Below, piece after piece: positions 1 through 64,000 of a stretch of 64,000 nt of DNA; position 1 is the first letter of the stretch, and the number at the start of each line of letters is the position of its first letter. The notes beneath the pieces are model-generated. The model did not search any database. It was not told where the DNA came from and worked only from the letters and a program-made list of their open reading frames with translations. Origin of the DNA: Sulfitobacter faviae (GTDB lineage: Bacteria > Pseudomonadota > Alphaproteobacteria > Rhodobacterales > Rhodobacteraceae); NCBI RefSeq assembly GCF_029870955.1, contig NZ_PGFQ01000001.1, positions 682,001-746,000 of the forward strand, written 5' to 3'. The translations under genes and the position numbers were made by a program.

Positions 1-93
1 CCGTTCAAGGTGATTTTCTTTGTGCTGATCGACGGTTGGTACATGCTGGCCGGGTCTCTGATCGAAAGCTATGTGCCGCTTGCCGGTGGCTGA
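1..93 (+). CDS. fliP: Flagellar export apparatus protein FliP, C-terminal end (partial)
   Basis: Only the last 30 codons and the TGA stop lie in the window; the gene begins upstream. The visible tail contains PFKVIFFVLIDGWYMLAGSL, which matches the last membrane segment of FliP, a core inner-membrane protein of the flagellar type III export gate. It stops 22 bases before fliG on the same strand, so the two are probably co-transcribed. The call rests on a short but characteristic tail. Confidence 0.8.
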   Translation, partial: PFKVIFFVLIDGWYMLAGSLIESYVPLAGG

Positions 94-115
94 CCTGCTC
101 TGAAAGGATTTCTCC

Positions 116-1165
116 ATGTCGACCAATGCCCTTTCCAAATCCCGCAGAAAGCCCATCACGGTGGAGGATCTGAACGGTCCGACCAAGGCGGCCATCACCT
201 TTCTCTGCCTCGGCGAGCAGACCGGATCGAAACTGATGCAAAAGCTTGGCACCGCCGAGATCGAGCGTATCACCAGCGCCATGAGCCGCCTTGGCCCGAT
301 CCCGGCAGAGGTGGTGGAACATGTGCTCAAAGAGTTCACCCAAAAGGTCGTCAGCGGCACCGGTTCGGTCGTGGGGTCGCTGTCGACGGCGGAATCCATG
401 CTGCGCAAATTCATGCCCGAAGAGCAGGTGAGCAGCATCATGGAAGGCCTCAAGAACAGCGAGCGGGAGAACGCCATGTGGCGCGGCTTTGGTGCGCTGG
501 ATGAGACGGTGATCGCCAATTACCTCAAGGGCGAGCATGACCAAACCGCCGCGGCGATCCTCAACAACGTCGACACCGGCGTAGCCGCCAAGGTGCTGCC
601 GCTGCTGGGTCCTGAGCGGATGCAGGACATCGCCGAGCGCATGATCGCGATGGAGGCCGTGCCATTGCATATGATGCAGCAGATCGAAGAGACGCTGAAA
701 CAGGATATCCTGTCGAATGCGATGCATACCAATTCGGTCGAGACGCATCAGCGCATGGCGGATCTGTTCAACCAGTTGGATGTGCAGGCCTTTGATGAGC
801 TTTCCGGCGCGCTGGACGCGCGTATTCCGGACGCTTTCCAAGCCATCAAACAGCGCATGTTCGTCTTTGACGACCTGTTCAAACTGCCGATGCAGGACTT
901 GGCGCAGGTAATGCGCGGGCTCGATGGGGCGACCCTACCGATGGCGATGCGCGGCGCCAAGAAAGAGCAGCGCGATCACCTGATGGAATGCCTGCCGCAA
1001 CGCTCGCGTCAGATGCTGATGGACGAGATGGCCGCCACCGGCCCGGTCCGGGGCCGCGACGTGCGCGCGGCACAGGCCGCCATGGTGGAATATGCTAAGA
1101 GCCTTGCCGATCAAGGGGTGATCGAATTGCCCTCGGCCGCCGATGACGACGAATTCATCGAGTAA
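116..1165 (+). CDS. fliG: Flagellar motor switch protein FliG
   Basis: A 349-residue FliG, the rotor protein that contacts FliF in the MS ring and interacts with the MotA stator to produce torque. The three-part architecture is visible: an N-terminal domain starting with TKAAITFLCLGEQTGSKLM, a middle domain carrying GEHDQ where many FliGs have EHPQ, and a C-terminal torque domain with the MFVFDDL segment followed by the charged helix. An AAGGA ribosome site lies just before the ATG. It follows fliP by 22 bases and converges with the DUF1217 gene, the two stops being six bases apart. fliF, fliM and fliN are not in the window. Confidence 0.95.
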   Translation: MSTNALSKSRRKPITVEDLNGPTKAAITFLCLGEQTGSKLMQKLGTAEIERITSAMSRLGPIPAEVVEHVLKEFTQKVVSGTGSVVGSLSTAESMLRKFMPEEQVSSIMEGLKNSERENAMWRGFGALDETVIANYLKGEHDQTAAAILNNVDTGVAAKVLPLLGPERMQDIAERMIAMEAVPLHMMQQIEETLKQDILSNAMHTNSVETHQRMADLFNQLDVQAFDELSGALDARIPDAFQAIKQRMFVFDDLFKLPMQDLAQVMRGLDGATLPMAMRGAKKEQRDHLMECLPQRSRQMLMDEMAATGPVRGRDVRAAQAAMVEYAKSLADQGVIELPSAADDDEFIE

Positions 1166-1171
1166 AGGGGG

Positions 1172-2004
1172 TCAGCGGTAGACGCTCGACGCGCTATAGC
1201 CGCCGGTGATCGTGGGGATGTCGATGGTCGCTGCCGTAAAGCTGCCGCCCTGCCCGATCGAGACAGCCCCCTGCATCAGCGAAAGCACCGTGCTCGACGA
1301 CGAAGAGACACCTTCGACCGCATCGTAAATCGCCGAGAACCGCGAGACGAGCTTGTCGACCTCCGCCGGGTCTTGCAGCTTTTCGATGTCGAACTTCTGC
1401 TCAAAAAGCGCGATCTGACGGTCGAGATCGACTTGAATCGCCTCATCCGGCACACCAAGGGCGCGGCGCATGAATTTGCCGAGGTCTTCGTCCTTCAGCA
1501 CGTCGAGCCATGAGTCGATCTCAGCGGCCTTAGCTTTAAACTCCAAGGCGATCCGCGCGCCTTCGTTGTCCTCTCCGGCCTCGTTCAGCACGAAACGTTC
1601 TTTGAAACGCTCGATCATCTCGGCCTGCCAATCGACCTTATCAAGGTTCTCGCTGCTGCCCCTCCGGGCGTGAAGCCCAAAGTGAGATACATGTCGCGAA
1701 TCTTGGGGTCGCTGAGGCGGTTCACCAGCGCGGAACTGTCGGTGATATCGCTTTCCAACGTCTTGCGGATCATCGCCTTGCCAAAGATCTGATCTTCGAG
1801 GTCGAAGGCCCGCATGACGAAAGTATAGACTTCCGTATCGGCAATCAGTTCCTGCGGGGAAGAGATGCTGCCGATACGCTCTTCAAAGGCTTCGATCTGC
1901 CGGGCGTTCAGGGCGTTGCTGGCGGCAAGGTCGAGCTGTTTGTCGCGCGTTGCGTCAAACAGTTTGACCGCCACCTGCGTGCCCATGCCGCCCAGCGAAA
2001 TCAT
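1172..2004 (-). CDS. DUF1217 flagellar-cluster protein (reading frame interrupted)
   Basis: The N-terminal part is read from 2004 to about 1662 and the C-terminal part in another frame down to 1172. Adding one base in the C run at 1659-1662 joins them into a 277-residue protein with a continuous junction (…LTLGFTP, then SSENLDKVDWQAEM). The repeating segments (ALG VPDEAIQVDL, LSDPKIRDMYLTLGF) resemble the DUF1217 family found beside flaF and flbT in alphaproteobacteria. Its molecular role is not known. Its ATG overlaps the flbT stop (ATGA), so it is the last gene of the fliC-flaF-flbT run. I think the break is a sequence error. Confidence 0.7.
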
Positions 2005-2426
2005 GCGTGCGCGGCCTCATGGCTAGAGGCGGGCGGCACCGGGCGAAGCTGCATGAGTTCGGTCTCGTATTTGAGCACCGCGCGCAGCTCGCTCATTGCT
2101 TTGTAGAAATCGGCCATGGAGACGAAATTCGCCGCTTCCATGATCCGGGCGCGCATGTCTGCGCCAAAGCAACAGGCCAGATCGGCCAAGCCCTGCTGGA
2201 TCATCGGCATGATTTGGTCGCGGGTGTCGGGACGGATCAGCGCAGTCTGCACCAAGAAGTAGACCTTGGAGACGGGCGTGGATTCCGCGTCCGGCTTCAG
2301 CAGATCGGATTCGCGCACGATGTCGGCGCGATTCTCGACCGTCAGCGCTTGGCGGCGGTCGCCGTTGCGGATGACGCAGCCGTTCACGACCACACGTTCG
2401 CGGGGGCGGAGGGTGAGTTTCAGCAT
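2001..2426 (-). CDS. flbT: Flagellin post-transcriptional regulator FlbT
   Basis: A 141-residue FlbT starting at MLKLTLRPRERVVVNGCVI. Upstream in-frame codons as far as 2498 are ignored because they overlap flaF and look non-coding. In Caulobacter FlbT acts on the fliC leader and lowers flagellin mRNA stability, partly balancing FlaF; that role is family knowledge, not visible here. The gene starts one base after the flaF stop and overlaps the next gene by four bases, so flaF, flbT and DUF1217 form one transcription unit downstream of fliC. Confidence 0.9.
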   Translation of the reverse strand: MLKLTLRPRERVVVNGCVIRNGDRRQALTVENRADIVRESDLLKPDAESTPVSKVYFLVQTALIRPDTRDQIMPMIQQGLADLACCFGADMRARIMEAANFVSMADFYKAMSELRAVLKYETELMQLRPVPPASSHEAAHA

Positions 2427-2427
2427 C

Positions 2428-2832
2428 TTACACCTCCTGCATCTGCGGGGCGGCCTGCCCGGCCAGACCGGCGGCGATATTGCCGTTGATCTCGACAAGA
2501 CCCGCCAAACGGCCTTCGCCTGCCATCAGCGCGGTGCTATGACGGTCCACCCAAAGCGCGATGGAAATGAGCGAGGCTTTCAGCCCGTCAGGCATCTTGT
2601 TTTCCGGCTCAGACAGGTCAAAGCGCAGAGCCGACCAGAACCGTTGATTTTCATAGATCGCGTCGCGCAGACCGGAGGCGAGGATGTTCAACCGCTCGCT
2701 CTTGTCGTCTGTCGCATCAAAGCCCTGGCCCTTCTCGGCAAGGTCATGTGTGACGCGGCTCAGGATGCGGCGCTCGATCTGCCGCGGGGTTTCGCTTTCG
2801 CGAATTGTTCGTTTGTATGCTGCCAGCCCCAT
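2428..2832 (-). CDS. flaF: Flagellar biosynthesis regulator FlaF
   Basis: A 134-residue FlaF, an alphaproteobacterial protein needed for flagellin synthesis or secretion that works with FlbT. Recognisable features are the N-terminal YKRTIRESETPRQIERRIL helix and the C-terminal LISIALWVDRHS segment. A good ribosome site (GGAAG) lies upstream of the ATG. It sits between fliC and flbT in the conserved alphaproteobacterial order. Confidence 0.9.
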   Translation of the reverse strand: MGLAAYKRTIRESETPRQIERRILSRVTHDLAEKGQGFDATDDKSERLNILASGLRDAIYENQRFWSALRFDLSEPENKMPDGLKASLISIALWVDRHSTALMAGEGRLAGLVEINGNIAAGLAGQAAPQMQEV

Positions 2833-2867
2833 AGGAATTCTTCCTTGTTTTTATCGTTTGCTGCCTG

Positions 2868-2893
2868 CCAACCGCAAATTCTGAGGCGGTTGG
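2868..2893 (-). terminator. Hairpin in the fliC-flaF gap (second of two)
   Basis: Perfect 8-base arms (CCAACCGC and GCGGTTGG) around a 10-base loop. There is no T run after it in the direction of fliC transcription, so it may attenuate transcription or protect the flagellin mRNA 3' end rather than stop transcription fully. Confidence 0.45.
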
Positions 2894-2894
2894 A

Positions 2895-2925
2895 TCGGGG
2901 CGAGAGCACTAGGCTCTGGCCCCGA
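2895..2925 (-). terminator. Hairpin downstream of flagellin gene (first of two)
   Basis: TCGGGGC pairs with GCCCCGA, and an inner GAGAGC/GCTCTG stem has one mismatch. It begins 13 bases after the fliC stop and is followed at once by a second hairpin. Two tandem stems suit a high-level flagellin transcript with partial read-through into flaF and flbT. Confidence 0.5.
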
Positions 2926-2937
2926 AAACCCTAATCC

Positions 2938-3876
2938 TTAACGGAACAGGCTCAGGATGTTCTGCGGTGCCTGGTTTGCGATCGACAGGGACTGCGATGC
3001 CAGCTGCTGCTGAACCTGAAGCGCCTGAAGACGGGCGGCTTCTTCTTCCATGTTGGCGTCAACCATCGCGCCAACGCCGGAGTCGAGGTTGTCGGAGAGC
3101 TTGGTCAGGAACTCTTGCTGGTTTTCGATAGATTTTTCAGCAACGCCCAAAGTGGTTTCTGCCGAGACCGAACGAGCCAGCAGACCTTGAGCCTCTTCCA
3201 GCGTATTCTCCAGATATGTTTGCTTTGCGGCATCTGTCGTCAGCGCGTCGTAGTTCGTCTTCAAGTTATCCGAGATAGCTTTGAATTCGTTATGGATTTC
3301 TTTCAGATCCACACCCGAAACTGTCATGTTCGTGGTGGCAAAGGTGTCGTTCAAACGGCTAATGCCGGTTACAACGGTAAGGCTGCGTTCACCATTGGTC
3401 GTTGCAGCATCGGTGGTGATAGCACCGGTCGTGCCGTCAACAACCGCAGTTGTCGCGATGGTGTCGCCTGCTGCTACCAGATCGTCACCGTTAAAAGTTG
3501 ATTGGCTGATAGAAGTGCCCATTTGCTTAACGATTTCGGCCAGTTCGGTCGAGATGTCGTCAATAGTGGCATCGCCACTCTGCGCAAAGGCCACACGCTC
3601 CGAGAATTGGTTGGCCAAGTCTTTTACGCTTTCCGCGCCCACACGCGCCGTGGCCAGCGAGTTCTTGGTCAGGGTCAGGCTCTCGTTTACGGCTTTGGTC
3701 ATGCCGCTGTCGCCCTTCATCGTTTCGGAGATGGCGAAGTATGCGGCGTTGTCTTTGGCCGAGCCGACCTTCAGGCCGGTCGAGATACGGTCCTGCGTTT
3801 GATTCAGACTCGAATTGACGCTCCGCAGAGTCGACAGAGCGTTCATTGCGGATGTGTTTGTGTTGATCGAAGACAT
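2938..3876 (-). CDS. fliC: Flagellin FliC
   Basis: A 312-residue flagellin, the filament subunit exported by the flagellar type III system. The conserved ends that form the D0 core are clear: N-terminal SSINTNTSAMNALSTLRSVN and a C-terminal helix ending in SLSIANQAPQNILSLFR. The central variable domain is short and rich in Thr, Ala and Asp. It is the first gene of the fliC-flaF-flbT-DUF1217 run and is preceded by a leader with small stem-loops. Only one flagellin gene is seen in the window. Confidence 0.95.
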   Translation of the reverse strand: MSSINTNTSAMNALSTLRSVNSSLNQTQDRISTGLKVGSAKDNAAYFAISETMKGDSGMTKAVNESLTLTKNSLATARVGAESVKDLANQFSERVAFAQSGDATIDDISTELAEIVKQMGTSISQSTFNGDDLVAAGDTIATTAVVDGTTGAITTDAATTNGERSLTVVTGISRLNDTFATTNMTVSGVDLKEIHNEFKAISDNLKTNYDALTTDAAKQTYLENTLEEAQGLLARSVSAETTLGVAEKSIENQQEFLTKLSDNLDSGVGAMVDANMEEEAARLQALQVQQQLASQSLSIANQAPQNILSLFR

Positions 3877-3983
3877 ATTCTTATTCCAGACTATTCTAGT
3901 TCGTTATGTCGTCTTTCTGACAACTGCGGGGCGAACCCGCTTGATTACGTTTTTACGCGAAAAACTGGCAACATTGAGGCAAT
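3877..3983 (-). promoter_or_regulatory. fliC leader/promoter region with stem-loops and AT-rich motif
   Basis: The 107-base gap upstream of fliC holds an AT-rich TATTCTT element at 3876-3882 touching the start codon, a GCGGG/CCCGC stem at 3926-3940 and an inverted repeat with GTTTTT/AAAAAC arms at 3949-3965. I found no clear sigma-28 or sigma-54 promoter. In Caulobacter FlbT acts through the fliC 5' leader, so structure here could be functional, but that is inference. Confidence 0.4.
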
Positions 3984-4361
3984 TCAGAAACTTTTGTCCA
4001 CGGTTGTCATCAGTGTTGCGCGGTTGTCACGTTTCGCACCGCTTCGGCCGTAAATGCCTGCAATGCTGTGCTTTTCCCGGATTTGGGAAACCTGTGAGAT
4101 CATCTCTGACGCGGCTTGGCGGGCCAATTGCAGGTGGTGATGATCGCGCGCGATCAGATCTTTCAGATCGCGCAATTTATCTTTGCTGACCGCCTCGGGA
4201 TCTTGGCTGAGTTGCTCTTCCAGCACGGCGGTGAGTCGGGCCTTTTCGCTGGCGAATTCGACCAGTTGATTGAACGCCCCGCCCTCGACTGCGGCGATTT
4301 CGCGGCGCAGCAGATTGCCCAAAGCGTCAACGGCGGCGAGTGCTTTGCGCGGATCGCTCAT
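3984..4361 (-). CDS. FlgN-like flagellar export chaperone (putative)
   Basis: A 125-residue, helix-rich, charged soluble protein with no signal peptide, overlapping the flgJ stop by four bases (ATGA). Its size, coiled-coil character (LGNLLRREIAAVEGGAFNQL) and place at the end of the flgE-flgK-flgL-flgI-flgJ run suggest a FlgN-type chaperone for the hook-associated proteins FlgK and FlgL encoded in the same run. Sequence similarity to FlgN is weak by eye, so context carries most of the call. Confidence 0.5.
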   Translation of the reverse strand: MSDPRKALAAVDALGNLLRREIAAVEGGAFNQLVEFASEKARLTAVLEEQLSQDPEAVSKDKLRDLKDLIARDHHHLQLARQAASEMISQVSQIREKHSIAGIYGRSGAKRDNRATLMTTVDKSF

Positions 4362-4659
4362 CGGTTGGCCCCCGTTTGATAGCGCTGCATGGCGGTCTCA
4401 ATTGTGCGGGCGATTCCGGTGCTGTTCTGCTCGGCGATGCTTTCGCCAATCGCGTTGGACAGAAAGCTGCGCCAAGTCTCTTCGGCATGCCCCCGCCGAA
4501 GCTGCCGATGTCCACGGTCGAGAGCATTTCATCGACCATTTGCCCGAGGAACATGGCCTCGAACTCCTGCGCCTTTTCGGCGGTGACGGCATCGGCCTGC
4601 GGTGCTGCCGGTTTGGCCGCCGGGGTCGGCGCGGGGATTGGGAAAGATGCGAATTCCAA
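4358..4659 (-). CDS. flgJ: Rod-binding protein FlgJ-like (reading frame interrupted)
   Basis: The N-terminal half contains the rod-binding signature (AQEFEAMFLGQMVDEMLSTV). After the C run at 4490-4494 the frame shifts; adding one base gives EETWRSFLSNAIGESIAEQN and an in-frame TGA at 4358, about 100 residues in all. This is the length of single-domain FlgJ in alphaproteobacteria, which lacks the muramidase domain of the enterobacterial protein. It helps rod assembly in the periplasm. It lies nine bases after flgI and overlaps the FlgN-like gene. The break looks like a lost base in a homopolymer. Confidence 0.75.
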
Positions 4660-4668
4660 GACCTGCCC

Positions 4669-5769
4669 CTAGATGATCTCAAGGTCGGCATGCAGAGCGC
4701 CCGCCGCCTTGATGGCTTGAAGGATTGAAATCGTCTCGGTCGCGCCGACGCCGATGGCGTTCAGCCCATCGACCAGCCGTTGCAGGCTGACTGACCCGTC
4801 GATGACGGCGAATTTCGCGTCTTTCTCTTCCACGCCGACCGAAGAGTTCGGGACCACTACGGTGGTCCCGCCGATGGACAGCGATTCGGGCTGGCTGACG
4901 TTGAAATCATCGCGGACGGTGACGGTCAGCCCGCCTTGGCTAACCGCGACGCGGTCTATGCGGACATTGGCGCCGATGACGATGGTGCCTGAACGCGCGT
5001 CGATCACCACTTTGGCGGCCTGATCAGGCTGGACTTGCAGCGGTTCGATCAGGGCCATCGTCTCCATCAGCGATCCCTTGCCGTAGGCCGACACGGTGAT
5101 GGTGCGCGAATCGATGGCCTTGGCGACCGGACCCATGGCTTGGTTGATCGCGGCCTCGACCCGCTGTGCGGTGACGAAATCGGCGTTGCGCAGGGCCAGT
5201 TTGATGCTGTTCATTTCGCTAAAGTCGAAGTCAACCTCACGCTCGACGATGGCGCCATTGTCGATCCGCGCGCCCGTGGGCACGCCTTCGACGATGGAGG
5301 CGTTCAGCCCCTGTGCGGCGAAGCCGGCGACGGCGATCGGGCCTTGGGCCACGGCGTAGATCTCACCATCGGCCGCGGTCAGCGGGGTGACGATCAGCGT
5401 GCCGCCGCGCAGCGATGACGCATCACCCAAGGAGGAGACCACCACGTCGATGGTGCTACCGGCCCGCGCGAAGGGCGGCAGGGAGGCGGTGACCATGACG
5501 GCGGCGGTATTGGCCGTGCGCATCTGATCTTCGGTCAGGTTGCCGATGCCGAGCCGCTCTAGCATGCCTTCGATGGCGCGTTCGGTGAAAGGCGCGTTGC
5601 GCAGGCTGTCGCCCGTGCCGTTCAGCCCCACGACCAGCCCGTAGCCGACCAATTGGTTCGACCGCACTCCCTCGACGGTGACGATATCCTTGATCCGCAC
5701 CTGTGCTGCCGCCGGCGCGGCGAGCGCGAAGGTGAGGCCGATCAGCAAGAGTTTAAACAAGGCGTTCAT
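4669..5769 (-). CDS. flgI: Flagellar P-ring protein FlgI
   Basis: A 366-residue FlgI, which forms the periplasmic P ring around the rod. It starts with a cleavable Sec signal (LLLIGLTFALAAPAAAQ) and continues with the family opening VRIKDIVTVEGVRSNQLVGYGLVVGLNGTGD (read in short: VRIKDIV…LVGYGLVVGL). The C terminus ends with LQAIKAAGALHADLEII, typical for FlgI. It follows flgL by 13 bases in the leftward hook-basal-body run. Confidence 0.95.
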   Translation of the reverse strand: MNALFKLLLIGLTFALAAPAAAQVRIKDIVTVEGVRSNQLVGYGLVVGLNGTGDSLRNAPFTERAIEGMLERLGIGNLTEDQMRTANTAAVMVTASLPPFARAGSTIDVVVSSLGDASSLRGGTLIVTPLTAADGEIYAVAQGPIAVAGFAAQGLNASIVEGVPTGARIDNGAIVEREVDFDFSEMNSIKLALRNADFVTAQRVEAAINQAMGPVAKAIDSRTITVSAYGKGSLMETMALIEPLQVQPDQAAKVVIDARSGTIVIGANVRIDRVAVSQGGLTVTVRDDFNVSQPESLSIGGTTVVVPNSSVGVEEKDAKFAVIDGSVSLQRLVDGLNAIGVGATETISILQAIKAAGALHADLEII

Positions 5770-5782
5770 GGGGCGGTTCCGG

Positions 5783-6844
5783 TTAGAGGTAGTTCAGGAA
5801 GGACAGGCGCGAGAGCCGCGCGGTGATGGCAAAGCTGGAGTCGAGTTGGTTTTGCAATTGGGTCAGACGGGTGGCCGTGTCATATTGGTCAACCCCTTCG
5901 AGGTTCATCACCTCCCCATCCAGAAACAGCGCCCGGCTTTCTTGGGCCGCGATCGTATCAGCGAGCTGTGCGCGTTTCAGGCCGGTCTGGGTTTCTAGAT
6001 CGGTCAGCCCTTCGAGCCCCGCGCCGATGGCGCTGCGGGCCTCGGTTAGCCACGCATCGCGGGCGGCCTCATCGGGGATGTCGCTGGGGTTCACCGCGCT
6101 CAGCATGGCCAGACCGCGGATCAGATCGCGGATTGCCGGGTCATTGGCTTGGGCGGTTTGGGTGAGGGTTTGCGTCTCTGAGGTGCGCGAGGTCAGCGGC
6201 GGATTGCCCGACGGCGCGCCGTTGTAAAAGGTGTTCTCGAAATTATGGTTGAAGAACACCGAACTGTCGCCAAAGCCCGCCTTGAGGTCATCGATGGCGC
6301 GCTGCACATCCGCCACATCGGTCAGAGGGCCGCCGATCATGTGATCCACCGCAATGGCCGGGGATTCGCCGGTGCGCGGGTTGATCTCATCCCACGCTTG
6401 CAGCGGGTTGGTGTCGCTGCGGGTGCCGGACATCAGGAAACCGGAACTGTCGCTGACCGCCGCACGTTCCAACACCCGGTCAAGCGCCGTGCGCGCCGCC
6501 TGCGACAGATAGGTCGTCGAAAGCCCGCCCGCGCTGTCGGCGGTGAAGGCTTGCTCAAGCACCTCTTGGCCCACGTCGCGCATAGCCCCGAGCGATGTTT
6601 CCACGGCGAGGAAACGGCGGTCCAAAAGCGCATTGGAGGTCAGGAAACCATCGTTGCGGGTGATCTGCATGCGAATGGCGATGGCATCGGCAGAGCGGTG
6701 GCCCAGATCGTCATAGGGGTTGGCCTTCAGCCCGGTCGTCACCTCTTTGGACACATCCGAGATCTCAGCGGCAAGGCGGCTGGTCTGTTCGCGCTGGCGC
6801 AGGCTTTGCAAAGCGGTGGAGACGGTGCGGGAAATCTCGGTCAT
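5783..6844 (-). CDS. flgL: Hook-filament junction protein FlgL
   Basis: A 353-residue flagellin-like protein without a signal peptide, placed between flgK and flgI. The N-terminal helix (TVSTALQSLRQREQTSRLAA) and C-terminal helix (LTQLQNQLDSSFAITARLS) correspond to the D0-D1 coiled-coil ends shared by FlgL and flagellin. FlgL joins the hook to the filament and is exported by the flagellar type III system. It starts seven bases after flgK ends, so translation is probably coupled. Confidence 0.85.
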   Translation of the reverse strand: MTEISRTVSTALQSLRQREQTSRLAAEISDVSKEVTTGLKANPYDDLGHRSADAIAIRMQITRNDGFLTSNALLDRRFLAVETSLGAMRDVGQEVLEQAFTADSAGGLSTTYLSQAARTALDRVLERAAVSDSSGFLMSGTRSDTNPLQAWDEINPRTGESPAIAVDHMIGGPLTDVADVQRAIDDLKAGFGDSSVFFNHNFENTFYNGAPSGNPPLTSRTSETQTLTQTAQANDPAIRDLIRGLAMLSAVNPSDIPDEAARDAWLTEARSAIGAGLEGLTDLETQTGLKRAQLADTIAAQESRALFLDGEVMNLEGVDQYDTATRLTQLQNQLDSSFAITARLSRLSFLNYL

Positions 6845-6851
6845 CCTATCC

Positions 6852-8267
6852 TCACACGCTGGCCAAAAGGGTGTCGAGCATATCGCTCAGACTGGTAAGC
6901 ACCTGCGAATTCGCGCCGTAGGCCTGTTCGATCTCCAGCAGCTTTTGCAGTTCGGTATCGACGTTCACGCCCTCGATGCTGCTGCGGTTGTCCTCGAAGG
7001 TGATGAGCCGCACGCGCGCCGTCTCGGCCTGCCCATCTGCCCCCACCCGCAGCACGTTTTGTTGGCTGACCAGATCGGCGGCGTAATCCCCCAAACGCGC
7101 ATTGGTGCTGAGGCCCGTGGCCGCGTCAAAAGCCATGCCCGTCTCAAGCACGTCGACAAAGGCGTTCAACTGCGTGGTGTCGCCCGGCTCGCCGGGGAAT
7201 GTGGCACCGGCACCGTCGCGCAGCCGCCAAAGCGCACCGCCCTTGTCGGGCTGGACGCTGTCATTGAGCGCAAGCCGCCCGGCCAGCCCGTCCAACTGCG
7301 CCGGATCGAAAGCCCCGCCTGCATCAGTGAAAAGCCCCGGCTGCCCGGCCCCGACGGAGGCATCTGCGGCCTCGAAACTCTGCACCAGCCCGCGGGCGAG
7401 TTCATCCAATTGCAGCTTCATCTGCGGCAGGTCATTGGCGATCAACCCGCTCAGCCCCGCAAGGCGGCCACTGTCGGACCCGCGCGCGGTGGCGCTGTTT
7501 GGCGTGATGTCGATGTCCCCGGCCATCAGCCGCCCCGTCTCGGGGTTGGCGTTCAGCCGCACGGCGGTTTCGCCATGGACCAATTCCGTGCCGCCGGTGG
7601 TGTGCAGCGTCAGCGTTCCATCCGCTTCCCAACGGCTTTGGAAATCCATCTGACTGCCCAAAGCATCAAGGCGGCGGTTCATCTCATCCATCAGCCCGCT
7701 GGTGCCGGTGGGATCGGTCCCGGCAAGGGCCAGACGTTCGTTCAACGCGGCGATATCCGAGAGCGCCGCATTCACCTCGGCCACGCTCGCCACAAGGCTG
7801 TCACCGGCCTGCGCGCGGCTGGCCTCAAGCCCGATGGCGGCCTCGTTGATGCTGTGCACCAAGGTCTCGCTGCGCGACAAAAGGTCGTTCTGGGCGGCGG
7901 GGTCGGAGGGGTTGTTGGCCAGAAGGTCGAGCCCCGCCTGAAACTCCGCCAGACGAGCGGCAGGGGAGACTTCATCGCCCGGCTCACCCAGGGTGATCAG
8001 ATAGCTGCCGAGTATCTCACTGGTGGCAGAGGCGCGGCCCAATTCAGCCGAAGCATTCCGCGACATGCCTGCAAGGCGTTCATCCACCTGCCGCGCGATG
8101 CGCAGCTCCACCGTGCCACTTTGTCCGTTGGTCGTGACCTGCGCGGCCTCGCGCCGGACGTAGCCTTCGGTTTGCGCATTGGCGATATTGCCCGCAACAA
8201 GGTTGGCGCGACCCTCTGTCGTGCTCAGCCCGCTGCGGGCAATGCTAAAGGCAGATGAGATGCTCAT
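6852..8267 (-). CDS. flgK: Hook-associated protein FlgK
   Basis: A 471-residue FlgK, the first hook-filament junction protein. The N terminus (SISSAFSIARSGLSTTEGRA then NLVAGNIANAQTEGYVRRE) is the rod/hook-type motif, and the C-terminal helix (VNVDTELQKLLEIEQAYGAN) matches the flg_bbr_C domain. It lies 12 bases downstream of flgE and just before flgL, the usual order. Confidence 0.9.
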   Translation of the reverse strand: MSISSAFSIARSGLSTTEGRANLVAGNIANAQTEGYVRREAAQVTTNGQSGTVELRIARQVDERLAGMSRNASAELGRASATSEILGSYLITLGEPGDEVSPAARLAEFQAGLDLLANNPSDPAAQNDLLSRSETLVHSINEAAIGLEASRAQAGDSLVASVAEVNAALSDIAALNERLALAGTDPTGTSGLMDEMNRRLDALGSQMDFQSRWEADGTLTLHTTGGTELVHGETAVRLNANPETGRLMAGDIDITPNSATARGSDSGRLAGLSGLIANDLPQMKLQLDELARGLVQSFEAADASVGAGQPGLFTDAGGAFDPAQLDGLAGRLALNDSVQPDKGGALWRLRDGAGATFPGEPGDTTQLNAFVDVLETGMAFDAATGLSTNARLGDYAADLVSQQNVLRVGADGQAETARVRLITFEDNRSSIEGVNVDTELQKLLEIEQAYGANSQVLTSLSDMLDTLLASV

Positions 8268-8279
8268 TCATGCACCGGG

Positions 8280-9547
8280 TTAGCGTTTGATGCTTAGCGT
8301 TTCACTCAGCATCTCATCGCTGGTGGTGATGATCTTGGCGCTGGAGGAATAGGCCCGCTGCGTCTGGATCAGGTCGGTCAGCTCTTCCGCGATATCCACG
8401 TTGGAGCCTTCGAGCGCCCCGCTGTTGATGCTGCCCAGACCGTTCAACATCGGGTTGCCGATGCTCACCGCGCCGGAATCGCGGGTCGCCACATAGGCGT
8501 TGCCGTCGACCGATCGCATCTGGTCGGGGTTGGCGACATTGGCAAGCGGCACTTGGAACAGCGCGCGGCGCTGACCATTGTCGAAGACGCCGTAAAGGAT
8601 GCCGCTGTCGCTCATCTCGGCCCGCTCAAGGCTGCCGGTCTCGGTGCCGTCATCCGAAAAGGCCGGGGGCGTGTAGTCGCCCGAGAATTGGGTCATCCCT
8701 CAAAGGTGCCGGGCGCGCCGAAGTCGATCTCAAGCGGTTGGGGGGTGCCGCCGTTGTTAATTTGCAACGTCACCACGCCGGTCGCGGGATCAATCGGGAG
8801 GGTGCCGGGCGTGTAGCTCGCCGGGCTGCCTGCATTGACGCCGCTGTCGGTGAAATTCACCATCGCATCGCCGTAGTTGTTGCCCGCCTCATCGCTGATG
8901 TTAACAGTCCATTCATTGGCCGTGGCCCCCGGTGTCCAAGACAGGTTCAGCGCATCGCTGCCGCCCAGTTGGTTCACATAGCGCAGGGTGGATTCAAAGG
9001 CCGTGCCGGTGGTGCCAGCGCCGGTCTCCTGTGCGGGGACATTGCCCGAAACGCCAACGCGGGTGCTGGGCGTGCCTTGGACCTGATAGCTCGCCACATT
9101 GACGGTGCTGAGGTCATTGTAGCTGGTGCTGCTGACACTGCCCGTGGCGCCGCTGGCATCCGTGGGAAAGCCCGAGAGGAAATAGCCCGCCGAGTTGCGC
9201 AGGTTGCCGTCCTGATCCGGGGTGAAGGAACCGGCGCGGGTCAGGTAGTAGTTGGATTCGACAGGATCGTTGGGGTTGCGCGAGACGACGAAGAAGCCGT
9301 CACCCTGCACCGCCAAGTCGGTCGAGCGCCCCGTGCCCATGATATTGCCATTGGCCGAGATATCGGCGCGCACATCCGTCAGCACCCCCGCCTGCGTCGA
9401 CCCGGTGTTCTGCGTCACGAATTCCGAGAAGGTCCGCCGGTAGCCAACCGTATTGGCGTTGGCGATGTTGCTCGAGATGTTCTGGACGCGGGAGGAGTTG
9501 GCCTGCAACCCGCTGACCCCGATCTGAAGGGCGCTTGTAATGCTCAT
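8280..9547 (-). CDS. flgE: Flagellar hook protein FlgE (reading frame interrupted)
   Basis: The N-terminal 284 residues carry the rod/hook motif (LQIGVSGLQANSSRVQNISS then NIANANTVGYRR) and the FlgE central domains. The last 138 residues, in another frame, carry the C-terminal LTDLIQTQRAYSSSAKIITT motif. Adding one G in the run at 8697-8699 gives a continuous FEGMTQFSGDY junction and a 422-residue hook protein. It is the first gene of the run to flgN and has its own upstream gap. I read the break as a sequence error because both halves are perfectly preserved. Confidence 0.85.
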
Positions 9548-9645
9548 GACTTGATCCTGCTCGTTCTTGTTATTCTTGATTTATACATGAGAAAGCCGAT
9601 TCTGCATGGCCAAAGCAAGAATAAAATTTGTATTTGATATTTATG
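9548..9645 (-). promoter_or_regulatory. AT-rich upstream region of flgE with paired TATTCTT motifs
   Basis: This 98-base gap is much richer in A and T than its surroundings and contains TATTCTT at 9571-9577 and the same motif inverted at 9617-9623. The same heptamer recurs in other flagellar gaps. It presumably holds the flgE promoter; no clear -35/-10 or sigma-54 site was recognised. Confidence 0.4.
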
Positions 9646-11404
9646 TCACTGACTTTCCTTGACGTCCGTCACCTTGGTCACGGCATCTAGGATACGATCC
9701 GCGCTCTCCATGCTCAGCCGCATCACGTCTGATCCCAGCGGCCCCTCTTCGGCGGCGCGCGCGCCCAGCCCCGTGGCTATCTCGGCCCAGCCGGGCAGGT
9801 CGGCCAGCGCGGGGAAGGCCGTGGCGGCCCTTGCGACCGTGGCACTGTCGCCCGCCTGATAGGCGGCGAGGGTCAGGCGGGTGGCATCGGCAAAGGCAAA
9901 CTGCTGGGGGTGCGCCTCCCACATCTCAAGATAGGCGTGCCGTGCAGCGCCCCATTTGCCGGTCTCGTAGAGGGCCACCGCGCGGCTGCGGCGCAGGTCC
10001 ATGTCTTGGGCGCGCAGGCGCAGGGCGGCGAGTTCATCCGACCGGCCCGCCTGCGCCAAGGCTTCGACCAAAAGCGCTTCGGCCTCGGCGCCCTGATCGT
10101 CGGCATAGCCGCTGAGCAGGTCAACTGCCGCATCCGCCTGCCCACCTGCCAAAAGCGCACGCGCCTCGCCGCGCCGCAAGCGCGCCATAAGGCTGGCATC
10201 GGGGGCAGTCGCCCCGCCCCGCTCCAAAGTCTGGGCCATTTCGCGCAGGGCGCGATACTCCCGCGCAGCGAGGGCGGTCATCCCGGTATCCAGCAGGCGT
10301 TGCGGCACGGCCATGGCATGGCCAACAAAGCCCGGATCGAAACGCCAGCGGGCGCTGATACGGGTGTGCCCTTCAAGGAAAGGCCCGAGGTCGATCTCCC
10401 CCGCCGCCCCCTCGGCATAGAAGGCACCGTAGATCGCCCGCGCCTGTGCACGCAGCGCCCCGGCCTCCTCTTCAGGGGCGGTGCGCAGCAAATTATGCAG
10501 CGCCCACAACGCGGTATCGGTGTCGCCCTGCTCTGCGGCAACCTCTGCCAAAAGCTGCGCGCCTTCGCGCCCGAGGGCATCCCCGCTCCACATCCAGCGC
10601 CCGGTTTTCAATAGCGACAGCGCGTCTTGTCCCGGCAGGGTCTCGGTCTCGCGCCCCATCCGGACCAAGGCCAGTCGCGCCCGCTGCGCATAGGCATCGC
10701 GGCCCTGTGCGGCTTGGGCATAGCCATCGAAAGCCATCAAAAGATCGCCCGACACCTCGGAGGCGCGGGCCAGAAGGTAGCGATAGGCGGGGCCATCGCG
10801 CAGCTCGGCATGGTCGGGGAATTGCGCGGCCAAAGCCTGCGCCACTTCCCAATCCTCGGCCTCCAGTGCCGCTTCGAGCAGATCGGGCAGAACGGCGGCT
10901 TGAATGGCTGGCGACAGGTCGGCGAGGCTTTCCAAAGTGCGCGGCATCAAGCGCGCCGCCTCAGCCACCGCGCCCAGCCGGGCAAAGGCCGCCGCCCGCA
11001 GGGCCTGCCCCTGCCCCAGCCGACGGACCATGACACCGCCTGCCCCAGATCGCCACCCGCGCCCCCATCGAGCAGGGCGAGCGCGAGGCTCAGGGTCCGG
11101 TGCCGCCGCGCGGCATCGCCGGAGAGGGTTTCGCCATCGAGCGCTTCCAGAAAGCCCGCCGCCTCGGGGCGCATCATCCAAGCAAGGTGCAATTCCGCCA
11201 GCCCCAGCAACACCTCGGTCCGCGCAGGATCCTCCGGCGCGGAGACCTCTGCCAGCCGCGTCATCAATGCTTCGCGCGTGGCGAGAAAGTCCTGCTCCCC
11301 CTGCTCAGCCAAGGACAAAGGCGCAAAGACAGCACCCCCTCCGCCGTCGCGGGCGGAGCCAAGAGCAAAGACAGGCCAAGAACAATGTTGTGCAGATGCT
11401 TCAT
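9646..11404 (-). CDS. Exported repeat-rich flagellar-cluster protein, unknown function (two frame interruptions)
   Basis: The ATG at 11404 begins a Sec signal peptide (KHLHNIVLGLSLLLAPPATA). Two single-base gaps, in C runs at 11335-11339 and 11043-11046, separate three well-preserved segments; restoring them gives 586 residues. The mature protein is almost all short alpha helices rich in Ala, Leu and Arg (LLEAALEAEDWEVAQALAAQ, GRSDELAALRLRAQDM), resembling TPR-type repeats, so it is probably a periplasmic scaffold. It lies between flgE and the divergent flgF. A MotC-like periplasmic motility role, as in rhizobia, is possible by position but I cannot show homology. Confidence 0.6.
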
Positions 11405-11502
11405 TATATGAATAGATGCACTTTATTCTTGTAAAGATCCATTCTTTATTTCACACTGATCTTCATAATGTCACGCCATCCTTGCCCAAACTGAGGCCCG
11501 TT
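11405..11502. promoter_or_regulatory. Divergent promoter region between the repeat protein and flgF
   Basis: The 98-base gap separates divergent genes and is AT-rich. It contains TATTCTT at 11424-11430 followed by a second ATTCTTT at 11441-11447. It must hold promoters for both directions; no consensus sigma site was recognised. Confidence 0.45.
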
Positions 11503-12246
11503 ATGACGGAAACCAGCCATATCAGCATGTCGCTGGCGACTTCCCTCCAGCGCCAGCTCGACATCACCGCCAACAATATCGCCAACGCCAGCACCGCGGG
11601 CTACAAGGGCGAACATGTGGTGTTCGAGGCGCTATTGCAGGACAACACTGCGCTTGGCGACGATCAGGCGGCTTTCGTCAGCGATACCGGCTCCTACATC
11701 GACACCCGCCCCGGCGCGCTGTCGCAAACCGGCAACCCGCTGGACGTGGCGCTGCATGGTGAGGGGTGGTTCAGCTATCAAACCGCCGACGGGCAACAGG
11801 CCTTTGGCCGCGACGGCAGCTTTGCGATCGACCCTGAGGGCAATCTGACGCTCCTGTCGGGGGCCAAAGTGCTCGACGCGGGCGGTGCGCCGATCCAACT
11901 GCCCCCTGCGGGCATGGGCGATATCAACATTTCCGAAGATGGCACCATTTCGGGCAGTGAGACCGGCCCGCTGGGCCGGATCGGCGTCTTCGATATTCCT
12001 GAGATTCAAAGCTACAAACGGCTTGGTGGCGGCATGCTTGTCGCACCTGAGGGGGCCGCCAAACCGGGCGTGGCCGAAGCCGTGCAGGTGCGCCAAGGCA
12101 CGCTGGAGCTGAGCAACGTGAACCCGGTGCGCGAGATGACGCGGCTGATCGACGTGCAGCGCGCTTATGAGCGCACCAATACCATGATGGGCAATGCGGA
12201 CGACCTGCGCCGCGACTCGCTCAAACGGATCGCGCAGGCGGTCTGA
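11503..12246 (+). CDS. flgF: Flagellar proximal rod protein FlgF
   Basis: A 247-residue rod protein. I chose the ATG at 11503 (MTETSHISMSLATSLQRQLD) because the in-frame codons further upstream fall in the AT-rich divergent promoter region. The N-terminal motif ITANNIANASTAGYKGE and the C-terminal EMTRLIDVQRAYERTNTMM are the conserved ends of the FlgBCEFG family. It is followed by flgG after 32 bases and opens the flgF-flgG-flgA-flgH run. Confidence 0.9.
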   Translation: MTETSHISMSLATSLQRQLDITANNIANASTAGYKGEHVVFEALLQDNTALGDDQAAFVSDTGSYIDTRPGALSQTGNPLDVALHGEGWFSYQTADGQQAFGRDGSFAIDPEGNLTLLSGAKVLDAGGAPIQLPPAGMGDINISEDGTISGSETGPLGRIGVFDIPEIQSYKRLGGGMLVAPEGAAKPGVAEAVQVRQGTLELSNVNPVREMTRLIDVQRAYERTNTMMGNADDLRRDSLKRIAQAV

Positions 12247-12278
12247 CCCGGCATCCGTAGAACGGAAGGAACGAGACA

Positions 12279-13063
12279 ATGAAGGCACTCAGCATCGCCG
12301 CGACCGGCATGATGGCGCAGCAGACCAATGTCGATGTGATCTCGAACAACATCGCCAACGCGAACACCACCGGGTTCAAGGCCAGCCGCGCCGCCTTTCA
12401 AGACCTGATCTATCAATCCATGCAGCGCGAGGGCGCCGTCACCTCAGAGGCCGGATCGACCCGCCCCGTGGGCATCGACATCGGCATGGGCGTGCAGACC
12501 GCCGGCACCGTGCGGCTGAACACTCAAGGCGGCATGGTGGCCACGGAAAACCAACTTAACGTCGCCATTGACGGGCGCGGCTATTTCTCGGTCACGCTGC
12601 CGGATGGCGGCACCGCCTATACGCGCGACGGGTCATTCCAACTCTCCCCGAGGGCGAGATCGTGACGATGCAGGGCTACCGCGTCGAGCCGGGCATGGTC
12701 GTGCCCGAGAACACGACGGCGGTCGAGATCAACGAACAGGGCGTCGTCATGGCCTATGTTGAGAATGATCCCGTGCCGGTGGAACTGGGCCAATTCAACC
12801 TGACCACCTTCGTTAACGAGCCGGGGATGCGTCCGGTGGGCAACAACTTCCTGCTGGCGACCGAAGCCTCAGGCGAGGCGCAGGTGGTGAACCCCGGCGA
12901 TCCGGGCGCGGGGATGATCCGTCAGGGCTATCTTGAGGCGTCCAACGTGAATGTCATCCAGCAAATCACCGATCTGATCTCGGCGCAGCGCGCCTATGAG
13001 ATGAACTCCAAATCCATCGAGACCGCAGACCAGATGCTCTCGGCTGCGAACCAAATCCGCTAA
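12279..13063 (+). CDS. flgG: Flagellar distal rod protein FlgG (reading frame interrupted)
   Basis: The first 120 or so residues (MKALSIAATGMMAQQTNVDV, NIANANTTGFKASRA) and the last 133 (ITDLISAQRAYEMNSKSIET) are textbook FlgG, but they lie in different frames. Adding one C in the run at 12646-12649 gives LSPEGEIVTMQGYRVEPG and a 261-residue protein, the usual FlgG length. FlgG forms the distal rod. The stop overlaps the flgA start by one base (TAATG). Confidence 0.9.
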
Positions 13064-13722
13064 TGCGACGGCTCGCCGCCCTCTTCCTTGGCCTGATGGC
13101 GCTGACGGGCCCTGCCCTCTCGGCGCCCATCGGCGTATTGGTCGAGGAACGCGCGCGGGTGGACTACGCCGACAGCCTGCCGCAAGAGGGCGCCTTCGAG
13201 ATCACGGTCAAGGACGCCCCCGCAGACGAGGTGCTGACGCTGGCCGAGTTTTGGATGGACCCGCGCAGCGGCAAGTTTCTGACCAATGCGGTGCTTGAGA
13301 CGGGCGAGGTGCAGCGCATCGCGGGCTATGCCCTTGTCACCATGCCGGTCCCTGTGCCCATCACCCGCCTGCTGCCCGATGACATCATCATGGAAGACGA
13401 CCTGACCGTGATGCGCCTGCCCGTGGGCCGGATCGGCGCCTACGTGATGACGGATATGGAAGAGGTCGTCGGCAAACAGGTGCGCCGCGTGCTGACGCCG
13501 GGGCGGCCCATTCAGACGCAATCCATCATCCAGCCGCTGGTCATCAACCGGGGCGAGCGGGTGGAGATCTATTTCAGCGACGGGCTTCTGGCCCTCTCCT
13601 CACCCGGGCGCGCGCTTGATGATGCGCATGAGGGGCAGGAAATCCGTATCGTGAACCTTGTCAGCAACAAAACGGTCACCGGCATCGCCACCGGTGAAGG
13701 GACCGTGGAGATCCTACGATGA
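13063..13722 (+). CDS. flgA: Flagellar P-ring assembly chaperone FlgA
   Basis: A 219-residue exported protein with a Sec signal (RRLAALFLGLMALTGPALSA). The C-terminal half has the SAF-like pattern of FlgA (ITRLLPDDIIMEDDLTVMRL, GKQVRRVLTPGRPIQTQSI) and ends with the conserved GQEIRIVNLVSNKTVTG segment. FlgA assists assembly of the FlgI P ring in the periplasm. It overlaps flgG by one base and flgH by four bases, indicating translational coupling. Confidence 0.9.
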   Translation: MRRLAALFLGLMALTGPALSAPIGVLVEERARVDYADSLPQEGAFEITVKDAPADEVLTLAEFWMDPRSGKFLTNAVLETGEVQRIAGYALVTMPVPVPITRLLPDDIIMEDDLTVMRLPVGRIGAYVMTDMEEVVGKQVRRVLTPGRPIQTQSIIQPLVINRGERVEIYFSDGLLALSSPGRALDDAHEGQEIRIVNLVSNKTVTGIATGEGTVEILR

Positions 13723-14489
13723 CCACCGCTTTCGCGCGCCCCTCTGTCTTGATGTTCGGCGCCGCCCTTGCCCTGTCCGCCTGCGATACCGCCGATCATT
13801 TCGACCGCGATCCGCAGCCCTCCCCGATTGTGGTGGATGGCCAAGCCATCCCCGAGGTCGCCCGCGTTCAAGTGCCGATGCCCGCCGTCGCGATGGAGCC
13901 GCCCCGGCGCGGCAGTGCCAAAGCCTCGCTCTTTACCGCGCGCAGCCAGCCGCTGTTTTCCGACCAGCGCGCCGATGACATCGGCGATATCGTTACGGTC
14001 GTGATCTCCATCGACGACCGTGCACAACTGCGCAATTCGACGGACCGTGAGCGCGAGGGGGCAAGCTCGGTCGGATTCCCGACATTCTTTGGCTATGGCG
14101 CGAAAATTGCCGCAATTCTGCCCGGAATCAGCGCCGCCGATCTGCCGAGCGGCGATATCGTCGAGGTCGGATCGGCCTCGGAGGCCAGCGGGTCGGGTGC
14201 CATTTCGCGCAATGAACGGATCGAGCTGAAAGTCGCCGCTTTGGTGATCGACAAGCTGCCAAACGGCACGCTCGTCGTCGCGGGACGTCAAGAAATATTG
14301 GTTAATCAGGAGCTGCGCGAGCTGCGCATGGCCGGGATCGTGCGCCCTGCCGACATCCGCGATGACAATACCATTTCTTACGACAAGATCGCCGAGGCCC
14401 GCATCGCCTATGGCGGCAGAGGCACGCTGTCGCGCGCGCAAGAGCGCAGCTACGGCGAAGACGCGATGGATGTGATCCTGCCCTATTAA
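13719..14489 (+). CDS. flgH: Flagellar L-ring lipoprotein FlgH
   Basis: A 256-residue FlgH, which forms the outer-membrane L ring. A lipoprotein signal with lipobox LSAC is visible at about residues 20-23. The family core includes SLFTARSQPLFSDQRADDIG, the IVTVVISIDDRAQ strand and the NGTLVVAGRQEILVNQELRE segment. It overlaps flgA by four bases (ATGA). Confidence 0.95.
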   Translation: MTTAFARPSVLMFGAALALSACDTADHFDRDPQPSPIVVDGQAIPEVARVQVPMPAVAMEPPRRGSAKASLFTARSQPLFSDQRADDIGDIVTVVISIDDRAQLRNSTDREREGASSVGFPTFFGYGAKIAAILPGISAADLPSGDIVEVGSASEASGSGAISRNERIELKVAALVIDKLPNGTLVVAGRQEILVNQELRELRMAGIVRPADIRDDNTISYDKIAEARIAYGGRGTLSRAQERSYGEDAMDVILPY

Positions 14490-14569
14490 TTCCTGACTTG
14501 GTCACAAAGTGAGACCATTGCCGTCGCAATCGACCGTTAAACCTGACGAAAGCTCAGGAAAGGTCGAAC

Positions 14570-15148
14570 ATGAAAAAGGCAGCAATCGCATTCGTAGCAC
14601 TCCCCTTGCTTTGCATGGGTGCGGGCTATGGCGCCGGTCTGGCCCTCGCCCCTGCCCCAGCCGAAGCGGCGGGGACAAAGAGTGATGAAAAGACCGCTTA
14701 TGACGCAAAGGAGACGGCAAAGGACGCCGCCCATGCGCCCGAGAAAGACGCCCATGGCAATAAAGGTGAGAAATCCGCCAAGGGCGATGATCACGCGCCG
14801 ATGGACGGTTATGAACTGGCCAAGGACCGCACGGTGGTGCGCCTTGGGCAGATGACGATCCCGGTCGAGAAGACCAACAGCGTCTCTTATGTGGTCGCGG
14901 ATTTCGCGCTCAAGATGGGGTCATTGGAATTGGCCGAACGCTACCGCCGCGTGGAAGACGCGACGCGGATGCGCGATTCGCTCTTGCAGGCGATGAACCT
15001 AGCCGCCGAAAGCGCCGTGCTGCGCGGCGTGGCGATCGACAGCGAAGCCCTGTCGCGGCTGCTGCGGGATCTGATCAGCAAAGAGCATAAGGGCGTCGAT
15101 GATGTGATGTTCGTATCGCTTTACAAACAAGACGTGGCGCGGCTCTGA
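14570..15148 (+). CDS. FliL-like basal-body-associated protein (putative)
   Basis: A 192-residue protein with one N-terminal hydrophobic segment (AAIAFVALPLLCMGAGYGAG), a long Lys/Asp/Ala-rich linker at about residues 35-80, and a C-terminal domain (VRLGQMTIPVEKTNSVSYVV…LRDLISKEHKGVDDVMFVSL) that resembles the periplasmic domain of FliL, which supports the stator. A GGAAAGG ribosome site precedes the ATG. It lies 80 bases after flgH and converges with flgD. FliL proteins are poorly conserved, so the name is tentative. Confidence 0.55.
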   Translation: MKKAAIAFVALPLLCMGAGYGAGLALAPAPAEAAGTKSDEKTAYDAKETAKDAAHAPEKDAHGNKGEKSAKGDDHAPMDGYELAKDRTVVRLGQMTIPVEKTNSVSYVVADFALKMGSLELAERYRRVEDATRMRDSLLQAMNLAAESAVLRGVAIDSEALSRLLRDLISKEHKGVDDVMFVSLYKQDVARL

Positions 15149-15167
15149 CACGCGCCACAGCGCAGGT

Positions 15168-15836
15168 TTAGAGAACCGAACGCACCACGTTCGACAGCAC
15201 GGATTCCCCGTTATCCAGCTCCAACTCCGGCCCGTAGGCGGTGAAGTTCACCCGCGTCACCTCGGACCGGGTCAGCGGGGTGACACCCACATCGTTGCCC
15301 TCGGCATCCGTCGCCGTGATCTCAACCCGGAAGGTATCGGGCGGCACCGGCAGGCCCACGGAATCGAGGCGGTTCCACTCCACGTCGATCACCTCCCCTT
15401 CGGCGGTGGAGGGGCCGGGCATCTCGCGGATCAGGGTGCCGTCTTCGGAGAAGATCCGAACGGTCACCTCCTCCGCCCCGGCGTTGAGCTGATAGCTCAG
15501 CGGGAATTCATCTTCGGTCATGCGCACTTGGGTCGAGGGCACCAGCACGTCGCGCCCGATCAATTGCAGGTCCGACATTGCGCCCACGGTGGAAAGCATG
15601 GTCGAGATTTGCTCAAGGCTCGCGTTGGTGGCGATGCTCTGCTCCACTTGGGTCAACTGCGCCAATTGCGAGACGAACTGCGTCGAATCCACCGGGTTCA
15701 GCGGGTCTTGGTTCGAAATCTGCGCCGTCAGCAGGGTGAGAAAGCTGTTGTAGCTTTCCTGAAGCTCAGCGGATGAGGTCGCCGCCGCCGAAGTGTTGGC
15801 GGTGCTCAGGGTGCTTGCTGTGGTCGCGTCGATCAT
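15168..15836 (-). CDS. flgD: Flagellar hook capping protein FlgD
   Basis: A 222-residue FlgD, which caps the growing hook. The N-terminal domain holds the diagnostic FLTLLTAQISNQDPLNPVDS stretch followed by TQFVSQLAQLTQVEQS. The C-terminal part has the FlgD Ig-like beta strands (VTVRIFSEDGTLIREMPGP). It lies 11 bases downstream of fliK, so hook cap and hook ruler are co-transcribed. Confidence 0.9.
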   Translation of the reverse strand: MIDATTASTLSTANTSAAATSSAELQESYNSFLTLLTAQISNQDPLNPVDSTQFVSQLAQLTQVEQSIATNASLEQISTMLSTVGAMSDLQLIGRDVLVPSTQVRMTEDEFPLSYQLNAGAEEVTVRIFSEDGTLIREMPGPSTAEGEVIDVEWNRLDSVGLPVPPDTFRVEITATDAEGNDVGVTPLTRSEVTRVNFTAYGPELELDNGESVLSNVVRSVL

Positions 15837-15847
15837 GGTCTCGCCTT

Positions 15848-17194
15848 TCAGGTGAGGATATCTAGCTGCCCGGCGCCGAGGCGGGGGCTGGAGGTCTGGG
15901 CCGTGGGCGCGGCGTCACCGCCCTGCGCATCATCGGCCTGTGCTGTGGTCTGGGTGAACGCAGGGCCCTGTTGTTGCCCGCCGTTGCGGCCCCGGTCGCC
16001 GAAAGTCTGGAAATCGAGATCCGCATTCTCGGCGCTGATGCCGCGCGATTGCAGCGCGTCCAGCAGTTGCTCACGGTCTTGCCGCAGCATGTTCAGGACC
16101 GAGGCGCTTTCGGTGGTCATGGCGATCTGCATGCGCCCTGCCTCACTGCGCACCACCTCGATCTCGATCTCACCCATACCGTAGGGGGAGAGCGAGAAAC
16201 GCAGCTTGTTGTCCGCCGTATCAAGGCTGCGGATCTGTTGGCTGACGTGCTGGCGAAGCTGTTCTTCCGGCGCGGCGGCAGGGTTCGGCGCAGGGGCCGG
16301 CGTGGGCTGGGCCGGGCTGAGGCGTAGCCCCTCGCTCTGCGGTGCCTGCGGCGCGGTCAAAGCGGCGACCTCGCGCAGGACGGCCTCTGCCGCCGGGGCA
16401 TTTGTGCCGGGCTGGGCTACCTTGGCGGCATCTACAGCGGCGCTGAAACGCTCGGCGGCAGCGGTGAGGCGCGGGTCTGCGGCTTCAATGCTCAAGTCCA
16501 CCTTGGGGGCTGCGGTCGTGCTGTTCTCGGCCTTGGCGGCTAGGGGCGGTTCTGTCGCCCCCACGGTGGCGGCTCTCGGGGCCGGTCCCTCACTCGGCAT
16601 GACGGCTTTGAGCCTGCTCTGTTCGATGCTGCCTTCGGCCTGCAACACCGGCGCGGCCCCTTCGGAGGCCATCACGCGCGCCCCCTGCTGGGCCTGCCCC
16701 ATGGCCATACGTCCCACAACCGGCAGCGCGGCCGAGGCGATGCTCAATTGGCTCGCCGGGGTGGGCAGGCGCAGGGCACCGGCGATCCTCTCCTCCAAAG
16801 CAGCCTCAAGGCTGGGGTCATCCACATTCGCCACCGCCTCCAGCGCGCCGAGGTTTTCGGGCGGCGCTTCGCCCAAGGCTTCGGCAAATGCCGCGAGGGC
16901 GGCTTTCGGGGTGATCGGCTGGCTGGTCTCCTCCAACCCGGCGAGGGTGTGATCCATCAGGGCCATCAGCCCCTCTGCCGTCTCAAGGTCGATGTCCTCG
17001 GGCAGCGGATCGGGGGCGACTTCCGCCTCTGGCGCGGTGGCTTGCAGGTCTTGGACCTGCGCCTCCGACACGCCCCCCTGCCCGGCCAACCCCTGCATCA
17101 GGGCGGCGAAGCCTTCGGCGGCCCCCTTCCCCGAGGGCTGCCCGAGACCTGCGGCATTCGGCACCGCAGGTGCTGCCTGAAGTTGAGCGATCAT
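15848..17194 (-). CDS. fliK: Flagellar hook-length control protein FliK
   Basis: A 448-residue protein with a long, low-complexity Ala/Pro/Glu-rich N-terminal part (about residues 1-320), as expected of the molecular ruler, and a conserved C-terminal hook-length domain (LRFSLSPYGMGEIEIEVVRS, then QIAMTTESASVLNMLRQDRE and LLDALQSRGI). It measures hook length and switches the export gate from hook to filament substrates. The rhizobial counterpart is called MotD. It precedes flgD in the same operon. Confidence 0.85.
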   Translation of the reverse strand: MIAQLQAAPAVPNAAGLGQPSGKGAAEGFAALMQGLAGQGGVSEAQVQDLQATAPEAEVAPDPLPEDIDLETAEGLMALMDHTLAGLEETSQPITPKAALAAFAEALGEAPPENLGALEAVANVDDPSLEAALEERIAGALRLPTPASQLSIASAALPVVGRMAMGQAQQGARVMASEGAAPVLQAEGSIEQSRLKAVMPSEGPAPRAATVGATEPPLAAKAENSTTAAPKVDLSIEAADPRLTAAAERFSAAVDAAKVAQPGTNAPAAEAVLREVAALTAPQAPQSEGLRLSPAQPTPAPAPNPAAAPEEQLRQHVSQQIRSLDTADNKLRFSLSPYGMGEIEIEVVRSEAGRMQIAMTTESASVLNMLRQDREQLLDALQSRGISAENADLDFQTFGDRGRNGGQQQGPAFTQTTAQADDAQGGDAAPTAQTSSPRLGAGQLDILT

Positions 17195-17247
17195 CTGACG
17201 TCCTCCAACTTGGGATCCACGGCGGGATTCCGAAGGCTCTTGTAGGA

Positions 17248-17925
17248 TCAGGAGATCCGCACGTTCCCGCGCTGATCTTCAAAAGCGCGGCGTGCGCTGC
17301 GGGCCTCGACGAGGGCTTTGAGCCGCAGGGTCCACTGGTTAAGGGTCACGGGCGTCTCTGTCCCGGTCAGCGCACGCAGCGAAAGCTGCGCGCCCTCAGC
17401 AGGGGCTGCAAAGACCGAATGACTGTCAACCGGACGGCCCCAGTACTGCCCCAGAACCGCGCTTAGCCCCATGCGGAAGGCCGCAGGTTCAAGCCCCAGC
17501 TTGAGCAGCTCATCCGCCTCGGCGGCGTGATGGTAGGCCTGCCCCAAAGCATGCAGAACGCTGTCTTCGTCCATCATCGGGAACAGGCCGCGCCCGATGA
17601 TCCCGATCAGCACTTCGCCCACCAGCGCACCGGCGGCTTGGGAGATATTGGTGAAATTGTCGCTTTTGCGAATAACGACGAGCGAGCCATAAGGCACATC
17701 GGCGTCGAGTTCTTCGGCAAGGATATCGCCAAGGCAAATGCCCGGGATCGGTTCGATGCAATCTGGCATTGCCACCGGATGACCGGCCCAATCCTGCATC
17801 TCGAAGACCGAAGCTTGAACCGGAATCAGCGCCCGGATCAGCATGTTGAAATGACGGCCATCGGCCGATGAATCCATGTGGCAGGCACCCTTCCAGATGC
17901 CACCTATAAGTGAGTTTACCTGCAT
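17248..17925 (-). CDS. Unknown soluble protein in the motB-fliK operon
   Basis: A 225-residue protein I do not recognise. The start at 17925 is preferred because a GAGG ribosome site precedes it and the sequence upstream (in frame to 18045) looks like untranslated leader. It has no signal peptide or clear membrane segment; one stretch (ISQAAGALVGEVLIGIIGRG) is moderately hydrophobic. It lies between motB and fliK on the same strand, so a role in motor or hook assembly is plausible but unproven. Confidence 0.6.
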   Translation of the reverse strand: MQVNSLIGGIWKGACHMDSSADGRHFNMLIRALIPVQASVFEMQDWAGHPVAMPDCIEPIPGICLGDILAEELDADVPYGSLVVIRKSDNFTNISQAAGALVGEVLIGIIGRGLFPMMDEDSVLHALGQAYHHAAEADELLKLGLEPAAFRMGLSAVLGQYWGRPVDSHSVFAAPAEGAQLSLRALTGTETPVTLNQWTLRLKALVEARSARRAFEDQRGNVRIS

Positions 17926-18153
17926 TTCCGCCTCGTTCAGGACGTTCTGTCCATGGTTTATCCGGGCGATTTTTAAAGGTTTTTTGGGTGCCCGGTGCTC
18001 GATTATTACATAAGGTCTAGATCGCAAGACCTTGACCGTCAACAATTTTACAAGACCGTGCCATTTTTTTGGGAATCAGCGGCAGGGATGTCGCACTTTT
18101 GCCTAGGATGGAGATTTCGCACAACCGGGCCGATAGAGCCTTGAAAACAAGGT

Positions 18154-19086
18154 CTACTCGGCTTGATAGACCAAGCGAATCGAGATCCGCCGGTTTTCCG
18201 GCGCCAGGGGATCGACCGTGTTGATCGGTTGCGTGTCGGCCACACCCGACACCCGCATAAAGCGCGCGCCTGCGATACCTGCGGCCATCAGCGTGCGGCG
18301 CGTGGCATTGGCGCGGTCTGCCGAAAGCTCCCAATTCGTATAGCCATTGTTCGCGCCAAAGGCGGCGGCATCGGTATGGCCCACAATCTCGACCGGCTGG
18401 TTCTGTTCGGCAATCACATCGCCGATGGCCAGCAGCAGCTCGCGGGTCTTCGAGGTCACCTCGGCACTGCCCCGGGCAAAGAGCGACCGCTCATCCTGAT
18501 CGAGCACCTGAACCGTCAGCGCCCCGTTCGATTTCTCCAATCGGACATTGCGCGCCAGATCGTTCAAAGCGCTGTCCGAGGTGATCCGCTCGGCGATGTC
18601 CTCGGCCATGCGGTCGATCTCGGACTGGCGGCGCTCGGATGCCTCGATCGCGGCGAGAGTGGCGGGATCGGCTGGCGCCGCAGGTTCGGGCGCTTCGGCA
18701 TATTCCACGACCACGGCGGCAGGCTTGTCACGCAGGCGGCTGTCGAAGACCATCATCGGATTGTCGCGGCCAAAGGTCGGCTTTTGGACATTGCCGGTGT
18801 TGTCGACCGCCCCGGTCATCACCCCTGCGGCCATCAACGGGCGCAGGTCCGCCGCCGCATCCGAAGAGGATCCGCCGTCCGACACCGTGGGGGTAAAGTA
18901 ATTGGCCAGCCCGCGCAGCTTTTCCTCATCCGAGGCGGCGAGGATCCACAGCAGCAGGAAAAACGCCATCATCGCGGTCATGAAGTCCGCATAGGCCACC
19001 TTCCAACCGCCGCCATGGTGGGCGTGGCCGCCCTCCGCGTCGTAGCGCTTGATGATGATCATCGCGTTCTTCTTGTCAGCCATCAC
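18154..19086 (-). CDS. motB: Flagellar stator protein MotB
   Basis: A 310-residue stator subunit. A single membrane helix (WKVAYADFMTAMMAFFLLLW) carries the proton-binding Asp at residue 34, equivalent to Asp32 in E. coli MotB. The C-terminal OmpA-like peptidoglycan-binding domain spans roughly residues 180-305 and contains VEIVGHTDAAAFGANNGYTN and LSADRANATRRTLMAAG. MotB anchors the stator to the cell wall. It is not adjacent to motA, which lies about 1.9 kb away on the opposite strand. Confidence 0.95.
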   Translation of the reverse strand: MMADKKNAMIIIKRYDAEGGHAHHGGGWKVAYADFMTAMMAFFLLLWILAASDEEKLRGLANYFTPTVSDGGSSSDAAADLRPLMAAGVMTGAVDNTGNVQKPTFGRDNPMMVFDSRLRDKPAAVVVEYAEAPEPAAPADPATLAAIEASERRQSEIDRMAEDIAERITSDSALNDLARNVRLEKSNGALTVQVLDQDERSLFARGSAEVTSKTRELLLAIGDVIAEQNQPVEIVGHTDAAAFGANNGYTNWELSADRANATRRTLMAAGIAGARFMRVSGVADTQPINTVDPLAPENRRISIRLVYQAE

Positions 19087-19126
19087 GCGGCCTCCCGATT
19101 ACGCAAGACCGGGCACGGGGGCCAGA

Positions 19127-19597
19127 TCAGGAAAGCTCTGCGTTGTTGTCCGATTTGTCGCGGCTGTATTTGCCCAGTCCTGCGCGTTTGGCGTATTCGG
19201 CCTTGCGCTTGGAATAGCTCGGCGCGACCAGCGGCGTGTCGGCAGGCAGATTGAACATCACGCGGTATTCCGCTTCGGTCAGCCCATGTTCGGCCCCGAG
19301 GTGACGTTTCAGCATTTTGAACCCCTTGCCGCAGCACAGGCAAAAGATCGTGTCTTCGGTCATCGGCTGCTCGCCCGGTGCGGCGGTCATGCCCTGCGCC
19401 TTGGGCGCGACGGGGGCCACGGCGGCGGCGGGGATATTGGCCAATGCGGTGGCGGGGGCCTCAGCGGGGGTCGCGCGCAGACGCTCGACCAAGGTCAGGA
19501 TATCGTCGATGGTCACGTCGCTGCGGCTGGCGAACCCCGAAACGATGGTCGCAATCGCGGTATCGCTCAGATTCTGCTTGGGGGGTACATTAGGCAT
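19127..19597 (-). CDS. mucR: MucR/Ros-family zinc-finger transcriptional regulator
   Basis: A 156-residue MucR-type regulator. The prokaryotic zinc finger is intact: Cys86 and Cys89 with His99 and His104 in CLCCGKGFKMLKRHLGAEH, followed by the conserved EYRVMFNLPADTPLVAPSYS and the GLGKYSR tail. MucR/Ros proteins bind AT-rich DNA and control motility and exopolysaccharide genes in alphaproteobacteria. Here the gene sits inside the flagellar island, and TATTCTT elements occur in several nearby gaps, including its own upstream region. That these are its sites is inference. Confidence 0.9.
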   Translation of the reverse strand: MPNVPPKQNLSDTAIATIVSGFASRSDVTIDDILTLVERLRATPAEAPATALANIPAAAVAPVAPKAQGMTAAPGEQPMTEDTIFCLCCGKGFKMLKRHLGAEHGLTEAEYRVMFNLPADTPLVAPSYSKRKAEYAKRAGLGKYSRDKSDNNAELS

Positions 19598-19783
19598 GAA
19601 GCAACTTCCTTGTTAAGTTAATCTTGCCTTCTGCAAGGTTCGCGAAGCATTCAAAGAGCGCTTCGCAAGAGACGCAGCAAAGATAAAAAATTCTTCGCCG
19701 TTTATTCTTATCACGATTCGAATTGTATTTGGAACCCGCGCAAGCATTGGCAAGCACTTTTTCGCCATATCGTGCGGAATGCA
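19598..19783. promoter_or_regulatory. mucR upstream region with stem-loop and TATTCTT motif
   Basis: The 186-base gap between the unknown tail-anchored gene and mucR has a GCGAAGC/GCTTCGC inverted repeat at 19642-19666, an AT-rich stretch around 19680-19710, and TATTCTT at 19703-19709. It probably contains the mucR promoter and may be autoregulated, as is common for MucR proteins. Confidence 0.4.
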
Positions 19784-20883
19784 TCACGGCTCCATCTGCG
19801 CGACGGTCTTGAAGATCGCGCTTTTCGGGGCCGGATCGGGGCCGCGTCATTTCCGGTGGTCTGGGCGATGATCGTGCTGAACAGACCGGTCACCCCCAGC
19901 CCTGCCACCGCGATCAGCGGCACATGCAGGGACTTCCATAGGCTCTTGCGGGGTGCGGGCGGCTGCGGCGCCAATGCGGCGGGGTCGAGCAACTCAGGCT
20001 CGGGCGCCGGGGGCACCTCGATCGGCGCGCCGAACTCGACAAAGATGCCGCGCGGCATGACCGCAACCTTCACTTCGCGCCGCGCGCAGCTGTCGCTAAA
20101 GCCTGCAGGGAAGAGTTCAGCCGGGATATCGATCACCATATCATCCTTGGGCCGCCACTCTGCCGCCAGCGTGTCACGGGGGATATAAACCGATGCGAAA
20201 TCATCCCGAAAGGCGATGTCACGCACCAAGGTCGGCACCATGGGCAGCGGCTGCTCCGGGTTGGAGGCGATTCGCATCCGCCCCCCGGCGAGCCACATCT
20301 CAAGACGGACGTAGAAACACTCCCCCGGCTGCACCTCGGCAGAGGGCATATAGCCTTCGGGCGGGCCGGAGCGCAGCTTGCGGCGCTTGCGGTTGCCGAT
20401 GGGAAAGATCTTGTTGGTGCTGACGCGCTGAAACTGGTCCAATTCGGGCCGCTGGCGCATCAACTCGTCGAAATCCAGCCCCTCTTCGCGGGCGAAATTG
20501 TAGTTGATCAGATAATCCGCCGCCGTTTCCTCAAGCGTTTTGCTGTCCTGAATGGCCTTCAACAGCGCATTTTCCTCAGAGAACAACAACCTACGGCAGG
20601 GGTGGCCCTCAACCTCGGGGCTGACGGCAAAGCTTCCCACGGGACGGTCGAGGATATCCGCCACCCGGTCGAAAACTGCATGTTCTTCGTCATTGTGAAA
20701 GACCACGAACTCGCAAAGACCGGCGGCATCCATGCACAACAGCAGCCGCATCTCTTCGGGCCAGCCCGGCACGAGCACCGAAAGCTCGGAAGGATCGACG
20801 AAATAGGCGAAGGCATCGGGCTCTTGCAGAGCGTCGACATCACCCTTCAACTCTTCTTTGACCGAAAAACCACTATTCATCAT
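19784..20883 (-). CDS. Unknown tail-anchored protein divergent from motA (reading frame interrupted)
   Basis: About 366 residues. The first 300 are a soluble, acidic domain I do not recognise (AYFVDPSELSVLVPGWPEEM, GECFYVRLEMWLAGGRMRIA), followed by a Pro-rich linker and one membrane helix (VPLIAVAGLGVTGLFSTII) close to the end. The frame breaks in the G run at 19838-19841; adding one base gives a natural end, PAPKSAIFKTVAQMEP, with a stop at 19784 instead of a basic tail running to 19711. A cytoplasmic domain with a C-terminal anchor and a promoter shared with motA suggest a motor-linked role, unproven. Confidence 0.6.
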
Positions 20884-20976
20884 AGAAACCCAAGTTCTTT
20901 CCTAGATAATACTTGTATAGGCCCATTCACTCAAGGATAAAGTAAGAATAGTTTCTTTTTGGAGGCGTGTGCAGCA
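20884..20976. promoter_or_regulatory. Divergent promoter region before motA
   Basis: An AT-rich 93-base gap between divergent genes. It contains an inverted TATTCTT (AAGAATA at 20944-20950) and a strong GGAGG ribosome site just before the motA ATG at 20977. No sigma consensus was recognised. Confidence 0.45.
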
Positions 20977-21842
20977 ATGACACTCTTGCTTGGTCTTGTA
21001 ATGGTCTTCGGTCTGGTCTTTGGCGGTTTCATGCTGTCGGGGGCAATATGGACATCGTCCTGCACGCCCTTCCCTACGAGGGCATGATGATCGGCGGCGC
21101 CTCTCTGGGGGCCTTCGTGATCGCCAACTCCTTCTCGGTGGTCAAATCATCGCTGGCCGGGGTAATGCGGGTGATCAAGGGGCCGCGCTGGAAGGCGGCG
21201 GATTACAACGATCTGCTGGCGCTGATGTTCGAACTGGCACGTCTTTATAAGACCAAGGGCATCGTCGCGATGGACGAGCATATCGAAAACCCCGAGGCCA
21301 GCCCGATCTTTCAGCGCTACCCCAAGCTGATGAAAGACCATTTCCTGACCGACCTCATCGCCGATAGCTTTCGCATGATGTCGATGCAATTCGACGACCG
21401 TTTCCAGATGGAAGACGTGTTGAACCGCAAGATTAAAAAGCACCACCACGAGGCGCTGGTCTCGGCCCGCGCGATCCAAAGCATGGCTGACGGCCTGCCC
21501 GCCATCGGCATCGTCGCGGCGGTTCTGGGGGTGATCAAAACCATGTCGTCGATCGACAAGCCGCCAGAGATCCTTGGCGCGATGATCGGCGGTGCCTTGG
21601 TCGGCACTTTCCTTGGGGTTTTCCTTGCCTATTGTATGGTCCAGCCGATCGCAGGCCGGTTGGAGCAGATCGAGGAAGAAGACGGCGCGATGTATACGGT
21701 GATCCGAGATGTCATCGTGGCCATCGTGGCGGGCCACCCGCCCAGCATCTGCATCGAATTGGGCCGCGGCAACATTCCCACGACGAAACAGCCGAACTTC
21801 TCTGCCGTGGAGGCCTCGCAGCGCGAACTGCCTGCGGTATGA
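20977..21842 (+). CDS. motA: Flagellar stator protein MotA (reading frame interrupted)
   Basis: The first 21 codons (MTLLLGLVMVFGLVFGGFML) and the rest of the protein are in different frames. Adding one G in the run at 21039-21043 gives LSGGNMDIVLHALPYEG and a 288-residue MotA, the usual length. Four membrane segments are visible; SMADGLPAIGIVAAVLGVIK carries the conserved proline region of the proton channel. MotA and MotB form the stator. The ATG at 20977 has a good GGAGG site. The start at 20967 seen in the other frame is an artefact of the break. Confidence 0.9.
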
Positions 21843-22095
21843 TGCGCCCCCTGCCCCTGATCGTGCTGATCGCGCTCCTTGCCGGGCCGGGGCTGGCGGC
21901 GGGACCGGCCAAGGAGAAGGACGCGGAAGAGGTCGACAAGACCGCCGAAGCAGAGGCCCGGCTGCCCAATTCCATGCGCCGCCACGGTGTCATCGGCCAT
22001 GTCCCCCGATGGAGGGGCTGCCGCTGCTCGACGCCGCGGTGCTGGAACGGATGCGCGAGCGGCTCATCGTTCTGTCACAGGGCGCAGAGCAGTGA
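21839..22095 (+). CDS. Small exported protein between motA and fliJ-like gene (reading frame interrupted)
   Basis: The start overlaps the end of motA (ATGATG across the TGA). A Sec signal (LPLIVLIALLAGPGLAAG) is followed by a charged segment. The frame breaks in the C run at 22003-22007; one added base gives GHVPPMEGLPLLDAAVLERM and a stop at 22093-22095, making 85 residues. I do not recognise the family. Tight coupling to motA and to the next gene suggests a periplasmic or export-linked motility factor. Confidence 0.55.
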
Positions 22096-22517
22096 AGCCG
22101 AAGCGCGGCGACGGGCTGGCTGTTTTGTCACGGCTAAAACGCTTTGAGATGGAGAATGTCGCGCTGGAGATGGCCGAGGTCAACCGCGCGCTGACCCAGA
22201 TCGAAAAAGAACGCCACAGCCTGATGGAACAGCTCAACGACCGCGGCGATCCTGATGCGGTGGAATCGACGCGCGTGGTCTCGGCCTTTATCCGCAACGT
22301 CTCGGAAACCATCCACCGCAAGGAAACCGAGGCCGAGCGGCTGCGCGCCGACAGCGCGGGCATCCACGACAGGCTGAACGGGCTTTTCGCCGAGGCCAAG
22401 CGCATCGATCTGATCCGCAACCGCCGCGCCGAGGCCCGCAGGCAAGCCCTGCAAGAGGCCGAAACCGCCGCCCAAGCCGAAGGCTTTCTGTCGATCTGGC
22501 TGGACGATCAACGATAA
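22092..22517 (+). CDS. FliJ-like coiled-coil protein (putative)
   Basis: A 141-residue protein beginning at a GTG that overlaps the previous stop (GTGA). It is almost entirely a charged coiled coil (LKRFEMENVALEMAEVNRAL, IHRKETEAERLRADSAGIHD), with the size and helical pattern of FliJ, the central stalk of the flagellar export ATPase complex. FliI and FliH are not in the window. The identification is by structure type and place, since FliJ sequences diverge strongly. Confidence 0.5.
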   Translation: MKPKRGDGLAVLSRLKRFEMENVALEMAEVNRALTQIEKERHSLMEQLNDRGDPDAVESTRVVSAFIRNVSETIHRKETEAERLRADSAGIHDRLNGLFAEAKRIDLIRNRRAEARRQALQEAETAAQAEGFLSIWLDDQR

Positions 22518-22699
22518 TTACACGGCCATATCCAATTGCGGGAACTATTGTAGCAAATTCCCCTAAATAGCGAATACCGGACAAGAAAAAACCGCAATTC
22601 GATTCCATCAAAGCCCCATTGAAAATGCCGCCCTGGGGAGGGGGCGCCGAGGCCAACGCGTTTGTATTCCGGCTTCGGTATAGTTTGAGAGGATTTACG

Positions 22700-23038
22700 A
22701 TGAAGCGAAGAGGATTTTTCACCGCCGCCGCGATCGGTGCCGCGTCTTTGAGCGTCAGCCCGCTCTGCGCACAATCGGCGGAGGTGACCCTTGCCGAGGT
22801 GCGCGCCCTGTTCCAAAGCCGCGACCTTGGTGCGCGCCGGATGGTGCAGGACAGCCTGAAACACGAGGGCTATTACAAGGGGGCCATCGACGGCGCATGG
22901 GGGCCGGGGACCGAAGCCGCCTTTCGCGCGCTCATGGCCTCCGACCGCTACCAACGCCACGCGCCGACATGGACGTTTGCCCATGAGGTTCAGGTCAGCG
23001 AAACGATGTTCTTCCTGACTTCCGACGCCTATATGTGA
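22700..23038 (+). CDS. Tat-exported peptidoglycan-binding-like protein
   Basis: A 112-residue protein. The N terminus KRRGFFTAAAIGAASLS looks like a twin-arginine signal. The mature part holds one peptidoglycan-binding type 1 repeat (VQDSLKHEGYYKGAIDGAWG then PGTEAAFRALM). A GAGAGGA ribosome site supports the ATG at 22700. It lies 182 bases after the fliJ-like gene and ends at the hairpin that closes the flagellar island, so it may be unrelated to motility. Confidence 0.7.
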   Translation: MKRRGFFTAAAIGAASLSVSPLCAQSAEVTLAEVRALFQSRDLGARRMVQDSLKHEGYYKGAIDGAWGPGTEAAFRALMASDRYQRHAPTWTFAHEVQVSETMFFLTSDAYM

Positions 23039-23044
23039 CTGCGC

Positions 23045-23067
23045 CCGGGGCCCCTTTCGGGCCTCGG
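23045..23067. terminator. Bidirectional hairpin between convergent genes
   Basis: A 9-base-pair GC-rich stem with one G-T pair and a CTTTC loop lies in the 31-base gap between two convergent stops. It probably ends transcription from one or both sides. Confidence 0.5.
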
Positions 23068-23069
23068 CC

Positions 23070-23987
23070 TTACCCCGCCTCCGCGACCGCCAGTTCGGCC
23101 ATACGCAGCGCGGCGTCGCGGTTTGCCGCCACGGCGATGAACCGCGCGTTGTGACAGAACTTGGCCCCCGGCACGCCGCTTGCGGCCTCCAAATCGGCAT
23201 CCGTTAGCCCGGCCCAAGCCTCGGGCAGATCGGCGCGGGCCTCAAAGCTATCGCCGCTTTTGCGGATCGTGGTCAGGGCCCAATCCTCTCCGCGCGGGTG
23301 CACGACGAAGAGCAGGTGATCGGCTGCGGCCTTTTCCACCGCCGAGCGGAAGGGCATGCCCGTGGGCAGTTCCAAGACGCGCCCGCTGCCTGCCGCCTCA
23401 ATCGCCTGCATCACCATCGCCTCGGCCCGGCGTTTGGCGGCCTTGCCCTTGATCGCGGCCTCCACAAAGGCCTGCGCGACCGGCAGGGCGGCCATGAAGG
23501 CGCGGTCGTCGGCATCCTCACCACGTTCGTCGAAAACGGGCTTCAGCGTCTCCAAGAGCACCGGCAGGGTCATGCCCGCCAGCGGCCCCGCGACCGAGGG
23601 TTCAAGCGCGCCATTGTCGATCAGGTCGACCGGCAGCACGAAGCCCTGATCGAAACTATGGTGGATATCCTCCACATCCGCCTCGGGCACGTCAAAGCTG
23701 CGCAGATAGTCGCGGCCATAGTGCTGCCAGATCAGCCCGAAAGAGCTGTAGGGCTGACCATCCTCGCGCAGCGGTCCCGGGCGCTGGTGGTGGTCAAAGA
23801 TCAGCGCTTCGGCGTCATAGTCGCGGCCCACGTCATAGATGATCCGCCCCGCGCCGGGGGTGATCCACGCGGCATCGCGGCTGCGCATCAGCACCGCCTC
23901 TGGGTAGAGCCGGGTCAGGATGACGGAGGATAAAAGCTCATCCGCGTGAAAGCCGCCCGAATGGGTGACGAGATGGGTGATGGTCAT
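23070..23987 (-). CDS. MYG1/UPF0160-family DHH-like protein
   Basis: A 305-residue protein starting at MTITHLVTHSGGFHADELLS. The metal-binding pattern of the family is present: THSGGFHADE near the start, IYDVGRDYDAE, and FDHHQ at about residues 60-70. MYG1 in eukaryotes is an RNA exonuclease of the DHH superfamily; the bacterial members are mostly uncharacterised. It converges with the peptidoglycan-binding gene. The upstream in-frame ATG at 24023 is possible but less likely. Confidence 0.8.
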   Translation of the reverse strand: MTITHLVTHSGGFHADELLSSVILTRLYPEAVLMRSRDAAWITPGAGRIIYDVGRDYDAEALIFDHHQRPGPLREDGQPYSSFGLIWQHYGRDYLRSFDVPEADVEDIHHSFDQGFVLPVDLIDNGALEPSVAGPLAGMTLPVLLETLKPVFDERGEDADDRAFMAALPVAQAFVEAAIKGKAAKRRAEAMVMQAIEAAGSGRVLELPTGMPFRSAVEKAAADHLLFVVHPRGEDWALTTIRKSGDSFEARADLPEAWAGLTDADLEAASGVPGAKFCHNARFIAVAANRDAALRMAELAVAEAG

Positions 23988-24077
23988 GGGGCTGGCTCCG
24001 CTGCGGCTGGGGAAATCGGTCAATGGTGGCTTGCGCCCCCATACTGCGCGGTGCGGGCCAAGTGCAAGCCGCCCGCC

Positions 24078-25160
24078 CTAGCGCGACAGCGCGACCAGCG
24101 TGGCCGAGACGGGGTCGAGGATGAAGGCCCCCACCTGCGCCCGGGCCTGCGCCAACCCATCGCGCCGTTCCGGCATCAACTGCACGAGGGAAGCAAAGCG
24201 GTTATGGTGGGTGCCGTCCACCGCGCCGATGGCCGAGATATCGACTAGCAAGACGCCATAGCGTTTGGCCAGCGCCTGCACCGCCGGGGAGCTGGCACTT
24301 GTGCGCCCGATCCGAGGCCGCGCCCCGGCAAGCCCCGCCGAAATGCGCAACGCTCGGTCGTCCGGCGCCACAAGGATGGCCATGGGCGGATCAAGCGGCC
24401 CGATCACCTCAACCTGTTTGCGAAAGACATCCACGTCGATGTCGGGCGCTGCGAGGACCACATCGCTCAACCGGGCGATCACCGCATCCTGCCCCGACAG
24501 GCGCAACTGCCGCAGCGCCTCCACCACCAGCCAGCCGCCCATGCTGTGGCCGAAAAGCGTGATCTCGCCCACGTCGGGATCGGCGGCGAGGGTGCCGAGC
24601 ATGGCGGCCAGTTCATCGCGCGAATAGAGCGCCGCGTCCTTGTCCGCGACATAGCCCACCACCGTCCCCGCAGAGGGCCAAGCAAACAGGATCGGCTGTT
24701 CGGGCAAATGCCCATCCGCCGTCACCTGCGCCAAACGAAATAGCGATTCCGGGAAGGTCTGGTTGTAGCCGTGGACAAAGACCACCACGTCCTGCCGCCC
24801 CCGGCCAGAGCGGTGGATATCGAGCCCCGGCAGCGGATCGCGCGCCGTCACCGCAAAGCTGCGGCTCGGGTCTGGCTTCTCATCGGGCCATTCGATCTTG
24901 CTGGCCTCATGGTCTGGCGGGATGGCGATGGTGAACCGCTCGTAATCCAGCGCCCGCGCGCGGGCGTCGGTATAGGTGCCGGTCTGCGGATCGCGCCCGC
25001 GGGTCGAGGCCACGGTGATCGCCAAACTCTGCGCAGCTTCGGCCTCGGGCACCACGGTCAGAGTCTCCCCGCCCGGGCGCGGTGCGCAGGCCGACAGCAA
25101 GACCACCGCAACCGCGCAGAGCGTATGTAGCCCCCGGCCCCCAATCCCATGTCCCTGCAT
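24078..25160 (-). CDS. Lipoprotein alpha/beta-hydrolase (DUF900-type esterase)
   Basis: A 360-residue protein with a lipoprotein signal ending LLSAC at about residue 24. The alpha/beta-hydrolase core has VVVFVHGYNQTFPESLFRLA (oxyanion region) and the nucleophile elbow FGHSMGG; a later Asp and the His in VDGTHHNRF are plausible catalytic partners. DUF900 proteins are secreted or membrane-anchored esterases of unknown substrate. The start at 25160 is chosen because the signal begins there. Confidence 0.8.
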   Translation of the reverse strand: MQGHGIGGRGLHTLCAVAVVLLSACAPRPGGETLTVVPEAEAAQSLAITVASTRGRDPQTGTYTDARARALDYERFTIAIPPDHEASKIEWPDEKPDPSRSFAVTARDPLPGLDIHRSGRGRQDVVVFVHGYNQTFPESLFRLAQVTADGHLPEQPILFAWPSAGTVVGYVADKDAALYSRDELAAMLGTLAADPDVGEITLFGHSMGGWLVVEALRQLRLSGQDAVIARLSDVVLAAPDIDVDVFRKQVEVIGPLDPPMAILVAPDDRALRISAGLAGARPRIGRTSASSPAVQALAKRYGVLLVDISAIGAVDGTHHNRFASLVQLMPERRDGLAQARAQVGAFILDPVSATLVALSR

Positions 25161-25278
25161 AACGCCCCCCGGCCCTTCGTTCGGCGCAGTTCTAGCCCAA
25201 TTGGCCCATAAAGTCATAGACGAAAGGCCCCTGCGACTGCGACGAAACAGCCCCGCTTCTAACCTACGGCAGCCCCCT

Positions 25279-25980
25279 CTATCTGCCTGCCTCTGCCGCC
25301 AGCAGCCTGCGGCCCGTGTCGAGCACCCCGTCGACGATGTCATTGGCAATCGCCGCGCTCAGCGCCGCGCCATCGCGGGCAGTGAGGCCGGCCAGCACCT
25401 CTTTGTGGCGGTCGATCTGATAGTATTCCGCCACCTCGGTAATGACCTGCCGCTGAAACGGACCAAGTTGCAGCCAAATGCTTTCGATCATCGGCAAGGA
25501 CGCCTGCGCGGGGTTCACGGAGTAAAGCATCCGGTGGAAGGCTTGATTCAGCAGCGTCAGTTGATCCGCGTTCCGCTCGGCCACAAAACGGTCCATGCTG
25601 CCGTCGATCTCGGTCAGGCGGTCGATCACGATGTCCGAGATATAGGGCAAGGCGCGCAGGGCGGCGTGGGTCTCAACCGCGATGCGCAGGGCGACCAGCT
25701 CCTCAAACCGCTCAGGGGTCATCAGCGGCACGGTCAAGCGGCGGTTGTCCTTGATCTGGATGGCATGTTCAGAACTCAGCCGCCGCACCGCCTCGCGCAC
25801 CGGGGTCGGGCTGAGGCCGAGCCGCTCCGCAATGCCGCGCATGGTCAGCGAGGTGCCGGGCGTGATCGCGCCCAGCATGATCGCATTGCGCAGCCGTTCA
25901 TAGACATATTCCTGCGTCGTCCCGCCCGGAATTTCGGGGATTTCGGGAATGTTGAGCGCATCGTTATCGGTGTCGATCAT
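25279..25980 (-). CDS. GntR-family regulator (FCD subfamily)
   Basis: A 233-residue regulator with an N-terminal winged helix (LRNAIMLGAITPGTSLTMRG, LGLSPTPVREAVRRLS) and a C-terminal all-helical FCD ligand domain. It is divergent from the glutamine-synthetase-like gene; the 124-base gap contains two inverted repeats that could be its operators. It probably senses an amine or its product and controls the genes to its right. Confidence 0.9.
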   Translation of the reverse strand: MIDTDNDALNIPEIPEIPGGTTQEYVYERLRNAIMLGAITPGTSLTMRGIAERLGLSPTPVREAVRRLSSEHAIQIKDNRRLTVPLMTPERFEELVALRIAVETHAALRALPYISDIVIDRLTEIDGSMDRFVAERNADQLTLLNQAFHRMLYSVNPAQASLPMIESIWLQLGPFQRQVITEVAEYYQIDRHKEVLAGLTARDGAALSAAIANDIVDGVLDTGRRLLAAEAGR

Positions 25981-26044
25981 CTGGCCGCCTTTGGTCTTTC
26001 GCCGCCGACCATACGCGTGGGGCCAATTGACAGACAAGCGGATA

Positions 26045-26095
26045 GTGATATGACATTCCAACAAATGGTATCACATTTTCTGGTTCGATATCGAA
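26045..26095. promoter_or_regulatory. Candidate GntR operators between divergent genes
   Basis: GTGATA (26045-26050) and TATCAC (26069-26074) form an inverted repeat, and a perfect 12-base palindrome, TTCGATATCGAA, lies at 26084-26095, immediately before the ribosome site of the right-hand gene. Either could bind the adjacent GntR regulator or block translation start. Confidence 0.45.
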
Positions 26096-26104
26096 AGGAA
26101 CCCC

Positions 26105-27454
26105 ATGTCCGAGAGCAAAGCCGAAGCGTGGCTGGCGCAACATCCCGAGATCGAATCGATCTTTGCCTGCGTTTGTGACCTCAACGGCACCATGCGCGGC
26201 AAACGGGTGCCCGCCGATCAGGTGTCCAAAGTCGTCGAAGGCGGGCTGCGCCTGCCGCTGTCCATCGTCGGCATGGATATCTGGGGCGAGGATGTCGAAA
26301 ACAGCGAGTTGGTGTTCGAGACCGGGGATTCCGACGGGCTGTGCGATTTCACCGGGCGCCCCTTGATGCCCATCACATGGACCACGCGCCCCACGGCGCT
26401 GGCCATGCTCTGGATGCGTCAGGAAAACGGCAAGCCCTTCCCCGGCGATCCGCGCCGCGCGCTGGCCGAGGTGGCCGCGCGGTTCAAGGCGCGCGGGTTG
26501 ACCCCGGTGGTCGCCACGGAACTGGAGTTCTACCTCTTCGACCCGACCGAGGATCACCCGCAGGCCCCCTGCTCTCCGGTCACGGGCAAACGGCTGGATT
26601 CCGACGGTGCGCTATCGCTGGACGAATTGCAGCATTTCGATGAGTTCCTGAACGAGGTCTATGACGCCTGCGAATTGCAGGGCATCCCGGCGGATGCCGC
26701 CATTTCGGAAAACGGGGCGGGGCAGTTCGAAATCAACATGCGCCATGTGGACGATCCGTTGCGCGCCGCCGATGACGCGGTGCTGTTCAAACGTCTGGTG
26801 CGCGGCATCGCCCGCAAACATGGCTTTGCCGCCACCTTCATGGCCAAACCCTATGGTGATCTGGCGGGCAGCGGCTTTCACGTTCACTTCTCCTTGGTGG
26901 ATGAAAACGGCGTCAATGTCTTCGACAATGGCGGGGAGGAAGGCACGGCCCTAATGCTCAACGCCGTCGCCGGACTGCTGGCCACAATGCAGCAAAACAC
27001 GCTGACCTTCGCGCCGCATGAAAACTCCTACCGTCGCCTGCTGCCGGGCGCCCATGCGCCGACCAATGTCGCTTGGGGCTATGAGAACCGCACCGCGGCG
27101 ATCCGCATCCCGGGCGGCGACCCCAAGGCCCGCCGCATCGAGCATCGCGTCGCCGGGGCCGACGCCAACCCCTATCTGGTGCTCACCAGCATCCTGGGCG
27201 GCGCGCTGTTGGGGATCGAGCAAGACATGCAGCCCGTGGCCCCGATCACCGGCGATGCCTATACGATGAAACTCGACAACCTGCCGCTCGACTGGGCCAC
27301 GGCCATCGACGCCTTCCGCAAGGGGCCGGATGTGCCCGGCCTGTTCTCTGCCCGGTTGCAGACCATGATGGTCGAATGCAAGACGCAGGAACTACGCAAA
27401 TTCGCGCGGCAAGTGACCCATTTCGAATATGACACCTATCTGGAGATCGTCTGA
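26105..27454 (+). CDS. Glutamine synthetase-like gamma-glutamylpolyamine synthetase
   Basis: A 449-residue member of the glutamine synthetase superfamily. Conserved elements include the N-terminal FACVCDLNGTMRGKRVPADQ, the ATP and metal sites in ATELEFYLF and ENGAGQFEINM, GSGFHVHFSL, and ENRTAAIRIPGG. The length and N terminus fit the PuuA-type enzymes that join glutamate to putrescine or other amines rather than to ammonia. The FAD oxidase start overlaps its stop by one base, as in puu-type operons. The exact amine is not determined. Confidence 0.8.
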   Translation: MSESKAEAWLAQHPEIESIFACVCDLNGTMRGKRVPADQVSKVVEGGLRLPLSIVGMDIWGEDVENSELVFETGDSDGLCDFTGRPLMPITWTTRPTALAMLWMRQENGKPFPGDPRRALAEVAARFKARGLTPVVATELEFYLFDPTEDHPQAPCSPVTGKRLDSDGALSLDELQHFDEFLNEVYDACELQGIPADAAISENGAGQFEINMRHVDDPLRAADDAVLFKRLVRGIARKHGFAATFMAKPYGDLAGSGFHVHFSLVDENGVNVFDNGGEEGTALMLNAVAGLLATMQQNTLTFAPHENSYRRLLPGAHAPTNVAWGYENRTAAIRIPGGDPKARRIEHRVAGADANPYLVLTSILGGALLGIEQDMQPVAPITGDAYTMKLDNLPLDWATAIDAFRKGPDVPGLFSARLQTMMVECKTQELRKFARQVTHFEYDTYLEIV

Positions 27455-28757
27455 TGTCGCGCCATCCCTACGCCGGAGACGGCAGCCATACGTCAAGCTA
27501 CTACGCCGCCTCGGCCAACCCTGCCCCGCGCGCCCCGAATTGCAGGGCGATCACGAGATTGATGTCTGCATCGTCGGCGCGGGCTACAGCGGACTGTCGA
27601 CCGGTCTGCATCTGGCCGAAAAGGGCTATAAGGTCGCCATTATCGAAGGCGCGCGCGTGGGCTGGGGGGCCTCGGGGCGCAATGGCGGGCAGATCGTCAA
27701 CGGGCTGAACGCCAGCCTCCAAACGATCAAGCGCCGCTATGGGCAGGACACCGCGACCTTTGTCGCCGGCCTCGTGCAAGAGGGTGGCGAGATCATCCGC
27801 GAGCGGGTCCGCACCTATGACATCCAATGCGACCTCAAGGACAAGAACATCTTCACCGGGCTCACCACGGCGCATATGCGCGAGTTGGAGGAGCGGCAAA
27901 AGCTCTGGCAAAGCTACGGCATCGACAATCAAGAGATGCTGGACAAGGAACAACTGCGCGCCCACGTCAATTCCGACCTCTACGAAGGCGGGCTGATCGA
28001 CCATTCGGGCGGCCATATGCACCCCCTGAACCTCGCCCTCGGCGAAGCGGCGGCCTTTGAGAAGAACGGCGGCACGATCTATGAGATGTCCCCCGTCACC
28101 CATGTCGATCACGAGGCTGCCCGCCCCGTGGTCCGCACGGCCAAGGGGACGATGACCTGCAAGACACTGGTGCTCTGCGGCAATGCCTACCTCGGCCATG
28201 TGGTGCCCACACTGGCCCCGCGTGTGATGCCCGTCTCGACCCAAGTGATGGCCACCGAACCGCTGAGCGAGGCGCAGGCCCAAGCGCTGCTGCCCACCGA
28301 TGCTTGCGTCGAAGACATTCGCTATATCCTCGACTACTACCGCCTGTCGGGTGACAAACGGATGCTCTTTGGCGGCGGCACCGTCTATGGCGGCGCGGAC
28401 CCGCGCGACATCAAGGCCAAGCTCAAACGCAATATGGACAAGGTCTTCCCCCAGTTGAAAGACGTGAAGATCGACTATGCCTGGAGCGGGAATTTCGCCC
28501 TCTCTTTCAGCCGCGTGCCGCAGATGGGCCGGATCGGTGACAACACCTATTTCGCCCATGGCTACAGCGGTCACGGCGTGACCGGATCGCATACCTTCGG
28601 GCGCATCCTTTCCGAGGCGATCGACGGCGACCTCACCCGCTTTGACGTCTTCGCCAATGTGCCATGGTTCCCCTTCCCCGGCGGGCGCATGTTCCGCGTG
28701 CCCTATTCGGTCGTGGGGTCGTGGTGGTACGGGCTGCGCGACCGTTTGGGTGTCTGA
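27454..28757 (+). CDS. FAD-dependent amine oxidoreductase, PuuB-like (reading frame interrupted)
   Basis: A DAO-family flavoenzyme of 434 residues once one C is added in the run at 27533-27536. The N terminus (SRHPYAGDGSHTSSYYAASA) and the body are in different frames. The Rossmann FAD-binding motif VCIVGAGYSGLSTGLHLAEK is followed by WGASGRNGGQI, typical of gamma-glutamylputrescine oxidase and related amine oxidases, and the C terminus has AHGYSGHGVTGSHTFG. It probably oxidises the product of the preceding ligase. The break looks like a sequence error. Confidence 0.8.
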
Positions 28758-28828
28758 AACCTTTTGACAGGGCTGGGGGTTTCTTCACAGTGGCGGGCAA
28801 CGCGCACGTCATGAGTGGAAGGACCCCC

Positions 28829-29523
28829 ATGCCCGATCAAAAGCCCGCCTCCGTGATCGTCTTCGACGTCAACGAGACCCTGCTCGACATCACCACGTTA
28901 GAGCCGCTCTTCACGCGCCTCTTCGGCGACGCCTCGGTGCTGCGCGAATGGTTTGCCGAGCTGATCCTCTATTCCCAAACCATGACCCTCTCGGGCCGCT
29001 ACGCGCCCTTCGGCGCGCTGGCGGGGGCGTCTTGCGGATGGTCGGCGCGAATAAGGACGTGGCGGTGACGGATGAGGACGTGGCCGAGTTGAAATCCCGC
29101 ATCGGCTCCATGCCCGCCCACGCGGATGTCGCCCCTGCCCTGCGCAGGCTGGAAGAGGCGGGGTTTCGGCTGGTCACGCTGACCAATTCGCCCCCGTCCC
29201 CCGCGCCGACCCCGCTGGAGAAAGCCGGGATCGCCGATTTCTTCGAGCGGAGCTTTAGCATCGACGCGGTCGCAAAGTTCAAACCCCATCCAGCGACTTA
29301 CCAAATGGTGGCCGAGGCGCTTGATCTGCAAACCGATGATCTCTGCATGGTGGCCTGCCATCTGTGGGACACCATCGGCGCGCAGGCGGCGGGCTGTCAG
29401 GGGGCCTTCCTCACCCGGCCCAATAACAACCTGATCGAGGTGCAAGAGGTGCCGCAGCCGCATTACCTATCGGACAATCTGGCGGATTTGGCCGAGCAGA
29501 TCATCGCCGCGAACGGGCGCTGA
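28829..29523 (+). CDS. HAD-superfamily hydrolase, haloacid dehalogenase type II-like (reading frame interrupted)
   Basis: About 231 residues. The nucleophile motif VFDVNETLLDI is at the N terminus, the second motif is LVTLTNSP, and the third is the Lys in KFKPHPATYQM plus ACHLWDTIGA. The frame breaks in the G run at 29023-29027; adding one base gives GALAGGVLRMVGANKD. The ATG at 28829 is favoured by a GGAAGGA ribosome site. Members of the type II haloacid dehalogenase group often act on other small substrates. It lies 71 bases after the amine oxidase and may belong to the same unit. Confidence 0.75.
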
Positions 29524-29526
29524 TCC

Positions 29527-30261
29527 TCAGCCGCCCATGCGCCGCGCCAGCCGCGTTTCAAGCTGGACCATGGCGTCATAGATCAGCACCGCAAACAGGC
29601 CGACCGCCAGCCCGCCCTGCACCACAAATGCGGTGTTATTGGTCAAAAGCCCCGCGATAATCACCTCCCCCAAGGTCCGTGCTGCCACGGTCGAGCCGAT
29701 GGTCGCCGTCCCAAGCGCGATGACCACCGACAGCCGAATGCCCGTCAGGGTCACCGGCAGGGCCAGCGGCAGTTCCACCCGCCAGAGCCGCTGCCAGCGG
29801 CTGAGCCCGATGCCGCGCGCGGCCTCCATCGTGGCGGGCGGCAGGTTGGTGAGGCCCGTAACCGCATTCTCGAAGATCGGCAGCAGGCCATAGAGAAATA
29901 GCGCCACCAACGTCGGCCCCGCCCCGAAACCCAAGGCCGGAACGGCCAGCGCCAGCACCGCCACGGGCGGGAAGGTCTGGCCCATATTTGTGATGGTGCG
30001 CGACAGCGGGCGGAAGGCCGCGCCCGCCGGACGGGTCACGAGGACCGCCAGCGTCACCGCCACCACCGTCGCCGCAGCCGAAGCCATGGCTACCAGCGCC
30101 AGATGGCTCAGCGAGAGCGACAGAAGAGAGGCGCGGGTGTAGATCACCGGACCATTCTCCGGAGCCAAGGGCGCCAGCAGCGGGGTGAACCACTCAGGCT
30201 GCAGGACCAACGCCAACAGCACCGCCACCAGAAGCGGCCGCAGGAACCAGCCGATCCTCAT
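29527..30261 (-). CDS. Osmolyte ABC transporter permease (OpuCD/ProW-like), second copy
   Basis: A 244-residue inner-membrane permease with five or six helices and the EAA loop (MEAARGIGLSRWQRLWRVEL followed by PLALPVTLTGIR). It overlaps the ATPase gene by four bases and is the last gene of the operon. Together with the binding protein, ATPase and the larger permease it forms a glycine betaine/carnitine/choline-type importer. Its stop lies three bases from the HAD gene stop on the other strand. Confidence 0.85.
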   Translation of the reverse strand: MRIGWFLRPLLVAVLLALVLQPEWFTPLLAPLAPENGPVIYTRASLLSLSLSHLALVAMASAAATVVAVTLAVLVTRPAGAAFRPLSRTITNMGQTFPPVAVLALAVPALGFGAGPTLVALFLYGLLPIFENAVTGLTNLPPATMEAARGIGLSRWQRLWRVELPLALPVTLTGIRLSVVIALGTATIGSTVAARTLGEVIIAGLLTNNTAFVVQGGLAVGLFAVLIYDAMVQLETRLARRMGG

Positions 30262-31193
30262 GCGTGCTGCCCGGCCCGGGCGCGGATTGCGTCGAGGGTC
30301 ACCCGGCCCATCGGCACCCCGTCTTTCGCCACCGGCACCGCCGCGCGCCCCGTCCACAAGCAGGCCGAGAGCGCGTCGCGCAGGCTCGCATCGTCGGGCA
30401 GCGCTTCGCCTTCGGCGCTGCCCTCTTCCACCAATTGGGCGACGGGGATCAATGAAAGAAGCCGCAGGGGCCGCTCCACATCGCCGACCATATCCGCGAC
30501 GAAATCGGTCGCGGGTGTCGCGATGATCTCGGCAGGGGTGCCGTGTTGCACCAGACGCCCCCCGTCCATGACCGCCACCCGGTCGCCCAGCCGGATCGCC
30601 TCTTCCATGTCGTGGGTCACCAGCATGATGGTCGACCCCAGCCGCTGCTGGATGTGCCGCAGGTCTTCCTGCGCGCGGGTGCGAATGATCGGATCGAGCG
30701 CGCCAAAGGGTTCGTCCATCAGCAACAAATCGGGCCTTGAGGCCAAGGCCCGCGCAACGCCGACCCGCTGCTGCTGCCCGCCTGACAGTTCCGCCGGATA
30801 ACGGTCGCGGAATTGCGCGGGGTCCATCGAGAAAAGCGCAAGCAGCTCATCCACCCGCGCCGCGATCTTCTCGCGCGGCCAGCCCAGCAATTGCGGCACC
30901 GCGCCGATGTTGCGCCCCACCTTATGATGCGGGAACAGCCCGTGGCCCTGAATGGCATAGCCGATGCGCCGCCGCAGGATATGCGGCTTGACCGAAAGGG
31001 TGGAGTCGCCATTGATCCGCACCTCGCCCGAGGTCGGTTCCTCCAACCGGTTGATCATCCGCAACAGCGTGGTCTTGCCTGAGCCTGAGGTGCCGACGAT
31101 CACCGTGATCGTGCCCGTCTCCACCGTCATCGACACGGAATCCACCGCACGAATGTCGCCATAGGTCTTGGTGATGCGGTCGATCTCGATCAT
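30258..31193 (-). CDS. Osmolyte ABC transporter ATPase (OpuCA/ProV-like)
   Basis: A 311-residue ATPase: Walker A GTSGSGKTT, signature LSGGQQQRVGVARAL, Walker B LLLMDEPFGALD, and switch His in LVTHDMEEAI. The pairing MINRLEEPTSGEV and YAIQGHGLFPHHKVGRNI is typical of the quaternary-amine uptake family. After the ATPase core the C-terminal region (about 250-305) has one CBS-like unit (RAAVPVAKDGVPMGRVTLDA), which in this family can sense ionic strength. It overlaps both flanking permease genes by four bases. Confidence 0.9.
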   Translation of the reverse strand: MIEIDRITKTYGDIRAVDSVSMTVETGTITVIVGTSGSGKTTLLRMINRLEEPTSGEVRINGDSTLSVKPHILRRRIGYAIQGHGLFPHHKVGRNIGAVPQLLGWPREKIAARVDELLALFSMDPAQFRDRYPAELSGGQQQRVGVARALASRPDLLLMDEPFGALDPIIRTRAQEDLRHIQQRLGSTIMLVTHDMEEAIRLGDRVAVMDGGRLVQHGTPAEIIATPATDFVADMVGDVERPLRLLSLIPVAQLVEEGSAEGEALPDDASLRDALSACLWTGRAAVPVAKDGVPMGRVTLDAIRARAGQHA

Positions 31194-32317
31194 GCGCTGT
31201 CCTTTGGGGTCTTGCGGGTCAGTTCGACCAATATGTCCATCACGATGGCCGCCGTCAGGGCCAGCACCACGGTCGGCAGGGCACCCAGCAGGATCAGGTC
31301 GGTCGCCGTTTGGTTCAGCCCCTGGAAGACGAATGTCCCGAAGCCCCCGCCGCCGATCAGCCCGGCGATGACGGCCAGCCCGATGTTCTGCACCAAGACG
31401 ATGCGCAGCCCGGTGAGGATGATCGGCAGGCCCAGCGGCAGTTCCACCCGCAACAGCCGTTGCAGCGGCGTCATCCCCATGCCCCGCGCGGCCTCAAGCG
31501 CCGCCGGAGGGGCCGAGCCCAGCCCCGCCACTGTATTGCCGACCACAGGCAGCAGCGAATAGAGCACCAGCGCCAGAAAGGCGGGCGCAAAGCCGATGCC
31601 CGCGATGCCAAGCGCACGCGCGCCGGGCAAATTGGCCCCCACCCAGCCGAGGATTGGGATCATCAGCCCGAACATGGCAAGCGAGGGGATGGTTTGCAAA
31701 AAGCTCAACACCGGCAACGTGGCCCCGCGCAACCCGGCAAGCCGGTGGCAGAGCACGCCAAGCGGGAAACCGATCACCGCCGCCGCGGCGAGAGAGCCGA
31801 AGGCCAGCCCAAGATGGCGGAGGAACTCCCGGCCAAAGGCATCGGCCCGGCTGGCGTATTCCTGCATCACCGAAAGCTCCGACAGCGCCCCCGACCACAG
31901 GATCGCGCCAAGCACCGCAAGCACGCCCGCCAGCACGGCCCCGCGCATCAGCGGCCCCGGCGCCATCGCGGCGAGCGCATCTGCCATGAGCAGCATGAAA
32001 ACGACCAGCAAGCACCAGAAGCCCACCGAGGGCGAGACACGGGCATAATCACCCGCCTCGGCCAGCAGGCCGGAGGCGCCTTGGGTCAACAGCCACAACA
32101 GCCCGCCCAAGCCCAAAGCCGCCCCGGCAATACGCAGGCCATTGCGGCCCGCAGGCAGCCCCATCAGCAGCCCCGCCCCGATCGCCGCAAGCCCCGGCAG
32201 CACCACCGGCAGGCTGGCCACGCCCCATGCCATCACCCCTTCGCCCGCCACGATCCGGTTGGCGGCAAGGGTCATGAAAGGCACGCAAAGTGCTGCCGCG
32301 CCCAGCACAGCGAACAA
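31190..32317 (-). CDS. Osmolyte ABC transporter permease (OpuCB/ProW-like), large copy
   Basis: A membrane permease of up to about 375 residues. The C-terminal half is a standard binding-protein-dependent permease domain (EFLRHLGLAFGSLAAAAVIG, EAARGMGMTPLQRLLRVELP); the N-terminal half has four extra hydrophobic helices. The start is uncertain: a TTG at 32317 keeps the whole first helix, while the first ATG is at 32275 inside it. A hairpin at 32321-32348 ends right before this start. It is expressed downstream of the binding-protein gene. Confidence 0.75.
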   Translation of the reverse strand: MFAVLGAAALCVPFMTLAANRIVAGEGVMAWGVASLPVVLPGLAAIGAGLLMGLPAGRNGLRIAGAALGLGGLLWLLTQGASGLLAEAGDYARVSPSVGFWCLLVVFMLLMADALAAMAPGPLMRGAVLAGVLAVLGAILWSGALSELSVMQEYASRADAFGREFLRHLGLAFGSLAAAAVIGFPLGVLCHRLAGLRGATLPVLSFLQTIPSLAMFGLMIPILGWVGANLPGARALGIAGIGFAPAFLALVLYSLLPVVGNTVAGLGSAPPAALEAARGMGMTPLQRLLRVELPLGLPIILTGLRIVLVQNIGLAVIAGLIGGGGFGTFVFQGLNQTATDLILLGALPTVVLALTAAIVMDILVELTRKTPKDSA

Positions 32318-32320
32318 AAG

Positions 32321-32348
32321 CCCCGGCGCAGAAATCCCTGCGCCGGGG
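32321..32348 (-). terminator. Attenuator-like hairpin between binding-protein and permease genes
   Basis: Perfect 11-base arms, CCCCGGCGCAG and CTGCGCCGGGG, around a 6-base loop, followed in the direction of transcription by CTTTTGTT. It has the form of a rho-independent terminator placed after the first gene of the operon, which would make the binding protein more abundant than the membrane parts. Confidence 0.7.
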
Positions 32349-32373
32349 CCAATTATTGTGCGGGCGGCGGAGA

Positions 32374-33287
32374 TCAGTCCAGCACCCCGGTCTCGGTCAG
32401 ATAGGAGCGTGCCACGGCTTCCGCCGGCTCCCCGCCGACTTGAATCCGACCGTTCAGCTTTTGCAGCGTCGCCATGTCGAGCCCGGAGAAGATCGGGTTC
32501 AGCACTTCGGCGATCTGGGGTATTCCTCCAACACCTCGGCGCGGACGATGGGGGCGGGTTCATAGACCGGCTGCACGCCCTTGTCGTCTTCCATCACCAC
32601 CAGGCCCGTGGCCCCCACGCCGCCATCGGTGCCGTAAACCATCGCCGCGTTCACGCCCGATGTGCCACGCGCCGCCGCCTGAATGGTCGCAGCCGTGTCG
32701 CCGCCCGACAGGATCACGGTCTGATCTTGGGTCAGTTCGAAACCATAGGTCTCTTGCATCGCGGGCAAGACAGCCGGAGAGGACACGAATTCGGTCGAGG
32801 CGGCGAGCTTCACCTCACCGCCCTCGGCCACCCATGCGCCGAAATCGGACATGGTGGTGAGGTCATTTTCCTCGGCCACCGGGCCGGTCACGGCGATGGC
32901 CCAGGTGTTGTTGGCCGGTGCGGAGTCGAGCCATGTGACGTTATTCTCACCGCCGTCCAATTCCTTGGCACGGGCATGGGCCTTGGCCGCGTCTTTCCAG
33001 ACATCGCTTTCCGCTTCGTTAAAGAAGAAGGCCGCGTTGCCGGTGTATTCGGGGTAAATGTCGATCTGGTCCGACAGGATCGCTTCGCGCACGACCTGCG
33101 TGCCGCCCAGTTGCAGACGCCGCTCTACCGGCAGACCCGCATCTTCGAGCGCCAGTGCGATGACGTTGCCCAACAGGCCGCCTTCGGTGTCGATCTTCGA
33201 CGATACGGTGATCTCAGCCGAGGCGGCAGAGGCCAGAGTGGCGGCAAGGCCAGCGACGACGGCAGTGGAAAGAATGCGGGGACCCAT
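32374..33287 (-). CDS. Glycine betaine/quaternary-amine ABC transporter binding protein (reading frame interrupted)
   Basis: An OpuAC-type periplasmic binding protein of about 304 residues. It has a Sec signal (PRILSTAVVAGLAATLASAA) and the family core (KIDTEGGLLGNVIALALEDA, IDIYPEYTGNAAFFF, NNTWAIAVTG). Near the C terminus the frame breaks in the G run at 32517-32520; one added base gives EEYPQIAEVLNPIFSGLD and an end at SYLTETGVLD with the stop at 32374. A GGAG site precedes the ATG at 33287. First gene of the operon, followed by an attenuator hairpin. Confidence 0.85.
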
Positions 33288-33418
33288 GGGCGAGAACTCC
33301 TTGAAACAATGGCCTGACACGGCGACATGCCGTTTGAAAACGGTAAAGTAGCTGGCGATTTCGCGAAACCAAGGCGGGATTGCACAGCGGCGCGGAATTT
33401 TTACCGCCCCAAGTACGA

Positions 33419-33453
33419 CAAAGGGCGCGCCCGGAGTGACCGGACGCGCCCTT
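33419..33453 (-). terminator. Rho-independent terminator after the RND efflux gene
   Basis: AAAGGGCGCG pairs with CGCGCCCTTT over 10 bases, with a further CCGG/CCGG inner stem. It begins 22 bases after the RND gene stop in the direction of transcription and separates that operon from the osmolyte transporter. Confidence 0.65.
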
Positions 33454-33474
33454 TGCCTTGCCGCCACGCGCCGG

Positions 33475-36400
33475 TCAGGCGGCGCGGGCGGCCTCCGCCT
33501 CACGCGCGGCGCTGCGCTTGAAGAAAAGGAAGTAGAGCACCGGTGCCGCGATCAGCGTCAGGACAGAGGCAAAGGCCAGCCCGCCCATGATCGTCGCCGC
33601 CATCGACTGGAAGAAGGCATCCGACAACAGCGGCAGCATCCCCAGAATGGTCGTCGCGGCGGCAAGGAAGACCGGGCGCAAACGCGAGGTCGAGGCGGTG
33701 ACGATAGCCTCTTTCAGGTCCAGCGTCGGATCGGCGGCACGGGTGAGGTCGATCTCTTCGACCAGCACGATGCCGTTCTTGATCAACATCCCCGAGAGCG
33801 ACAAGAGCCCCAGAAGCGCGGTAAAGGTGAAGGGCAGCCCCGTCCCCAAAAGCGCCAGACTGACCCCGTTCACCGCCATCGGCACCAAGAGCCAGATGAT
33901 GATCGGCTGTTTCAGCGCGTTGAACAGCAGGACCGAGATCAAAACCATGATGATGATGCTGAAGGGCAATTGCTTGCCCAAGGCGGCCTGCGCCTCGCCC
34001 GCGCTTTCCAATTCGCCCCCCCATTCCATGGCATAGCCTTCGGGAATTTCCATCGCCTCGATGGTTTCCTGCACCTCGGCCTGCACCTGCGCCGCCGTGA
34101 CGCCGCGCGGGATATCCGCGCCCACGGTGATCACATCGGCCCGGTCGCGGCGGTAGAGCAGCGTGTCCTGCGGCTCGAACCGGAAACCGTCGATCACCTG
34201 CTCCATCGGGACGAGCGCATTGGTGTTTTGGGCATAGATCACATGGTCCGTCAGCGCCAAATCGGCATCCTGCGGGGCGCGGATCACGATGGGGATCTGA
34301 CGATCCCGCTCGCGGAAGGTGCCGCCGCTGGTGCCTTCGGTGGCGAATTTGAGGGTCTCCGTGATCTCGGTCCGCGAGATGCCAGCGTCCTGCGCGCGTT
34401 CTTCGGCATAGATCGGACGCAGCACCAGTTCACGCTCGCGCCAGTCCTGACGCGGGGTGATGATATTGTCCGACGCCGCCTGCATCCGGTCCATCGCCTC
34501 ATCCGCCAGATCGCGCAGCACATTGGGATCGCGGCCCGAGAAGCGCACCTCGATCGGGGCACCGCCGCCGGGGCCAAAGGCCAAGCGCTTGGCCCGGAAC
34601 TCCCCTTGCGGAACCGCATCTGCGGCGAAAGCCTCAAGCGCGTTCATCTCGTCTTGGATCACCTCAAGCGAAGACACCCGGACGATCAGATGCCCATAGC
34701 TGGGGTTGGGGTCTTCGGCCTGATAGGTCAGCATGAAACGCGCCGCCCCCTGCCCCGCGTAGGAGGTCACGTCTTCGACATTGTCCCGCGCCACCAGCCA
34801 GTCTTCGAGCACGGCCAGATCGTTGGAGGTCTGATGGATCGACGACCCTTGGGGCAGTTTGTAATGCACGAAGTAAAGCGGCGTGTTGCTGTCGGGGAAG
34901 AACTGCTGCTTGATCTGACCAAAGAGGGCATAGCACACCGCCGTCCCGGCAATCAGCGCCACGATCACCAGCCAGCGCAGCTTGAGCGAGGCACGCAGCA
35001 CGGCGGCATAGCTCTTGAAGATCGCCCCATCATAGCCGCCAGCCCCTCCTTCGACGCCACGTTTGAAAAAATAGTGCCCCAAAAGCGGCGTGGCGGTGAT
35101 GGCCAACACCCAAGAGAGCAGCAGCGAAATCGCGATCACGGCAAAGAGCGAGAAGAGGAATTCGCCCGTGGCATCGGGGCTCAGCCCGATCCCGGCAAAG
35201 GCCATGATGCCGATAACGGTCGCCCCCAAAAGCGGGATCTGCGTCTTGCTCGCCGCCTCGGTCGCCGCTTCGCGTGAGCTTTTGCCCTGCTGCATGGAGA
35301 TCTGCATCCCCTCGGCCACAACGATGGCGTTGTCGACCAGCATCCCCATCGCGATGATCAACGCCCCGAGTGAGATACGTTCCATCTCAATCGCGCCGAG
35401 CGCCATGAAAAAGAGTGTCCCAACCACCGTCAGCAACAGGGTAGAGCCCACGACCACCGCCGCGCGCCAGCCCATGAAGACGGCCAGCACGGCCACAACG
35501 ATGGCGACCGACATGGCGAGGTTCAGCAAAAAGGCGTTCGACGCCTCTTCGACCACCGCGTGCTGGCGGTAGATGGACTCGATCGAGATGCCCAAGGGCA
35601 GCGTTTCGCGCAGCTGCGCAAGCTTGTCGTCCACCCGTTTGCCGATATCGACGATATTCTCGGTCGCGATCCCGGCCACCCCGAGAGTAAAGGCCTCCTG
35701 CCCGTTGTGGCGGATCACCAGATCGGGGTTCGCCTCCCGGGTGCGGTAGATGTTGGTCACATCGGCAAGGTTGATCACCTGACCGCCAACCCCCACCGAC
35801 AGGGCGGCGATCTCGGACACGCTGTCAGAGCCTTCGGGCCGCTGGATCAGGGTGCGCCCGTCCGCGTCTTGAATGGCGCCGCCGTCGACGATCTCATTCG
35901 CGCTTGATACCGCGCCAACAATGGCCGAGGGCGGAATGCCAAGCGTGGTGCTCAGCGCAAGCTGCGGTTCGACATAGATGACCTCGTTGGGCAGGCCCGA
36001 AAGCGCCACATCCGACACACCATCGACCAGCAGCAATTCGCGCCGCAGATAGCTGGAGAGCTCGTTGACCTCGGCGTCGGAATAGCCCTCAGCCGTGACG
36101 GCGTAGTAAAGCCCGTAAACATCGCCGAAACCGTCGTTCACATAGGGCTGTGTCGCCCCGCTTGGCAGGGCTGCCTCATTCACGCGGTTGCGCAGTTTGG
36201 TCCAGATTTCCGGCAGTTCCGACCCATCGAAGGTGTCCTGCATGTTGACCGTGATCCACGACAGACCGGGCTGGTTCATGGATTCGACGTCCTTGATCTC
36301 GGACATCTTCTGGATTTGCGATTCCAGCGGTTCGGTGACCTCAAGCGCGACCTCTTCGGCAGAGGCACCGGGGTATTGGGTCACCACCACCGCCGTTTTG

Positions 36401-36525
36401 ATGGTAAAGGCCGGGTCTTCGAGACGGCCAAGGGTGGCAAAGCCCCAGATGCCGCCCAAAAGACAGGTCAGCATGATGATCCAAGTATAGATCGGGCGGT
36501 TGATCGACAGACGTGCGATATCCAT
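33475..36525 (-). CDS. RND-family multidrug efflux transporter, inner-membrane pump
   Basis: A 1016-residue RND pump. I start at MDIARLSINRPIYTW (36525) because the extra upstream codons overlap the adaptor gene end. Features in order: first helix near residues 10-30, porter domain with YPGASAEEVALEVTEPLESQ and PSGATQPYVNDGFGDVYGLY, helices 2-6 with MGMLVDNAIVVAEGMQ, a second porter domain, and the final helix group with LSGMLIKNGIVLVEEID. It uses the proton gradient to export drugs or other toxic compounds. Its adaptor and a TetR regulator lie directly upstream; no outer-membrane channel gene is in the window. Confidence 0.92.
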   Translation of the reverse strand: MDIARLSINRPIYTWIIMLTCLLGGIWGFATLGRLEDPAFTIKTAVVVTQYPGASAEEVALEVTEPLESQIQKMSEIKDVESMNQPGLSWITVNMQDTFDGSELPEIWTKLRNRVNEAALPSGATQPYVNDGFGDVYGLYYAVTAEGYSDAEVNELSSYLRRELLLVDGVSDVALSGLPNEVIYVEPQLALSTTLGIPPSAIVGAVSSANEIVDGGAIQDADGRTLIQRPEGSDSVSEIAALSVGVGGQVINLADVTNIYRTREANPDLVIRHNGQEAFTLGVAGIATENIVDIGKRVDDKLAQLRETLPLGISIESIYRQHAVVEEASNAFLLNLAMSVAIVVAVLAVFMGWRAAVVVGSTLLLTVVGTLFFMALGAIEMERISLGALIIAMGMLVDNAIVVAEGMQISMQQGKSSREAATEAASKTQIPLLGATVIGIMAFAGIGLSPDATGEFLFSLFAVIAISLLLSWVLAITATPLLGHYFFKRGVEGGAGGYDGAIFKSYAAVLRASLKLRWLVIVALIAGTAVCYALFGQIKQQFFPDSNTPLYFVHYKLPQGSSIHQTSNDLAVLEDWLVARDNVEDVTSYAGQGAARFMLTYQAEDPNPSYGHLIVRVSSLEVIQDEMNALEAFAADAVPQGEFRAKRLAFGPGGGAPIEVRFSGRDPNVLRDLADEAMDRMQAASDNIITPRQDWRERELVLRPIYAEERAQDAGISRTEITETLKFATEGTSGGTFRERDRQIPIVIRAPQDADLALTDHVIYAQNTNALVPMEQVIDGFRFEPQDTLLYRRDRADVITVGADIPRGVTAAQVQAEVQETIEAMEIPEGYAMEWGGELESAGEAQAALGKQLPFSIIIMVLISVLLFNALKQPIIIWLLVPMAVNGVSLALLGTGLPFTFTALLGLLSLSGMLIKNGIVLVEEIDLTRAADPTLDLKEAIVTASTSRLRPVFLAAATTILGMLPLLSDAFFQSMAATIMGGLAFASVLTLIAAPVLYFLFFKRSAAREAEAARAA

Positions 36526-36529
36526 GCGC

Positions 36530-37609
36530 TCAGTCTCCGAAACCGACGAAGCGGCGCACGGCGGCACCGTCTTCAAGCTGGCTTGCGCCGCTCACCACGA
36601 TCTCTTGCCCATCGGAAAGCCCGGCTTCGACTTTGACATCGCCGCGCGCGGTGGGGGTGATCTCAACCGCGGTGCGGGTCACGGTGCCTTCCCGCGCGCC
36701 GGTGGGGTCAAAGACCATGACATAGGTGCCACGGTCATTGCCGACCACGATGGCGGTATCTGGCACGATGATGCTCGACCCGCCGATGTTCAGCGTGGCG
36801 CGCACCTCGACCGAGGCGCCGGGCAGCGGCACGAAATCTTCGGGCAATTCCGCCCCAAGGGTGATGCTATAGGTCTGGCCGACATCCGCCGTCTCGGCGT
36901 TGTATTCGCGTATTTGCATCGGGTAGGTATTGGCGTTGGCCGGGAACTTGGCCATGAACCGCACGCTGGGGTCGCGCCCTGCGCGCAGGAACAGGGTTTC
37001 GGGCACGTCGATCTCGACCCGCAACTCGGACATGTCATGCAGGCGCACCACCGGCGTGCCCGCGCTGACGGTCGAGTAATTAGGCACCAACCGCGAGGCG
37101 ACAATCGCATCGAAGGGCGCATGGAGGGTTGCGTTCTCAAGGTCGCGCTCGGCGTTGCGCACGGCGATATCGTTGACCGTAACGGCGGTTTCCGCATCTT
37201 GCAGATTGACCTCGGCCACCGAAGACCCGGCGAGCTTTTGATAACGCTCCATCGTCCGGCGCGCCTGCGCGTCATTGGCCTGCGCCTGCTCTAGCGCCAG
37301 TTGAAACGGCTCCAGATCCATCCGGGCGACGACCGTGTCCTCACTGACCGTGGCCCCCTCTTCGACCGGGAATTCCTCGATCTGACCGCCGACTTGAAAG
37401 GCAAGGTCCACGGTTTCACGTGCAACCACCTTGCCAAAGAACACGCGCTCAACCTCGGCGTCGCTGACCTTGACCGTTTGCAGCTTTACCACCGGCATTT
37501 CGGCGGCAGCCACCATCGGCGCGGCGACACCGGCGGCCAAGGCCAGCGCAAATCCCAACACCCGCCCCGCGCCGGTCCCGCGCGTCGTCTCAACAAGCCA
37601 TTTGGCCAT
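36530..37609 (-). CDS. RND efflux periplasmic adaptor (membrane fusion protein)
   Basis: A 359-residue HlyD/AcrA-like adaptor. It has an N-terminal signal or anchor (VLGFALALAAGVAAPMVAAA), a lipoyl domain split by a helical hairpin (GQIEEFPVEEGATVSEDTVV … NATLHAPFDAIVASRLVPNY), and C-terminal beta-barrel and membrane-proximal domains. It bridges the pump and an outer-membrane channel. It starts two bases after the TetR gene ends and stops four bases before the pump, so all three are one operon. Confidence 0.9.
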   Translation of the reverse strand: MAKWLVETTRGTGAGRVLGFALALAAGVAAPMVAAAEMPVVKLQTVKVSDAEVERVFFGKVVARETVDLAFQVGGQIEEFPVEEGATVSEDTVVARMDLEPFQLALEQAQANDAQARRTMERYQKLAGSSVAEVNLQDAETAVTVNDIAVRNAERDLENATLHAPFDAIVASRLVPNYSTVSAGTPVVRLHDMSELRVEIDVPETLFLRAGRDPSVRFMAKFPANANTYPMQIREYNAETADVGQTYSITLGAELPEDFVPLPGASVEVRATLNIGGSSIIVPDTAIVVGNDRGTYVMVFDPTGAREGTVTRTAVEITPTARGDVKVEAGLSDGQEIVVSGASQLEDGAAVRRFVGFGD

Positions 37610-37611
37610 GG

Positions 37612-38202
37612 TCAGTCTTCCTTATGTATAGCATCCGGCACGGGCCCAAGGGCGGCGGTCAGACTAAGTTGTTTGAGGGTGCGCAGCTGCGCGAGAAAGT
37701 GGTCACGGTCCAGCGCATGCATGCCAGCGGCTTTGGCGGAACGTTGGATGAAATCGGCCAGCGCTTCGACACTCAAGCCATTGCGGGTGATCGACGCCTC
37801 ATAGGGCATCAGCACGTCGTAGATCACGCTGCTGAAACGCCCGGCGGAACATTGCAGCGCCTCCTGGCTGACAGCATTGGCCCCGGCGATGAAATCCTGC
37901 GCATTGGGCATCGCCTGCATCGTGTCATAGCCGCGCACCACCATCCGATCAAAGATCAGATCAAGCTGCGCCGCCAGATCGGTGGCATTGGGCATCTCTT
38001 CGGCGATCTCTTCCAGCGCCAATTCTGTGTAGCGCCCAATCAGCCCGCGCAGAATGTCATCCTTGTTGCGAAACCGATTGTAGAGGGTCTGGCGCGAGAC
38101 ACCCGCCTCTTCGCAGAGATCACCCATGCTGGTGCGCTTGACCCCATAGCGGGAAAAGACATGCAGCGCAGCGTCAAGCACGGTCTTTTCGAGTTCGGTC
38201 AT
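37612..38202 (-). CDS. TetR-family transcriptional regulator of the efflux operon
   Basis: A 196-residue TetR protein with the helix-turn-helix at about residues 25-47 (SMGDLCEEAGVSRQTLYNRF). The C-terminal helices are ligand-binding and variable. As first gene of the TetR-MFP-RND operon it most likely represses its own transcription and that of the pump, being released by a pump substrate. A partial inverted repeat lies upstream at 38236-38256. Confidence 0.88.
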   Translation of the reverse strand: MTELEKTVLDAALHVFSRYGVKRTSMGDLCEEAGVSRQTLYNRFRNKDDILRGLIGRYTELALEEIAEEMPNATDLAAQLDLIFDRMVVRGYDTMQAMPNAQDFIAGANAVSQEALQCSAGRFSSVIYDVLMPYEASITRNGLSVEALADFIQRSAKAAGMHALDRDHFLAQLRTLKQLSLTAALGPVPDAIHKED

Positions 38203-38235
38203 GCGGGCTCCTTAACATGGGTCAAGGCGCAATTG

Positions 38236-38256
38236 GACATTTGAACCAAATATGTC
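38236..38256 (-). promoter_or_regulatory. Candidate TetR operator and -35 element
   Basis: GACAT and ATGTC form an inverted repeat separated by 11 bases, about 35 bases before the TetR ATG. On the minus strand it overlaps a TTGACA -35-like hexamer (38253-38258), which suits repression by blocking RNA polymerase. The -10 element is not obvious. Confidence 0.4.
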
Positions 38257-38322
38257 AACCTGTAAATCGGCGACCATGCAGCCCGCGCAGATCACAATCG
38301 CGTTTCGCGCATGGAGCGCGCT

Positions 38323-39234
38323 TTAGGGCGCGGAAATCAGACTGCCGAGATAGAGCGTGAGCGGCAGGGTGAAAAAGCTGAGCAGCGTCTGCGTGGTGAT
38401 GATCGCGGCCATCAAGGGCGCATCGCCGCGCATCTCACGCGCCAGCGTATAGCTGGCCACCCCCGTCGGCAGCGCCGCGAAGATCAGCGCGATTTGCAGC
38501 GTCAGCGGCGCAGGGTTCAGCACCAGTGCGGCCAACAAGACCGCCAGCGGGTTCACCAGATGTTTGCCGATGATCGACAGGCCGATGACCGAGACCGAGC
38601 CCGACAACCCGCGCAGCCGCAGGTTGGCGCCGACGCAAAGCAGCATGATCGGCAGCGCCGCATCCCCCAAAATGCGCGCGCTTTCATGCAAGACGGGCAC
38701 ATGGTGCAGCCCCGCGAAGTTAAAGAGCACGCCTGCCAGAATGCCCAAGATCAGCGGGTTCTTGACCAAGCCTTTGAGGATGGATTTGCCGCCGCCGCCC
38801 AACTGCCGGGTCATCAGCGTCACCACTGTCACATTCACCACCGGCACCAGCAGGGCCGAACCGAGAACGGCAATCTGTAGCCCCGCCGTGCCAAAGACGG
38901 CTTCGGCAATCGCGAGGCCGATGAATGTGTTGAACCTTGCGCTGCCCTGCATCAGCGAACTGCCCTGCGGCGCGGCATAGGCCCGACCGAACAGCCAGCC
39001 GCAAAAGATCGCTGCAAAGAACCCGGCGTAGAGCAGCAGGGCATAGTCGCCCAAGCCACCGCTGAGGTCCGCCGCCGAGATCTTGGCAAAGAACAGCGCG
39101 GGCATCAGCACCCAATAGACCAGCCGGTCATTCAGGTTCCAGAACTTGGTCGAAGGGATACCGCCCCGGCGCAGGCCATAGCCCATGAGGATCAGCGCGA
39201 AGACCGGCGCGATGGCCAGAAAGATAGTAAACAT
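38323..39234 (-). CDS. AEC-family (auxin efflux carrier-like) transporter
   Basis: A 303-residue membrane protein with about ten hydrophobic helices. The opening FLAIAPVFALILMGYGLRRG and the LNPAPLTLQIALIFAALPTG region with a helix-breaking Pro are typical of the AEC family, whose bacterial members move organic acids such as malate or malonate. Substrate cannot be told from sequence. It stands alone on the minus strand between the TetR regulator and the TRAP genes. Confidence 0.8.
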   Translation of the reverse strand: MFTIFLAIAPVFALILMGYGLRRGGIPSTKFWNLNDRLVYWVLMPALFFAKISAADLSGGLGDYALLLYAGFFAAIFCGWLFGRAYAAPQGSSLMQGSARFNTFIGLAIAEAVFGTAGLQIAVLGSALLVPVVNVTVVTLMTRQLGGGGKSILKGLVKNPLILGILAGVLFNFAGLHHVPVLHESARILGDAALPIMLLCVGANLRLRGLSGSVSVIGLSIIGKHLVNPLAVLLAALVLNPAPLTLQIALIFAALPTGVASYTLAREMRGDAPLMAAIITTQTLLSFFTLPLTLYLGSLISAP

Positions 39235-39316
39235 ATTAACCGCCCGGAAGGATCGCGCGGACCCTAGGCGCGGCTTGGCCCAGATGCAACAGGGAGCGTT
39301 GCCTCAAACGGGCGGC

Positions 39317-39336
39317 CCCGGCCCCAAAGGGCCGGG
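39317..39336 (-). terminator. Hairpin downstream of the TRAP permease
   Basis: CCCGGCCC and GGGCCGGG pair perfectly over 8 bases around a 4-base loop, 19 bases beyond the TRAP permease stop in its direction of transcription. The T run after it is weak, so termination strength is uncertain. Confidence 0.45.
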
Positions 39337-39354
39337 ACATGGATCAATCACGGA

Positions 39355-41597
39355 TCAATCGCTGCCGTGCACTGCGATTTGGGCGTCGGGTGCGGGGCGG
39401 AACTTCCACTGCACCGCAAAGATCACCGCCGCCACTGCGATGCCGATGAGGTCGGTCATCAGACCACCCGCGATCATGCAAAGCGCCGCGAGGATCAAGC
39501 CCAGCCGGATGAACCAAGCCGCCCCGCTGCCCGCGAACCAGCCCTGCATGCCCGAAGACAGCAGATAGACCCCGAAGATTGCCGTGACACCGGCGCGGAT
39601 CACCTCGAACCACGTGCCGTCCATCAGGATCGCGCCGTTGTAGAAGAACATGAAGGGCACGATGAAGGCCGAGATGCCGATCTTGAAGGAGGCCACCGAA
39701 GTCTCCATCGGGTTGGCGCCCGAAATCCCCGCCGCGGCATAGCTCGCCAGCGCCACGGGGGGCGTGATGGCCGAGACGACGGCGAAGTAGAAGACAAAGA
39801 AATGCGCCGTCAGCAGCGGAATGCCCAGTTGCACCAGACCGGGCGCCACGACCGAAGCCGCCACCGCATAGGCCGCCGTGGTGGGCATGCCCATGCCGAG
39901 CAGAATGGCGATACACATGGCAAAGAACAGGGCGAGGAATTGGCTCGCCTCTGCCAGCCCCAGCAGCACGGAAGAGAAACGCGCGCCGACACCGGTCAGG
40001 CTGATGACACCCACGATGATGCCCGCACAGGCGCAGACCGCGATGATCTGGATCGACATGATCCCGGCCAGGTCAAAGGCTTTGACGATGCTGCGCGGCC
40101 CCATGCGGAAGGGCGTGAACCACGACACCACCGCCGCTGCCGCCGTCGCCAGCGTGCCCGCGCGGATGATCGAATAGCCCATGAACAGCGCATAGATCAG
40201 GATGATGATCGGGATGAACAGAAACACCCGGCGCAGCATGTCCTTGAGCTTGGGCAGTTCCTCGGAACGCATCCCGCGCATGCCCAGCTTGGCCGCTTCG
40301 AAATCCACCATGAAGTAGATCGACACGAAGTAGAGCACCGCCGGGATGATCGCCGCCACGGCGATATCGGTGTAGGGGATGCCCGTGATCTCGGCCATGA
40401 TGAAGGCACCCGCCCCCATGATCGGCGGCATGATCTGCCCCCCGGTCGAGGCGGCGGCTTCGACCGCGCCTGCGGTCCGGGCCGGGTAGCCCACCTTTTT
40501 CATCAGCGGAATGGTCAGCGAGCCTGTCGCCACCACATTGCCCGCCGAGGTGCCATTGATCATCCCCATAAGACCCGAGGCAAAGATCGCGACCTTGGCT
40601 GGCCCCCGCGCGAGCGGCCCGCCGCGGCAAAGGCGAAGTTGACGAAATAGTCCCCCACTTTCGATGCCTGAAGGAAGGCCGCGAAGATGATGAAGAGGAT
40701 GATATAGGTCGATGACACCGCCGTGGTCGGCCCCAGAATGCCCGCATCGGTGTAGACTTGGCTAAAGAAGCGGGTCCACTGGATGTTGGGCGCGTTCAGG
40801 AAGCCCGGCAGCATGTCCCCGACGAAGACATAGACCAGAAAGACACCCGAGATCACGATGAGCGCAAGCCCCGCCACGCGGCGCGTCAGCTCCATGATCA
40901 GCGCGGTGCCTGCAACTGCGGCGATAGAGATGCCGATGGGCGCAAAGGGCGTGCCCGTCGAGTTGCGCATCAAGGTGCCGTACATGGTGATCAGGTAAAT
41001 CGCCACGGCCACCCCGCAGATGGACAGCAACAGGTCCGCAGGCGAAACCTGCCCCCGCTCGCGTCCGCGCAGCCAACCCACGACGATGCCGATGGCCGTC
41101 GCCGCCACCAGCGGCAGGCCATAGTGATAGATTTCAAGGGTCTTGAACTCGGGGCTCATGCCGTTCCACTGGGTGCCGCCAGCGATCTGGCTGGCGATGC
41201 TCCAAGCGGTCCAGATCGAATAAAGCGCAGGGATCATCGCAGCCCATGCCACGAAATCCAGCGGATGACGGCCCTGCCCCTTGCCTTCATCCACAAAGGC
41301 GCGGGCGGAATAGAGGGTAAAGCCAAGGATCAACGCACCCGCGATGTGCACGATGCGGAAATTCCACGTCTCCATCGGGAAGGTCGGCAAAAGCGGGATG
41401 CGGATGCCGGTCAGCTCTCCGATCGACATGCCGTTGAGCGCCGCCATGTGAAAGAAGGCATAGATCGCCGACATGGCCGCAACGACCAGATAGGTCCGCC
41501 CGGTGAATATGCGGCGATTGCTTTCTACCGGTTCGTCATCGACCCCTTCGGCGACAATCGGGCCCTGCGGGTCGGCGGCGCTATGCTGGTCTGTCAT
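39355..41597 (-). CDS. TRAP transporter fused permease, TAXI type (reading frame interrupted)
   Basis: About 747 residues after adding one C in the run at 40603-40607. The N-terminal part (from MTDQHSAADPQGPIVAEG) carries the small DctQ-like four-helix unit and the C-terminal part the large DctM-like unit (GTSAGNVVATGSLTIPLMKK, GQIMPPIMGAGAFIMAEITG, GMPTTAAYAVAASV). Such 4TM/12TM fusions pair with TAXI binding proteins; one is encoded just upstream. It drives secondary import, usually of dicarboxylates or glutamate-like compounds, with a sodium or proton gradient. An AGGAAG ribosome site precedes the ATG at 41597. Confidence 0.88.
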
Positions 41598-41708
41598 GGA
41601 GGCTTCCTTTCCCGATATCTGCGCGGGATCTGTCCCGACAATCAGGCGGGATGATGGCAAGATGCCGCCCCGATTAGGGACGGCATGCAAGTTTGTCTAG
41701 GCGTTCGC

Positions 41709-42689
41709 TTAGTTGCCGTAGATCATATCGTCGGAAATATCGGCATCCGCGTTCTCTTTAAACCAAGCTGCCGCACCGGGATGCCATTTCAAAACGGTGT
41801 TCTTCTCCCAGTTCTCAGGCAGGGTCGAAGCCGCCGCTTTGTGAATGCCCTTCATCCGCTCATTGTCGGACATGACGACATCCACAGCCGCTTTGACGAA
41901 GGATTCCGGCAGATCGCAGTTGGCAATCGCGAAGTTCCACATGGAGACCGAACGCGCGCCCTCTTCCAGCGTGGTGTAGGTGCTGGCGTCGATGGTGAAC
42001 TCGGACACCGGGAACTCTTCGAGCAGTTTGGCCTGCTCTTCCTCGGTGAACTCGATGATGTTCACATCCGTCTGAACCTCAAGCTGGCTGACCGCAGGCA
42101 CCGGCACACCGGCAGCAAAGGCGATCACGTCCAGCAGACCGTCCTGCAACTGCCCGCCCAGATCGGTCCAACCGCCGTTGCGACGCTCATACTCGACGCC
42201 GAGCGTGTCCATCATGCGCGGAAAATAGGTGTCTGAGGTGGAGCCCGCCGGGCCAAAGCCGATCTTGGCACCCGCCGGAATGTCAGCGACCGAAGAGATG
42301 CCCGAGGACGACAGCGCGGTCACGGAGAAAGGTGTCTGATACATCGGGAACATCGCGCAGGCTTGGGTCATTTCAAGACCGGGGGCGATGGGGTTGGTGC
42401 CGGCCAGCGATTCCGCCGCCGGGCCCATTGTGGTCATGCCGAAGGCCGCCTCGCCGGTGTGGACCAGCGCCATGTTCTGCATCGGGCCGCCGGTGACTTC
42501 GCCACCGCCGGTCAGGCCCAGTTCCTTGGCCACAAGGTTCGCCCAGCCCGAGCCATAGGCGAAGTAGGTGCCGCCTTGGCTGGCCGTGCCCACGGTGAAG
42601 CTGCTCGGCCAGTCGGATTTATCCATGTCCTGAGCGGCGGCAGCGCCTGCCAGAATGGTGCTTGCGGCGAGGATTGCGGTGAATTTCAT
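41709..42689 (-). CDS. TAXI-family TRAP transporter binding protein
   Basis: A 326-residue periplasmic solute-binding protein with a Sec signal (KFTAILAASTILAGAAAAQD). The TAXI family features are present: TVGTASQGGTYFAYGSGWAN at the N terminus, PMQNMALVHTGEAAFGMTTM and IGFGPAGSTSDTYFPRMMDT. It delivers substrate to the fused permease encoded 111 bases downstream. Ligand unknown. Confidence 0.92.
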   Translation of the reverse strand: MKFTAILAASTILAGAAAAQDMDKSDWPSSFTVGTASQGGTYFAYGSGWANLVAKELGLTGGGEVTGGPMQNMALVHTGEAAFGMTTMGPAAESLAGTNPIAPGLEMTQACAMFPMYQTPFSVTALSSSGISSVADIPAGAKIGFGPAGSTSDTYFPRMMDTLGVEYERRNGGWTDLGGQLQDGLLDVIAFAAGVPVPAVSQLEVQTDVNIIEFTEEEQAKLLEEFPVSEFTIDASTYTTLEEGARSVSMWNFAIANCDLPESFVKAAVDVVMSDNERMKGIHKAAASTLPENWEKNTVLKWHPGAAAWFKENADADISDDMIYGN

Positions 42690-42947
42690 GTCTCTCTCCC
42701 TTGGTTGCTCTTAACGGGCGTCGGCACAGGGTGCCGCGCGCCGCCGCTGTATTCAGCTTGTTCGGCCAATTAACTGTACTCCGGCAGGCAGAGGCAAGTC
42801 CGAATTTGCCGCAAAATGCGAGATGCGAAAGAAAGAGACCGCCTGCCGTTGGGTCAATGGCGTTTTCCCTTTCGGTCCCCGCCTGAGAGCCAGAGATGCC
42901 CCATGGAGAGAATCACATGGCGAAAGGCTGCCCCGCGCCGCACCCGG

Positions 42948-43661
42948 TCAGAAGCTGTGCCAGACCCCGACTTTGACCTTGGTCACAGCGTTGGTGAATT
43001 CATGCGAAAGGCCCAGTTCCAGAAAGCTGTTTTCCGAGACCTTGATCACATGCGACGGCGCAAAGGCCAATGTCTCATCCCCGTCTGACGGGGCCGCGAA
43101 CTCCAGCTTGAAAATCGACAGATTGCCATTGTCATGGTTGATGCCGAAGCTGCTGTCGATCTTGCCCAGTGTTTCGCCGTCTTCGTAAATGGCAAAGGTG
43201 CTTTCCACCCCCAGCCAGCCGCTGCCCCAAGCCCCCGATACCGGACGCCCCCAAGACAGGCCGGGACGCAGGGCCGCCACCGCGCTGCCATCCCGTTCGG
43301 CCCAGCCAAGACCGACTTCGGCGGCGAAAACATTGTCCCCACCCGAGAGTTCAAGCGGATAGCGCAGAAAGGCGATGGCGCTGACTTGCCCCGCGCTTTG
43401 GCTCTTGCCGATGTCGAGGCCGAAGGTCAGTTTCTCGGTCACCCCGTATTCGTAGTAAAACGCGCCGAAATCGCCAAAGTCGGGGCCATCTGCGGTGGTC
43501 TCATAGGACAGGGAGACAAAGCTTTTGTCTTCGCCCCGCGGCCAAGCCGCCGATGCCACATCACTTGCCGGGAGGGCGATGGTACCGATGGCCGAGAAGA
43601 CAACAAGCCGGGGCAAGAACCGCCGCGGGAGGTCAGAAGGCATTTTCGCTGTTTTGCGCAT
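42948..43661 (-). CDS. Putative outer-membrane beta-barrel protein ending the polysaccharide operon
   Basis: A 237-residue protein with a signal peptide (LPRLVVFSAIGTIALPASDV), then alternating strands rich in Gly and aromatics (GAFYYEYGVTEKLTFGLDIG, GSGWLGVESTFAIYED) and a C-terminal aromatic residue (VGVWHSF), the usual signature for insertion by the BAM machinery. No family name is recognised. It is 47 bases after the single-domain response regulator and is the last gene of the eight-gene run, so it might help pass the polymer or sense the surface; this is inference. Confidence 0.6.
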   Translation of the reverse strand: MRKTAKMPSDLPRRFLPRLVVFSAIGTIALPASDVASAAWPRGEDKSFVSLSYETTADGPDFGDFGAFYYEYGVTEKLTFGLDIGKSQSAGQVSAIAFLRYPLELSGGDNVFAAEVGLGWAERDGSAVAALRPGLSWGRPVSGAWGSGWLGVESTFAIYEDGETLGKIDSSFGINHDNGNLSIFKLEFAAPSDGDETLAFAPSHVIKVSENSFLELGLSHEFTNAVTKVKVGVWHSF

Positions 43662-43708
43662 GGTAAGTTCCGCGTGTTCAGAGCCGCGAGAGGCTGAGGG
43701 ATGAGGTA

Positions 43709-44067
43709 TTAAACGATCGACCGAATGAAATCCGCGAGCTTCAGCGGTTTGAACGGTTTGTGCAGAATGTGGTCTGCCCCGAGGTCGCGAAACTTCCTCT
43801 CCGACTCGGGCGAGGTTTTGGCGGTGCACATGACGATCTTCGTGTCGTCCAAATTCGCATTGGCCCGCGCACAGCGCAGTACCTCCATACCATCGGGGGC
43901 GGCATCATCACATCCAGCATGATTACGTCAAAAGACTGCCTCTCCATCGTGGCAATCGCGTCGAGCCCGGTCCCCGCGAAGGTCGGTTCAATGTCATCCT
44001 CGGTCATGATCGCAAACTCGATCAACTCGCGGATGTCATCTTCGTCATCGACGAACAACACTCTCAT
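43709..44067 (-). CDS. Single-domain response regulator (reading frame interrupted)
   Basis: A CheY-like receiver of 119 residues. The acidic pair Asp7-Asp8 and the phosphorylation site Asp52 (VIMLDVMMPPPDG after repair) are present, with the conserved Thr/Ser in MCTAKT and Lys in LHKPFKP. The frame breaks in the G run at 43895-43899; one added base restores GMEVLRCARANANLDDTKIV and a stop at 43709. With no output domain, it is suited to carry phosphate to the Hpt protein of the same operon. It overlaps the kinase gene by four bases. Confidence 0.85.
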
Positions 44068-46067
44068 ACCGATGCCCCCTGCTTGGGCGCGGCGCCTGTA
44101 TCCCGGGCGAAACGCACATAGAACGTGGTGCCGGGGTTCTCATCGCCGTCCTCTTCCGAGCGTGTCTCAAAGCTCACATCGCCACCTTGTCGCAACACCA
44201 ACTCCCGCGTGATGGCCAGCCCCAGCCCCGTCCCATTCGCTTGGTTTTCGCGAGAGTGCACAGGGTCAGCGAACCTTTTGAACATACGATCATGGGCGGC
44301 TCTTGGGATGCCCGGCCCCGCATCGCAGACATAGAACGTGACCCATTGGTCGTCCACCTCGGCACCGATTTTTACCGTACCGCCGCGCGGGGTATATTTT
44401 ACCGCGTTGGAAATGAGGTTGGAGAAGATTTGCTGCATGCGCACGGTATCGACCCGCACATAGGCCTCCTGCGCCGCATCGGGGCCTCTGTGAATGTCGA
44501 GTTGCACGTCGCGGTTCACCCCATAGCCGGTGTTGGCCGCGATGGCTTCCGACAGCACTTCCGACACCGCGACCCGCTCGGTCTGGATGCTAAGTTGGCG
44601 CTGGTCGATCGCCTGAAGGGTCAAGATATCGTTGACCAGTACCAACAGCCGGTCGGCATTTCGGGTGGCCATCGACAACAGCTTGCCCGCGTTCTTTGGC
44701 ATGCTGTCGCCAAAGCGGTCATGCAGGATTTCGAGCGATCCGGCCAGCGAGGTGAGCGGCGTGCGCAGTTCGTGATTGACCGAGGTGACAAAGGCCGTGC
44801 GCGCCGCCACCAGACGCTCTTCGGCAGAGATGTCCTGAAGCACGTTATAGGCGATGTAATCCCCATGCAGATGCAGCTTCATCACCCGGCATTGCACCGC
44901 CACATTCTCGTTCTCGGCGGTGGTGATCTGAATGCGGTGAACGGCCACGTCTTCGTCCATCTGCGAAAAGGGCGGGACCATCCCGCGGAGCTTTTGCACG
45001 GCTTCGATGTCTGAGGACACACCCATCAACGCACGCGCCTTGCGGTTGGAGCGGTGCAGCTTGTTGTTGTCGTTATAGACGATCAGCCCGTCGCCGACAT
45101 TCTCAAAGATCGCGTCAAATTCGCTCTGCGCCACGCGGATCCGTTCGCGGTGCCGTTCGGAAGTGCGCAGGGCCTGCGCCAATTGGGTCGACTGCCGCCG
45201 CGCGCGGATCGCCGCATTGATCACCGTCAGGAACAGGATCGTGGCAAGCCCCACGAAAACCAATGTGCGCTGCCAGTAATTTTGCAGCACCGCCCGTTTG
45301 CTGCGCGTCACGTCGATATAGAGGTCCAGCGCCGGAATCTCCTTCCGGGCGCGGAACACGGGCGTATCGGGGTCGCGCGGAGGCCGCCCCGAAACAAAGG
45401 CCCGCTCTCCGTTGGAGGTTACCACCTCGACATACATGTCCTGTTGCATCCCATCTATCGCCAGCAATTGCGAGTAGTAATCCTCGCCCAGCGAAGAGGC
45501 CAAGACCCCGCGTGACCGGCCATCCATCCCGATCAAGGGCCATGCAATCGGGGTCAGACGCCGCCCCGTGGCCCGCGACACGATGGGCACCCCGACCGTG
45601 TATTCATCCACATCAAGGCCAATCGCAGCCTGAAAATAGGCCCGGTCCCCAAGGTACTGCCCCATCAGGGGTTTGGCCGTGGCCCAAAGCACGATCCCAT
45701 CGGCGCCGATCAGCACAAGCGCATCGACCTGCTCGGTCTCCTGCACGGCGGCATTCATCAGATCGCCGTATTGCGCCTCAAACTGCGCGGGGTCGCTCAG
45801 GCGCGCGGTCGACAGCTCATCAATCAGCCCCCACATCCGTACATTCGCAACCGAAAGTGAGGCATCGACCGCCTGCTCGTAAAGCTCCGCGAAATGCTCA
45901 AGCTCCACCTCGGCCCGGGTTGTGGCGCGGTTGTAGTCGGACCAGGTCAGAGCCGCGAGCCCGACGAAATAGGTCACAACGACCGTTGCGATCAGCCCCC
46001 AGAAGAGCGTTTGCGCGCGCGAAGAGGGTTCCGCATCGGCTTTGTTGGTGGGCTCAGTGCTGACCAT
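44064..46067 (-). CDS. Membrane sensor histidine kinase with extracytoplasmic sensing domain
   Basis: A 667-residue kinase. In order: membrane helix at about 20-42, periplasmic Cache-like sensor at 45-265 (DRAYFQAAIGLDVDEYTVGV), second helix at 268-288, PAS domain at about 312-415, dimerisation helix with His432 in NHELRTPLTSLAGSL, and an ATPase domain with the N box NLISNAVKYTP, G1 DAGPGIP and G2 GTGLGLAI. It has no fused receiver, which fits the separate receivers and Hpt in the operon. It starts one base after the REC-GGDEF gene ends. Confidence 0.93.
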   Translation of the reverse strand: MVSTEPTNKADAEPSSRAQTLFWGLIATVVVTYFVGLAALTWSDYNRATTRAEVELEHFAELYEQAVDASLSVANVRMWGLIDELSTARLSDPAQFEAQYGDLMNAAVQETEQVDALVLIGADGIVLWATAKPLMGQYLGDRAYFQAAIGLDVDEYTVGVPIVSRATGRRLTPIAWPLIGMDGRSRGVLASSLGEDYYSQLLAIDGMQQDMYVEVVTSNGERAFVSGRPPRDPDTPVFRARKEIPALDLYIDVTRSKRAVLQNYWQRTLVFVGLATILFLTVINAAIRARRQSTQLAQALRTSERHRERIRVAQSEFDAIFENVGDGLIVYNDNNKLHRSNRKARALMGVSSDIEAVQKLRGMVPPFSQMDEDVAVHRIQITTAENENVAVQCRVMKLHLHGDYIAYNVLQDISAEERLVAARTAFVTSVNHELRTPLTSLAGSLEILHDRFGDSMPKNAGKLLSMATRNADRLLVLVNDILTLQAIDQRQLSIQTERVAVSEVLSEAIAANTGYGVNRDVQLDIHRGPDAAQEAYVRVDTVRMQQIFSNLISNAVKYTPRGGTVKIGAEVDDQWVTFYVCDAGPGIPRAAHDRMFKRFADPVHSRENQANGTGLGLAITRELVLRQGGDVSFETRSEEDGDENPGTTFYVRFARDTGAAPKQGASV

Positions 46068-46068
46068 T

Positions 46069-47019
46069 CTAGGCTTGGTGTCCTATGTCATTGGCGGCAA
46101 GGCAGATGCTGCCCGGCGCGCTTGTTATTCCAGCACTTTCGACGCCTTGAATGCCCCGCGCAAGCGAGGTGGCGACAGCCGCGTCCGAGGGCGGCACGAC
46201 ACAGGCGCTGACGCTCAAGGGCCGCGAGGTCCAGCCTTCTTTCACGGTGGCCGAGGCCTCAGCCACGGCTGAGATAAACTGCTGCGCCCGCGCTTCAAGC
46301 TGGGCGCGATCCGCCTGGAGCGCGCCATAGACGAAAAGGTCATCCTCCCAATGGGCGAACCCGTCTTGCGCGGGAATTTCGACCTTGCCGAAAAGCCCGG
46401 CCACGAGGCGCTGAAGCTCTTGCCGCTGCGCGCGCGCCGCATCGGATTGATCACGGTCGCCATCAATACGAAAGACGATCAGGCCGAGGTCTTTTTGCAT
46501 CGCGGGCGACAGCGACATCAGATGCCCCTGAAACCCGGATTTGCTGCCCAAAAGGCTGGGCACCGTGGCCTCTGACACGCTCGGCGCGGCACGGCGGCGG
46601 GCGCCGCGGTTTTCGCCCGAACGGCGGCGGTCCAACTCGGATTTCAGCCGCAGGCAACTGCGCATACGGGCCTGAAGCTCAATCCGGTTGAAGGGTTTCG
46701 TGACATAGTCGTTGGCCCCCGCCATGAAGGCTTCGGAGAGAGACCCCATGTCTGTTCGGCTGGTCAGCATAATGATCGGCACATCGCTCCATCTGTCCAA
46801 GGCACGGATACGGGCGCAAAGCTCGATACCATCAATATCGGGCATCATTATGTCCATCAGGATCAGGTCCGCCGTGGCCTCATCGCTTTCGATCGCGTCG
46901 AGTGCACTGCGCGGATCGATGAAACTGACGACATCGTCAAAGCCAAGCTCAGAAAGCGTCGCGCTGATGAAATCCTGCGCGATATCCGAATCGTCGACTG
47001 CGATAATTCGTGGGCTCAT
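46069..47019 (-). CDS. Response regulator with degenerate GGDEF-like output domain
   Basis: A 316-residue protein starting at MSPRIIAVDDSDIAQ (47019), four bases after the preceding gene ends. The receiver (1-125) has Asp9-Asp10, phospho-acceptor Asp56 (LILMDIMMPD), Thr86 and Lys108. After a basic linker the C-terminal domain (about 165-310) follows the GGDEF fold (GLIVFRIDGDRDQSDAARAQ), but the catalytic loop reads HWEDDLFV instead of a GGDEF motif, so it probably does not make c-di-GMP. It may bind a nucleotide or partner protein and control the neighbouring glycosyltransferase. Confidence 0.8.
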   Translation of the reverse strand: MSPRIIAVDDSDIAQDFISATLSELGFDDVVSFIDPRSALDAIESDEATADLILMDIMMPDIDGIELCARIRALDRWSDVPIIMLTSRTDMGSLSEAFMAGANDYVTKPFNRIELQARMRSCLRLKSELDRRRSGENRGARRRAAPSVSEATVPSLLGSKSGFQGHLMSLSPAMQKDLGLIVFRIDGDRDQSDAARAQRQELQRLVAGLFGKVEIPAQDGFAHWEDDLFVYGALQADRAQLEARAQQFISAVAEASATVKEGWTSRPLSVSACVVPPSDAAVATSLARGIQGVESAGITSAPGSICLAANDIGHQA

Positions 47020-47023
47020 GATT

Positions 47024-48436
47024 TTAATTCCACTCGTTAACTCTTTCAAAAACACGCCATCGGCTGTTTTGAAAAACCTCCTCATACCCGGCATCTGCGA
47101 TTGCTTCAGCTGCGGGAACCTGCGCAGAATTCTGTCTGCTGTGGCCTGCCCTTCCGCCTGTTGCGGGACCACGATGTACCTTGTGCGCGGCACGCCCCCT
47201 CAAGCGCCCAGTCGTAGGCAGGCTCACCGGCGATCACCAGCCGGTCGATATTCCCCAGACCGACGACGATCTCGGGGTTTCTCTCAACATCTACCATAAT
47301 ATCAGACTTGTCGCGCAAGAATGAAACGACCTCTCGCGCGGGCGGGACGCTGCGTTTTCCGCCCCGAGCATCGCGTTGCTCCAAGCGCGGGTCTCGTCAT
47401 GGGCGACATGGCGCATCACCAACGCCGAGGTCAGCAGCGACAGTGCCAACAGCGCGATGGCAATCGGCTCGCGCAGGGACAGGTTCGGCCAAAAGCGGAT
47501 CGCGGCGACCAAGACCCCCAGCATGGGCGCCAGCGCCATGGCCGGGTCGCCTTCGACATGGAAAAAGACGTTGAGCGTATAGCCGCCCAGCACCGCCCCG
47601 ACCGCTGCCAAGAGCGGCATGAAGAGACGCGGCACCATGATATTGCGCAGGATCGCGATAAGGGCCGCCGGGCCCAGCCCGGCCAGAATGACCAGATGCT
47701 GCCGCAAGGTCAGCGGCGTGGCACTTTCCGACAAAAGCGGGATAAGGCGGCTGTCGAAGATCATGCTGACGAACATCAGCGCCCCCACGGCGGCGGCCAC
47801 GGGATAGAACATCGCCACCAGATAGCCCGTCGAGGAGACCGCGATCATGCTGGGCCGTGCCGCGACGATCATGAAAGGCATCGCCCCGAGGCAAAGCATC
47901 AGGCCATAGCTGTCCGACAGGGCCACCACCAAAAGCCCCACGGCCACTTTCATCATATCCGGCGCGTTGCCCGTGAGGCGCAGATTGACGATCCCGCGTG
48001 CGAAAAGCCATGTGCCCAAGATGCAAAACATCGTCTCTGGCCCATCGGCCAAGGCGCGCAGGAAAAACGGGTTCAGCGCCAAGAGCAGCACCACCAGCGC
48101 CGAGGTCACGCCCGAAAACCCGCCCGTGTCGCGCAGGTTGAGGAACCACAGGACCAGCAGCCCCGCCCCCACCAGCGCGGAAAGCACGAAAGGCACCGGC
48201 ACCTGCGTATCGGGCAAGACCGCCTGCCCCAAAAGCGACAGCGCATAGGGCACGGGCGGGTAGAAAGCATCGCTTGCCTTGAACTGCGCTGGCCCCTCGA
48301 TCTGCACAATCGACTTGGCCCAAAGGTCGGTCACATCCATCGACAAAAAGCCATGCGCCTCAGTCCAGCCGAGGGTGAGCAAAAGCAGCAACGCCAGCGC
48401 GACAAAGCCGAAAGACCATGAGGCGGCGCGGATCAT
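47024..48436 (-). CDS. Multi-spanning membrane protein, GT-C glycosyltransferase-like (three frame interruptions)
   Basis: The N-terminal 350 residues contain about ten hydrophobic helices and a short Asp-bearing first loop (FLSMDVTDLWAKSIVQIEG), resembling PMT/ArnT-type glycosyltransferases. The C-terminal soluble part is spread over three frames; adding one base each in the runs at 47362-47365, 47195-47199 and 47114-47116 gives PPAREVVSFLRDKSDIMVD, LEGGVPRTRYIVVPQQAEGQ and a natural end YEEVFQNSRWRVFERVNEWN. The repaired protein has 471 residues. It overlaps the GT2 gene by four bases and probably adds or processes sugars at the membrane; substrate unknown. Confidence 0.65.
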
Positions 48437-50325
48437 TGCGCGGCCTCCGTCGCTTCGGCACTGGCTTCGGCCACCTCATTGGCGGTGTGTTTGGACAGGC
48501 CGTGCTGGGTCTTTTCCCAATAGAACGGGTTAAAGATCAACTGCGACAGCGCCTTGTAAGAGGCCACGGTCATCAGCACCCAATAGCCCACCACGGTGAT
48601 CCCCCAAGGCGCCAGATCGGTCCACCTGCGCCGGAAGGGTGCGACCATCGTGAGATAGATCAGCAGCCCATTGCCCGCCAAGAGGTTCACCAACGACAGA
48701 TAGAGCACCGGCAGCGGGAAATAGGGGGTGATCACCTCGGTCCCGAAGATCAGCCAGATGGCGAAGATCGACCAAAAGACCGGGTTCAACAGGCCCGAGA
48801 GCACCGTGCCCCCGATGAAGAAGACAAAGCCAAAGACGCCCGCCGCCCCGACCGATTGCCACAGGTGAATGGGTCTGCGGCTGTGGACGAGGAAAGTTTG
48901 CATATAGCCCTTGATCCAGCGCGAGCGCTGGCGCACCCAGTTCGGGATCGAGACATTGGCCTCTTCAAAGGTCGTGGAATCGATGACGCCCACGCGGTAG
49001 CCCTTCTGCGTCAGACGAATGCCCAGATCGGCGTCCTCGGTCACGTTGAAGGGATCCCATGCGTTCAACTCGCGCAGCACGTCCATGCGGAAGTGGTTCG
49101 AAGTGCCGCCCAGCGGGATCGGCACGCCCAAACGCTCCAACCCCGGCAGCATCAGGTCGAACCACAGCGAATAGTCCAGCGTGAACATCCGCGTCAGCCA
49201 GTTCTCCCGCGCGTTGTAGTAGTTCAAACGGCATTGGATGCAGGCGGTATTGGGCGCGGATTGGTTGAAGGCGGCGATGACCTTTTTCAACTGATCCGGT
49301 TCGGGCTTATCCTCGGCGTCGAAAATCACGAGGAAATCACCCTGCGCATAGCGCAGCGCAAAATTGCAGGCCTTGGGTTTGGTCTGCGGGTGGGAGGCCG
49401 GGACGCGGATGATCTCGAACACGCCTTCAAGGTCGAGCTTGCGCGCCGCGTCGATGGTCTCGTGATCACCCTCTTCCAGCACGATCTTGATGTCGAGCTT
49501 GGCCAGCGGATAGTCGAGGTTGCGCAGCGCTTGGGCAAGGATCGGCAGCACCTCGGGCTCGCGGAACATCGGCACCAGCACGGTATAGATCGGCAGGTCT
49601 TCGTCGCGCAGCAGCGATGCCTCGGCCGCGATGGCCCGCGATGAGGTTTCCTGCGCAGCACCGCCGAGCCAGACCAGCAGCGCTTTGAACAGGAAGTTGC
49701 CGGTGTAGAACACCGTCAGCAGGACGTTCAGCACGATCAGCGTGGCTACGGGCGCAAAGGCCAGACCCAGCAGCAGCGCCGAGATCAGGAGGTAGATCAC
49801 CAAGATTTGCGGCGGGGTCACGACGTTCTGCGCCGACATATCGGGGTCAAGCTCGGCCAGCGCAAAGACCGCCTCATGCGAATGTTTCTCGCGGAAGGCG
49901 CGTTGCAACTGCCATGACACATCGAAATGCGAGGCCACGACGATGGTCACGCCAGAGCCATAGACCTCGCGGATATGCAGCAGCGTGCGCGGGCCGGGGC
50001 GCGAGGTGGCCACCGTCAGCGTGCCATCCTCTGCCCGGCCAATCGGCACCGTCATGAATTGGTTCATCACCACCGGATCATACTGGCGGATCAGATCGTC
50101 ATCGGCGCGGTCCTCGATCAGATCGACCAGCGCGAGCCCGTGGTAAAAGGCGATCTCGCGGTAGAGTGTCTGCGTGGTCAGCCAGCGCCGCGACAGAAGA
50201 ACCTTGACCAGAGAGACGTTCCACTCCTCGGCCAGTTCCTCTGCCGCGTCGAGCTGTTCCGCCGTCAGCGCGCCACGGTCAAGCAGCAGCGAACCAATGG
50301 CTTCGCTTTCGGCATCCAACGGCAC
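48433..50325 (-). CDS. Family 2 glycosyltransferase, cellulose-synthase-like, with N-terminal GspE-N/MshEN-like domain
   Basis: A 630-residue processive synthase. Residues 5-150 resemble the GspE N-terminal/MshEN domain (IGSLLLDRGALTAEQLDAAE). Two helices (about 173-220) precede the catalytic domain at 245-475 with VLVPMFREPEVLPILAQALR, D336-A-E-D339, T429-E-D431 and Q466-R-S-R-W470, the motifs of cellulose- and hyaluronan-type synthases. Further helices form the polymer channel. Unlike BcsA it has no C-terminal PilZ domain. MshEN domains can bind c-di-GMP, but the usual Arg of the first motif is not evident here. A BcsB-like partner lies upstream. Confidence 0.85.
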   Translation of the reverse strand: MPLDAESEAIGSLLLDRGALTAEQLDAAEELAEEWNVSLVKVLLSRRWLTTQTLYREIAFYHGLALVDLIEDRADDDLIRQYDPVVMNQFMTVPIGRAEDGTLTVATSRPGPRTLLHIREVYGSGVTIVVASHFDVSWQLQRAFREKHSHEAVFALAELDPDMSAQNVVTPPQILVIYLLISALLLGLAFAPVATLIVLNVLLTVFYTGNFLFKALLVWLGGAAQETSSRAIAAEASLLRDEDLPIYTVLVPMFREPEVLPILAQALRNLDYPLAKLDIKIVLEEGDHETIDAARKLDLEGVFEIIRVPASHPQTKPKACNFALRYAQGDFLVIFDAEDKPEPDQLKKVIAAFNQSAPNTACIQCRLNYYNARENWLTRMFTLDYSLWFDLMLPGLERLGVPIPLGGTSNHFRMDVLRELNAWDPFNVTEDADLGIRLTQKGYRVGVIDSTTFEEANVSIPNWVRQRSRWIKGYMQTFLVHSRRPIHLWQSVGAAGVFGFVFFIGGTVLSGLLNPVFWSIFAIWLIFGTEVITPYFPLPVLYLSLVNLLAGNGLLIYLTMVAPFRRRWTDLAPWGITVVGYWVLMTVASYKALSQLIFNPFYWEKTQHGLSKHTANEVAEASAEATEAAQ

Positions 50326-50331
50326 GGTGGC

Positions 50332-52274
50332 TTACGTCTCGTCTTTGCCGCGGCGGGCGCGGTAGACGCGCTGGAACACGATCAGCACAAGCAGCGTCAC
50401 CAGCACCCAGATGGCCCCCACGATCCAGGGTCGGTACTTGGCCAGCATCTGAGCAAGGCTGGTGCGGTCGGGGTAGACGACATCAACAAGCGGGCTGCGG
50501 TCGGTGGCGGTGGCAAGGATCACCCCCTCCTGCCCGATCAGCGCCAGATCGCCGCGGTCCAGCATCATGGGGCGTTCGGGCGTCAGCTCTGGTGCAGGGC
50601 CATTGCCCGGACGCAGCCACAGGCCACGGGTGTCGCCCCGGGTGACGATCTGCACCACGCCAAGCCGCGACAGGTCTTCGCCCGAATAGATCAGGTTATC
50701 TTGACGGTCGCGCACCTCAATCCGGCCCTGATCGAAGGTGATCAGCGGCTCTGCATCGCCGGGGTTCTGGTCAGAGATTACAAAGAAAGGCTCATCCCCC
50801 TCAAGCGCCTCGACCGAGGCGCGCGGCAGGATAGGCGCGCGGTCCGGGATCACACTGCCCGCGACACCTGCGAGCCACGGCAGGGTCTGCGCGAAATCAA
50901 GCGAAAGCGCGGGGTCGAGCACGACCTGAACGCCATCGGCGAATTCCTGTCGCAGGGTAAAGAAGTCCCGATCCTGCGCTGTGGAATCCGAAAGAAGCAG
51001 GGCGCTGCCGGGCAGAATTTGCGCCGGATAGCCCTGCGGTTTGAAACGACATTCGCCGCCCGAAGGCTGACGCTGGATCGACACCCGCAGCAGGTTGTCC
51101 CGGCCCAGCAGGCCGCTCGGGACCGAAAAGGTAAGCTGCTCGGGCTTGCCGCTGCCAAGCGGGCGGTTGCCCAACAGCGTGTCATTCAGAAAGACCGAGG
51201 CCGTCGCCCCCCGCCCTTCGGGGTCAAGCGCTGCGGCGACATGCAGGTTCACGCCAGACACGCCCTTGCCCGCCGGAAGGTCGGAGGATTGGAACGGCAC
51301 GAAGAAGTCTTCGGTCGAGACCACGGGACGCGGGGTGAGGTCGCCCTCCAGCGCCGACAGCGGCAAACGGTCGTCAAAACGGGCCGGTCCCCCTGCCACA
51401 TCGACCACGGTCGCGCCTTCGTTCGACAGGGCCGACCATTCCGAGACCAGTTGCCACAGCCCCACCTGCGGATCGCTGCCGCGCAGGTTCAAGACGGGCA
51501 GCCCGGCTTGATTGTCCACGGCCATCTCGCTCGCCACGCCCGAGGTGGTCACGTCCAGTTCGATGACCCCTTCGGCCCATGCACCCGATGTGCTGACCCC
51601 GTCGCCGCCAAAGGTCAGCCGCCCGGCCTCAGCGTCAAACAGCGCTGCGGCGCGGGTCGCAGCGGCCAAGGCCGCGAGGGAGTCGTTGCCCCCGATGGCC
51701 AGACGCGTATCCGCAGGGCGCAGCCCGGCGAATGCCGCCGATGTGTCGATCTCAGACGGGTCCAATTGCAAGGTCACGGAAGAAGCCGCCGTGATCTCAA
51801 GAAAATCCCCCGAGGCGCGTTCGTCCACGCAGACCCGATCGCTGAAAGCCCCGGAATAGGACAGGCCCACGGCGATAAACCCGCCCGACACGTCCTCGGG
51901 GCTAAGCGGGACCGGAACGCTCAGCCGCCCTGCCCCATCGGGCAACGCCTGCGAGGTCACCGGACGGCCCGCGACCGAAACCTGCAAATAGCGATCCACC
52001 TCGGTGGTGGAGGCATGTTCAAGCTCAAGCTGCAAACGGCCCGAACTCAGCGCGTCCGGGTTGGGCAGCGGAATATAGATCGTCGCATTGCCCGATAGCT
52101 GCCGGAAGGACAGACCGTTTTGAAAACCAAGCTCCGCCAGATCGAAGGTCCGCGCGATCAGCCCCTCTTGGACCTGCTCTGTGGGGGGGTCGCCGCATCC
52201 TCACCCGGGGCCGTTTGAGCGTGAACTTGAAACGGCGCCAGGGCCGCCAACAAACCGATTGCGGGATACTTCAT
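50332..52274 (-). CDS. BcsB-like periplasmic, membrane-anchored polysaccharide synthase subunit (reading frame interrupted)
   Basis: A 647-residue protein once one base is added in the seven-G run at 52183-52189. It begins with a signal peptide (KYPAIGLLAALAPFQVHAQT), continues with jelly-roll-like beta domains (IYIPLPNPDALSSGRLQLEL, SVFLNDTLLGNRPLGSG) and ends with one membrane helix (PWIVGAIWVLVTLLVLIVFQ) and a short basic tail. This is the layout of BcsB, the cellulose synthase partner that guides the polymer through the periplasm. It lies six bases before the GT2 gene. The break is probably a sequence error. Confidence 0.75.
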
Positions 52275-52286
52275 GGATAGGCTTTC

Positions 52287-52622
52287 TTAAATTTTTTCAG
52301 CGGCACTGCGGGCATCGGCCAGAGCCGTTTCAATTATACGAATGTCATCGGTCGACAAGGGCGCAGAGGATTCATCGGCATCTTCAGCCACGCGCAGCCC
52401 CTTGCGCAGGCGATCTTCGATCTCGGCATATTCCAGCATCGCGGCATTGCCAGCCAGATCGTGCAGCATGCGGTGGACCTTGCGCGCCTTGGTCTCGCGC
52501 GGGTCGGCGCCATCCGTCTCGCGCAGCGCATCGGCCACGGCCTGCAACCGCTCCGGCATCCCTTCGATGAAGCGCTTTCGCGTCGCGGCGACGCGTTGTT
52601 CATATGTCTCGGTAGGTGCCAC
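52287..52622 (-). CDS. Histidine-containing phosphotransfer (Hpt) protein
   Basis: A 111-residue, all-helical protein with the Hpt core HRMLHDLAGNAAMLEYAEIE; His54 is the likely phosphorylated residue, in a variant (HDLAGNA) of the usual HxLKGxA motif. Hpt proteins relay phosphate between two receivers. It is the first gene of the eight-gene run and lies 12 bases before the BcsB-like gene, so a free Hpt, two receivers and a kinase are made together. Confidence 0.8.
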   Translation of the reverse strand: MAPTETYEQRVAATRKRFIEGMPERLQAVADALRETDGADPRETKARKVHRMLHDLAGNAAMLEYAEIEDRLRKGLRVAEDADESSAPLSTDDIRIIETALADARSAAEKI

Positions 52623-52828
52623 AGATCGTCCTTCGTACCCGCCCGCAAAGAAGCCCAGATAGCTCGTTTAGATTATTGTTCGAAACCTGTCAGAATTATG
52701 GCGCAATGGGCGATTTTCTAAGTTTTTAAGCGTGAATGCCCAAAATTTGAGCCGTTGAATTTAGGCAGCCGCCGCGCTGCCCGGCAAATGCGCAGCCCGC
52801 CTCACTAGCCGGCGCCTTCAGACCAAAT

Positions 52829-52862
52829 GGAAGACGGGCGCGACATGCCGCGCCCGCCTTCT
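52829..52862 (-). terminator. Hairpin after the molybdenum hydroxylase operon
   Basis: CGGGCGCG and CGCGCCCG pair perfectly around a 6-base loop, extended by a GAAG/CTTC stem with one mismatch. It begins just after the large-subunit stop in the direction of transcription and is followed by a modestly T-rich stretch. Confidence 0.55.
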
Positions 52863-52866
52863 CCGA

Positions 52867-55179
52867 TCAGCTTTCCAGCGCCGCAAGAACCGCATCGCCG
52901 GTAATCGGCAGATGACGCACCCGCGCCCCGGTGGCGTTGAAGATCGCATTGGCAATCGCCGGGGCGATGACCGTGGTGCCCGGCTCTCCAAGACCCACGG
53001 GCACTTCCGTGCTCTCGACGAAAGCGACCTCGATCTGAGGCACATCGACCATCCGCAGCGGCGTGTAAGACCCAAGGTTCAGGTCGACGACATTGCCGTC
53101 TTCGATCCGCGTGCCCTCATGCAGAGCCATGGACAGACCCCAAAGCGCCGCGCCCTCGCATTGCGCGCGCGCGCCGTCGGGGTCGACCACAGTGCCGCAA
53201 TCGAAGGCCAGCCACATCTTCTCGACCGCGACGTCACCAGTTTCGGCATCCACCGCCAGTTTCACGGCGGCGGCGGTCCAAGTCGGCATGGTGCGCGATT
53301 GGCCAAAGGTGGTGGCGATCCCGATTGCCGTGCCCTCGGGCAACTCCGTCTGGCCATAGCCTGACATCTCGGCCACGCGCTGCAAAACAGCCGCTTGCCG
53401 CGATGCCCCGCCCACCGCATTGGGGGCGGAACCTGCGTTGAGACCCTCGGCCTTCAGGTGATCCAGACGGAACTGCAACGGATCGGCGCCGACTTTATGC
53501 GCCGCCTCATCCATGAAGCTTTCAACGGCGAAGTTGGTCCAGCCCGGCCCGACCGAGCGCAGCCACCCGGGGCGGAAGGTTGCATTGGCCAGATCGTTCG
53601 AGATCGCCCGCACGCGATGCGCCCCGACCGAATACCAGTGATCCGCGCCGTCGATGGCGAAGGGGTCATAGGGTTCTTCGTTGACGCCCTTGGGCATGAA
53701 GCCCGGTGCCATCACCTGCGTCGGCCAACCGGCAGCGGCGTGATGCTCCATCCCGGTGATGGCTTTGCCCTCATCGAAAGCCATGCGCAGCTTTTGCACC
53801 GAAGGCGAGCGGATGCTGTCGAACTGGGCGTCTTCCTCGCGGGAGAAGACCAGCTTCACCGGCTTGCCCACGGCCTTGGAGGCGAGCGCGGCGGGCACGA
53901 TGTAGTCGCCGTTCAAACGCCGGCCAAAGCCACCGCCCAGCATATAGCTGCGCATCACGATCTTGTCGGCGGGCACCTCCAGCGCGGCGGCCAGCGTCGG
54001 CAGGATCAGTGATTGCCACTGGTTGCCTGCATGGGTCTCCCAAACGCCATCGGCGTTTTGGAAGACGGTCGCGTTCACCGGCTCCATCTGGAAGTGCAGC
54101 ACGGATTGCGTGGTGTATTCGGCCTCCAGCGTCTCGGCGGCGGCATCGAAAGCGGCGCGGGTCTCAGGCTGCTCGGTATGCAGGATCGACCCGGCATCGC
54201 TGTCGATCAATTCGCGAGAGCGGGCTTGGATATCGTCTTCTGAGACATCCGCCGTCTCGCCCGCCGTCCAATCGACGCTGATCTCATAGGTGGCCATCCG
54301 CGCGGCATGGAGCGTCTTGCCCAGCACCACGACCCAGCCCGGCACCGTGCCCGAGGGATCGTCCAGCACCACAGTCTCAAGATAGCCTTTGACCTCTTTC
54401 GCGGCACTGTCATCGACTGAATTGACCTTGGAGCCATAGCGCGTCGGCGGCAGCATCGGCACGCCATAGACCATGCCATCGACCTTGGCATCCAGACCAT
54501 AGATCGCCTGCCCCGTGGTTTTCGTATCCAGATCAAGCGGATGCACGTCCTGCCCCACGAGCCGCAGATCGGCGTGAGGTTTCAGCGGCAGGGCCGCCAG
54601 TTCGTCTTCGGTAAAGCTGCGGTCGAGCCCTTCGGCCACCAGATCGCCGTAGCTGATGCTCTGCGTGCCATCGGTCACGGCCCCGTCGCGCGCAGTCAGA
54701 CCGGCGGGATCGACGCCCCATTTGGCCGCCGCCGCTTCGATCAGCGCGGTGCGCCCGGCGGCGCCCGCCTGACGGTAGACCGGCCAGCTTTGCCAGATCG
54801 ACCAGCTGCCGCCGGTGACCATCAGGCCCCATTTCTCAGCCGTGTCGACATGGGTGATATGCACATTTTCCCAAGCGACTTCCAGCTCATCGGCCAGAAT
54901 GCGGGCGATGGCGGTGCCGACGTGCTGACCCATCTCGGCGCGGATGATGTTGACGTTGACCTGACCTTCGGCGTCGATCCAGTACCACATCGACGGCTCA
55001 AAGGGCTGGCCATTGGGCGCGATCGGCGTGCCATCGGGCACGGCAGGGTTCATCGCGGCATTCGACGCCTGCGGGAAGCCAAAGGCAACGCCCGCGGCGG
55101 TCATCGACACCAGAAACCCGCGGCGGGTCATCTGCGGTTGCGCGTCGGAGCCTTTCAGGCGGGACATCAGATTAGCCAT
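52867..55179 (-). CDS. Molybdopterin-binding large subunit of an isoquinoline 1-oxidoreductase-type hydroxylase
   Basis: A 770-residue xanthine-dehydrogenase-family subunit. The N terminus has a twin-arginine signal ([18 protein letters not shown]), so the enzyme is exported folded. Molybdenum cofactor regions include [20 protein letters not shown] and [20 protein letters not shown] near the end, with the conserved Glu in GLGEPG. This group uses a 2Fe-2S subunit and outside electron acceptors rather than FAD, and oxidises N-heterocycles or aldehydes. It overlaps the iron-sulfur subunit gene by eight bases. Substrate unknown. Confidence 0.88.
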
Positions 55180-55642
55180 TGTCGGAGCCTCCCATTGCGG
55201 TTGCGGCGTCGCGCACGGCTTGGCGGATGCGCGGATAGGTCATGCAGCGGCAAAGGTTGCCGGTCATCACCGCGTCGATGTCTTCGTCACTGGGGTTGGG
55301 CGTGTCTTTCAACAAAGACGCCGCCTGCATGATCTGGCCCGACTGGCAGTAACCGCATTGCGGTACGCGCAGGTTGCGCCATGCTTCTTGAACCGGGTGC
55401 TTGCCCTCTTCGTCCAGCCCTTCGATCGTGGTGACCGACAGGCCCTCTACGTCTCCCAGATAGGTGATGCAAGACCGTGTCGCGGTGCCGTCGATATGCA
55501 CGGTGCAAGCGCCGCATGCGCCGATGCCGCAGCCGAATTTCGTGCCGGTGAGGCCGATCTCATCACGGATCGCCCACAATAGGGGCATGTCCGGGTCTGC
55601 GTCGACAGAGATCTGCCGCCCGTTCAATTCGAATTTTATCAT
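55172..55642 (-). CDS. 2Fe-2S subunit of molybdenum hydroxylase (IorA/CoxS-like)
   Basis: A 156-residue protein with the two cluster-binding parts of this family: the plant-ferredoxin-type motif [20 protein letters not shown] followed by Cys, and the C-terminal [10 protein letters not shown] … CRCMTYPRI. It passes electrons from the molybdenum site to an acceptor. First gene of a two-gene unit with the large subunit; no FAD subunit and no maturation factor are nearby. Confidence 0.92.
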
Positions 55643-55794
55643 GAAGTGGTTGTCCCTTGGGGTATGCTTTGCCTGAGGGGAGCGCGCGTATAGCTGCCCT
55701 GATTTGAGGGGCTGTACATAGGTCCAATGGCTGGGGATGACAGCGCAAGACTGCCCTGATCACGCAATTGTCAGAAAGCTCGCGCGCGGCGCGG

Positions 55795-56553
55795 TCAGAC
55801 GTGCTGACCGCCGTTCACCTCGATCTCGGTCCCCGAGACATAGGAGCTTTCCGCGCTGCACAGGAAATAGATCGCCCGCGCGACCTCATCAGGCTGGCCG
55901 AGGCGGCGCATGGGGATGTCGCGCACGATCTTGTCGGTGCCTTCGCTGAGGATCGCCGTCTCAACCTCACCCGGGGCGATTGCGTTCACCCGCACGCCGA
56001 GGGGGCCGAAATCATGGGCCATCTCGCGCGTCAGCGCCGCCAGCGCCGCCTTTGAGGTCGCATAGGCCGCCCCGGCAAAGGGATGCACCCGCGACCCGGC
56101 GATGGAGGTGACATTCACCACCGACCCACGCCCGGCAGAAAGCTCATCCTGAAGCCCGCGCGCCAGAACCACGGAGGCGAAGAAATTCACATGAAACACC
56201 TCGCCCCATGTCCGCAGATCGGTGTCGAGCGTGCTGAGCCGCGCGCCATCCTCGCCCTTGGGCGAGACGCCCGCGTTGTTCACCAGAGCGTGCAAAGGGT
56301 TACCGCCCAAAAGCCTTTTGACCTGCGCGACCGCCTCTATCGTCTGGTTCGGATCGCTGAGATCGACCTGCACATGGTCCTCCGCCCCACCGGGCCAAGG
56401 GCATTCGGGCGAGAACGCCTGCCGCGAGCAGCCGATCACCCGCCAGCCCTTGTCGGCGAAAGCCTTGGCCGTGGCATGGCCGATGCCCCGGCTGGCACCG
56501 GTCAGCAGCAGCGTCTTTTGATCGTGATCCACAGGTTTCATCATCTGATCCAT
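55795..56553 (-). CDS. Short-chain dehydrogenase/reductase (SDR)
   Basis: A 252-residue classical SDR. The cofactor motif is TGASRGIGHATAKAF, the NNAG motif is NNAGVSPKG, and the catalytic Ser-Tyr-Lys set is in VTSIAGSRVHPFAGAAYATS followed by K. It lies 27 bases after the peptide ABC ATPase gene on the same strand and is likely the last gene of that operon, so it may reduce or oxidise the imported compound. Start could also be nine bases downstream (MMKPVDHDQ). Confidence 0.88.
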   Translation of the reverse strand: MDQMMKPVDHDQKTLLLTGASRGIGHATAKAFADKGWRVIGCSRQAFSPECPWPGGAEDHVQVDLSDPNQTIEAVAQVKRLLGGNPLHALVNNAGVSPKGEDGARLSTLDTDLRTWGEVFHVNFFASVVLARGLQDELSAGRGSVVNVTSIAGSRVHPFAGAAYATSKAALAALTREMAHDFGPLGVRVNAIAPGEVETAILSEGTDKIVRDIPMRRLGQPDEVARAIYFLCSAESSYVSGTEIEVNGGQHV

Positions 56554-56580
56554 CTTAGGCGCAGCGGCTGAGGTAGCGCC

Positions 56581-58202
56581 CTAATCGGTCGCCGCCAGCG
56601 CGCGTTCATAGTCCTGCCCCGGAATAGCGTCGAGCAGGCTGCGCGTATAGGCGGTATCGGGGTCGTGCAGCACTTTGCTGACCGGCCCGGCCTCAACGAT
56701 CTGGCCCTTTTGCATCACGATGATCCGGTCGCAGATCCGCGCCGCGACGCGCAGGTCGTGGGTGATGAAGAGCATCGACAGATGCAGCCGGTTTTTCAAC
56801 TCGGCCAGCAGGTCAAGCACCTGCGCCTGAATGGAGACGTCGAGGGCCGAGACGGCCTCATCCGCGATGATGATCGACGGGTCCAGCGCCAATGCGCGGG
56901 CGATGCCGATCCGCTGCCGTTGCCCGCCCGAGAACTCATGCGGGAAACGTTTCATCGCGCTTTCGTCCAGCCCGACCAGTTCCAGCAACTCGCGCGCCTT
57001 GGCCTTGGCCTCCTTATCCGGCGTGCCATAGGCGATGAGCCCCTCGGTCAGGATGCGCGACACCCGCGCGCGCGGGTTGAGTGACGAAAACGGGTCTTGA
57101 AAGATCATCTGCAACTTGCGCCGCTGCGCCCGCAGTTCTGGTCCCGACATCTCGGCGATGTCGACGCCGTCCATCAGGACGCGCCCCCCATCGGGATCAA
57201 GCAGCCGCACCAAACAGCGCCCGACGGTGGATTTGCCCGAGCCGGACTCCCCCACAATGCCGATGGTTTCGCCTGCATAAAGCTCGAAACTCACGTCCTG
57301 CACGGCCTTCACCACCCGACGCTTGCCAAAGAGCGTGCCAGAGCCGGTGGAGAAGGTCTTTTGCAGGCCTTCGACCTTCAATAGCGGGGTGCGTTCGACC
57401 TCTGCCGCAGCTTCGGTCTTGGTCAGCCGGGGGATCGCGTCGATAAGGGCGCGGGTATAGGGGTGCTGGGGCTTCAGCAGCACCTCTTGGGCCGGGCCAG
57501 CCTCGACGATCTCCCCCTTTTTCATGACGATCACCCGGTCGGCAATATCGGCCACCACGCCAAAGTCATGGGTGATGAAGATCACCGCCATGCCACGCTT
57601 GCGCCGCAGGTCTTCGATCAGCTTGAGGATCTGCGCCTGCGTGGTCACATCGAGCGCAGTGGTCGGCTCATCCGCGATCAGGATGTCAGGCTCCAGCGCC
57701 AAGGCCATCGCGATCATCACCCGCTGCCGCTGCCCGCCCGAAAGCTGGAAAGGATAGGCCCGGATCGCCGCTTCGGGGTCGGGAATACCCACCTCCTCCA
57801 ACAGCTTGAGCGCCCGGGCGCGGCGCTCGGCCCCGGTGAGCGCGCCGTGGGCTTCGAAAACCTCGGCGATTTGCGCGCCGATCCGCATCAGCGGGTTTAA
57901 TGCGCTCAGGGGCTCTTGAAAGATCATCGAAATGCGGCTGCCGCGCAGTTTCAACATCTCTTTCTCAGACAGCCCAAGGATTGCCTGCCCGTCAAAGGTG
58001 ATGCTGCCCTTGTCGGGCAGAACCCCCTGCGGCAACAGCCCCATCACCGCATTGGCCGACATGGATTTGCCCGACCCGCTTTCGCCCACGATGCAAAGGA
58101 TCTCCCCCGGGGCGAGGTCAAAGTTGATGTCCTTCGCGGCATAGAGCCGATCCGCCCCATGGGCAGCGCGATAGACAGGTCACGGATGCTAAGCAGGGTC
58201 AT
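56581..58202 (-). CDS. Peptide/nickel-type ABC transporter, two fused ATPase domains (reading frame interrupted)
   Basis: A 540-residue DppD-DppF fusion after adding one base in the C run at 58155-58158. The first 20 codons (MTLLSIRDLSIALPMG) are separated from the rest by the break; repair gives ADRLYAAKDINFDLAPGEIL. Domain 1 has Walker A GESGSGKS, signature LSGGQRQRVMIAMAL and Walker B ILIADEPTTALD; domain 2 repeats them with GESGSGKSTVGRCLVRLLDP, FSGGQRQRIGIARAL and IIADEAVSALD. The ATG at 58202 overlaps the permease stop (ATGA). Confidence 0.88.
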
Positions 58203-59038
58203 TCGGATTTCCTCGTCAATCGCGGGTTCAGCGCGTCGTTCAGACCTTCGCCAATCAAGTTCAACGCCAGCACGGTCAACAGGATCGCCATGCCCGGCAG
58301 GAAGGACAGCCACCATGCGGTGCGGATCACGGTGCGCGCAGCCCCGATCATATAGCCCCAAGACATGATGTTCGGATCGCCCAGCCCCAGAAAGGACAGC
58401 GAGCTTTCCAGCAGGATCGCCTGCGCCACCATGAGCGAGGCCAGCACGATGATCGGCGGCAGTGCGTTGGGCAGGATGTGGCGGGTGATGATCTGAAGGT
58501 TGCCGAGGCCCGACAGGCTCGCCGCCTCGACGAACTCACGGGTTCTGAGCGACAGCACCTCGCCCCGCACCAGACGCGCGACCGGGGGCCATGACACGAT
58601 GGAAATCGCGATGATCACAAAGGTCAGGCTGGGCTGGAAGATCGCCAAGAGCACGATGGCGAGCGCAAAGCTCGGGATGGTCTGAAAGAACTCGGTAAAG
58701 CGCATGAGCGCGTCGTCGATCCGGCCTGCGAAATACCCCGCCACAGCCCCCACCGGCACGCCGATGGCCAGCGCCACAATGGTCGAGACCAGCCCGACCA
58801 GCAGGCTCACATAAGCGCCATGGGCAAGCCCCGCCATGACATCGCGGCCAAGCGCATCGGTGCCCAGAAGCAGCCCGTCTTGGGTGAAAGGCGGCAGGAA
58901 GGGGCGCTGCACCATTTTCCACGGGCTCTGCGGAAAGAGGATGGGCGCGAGGATGGCGGCGGCTATGACGAAGGTCAGGATGACCAAGCCGATTACCGCG
59001 CCACGGTTATAGCTGAAACGTTTCCAAAAACTCATCAT
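58199..59038 (-). CDS. Peptide-type ABC transporter permease, DppC-like
   Basis: A 279-residue permease. The N-terminal helix (AVIGLVILTFVIAAAILAPI), the cytoplasmic LLGTDALGRDVMAGLAHGAY motif typical of DppC/OppC, and the EAA-type loop (REFVEAASLSGLGNLQIITR) are present. It overlaps both neighbours by four bases, consistent with translational coupling in the dppB-dppC-dppDF order. Confidence 0.92.
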   Translation of the reverse strand: MMSFWKRFSYNRGAVIGLVILTFVIAAAILAPILFPQSPWKMVQRPFLPPFTQDGLLLGTDALGRDVMAGLAHGAYVSLLVGLVSTIVALAIGVPVGAVAGYFAGRIDDALMRFTEFFQTIPSFALAIVLLAIFQPSLTFVIIAISIVSWPPVARLVRGEVLSLRTREFVEAASLSGLGNLQIITRHILPNALPPIIVLASLMVAQAILLESSLSFLGLGDPNIMSWGYMIGAARTVIRTAWWLSFLPGMAILLTVLALNLIGEGLNDALNPRLTRKSE

Positions 59039-60006
59039 GTCGTCAGCCTTATCCGCGGATCAACAATGACATAGATGACATCCGTGATCAGGTTGAACAG
59101 CAGCACCATGGCCGCCGAGATGTAGAAGACCCCGAGGATCACGTTGTAGTCCCGCTGGTTGATCGCCTCGAACATCAGCCGCCCAATGCCGGGCCATGCA
59201 AAGACGGTCTCGGTCAGGATGGCCCCGCCAAAGATTTGCCCGGCCTGAAGCCCGGCCAGCGTGATCACCGGCAAGAGCGCATTGCGCAGGATATGCCGCC
59301 GCTGGATCACGCCGCGGTTCAGCCCCTTGGCGCGGGCGGTTTTCACGAAGTCCAGCCGCGAGACTTCGAGCATCGAGGCCCGCGTCATGCGCATGTAGAT
59401 CGCCGTGAAGAACAGCCCCAGCGTCGAGGCCGGCAAGATCAGATGTTTCGCCACATCCAACACATGGGCGAGGCCGGTATAGCCCGCACCGATGGTGGAA
59501 TAGCCAAAGCCCGGCAACCATTCGAGCCAGACCGAGAACACCAGAGTCGCCATCAGCGCCACCCAAAAGAGCGGGGTTGCATAGAACAGCAGCGCGAAGG
59601 TCGAGATGATCGTGTCACCCCATTGCCCCTGCCGGGCAGAGGCCGCGACACCGGCGGTCACGCCCAGCACCAGCGACAGCACGAAGGCCACGCCGGTCAG
59701 CAAAAGCGTCGCGGGCAGGCGGTCGCCGATCATCTCGGCCACCGGCATCTGCTGGCGGAAGGAATAGCCAAGGTCGAGCTGCACCGCGCCTTTGATGTAA
59801 ATCCACAACTGCATGTAGAGCGGCTGGTCCAAGCCGAAACGCGCCCGCAGGTCTGCAAGAAATTTCTCGTCCGCCGCCCCGGCTTCGCCCGCCATGACCG
59901 CCGCAGGGTCACCCGGTGCCGCATGGATCAGCAGGAAATTGAAGACAAGGATCGCCAGCAGGATAAACACTGCCTTGACCAACCTGCCCAATATGAAACG
60001 TATCAC
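59035..60006 (-). CDS. Peptide-type ABC transporter permease, DppB-like
   Basis: A 323-residue permease with six predicted helices. Typical DppB features are the first helix plus LLIHAAPGDPA, LDLGYSFRQQMPVAEMIGDR, the TRASMLEVSRLDFVKTARAKGL coupling loop and VFAWPGIGRLMFEAI. It starts 75 bases after the binding-protein gene, a gap that holds a strong hairpin. Confidence 0.92.
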   Translation of the reverse strand: MIRFILGRLVKAVFILLAILVFNFLLIHAAPGDPAAVMAGEAGAADEKFLADLRARFGLDQPLYMQLWIYIKGAVQLDLGYSFRQQMPVAEMIGDRLPATLLLTGVAFVLSLVLGVTAGVAASARQGQWGDTIISTFALLFYATPLFWVALMATLVFSVWLEWLPGFGYSTIGAGYTGLAHVLDVAKHLILPASTLGLFFTAIYMRMTRASMLEVSRLDFVKTARAKGLNRGVIQRRHILRNALLPVITLAGLQAGQIFGGAILTETVFAWPGIGRLMFEAINQRDYNVILGVFYISAAMVLLFNLITDVIYVIVDPRIRLTT

Positions 60007-60035
60007 GCTATCCGCCCCGTGTTGTTCTGATAGAT

Positions 60036-60061
60036 GCCCGAGCCGCCGCGGCGGCTTGGGC
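60036..60061 (-). terminator. Attenuator-like hairpin between binding-protein and permease genes of the peptide importer
   Basis: GCCCGAGCCGC and GCGGCTTGGGC pair over 11 positions with one wobble, around a 4-base loop. It lies 20 bases beyond the binding-protein stop. It probably stabilises or ends the short binding-protein mRNA and lowers expression of the downstream membrane genes. Confidence 0.55.
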
Positions 60062-60081
60062 CATGAGCGTTGTCGCTCTTG

Positions 60082-61644
60082 TTACTTATCGAGCCATACG
60101 TCGCGGAAACCGTCGTTCACGCCAAAGGCGGTGTTGACCGGGTTCTTCACGTCGCAGCGGTAGATGGTGGGGAAGCCCAGCTCCAGAAGCCAGATGTTCG
60201 GCACATCCTCGACGATCGCGTCTTGGATCTCCTTATAGGCGGCCTTGCGCTCTTCCGGGCTGGCCATCAGGGCCGCTTCGGCAAAGAGCTTGTCGGTCTC
60301 GGGGTTTTGGTAGTTCGCTACATTGTTCCAAGGCGAACCGGGGGCGGCATTGTCGCCCATATAGGTCCGCGAAACGCCAAGCGCCGGATCGCCGTATTGG
60401 TAGAGATAGGTAAAGGCGAGGTCGAAGTCGCGGTCGGCAACCTTCTGGTTCCAGCCCGCCACATCCGAGGGCACGATCTCGGACTTCATGCCGATCTCGC
60501 TCAGGTTCTGTTTGACCGCCTCGGCCCAGCGCTGCCAAGTCTCACCGTAAGGCAGGCCCAAGATGCGAATGGTTTCGCCGTCATAGCTGCTCTCTTCCAG
60601 CAGGTCTTTGGCCTTTTCCGGATCATAGGAGATATCCGGCGTGTCGCCGTCATAGAAACGGGTGGAGGAGGACAGCGGGCCGGTCGAAACCTTGCCCAGA
60701 CCGTTCCACAGCGCGTCCTTGGCGAACTGGCGGTCGACGCCATGCATGATCGCCTTGCGCACCTTCACATCGTCGAGCGGCTTGTTGTCGTTGTTCACCC
60801 ACATCCAAGACAGCGGACCGAAATATTCCCAGCCCTTGTCGGTGATGCAGGTGTTTTCCATCGCCTGAATGCGCGCCACGTCGAAATTTTCGACCGAGCC
60901 GCCGGGCAGCACGTCGACCTTGCCGGTCTCATAGGCCACGGCGCGGGAGGCGGCGTCGGGGATCACATGGTAATAGACTTCGTCAACGTAGGGCTTCCCC
61001 TCCATATAGTAGTCTTCGTTCTTCACCAGATGGATGAAGCTGCCTTTCTCCCATTTGTCGAACTTGAAGGGGCCGGTGCCGATGGGCGTGTTGTTCGCCT
61101 CGTTATTGGCGTAATCCGTACCTTCATAGATGTGCTTTGGGATCATCGGCGCGGTGCCCGCCTCAAAGATGCCGATGAAGGGGCCGAAGGGCTGTTTGAG
61201 GTTGAAGACAACCGTGTGGTCATCAGGCGTCTCGATGCTTTCGACATGTTCCATATAGGTGCGCATCCGCGAGTGGCTCTCGCGCAGGAACTTATCCATG
61301 GAGAATTCGACATCCTCCGAAGTGAAGGGCTCACCGTCATGGAACACCACGCCCTCGCGCAGCTTGAAGGTATAGGTCCTGCCGTCTTCGGAAATCTCCC
61401 ATGATTCAGCCAACTGCCCTTCGGGCTGGAGGTCGAAATCATAGCGCAGCAGGCTTTCGTAGATATCGCCGCCGACCATCTGCGTCGGGCCGTTCTGCAC
61501 AAGCCCGATCATCAGGCTGGGCGGCTCGGGCTGGATCACGACGTTAAGCGTGCCGCCGGACTTCGGCTCACCATCCTGCGCGGCCAAAGGCCCGGCCAGC
61601 GCCAGCGCCAAAACGGCTGCGGTTAATTTAGTGGTTTTTAGCAT
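60082..61644 (-). CDS. Peptide/nickel-type ABC transporter substrate-binding protein (family 5)
   Basis: A 520-residue periplasmic protein with a Sec signal (LKTTKLTAAVLALALAGPLA) and the family 5 core (ESLLRYDFDLQPEGQLAESW, YTFKLREGVVFHDGEPFTSE). The ligand could be a peptide or another amine-containing compound; the GntR gene upstream suggests substrate-induced expression. I start at 61644, where the signal begins, rather than at the ATG four codons earlier. First gene of the importer operon. Confidence 0.92.
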   Translation of the reverse strand: MLKTTKLTAAVLALALAGPLAAQDGEPKSGGTLNVVIQPEPPSLMIGLVQNGPTQMVGGDIYESLLRYDFDLQPEGQLAESWEISEDGRTYTFKLREGVVFHDGEPFTSEDVEFSMDKFLRESHSRMRTYMEHVESIETPDDHTVVFNLKQPFGPFIGIFEAGTAPMIPKHIYEGTDYANNEANNTPIGTGPFKFDKWEKGSFIHLVKNEDYYMEGKPYVDEVYYHVIPDAASRAVAYETGKVDVLPGGSVENFDVARIQAMENTCITDKGWEYFGPLSWMWVNNDNKPLDDVKVRKAIMHGVDRQFAKDALWNGLGKVSTGPLSSSTRFYDGDTPDISYDPEKAKDLLEESSYDGETIRILGLPYGETWQRWAEAVKQNLSEIGMKSEIVPSDVAGWNQKVADRDFDLAFTYLYQYGDPALGVSRTYMGDNAAPGSPWNNVANYQNPETDKLFAEAALMASPEERKAAYKEIQDAIVEDVPNIWLLELGFPTIYRCDVKNPVNTAFGVNDGFRDVWLDK

Positions 61645-61755
61645 GTAAATCCCCATTGGTTTTGCTGAAACTCGCCCAAGGGCAGCGTCCGATCTGACGT
61701 CGGCTTCTTGCAGTCGCTTGGGTGGTCGCCGCGCGATTGGCGGCGTCTTGATGGC

Positions 61756-62415
61756 TCATTCACCTGTGGTGAATGATTGGATGTATCTTATGATCCCCTC
61801 CTTTGCGTCATCGATGTCTGCGCGCATTTCCGCAGCTGCGGCTGCGGGATCGCGATTCTCACAGGCTGCAATAATTGCCTGATGATGTCGAACCAGCCCC
61901 ATCTGCTCTTGCGCATAGTACCCGGCGATTAGCGGCCCCATGCGGAGCCATAGCCCGCTGAGGATGGCCAGCAGGATCGGCATCTCTGCCGCCTCTACCA
62001 GCGCGAAATGGAACTCTTGATTATACTTCACCGCCTGCGGCCAGCGCCCGGCCACCGCTGCGGCCTCGTTCCGCTCCACGATCTTTTTCAGGCGGCGGAT
62101 TTCCTTGGGGCCGACCACCTCAGCGGCGTGGCCTGCGGCAAATCCCTCCAGCTCGCGCCGGATGCTCGCGATTTCAAGATACTGCGCCTCTCTCAGCACC
62201 GGCACGCGCACATCGCGCACGCTGCGCTGGACCAAAGCCTCATCCCGCAAGAGCCGCTGCACCGCGTCGCGGACCGGGGTCGAACTGGTACCCAACCGCT
62301 CTGCCAAGCCGCGAATGGTGACCTTTTCATTCGGGCGAAGCCTGCCTTCCACCAAGTCCTGACAGACCCGATCATAAATCGCATCGCCCAATGAAACTTG
62401 ATTGATCTCGGCCAT
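61756..62415 (-). CDS. GntR-family regulator (FCD subfamily), second copy
   Basis: A 219-residue regulator. The winged helix (LVEGRLRPNEKVTIRGLAER, LGTSSTPVRDAVQRLL) is followed by an FCD domain with FHFALVEAAEMPILLAILSG and a His-rich end (VRHHQAIIAACENRD), residues that can bind a metal. It lies between the peptide-importer operon and the divergent amidohydrolase gene, and a 17-base palindrome stands 39 bases upstream of its ATG, so it probably controls itself and the amidohydrolase, perhaps also the importer. Confidence 0.9.
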   Translation of the reverse strand: MAEINQVSLGDAIYDRVCQDLVEGRLRPNEKVTIRGLAERLGTSSTPVRDAVQRLLRDEALVQRSVRDVRVPVLREAQYLEIASIRRELEGFAAGHAAEVVGPKEIRRLKKIVERNEAAAVAGRWPQAVKYNQEFHFALVEAAEMPILLAILSGLWLRMGPLIAGYYAQEQMGLVRHHQAIIAACENRDPAAAAAEMRADIDDAKEGIIRYIQSFTTGE

Positions 62416-62453
62416 CGCGCCCTCATCCTTACTGGCCGACTTGCTGCCAGTTT

Positions 62454-62470
62454 TGATGCATGATGCATCA
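62454..62470. promoter_or_regulatory. 17-bp palindromic operator, candidate GntR site
   Basis: TGATGCAT-G-ATGCATCA has perfect 8-base arms around one central base, in the divergent gap between a GntR regulator and the amidohydrolase gene. Length and odd symmetry match operators of FadR/VanR-type GntR dimers. No second copy was seen before the binding-protein gene. Confidence 0.65.
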
Positions 62471-62538
62471 TTTCTATTGAGCCTGCAAATTAAAACTGCA
62501 ATGCTCCGCCGCAACGACATCAGACCACAGGGAATGTG

Positions 62539-63567
62539 ATGAAAGTCTTTTTCGACGAACGCCAGCTTGGCCATGCGCCGACACATTATTTTCGGCGCGG
62601 CGCGGCGATGCCGCATCAAGAACAGCCACAACGTGCTGAAATTCTACGCGATATGTTAATCGGCGAAGGGTTTGAGATCAGCAAACCCAAAGACCACGGG
62701 CTTGCGCCGATCAAGGCGGTGCACAACCCTGACTACGTCGATTTCCTGCCCGATGCCCATGCCCGTTTCGTCGAAAGCGCGGGGCCGGATGCGCTGGCCA
62801 TTCCCACCATGCACCCCGGCGTGCGGCGCGGGAAAGAGCCCAAGGACATTCACGGTCAATTGGGTTGGTGGATGACCGACACTTCGACCCCGCTGACCGA
62901 AGGGTCATGGGATGCAGCCTATTGGTCCGCCCAAACCGCCATTGAGACGGCCCAAACGGTGGCGACAGGCGCCCGCGCGGCCTATGCGCTCTGCCGTCCG
63001 CCCGGCCACCATGCGATGCGCGATTGCTCGAACGGTTTTTGCTTTTTCAACAACGCCTGTATCGCGGCAGAGCGCCTGACCCAGACCTTCAAGAAGGTCG
63101 CGCTGATCGACATCGACGTGCACACCGGCAATGGCTCGCTCGACATCCTCTATGAACGCGGCGACATCTTCTTTTGCTCGCTGCATCCCGATCCGGCCAC
63201 CTACCCCACCTTCTATCTCGGCCATGCCGATGAGACGGGCGAAGGCGACGGGGCGGGCAAATCGCTGAACCTGCTGCTGGAGCAGGGTGCGAGCCAAGAT
63301 GAGGTGCTGGCCCTGCTCGACAAGGGCATTGCCGCGATCCGCGATTTCGGGGCCGAGGCGCTGGTCGTCTCGCTGGGCTTTGACATGGCCGCCGACGATC
63401 CGCTGGCTGCCGTGAAGGTCTATCCCGACGGCTTTGCCGAAATGGCCCGGCGCTTGGCGGCGCTGAACCTTCCCACCGCATTGATCCAAGAGGGCGGCTA
63501 CCTTGGCCCCTCCCTTGCCGATAACGCAAAATCATTTCTCACGACATTCCGCGAGGCCACAGCATGA
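62539..63567 (+). CDS. Acetylpolyamine amidohydrolase-like, histone-deacetylase family
   Basis: A 342-residue member of the histone deacetylase superfamily, matching acetylpolyamine amidohydrolase in length and layout. Active-site features are the His pair in [11 protein letters not shown], the zinc ligands Asp and His in [10 protein letters not shown], the third ligand in [11 protein letters not shown], and the catalytic Tyr in QEGGYLGPS. Where relatives have a second His after DxDxH, this protein has Thr. It probably removes acetyl groups from polyamines or similar amides. The next gene starts inside its stop (ATGA overlap). Confidence 0.85.
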
Positions 63568-64000
63568 GCAAGACACCCCAAGATATGAATGGCGCGGAAA
63601 GCGTTGTGCGCAGCCTGCATGCGGGCGGGGTGGAGGTCTGTTTCGCCAATCCCGGCACCTCCGAAATGCAATTCGTCGACGCGCTGGACCGCACCAAACT
63701 GATGCGCTGCGTTCTGGGCCTGTTCGAGGGGTGGTGACCGGCGCCGCCGATGGCTATGCGCGCATGGCCGGCAAACCAGCGGTGACCCTGCTGCACCTTG
63801 CCCCCGGTTTCGCCAATGCCGCCGCCAACCTGCACAACGCCCGCAAGGCGCGGGTGCCGATGGTCAACCTTGTGGGCGATCACGCGCTGCGGCACCAGAA
63901 ATACGACGCCCCCTGTCGGCGGATGTCGAAGGCGCCTGTGCGCCCTTCAGCGATTGGGTACGTTCGGGTCGTGACGCGGGCAGCTTTGCCGCCGATGCGA
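63564..64000 (+). CDS. Thiamine-diphosphate enzyme, acetolactate synthase-like, N-terminal part (partial, two frame interruptions)
   Basis: The start overlaps the amidohydrolase stop and the gene runs off the window. The N-terminal ThDP-binding domain is recognisable: [20 protein letters not shown], then after the break [20 protein letters not shown] and [20 protein letters not shown]. Single bases appear to be missing in the G run at 63728-63731 and the C run at 63909-63913. It belongs to the acetolactate synthase/benzoylformate decarboxylase superfamily; the reaction cannot be told from this fragment. Confidence 0.75.

Follow-up and report, generated by a model that had tools for sequence, protein, structure and literature searches.

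Organization and conservation of the operon

The window, meaning the whole analysed stretch of 64,000 nucleotides, contains an eight-gene operon that spans positions 52622 to 42948 and reads leftward throughout; all features described below lie on the minus strand. The genes encode, in order, a stand-alone histidine phosphotransfer protein (Hpt), a BcsB-like periplasmic subunit, a GT2 synthase, a GT-C-like membrane protein, a response regulator made of a receiver (REC) and a pseudo-GGDEF tail (REC-tail), a membrane histidine kinase (HK), a single-domain REC and a putative small outer-membrane barrel. Gaps of 12, 6 and 1 bases separate Hpt from BcsB-like, BcsB-like from GT2 and REC-tail from HK, respectively, whereas the GT2/GT-C and HK/single-REC gene pairs each overlap by 4 bases, and 47 bases precede the barrel gene. 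The junction sizes given in the preliminary description (1-12 bases, and 47 before the barrel) hold except at the GT-C/REC-tail junction, which is not measurable in the window because the GT-C frame is broken there and which amounts to 4 bases in the nearest relatives.

The order BcsB-GT2-GTC-REC/tail-HK-REC is constant in 16 of 16 distinct relatives, counted after L035 was merged with L042 and L038 with L048 as duplicates and with G084 (27.4 bits), which has no operon gene, left out. The Hpt gene is present in 15 of these relatives and heads the operon in all 15 that have sequence at that place, the remaining locus stopping at a contig edge. The barrel gene was detected by tblastn in 11 of the 16 and was not found in the other 5. 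Chance adjacency of the eight genes is ruled out by the constant order. The eight-gene operon of the preliminary description is real, and the search for the same order in other Rhodobacterales that it proposed returned that order in other Rhodobacteraceae. Between Hpt and the oxidoreductase gene that precedes it stands a terminator-like hairpin with a 14-pair stem (52830..52861), the longest of 13 such sites; shuffles average 10.2 sites, and the hairpin is weak evidence of a terminator upstream of Hpt. A LuxR-type gene is found upstream of Hpt in three Sulfitobacter.

Frame breaks in the assembly

The genes of the BcsB-like subunit, the GT-C protein and the single REC are frame-broken in this assembly, a feature overlooked in the preliminary description. 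The other operon genes in the window have open frames, and relatives carry open copies of the three broken genes; in L042 (Sulfitobacter dubius DSM 16472) the whole operon is intact. Breaks also occur elsewhere in the genome: of 45 open reading frames of the relative G026 that map outside the operon, 9 map in more than one frame by tblastn (frames of at least 200 aa, shadow frames kept, one of the 9 at the window edge). This test misses the GT-C break, which tblastn bridged, and so undercounts. The breaks are thus not special to the operon, and those within it are likely assembly errors. It is very improbable that the operon is decaying and non-functional in the window's strain: three broken genes of eight, and a transposase gene that interrupts the GT2 gene of G026, would fit decay, but the multi-frame hits outside the operon, the open state of the remaining genes and the open copies in other relatives argue against it. 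Strain-specific decay as the main story was rejected on the G026 test.

The synthase and its associated membrane proteins

The GT2 synthase (48433..50325, 630 aa) has no internal stop, matches Pfam GT2 families and carries the motifs DAED, TED and QRSRW; the DxD/TED/QxxRW motifs are invariant in the alignment. It begins with an MshEN domain (residues 62-149, 49879..50142; PF05157, E 1.2e-10), which had escaped the first reading of the locus. MshEN is normally a c-di-GMP receptor domain. The stretch of the synthase expected to hold its two c-di-GMP motifs (50152..50298) has lost the key residues according to the alignment, motif counts and the NCBIfam c-di-GMP motif model NF053729. With that model (cut-off 38) the window's GT2 scores 24.4 bits and all six operon members scored (the window and five others) fall under the cut-off, the operon clade ranging from 19.4 to 31.5 bits, whereas L090, L092, G044 and the genome's own paralogue lie above it. 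The published relaxed c-di-GMP motif matches 0 of 19 operon GT2 rows, and at least one such motif occurs in 20 of 21 other synthase rows. The regular expression and the curated model disagree on G044 (no motif, yet 51.6 bits), so the counts by regular expression understate binding in distant relatives. Among the GT2 tree rows (L035, L039 and L048 excluded), the expression finds none in L093 and L095-L097 either, which leaves the direction of change uncertain from it alone; the L093 synthase, at 24.3 bits with NF053729, has lost the motif by the model as well. Repeated loss is a likelier course than recovery of a 53-residue site. Judged by its sequence, the c-di-GMP motif of the operon's MshEN is lost. 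The residues concerned are among those shown to matter in the available part of PMC5013675, where Xanthomonas GspE with similar changes is said to have lost c-di-GMP binding.

The system had been called a cellulose-synthase-like machine, and the operon does share a processive GT2 and a BcsB-family subunit with the cellulose synthase BcsAB. However, its synthase is an MshEN-GT2 that scores 52.5 bits with the CelA model (TIGR03030), far under the cut-off of 699, and a plain cellulose operon is thereby ruled out; the NfrB equivalog NF008411 gives 31.6 bits against a cut-off of 1170. The absence of PilZ, also claimed earlier, is borne out by the Pfam hits of the eight operon proteins, but it does not equal absence of a c-di-GMP receptor fold, since MshEN is present on the GT2. 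A lost c-di-GMP motif adjoining a pseudo-GGDEF output is a more telling feature than the cellulose likeness.

The BcsB-like gene (50332..52274) is broken near the N-terminus. Of 13 orthologues, all have a PF03170 (BcsB) match with E <= 0.05, and the first scores 32.3 bits against a cut-off of 21, whereas the window's open piece alone reaches 18.5 bits; a profile search of PDB sequences with the BcsB-like alignment gave no hit. The first open piece of the GT-C-like gene lies at 47291..48436; the frame is interrupted near 47.3 kb and again near 47.2 kb, and other frames encode the C-terminal part as far as about 47.02 kb. The protein has no Pfam family, and its alignment likewise retrieved nothing in a profile search of PDB sequences, but the predicted structure of an intact orthologue matches the GT-C enzymes Pmt4 and ArnT, so that a GT-C fold is predicted for it as originally proposed. 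This fold is common to PIG-U, EmbB and the like, and some UniRef names are RgtA/B/C/D-like. The last gene (42948..43661, 237 aa) had been read as an outer-membrane barrel; its product has an N-terminal hydrophobic stretch and a C-terminal Phe but no Pfam family, and the assignment is plausible only.

Components of the proposed phosphorelay

The stand-alone Hpt (52287..52622, 111 aa) passes PF01627 with 27.2 bits against a cut-off of 24.6, and the domain was matched in 15 of 15 members scanned. His50 and His54 (the latter at about 52461-52463) are invariant in 15 members, and the phospho-acceptor is kept in 17 of 17 rows, which contain two duplicated genomes. The kinase (44064..46067) is composed of a dCache-like sensor (residues 51-221), a PAS-like region, HisKA (His432) and HATPase_c, and its acceptor His is kept in 19 of 19 rows, again with two duplicated genomes. 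A dCache_1 match with E <= 0.05 was obtained for all of 13 members, 5.2e-13 being the best value; this fits the extracytoplasmic signal suggested earlier, although the window's own kinase, at 14.5 bits, stays under the cut-off of 45. The single-domain REC (43709..44067; Pfam REC) is broken at about 43.9 kb, and the completeness of the relay at this step was judged from relatives, whose open copies conserve the Asp and Lys.

The REC-tail protein (46069..47019, 316 aa) has an intact REC (92.2 bits, Pfam), with the phospho-acceptor Asp56 and Lys108 conserved in 82 of 82 rows. These rows comprise the window and 81 hits longer than 285 aa from P0050-P0133; shorter hits were excluded, and P0133 was chosen by us as the family edge. 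The tail aligns with GGDEF at an hhalign probability of 96.9, and the REC-tail of the sister locus L091 passes PF00990 (28.2 against 23.8). The GG[DE][DE]F active site occurs in 0 of the 82 rows, the loop of the window's protein reading HWEDDLF (46333-46353), and of the I-site (RxxD) the Arg is kept in 5 rows and the Asp in 53. When the model of the entire REC-tail protein was searched against known structures, REC chains filled most of the result; the rows that cover the tail, which we take to be WspR (3bre) and PleD, do so at an rmsd of 19 to 27 (291 residues along 3bre at 26.9), so the tail assignment rests mainly on hhalign and Pfam. On these sequence comparisons the tail is confirmed as a GGDEF homologue that has lost its active site. 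One of the 82 rows, P0075, has a GGDEF Pfam hit without the GG[DE][DE]F motif.

A kinase, a receiver, an Hpt and a terminal receiver, all with conserved phospho-acceptor residues, are thus encoded with the synthase. In this the preliminary description was right, as it was about the free Hpt and the degenerate GGDEF. The set would suit a four-step HK-REC-Hpt-REC relay, the order and direction of transfer being our inference.

Proposed control of the synthase

The best reading of the locus is a synthase-dependent exopolysaccharide machine of Rhodobacteraceae. Together with the BcsB-like subunit the GT2 would polymerise and extrude a glycan. A lipid-linked sugar is probably transferred at the periplasmic side by the GT-C protein, and the small barrel may serve as the exit. 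The dCache kinase would sense an extracytoplasmic ligand and phosphorylate the single REC; the two, encoded by overlapping genes, would amount to a hybrid kinase in split form. Phosphate would then pass through Hpt to the REC of the REC-tail protein. With the MshEN motif and the adjoining GGDEF both apparently defunct, no canonical c-di-GMP site would take part in control. The chances are about even that the relay controls the synthase through the REC-tail protein. This output is expected to be post-translational, most likely by docking on MshEN-GT2; docking on MshEN itself is a tentative suggestion. It is possible, rather than probable, that c-di-GMP has been abandoned, that MshEN and the cyclase are now pseudo-domains and that direct protein contact, gated by a dedicated four-step phosphorelay with a dCache sensor, has replaced a messenger-mediated step.

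Sister modules in alphaproteobacteria (L090-L092, GT2 62% identical; L093, 49%) keep BcsB-GT2-GTC together in 4 of 4 cases, as in the operon, and have a REC-tail in 3 of 4, L093 showing none in the fetched 20 kb. L090, L091 and L093 show no Hpt or kinase orthologue in the fetched 20 kb, unlike the operon; L092 has no Hpt orthologue and a different kinase with a LuxR-type regulator. Because the REC-tail adjoins the synthase in three sisters without an orthologous Hpt, it points to an output role. The synthases of L090-L092 retain both c-di-GMP motifs, which the operon GT2 has lost, while their REC-tails, read by eye, already look degenerate, and the two losses were therefore not simultaneous. 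In L093 the motif is lost although the fetched 20 kb show neither a REC-tail nor an HK or Hpt, so motif loss needs no relay.

The kinase may instead form a plain two-component system with one or both receivers, the Hpt being a branch, a sink or the partner of another kinase, and the output lying elsewhere, for example in transcription. The sequence data do not fix the order of phosphate transfer, and LuxR-type genes stand beside the synthase genes of L092 and upstream of Hpt in the three Sulfitobacter. However, the constant leading position of Hpt (15 of 15), the rarity of Hpt matches in the genome (three in all, this one included) and the lack of a Pfam DNA-binding domain on either receiver protein make this arrangement unlikely.

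Post-translational control of synthase-dependent polysaccharide pathways frequently involves c-di-GMP, according to the available part of PMC12802240. Such control might persist here if an altered MshEN, or an MshEN/pseudo-GGDEF complex, bound the nucleotide non-canonically and the relay only tuned it. MshEN is still recognised by Pfam, NF053729 scores vary within the operon clade, and BcsE and PelD, which regulate cellulose and Pel, are degenerate GGDEF domains that act as c-di-GMP receptors for a synthase (PMC7439463, in part). Those receptors use the RxxD I-site, however, whose Arg is mostly gone here, and the MshEN residues lost are those tied to binding (PMC5013675, in part), so that persistence appears decidedly improbable. 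In BcsE the dead GGDEF likewise stands behind a REC fold, but in the excerpt available (PMC7439463) that REC is degenerate and the I-site binds c-di-GMP, whereas the operon's REC is intact.

For the relay acting through REC-tail contact, precedents come from two systems, both seen in partial accounts. In Myxococcus xanthus, the phosphorylated response regulator EpsW switches on the transferase EpsZ post-translationally by contact (PMC12802240). Unlike the operon, EpsW-EpsZ belongs to a Wzx/Wzy pathway, with a single-domain REC and a phosphoglycosyl transferase as target, and the part of that account at hand describes no pseudo-GGDEF, Hpt or synthase, all three of which the operon has. E. coli NfrBA-YbcH (NGR) likewise joins a GT2 (DxD/TED/QxxRW) to MshEN (PMC8669469, PMC8669472) and has an outer-membrane partner and a GGDEF protein, DgcJ, that binds the synthase NfrB (PMC8669469). 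As far as the excerpts of PMC8669469 go, the NfrB MshEN is C-terminal and binds c-di-GMP, whereas that of the operon is N-terminal with its motif lost, and NfrB requires catalytic DgcJ, whereas the operon's GGDEF has no active site. Catalytically dead DgcJ is non-functional with NfrB and the contact was judged a scaffold (PMC8669469, in part), which argues against contact alone. The operon has BcsB, GT-C, kinase, REC and Hpt beyond the NfrBA-YbcH set.

No description of this gene set was found in open-licence full texts, in agreement with the earlier statement that no described system with this exact set was known; the same holds for the predicted surface glycan of marine Sulfitobacter, Pseudooceanicola, Palleronia, Yoonia and related genera. 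The receptor and cyclase folds are kept, their nucleotide sites are stripped and a conserved relay adjoins them, which makes the operon a clean natural test of rewiring from a second messenger to protein contact. If the relay does act on the synthase, some marine bacteria would switch a surface-polymer machine by a phosphate-transfer chain and not by the usual small messenger. As a separate observation, an open reading frame (4312-5730) beside L091, not seen beside L090, resembles mannose-1-phosphate guanylyltransferase by eye.

Organization and conservation of the operon

The window (G000:C1:682001-746000), which comes from a 3.83 Mb genome in five contigs, contains an eight-gene operon that runs leftward from 52622 to 42948 (minus strand). 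The genes encode, in order, an Hpt protein, a BcsB-like protein, a GT2 synthase, a GT-C-like protein, a receiver with a tail (REC-tail), a sensor kinase (HK), a single-domain REC and, last, a small putative barrel. The preliminary description had proposed such an operon, and it is real and conserved: when the same gene order was looked for in other Rhodobacterales, the six core genes for BcsB, GT2, GT-C, REC-tail, HK and REC were found in identical order in all 16 distinct relatives (two duplicates merged). The Hpt gene is present in 15 of the 16, the contig of S. undariae stopping at the Hpt position. The barrel gene is present in 11 of the 16 by tblastn, which did not find it in L047, L049, L050, G072 and G165. 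The gene junctions are short. At 17 of the 18 loci compared, GT2 and GT-C share 4 bases, the exception being the Sulfitobacter genome G026, which carries an insertion. The overlap of HK and REC is also 4 bases at 17 of these loci (1 base in L045), and the few large junction values among them reflect uncertain starts.

Orthologous operons were found in 5 of 35 same-genus genomes (G003, G018, G024, G026 and G030), with synthase identities of 85-98%. In a 295-genome family sample, BcsB alignment matches were limited to six genomes, namely G000 (the source genome), four operon carriers with four further genus labels (G072, G146, G165 and G330) and G084, which has a weak BcsB match and no operon. 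Named carriers represent six genera and are S. dubius, Sulfitobacter sp. EAC16, S. undariae, Pseudooceanicola batsensis, Primorskyibacter flagellatus, Citreicella sp. C3M06, Yoonia ponticola and Palleronia pelagia, together with one uncultured Rhodobacteraceae. Homologues of GT-C formed 49 protein clusters out of 7,994 candidates scored, and those named are Rhodobacterales.

The BcsB-like, GT-C and single REC frames are interrupted in the G000 assembly and open in relatives. Outside the operon, 9 of 45 ORFs (≥200 aa, taken from G026, shadow ORFs still included) also mapped onto G000 in two or more frames; therefore, indel errors of the assembly are the likely cause of the operon breaks. Ordinary genes are also frame-broken at 39355-41690 of the window and at other places in G000; for example, a transporter gene is a single 746-aa ORF in G030 and occupies two frames in the window. 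The G026 GT2 gene is interrupted by a transposase-like gene (L039 10246-11274).

Between Hpt and the oxidoreductase gene upstream of it, a terminator-like hairpin occurs at 52861-52830. It is the longest among 13 such sites, and shuffles average 10.2 sites. In the window and G026, an oxidoreductase gene stands at the place before Hpt that is taken in three Sulfitobacter by a LuxR-type regulator on the same strand, namely L035 2739-3536 (GerE 49.3 bits) and the similar ORFs L036 15574-16371 and L037 15440-16237.

Proposed relay proteins and output regulator

The operon encodes what a His-Asp-His-Asp relay needs, as the preliminary parts list had held. The dCache_1, PAS_8, HisKA and HATPase_c domains were each matched in 13/13 kinases (E ≤ 0.05), with the dCache and PAS scores of the window kinase under cut-off. 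Hpt was matched by Pfam in 15/15 members with an invariant His54, and Hpt matches are scarce in G000, with three in its whole genome. The REC-tail receiver is intact, with D56 and K108 in 82/82 rows and D9 and D10 in 81/82. We infer the relay order HK, single REC, Hpt, REC-tail because the HK and REC genes overlap and REC-tail is the steadiest neighbour of the synthase.

The tail matched GGDEF domains with an hhalign probability of 96.9, and REC-tail of L091, a sister alphaproteobacterial locus, exceeds the Pfam GGDEF cut-off (28.2 vs 23.8). The GGDEF active-site motif occurs in 0/82 REC-tail rows and the I-site Arg in 5/82. A structure model from ten sequences (pLDDT 75.7, pTM 0.52) has a hairpin at the GGDEF position and can be aligned lengthwise to WspR and PleD, but with an rmsd of 19-27.

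Synthase and evolution of the module

The GT2 synthase carries the motifs DAED, TED and QRSRW in the alignment, and an MshEN domain at its N-terminus (PF05157, E 1.2e-10). According to PMC5013675, c-di-GMP is bound by two motifs of MshEN, each of 24 residues, in which R9, Q32, R38 and Q61 plus glycines are the key positions. These residues are altered across the aligned operon clade, and the relaxed motif, as set out in that paper, matched 0/19 operon-clade rows (17 distinct genomes). Among other synthases, 20/21 had at least one match and 14/21 had two. With NF053729, the curated model for this motif (cut-off 38 bits), the window GT2 scored 24.4 bits and five other operon members 20.8, 19.4, 28.2, 31.5 and 20.8 bits.

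In a midpoint-rooted FastTree of 40 synthases, the operon clade (support 1.000) joins (0.966) a sister clade of L090-L092 (0.998), which come from other families of the class and have GT2 proteins 62% identical. L090, L091 and L092 retain both c-di-GMP motifs (L090 44.5 and L092 47.0 bits by NF053729), which are absent from the more distant L093 (24.3 bits, failing the model) and from L095-L097. Judged from sequence, the motif would have been lost repeatedly among these synthases, not once, because L093 and L095-L097 also lack it. Within the aligned region, the L095, L096 and L097 synthases share 48-53% identity with GT2; a regex search found no c-di-GMP motif in them, and no BcsB match was found nearby.

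BcsB, GT2, GTC and REC-tail are clustered in all three of L090-L092 with no Hpt match beside them, and L092 has a different kinase and a LuxR-type regulator. L093 contains BcsB, GT2 and GTC and a downstream ORF that is barrel-like by eye. The synthase core therefore looks older than the relay part; Hpt, the HK of the operon and the single REC seem to have been added in Rhodobacteraceae.

The operon appears to be a new version of synthase-dependent polysaccharide systems; a literature search of open-licence full texts found no earlier description. It is proposed that the phosphorylated REC-pseudo-GGDEF protein would switch the synthase through contact. Binding of DgcJ to NfrB, as reported in PMC8669469, is one of three studied cases that make such a switch reasonable, all of them in different systems. 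Two defunct c-di-GMP modules next to a conserved relay make this worth testing.

G000 itself has a second MshEN-GT2 synthase (G000:C1:2480042-2481835; L041 9959-11902), 34% identical, which retains the c-di-GMP motif (43.4 bits). Most same-genus genomes also have matches that span most of the protein at roughly 30-36% identity. The G044 synthase (L040 9756-12917) is 41% identical, passes the c-di-GMP model at 51.6 bits and has two REC-type ORFs after it, a further case in which receivers are paired with the same synthase family.
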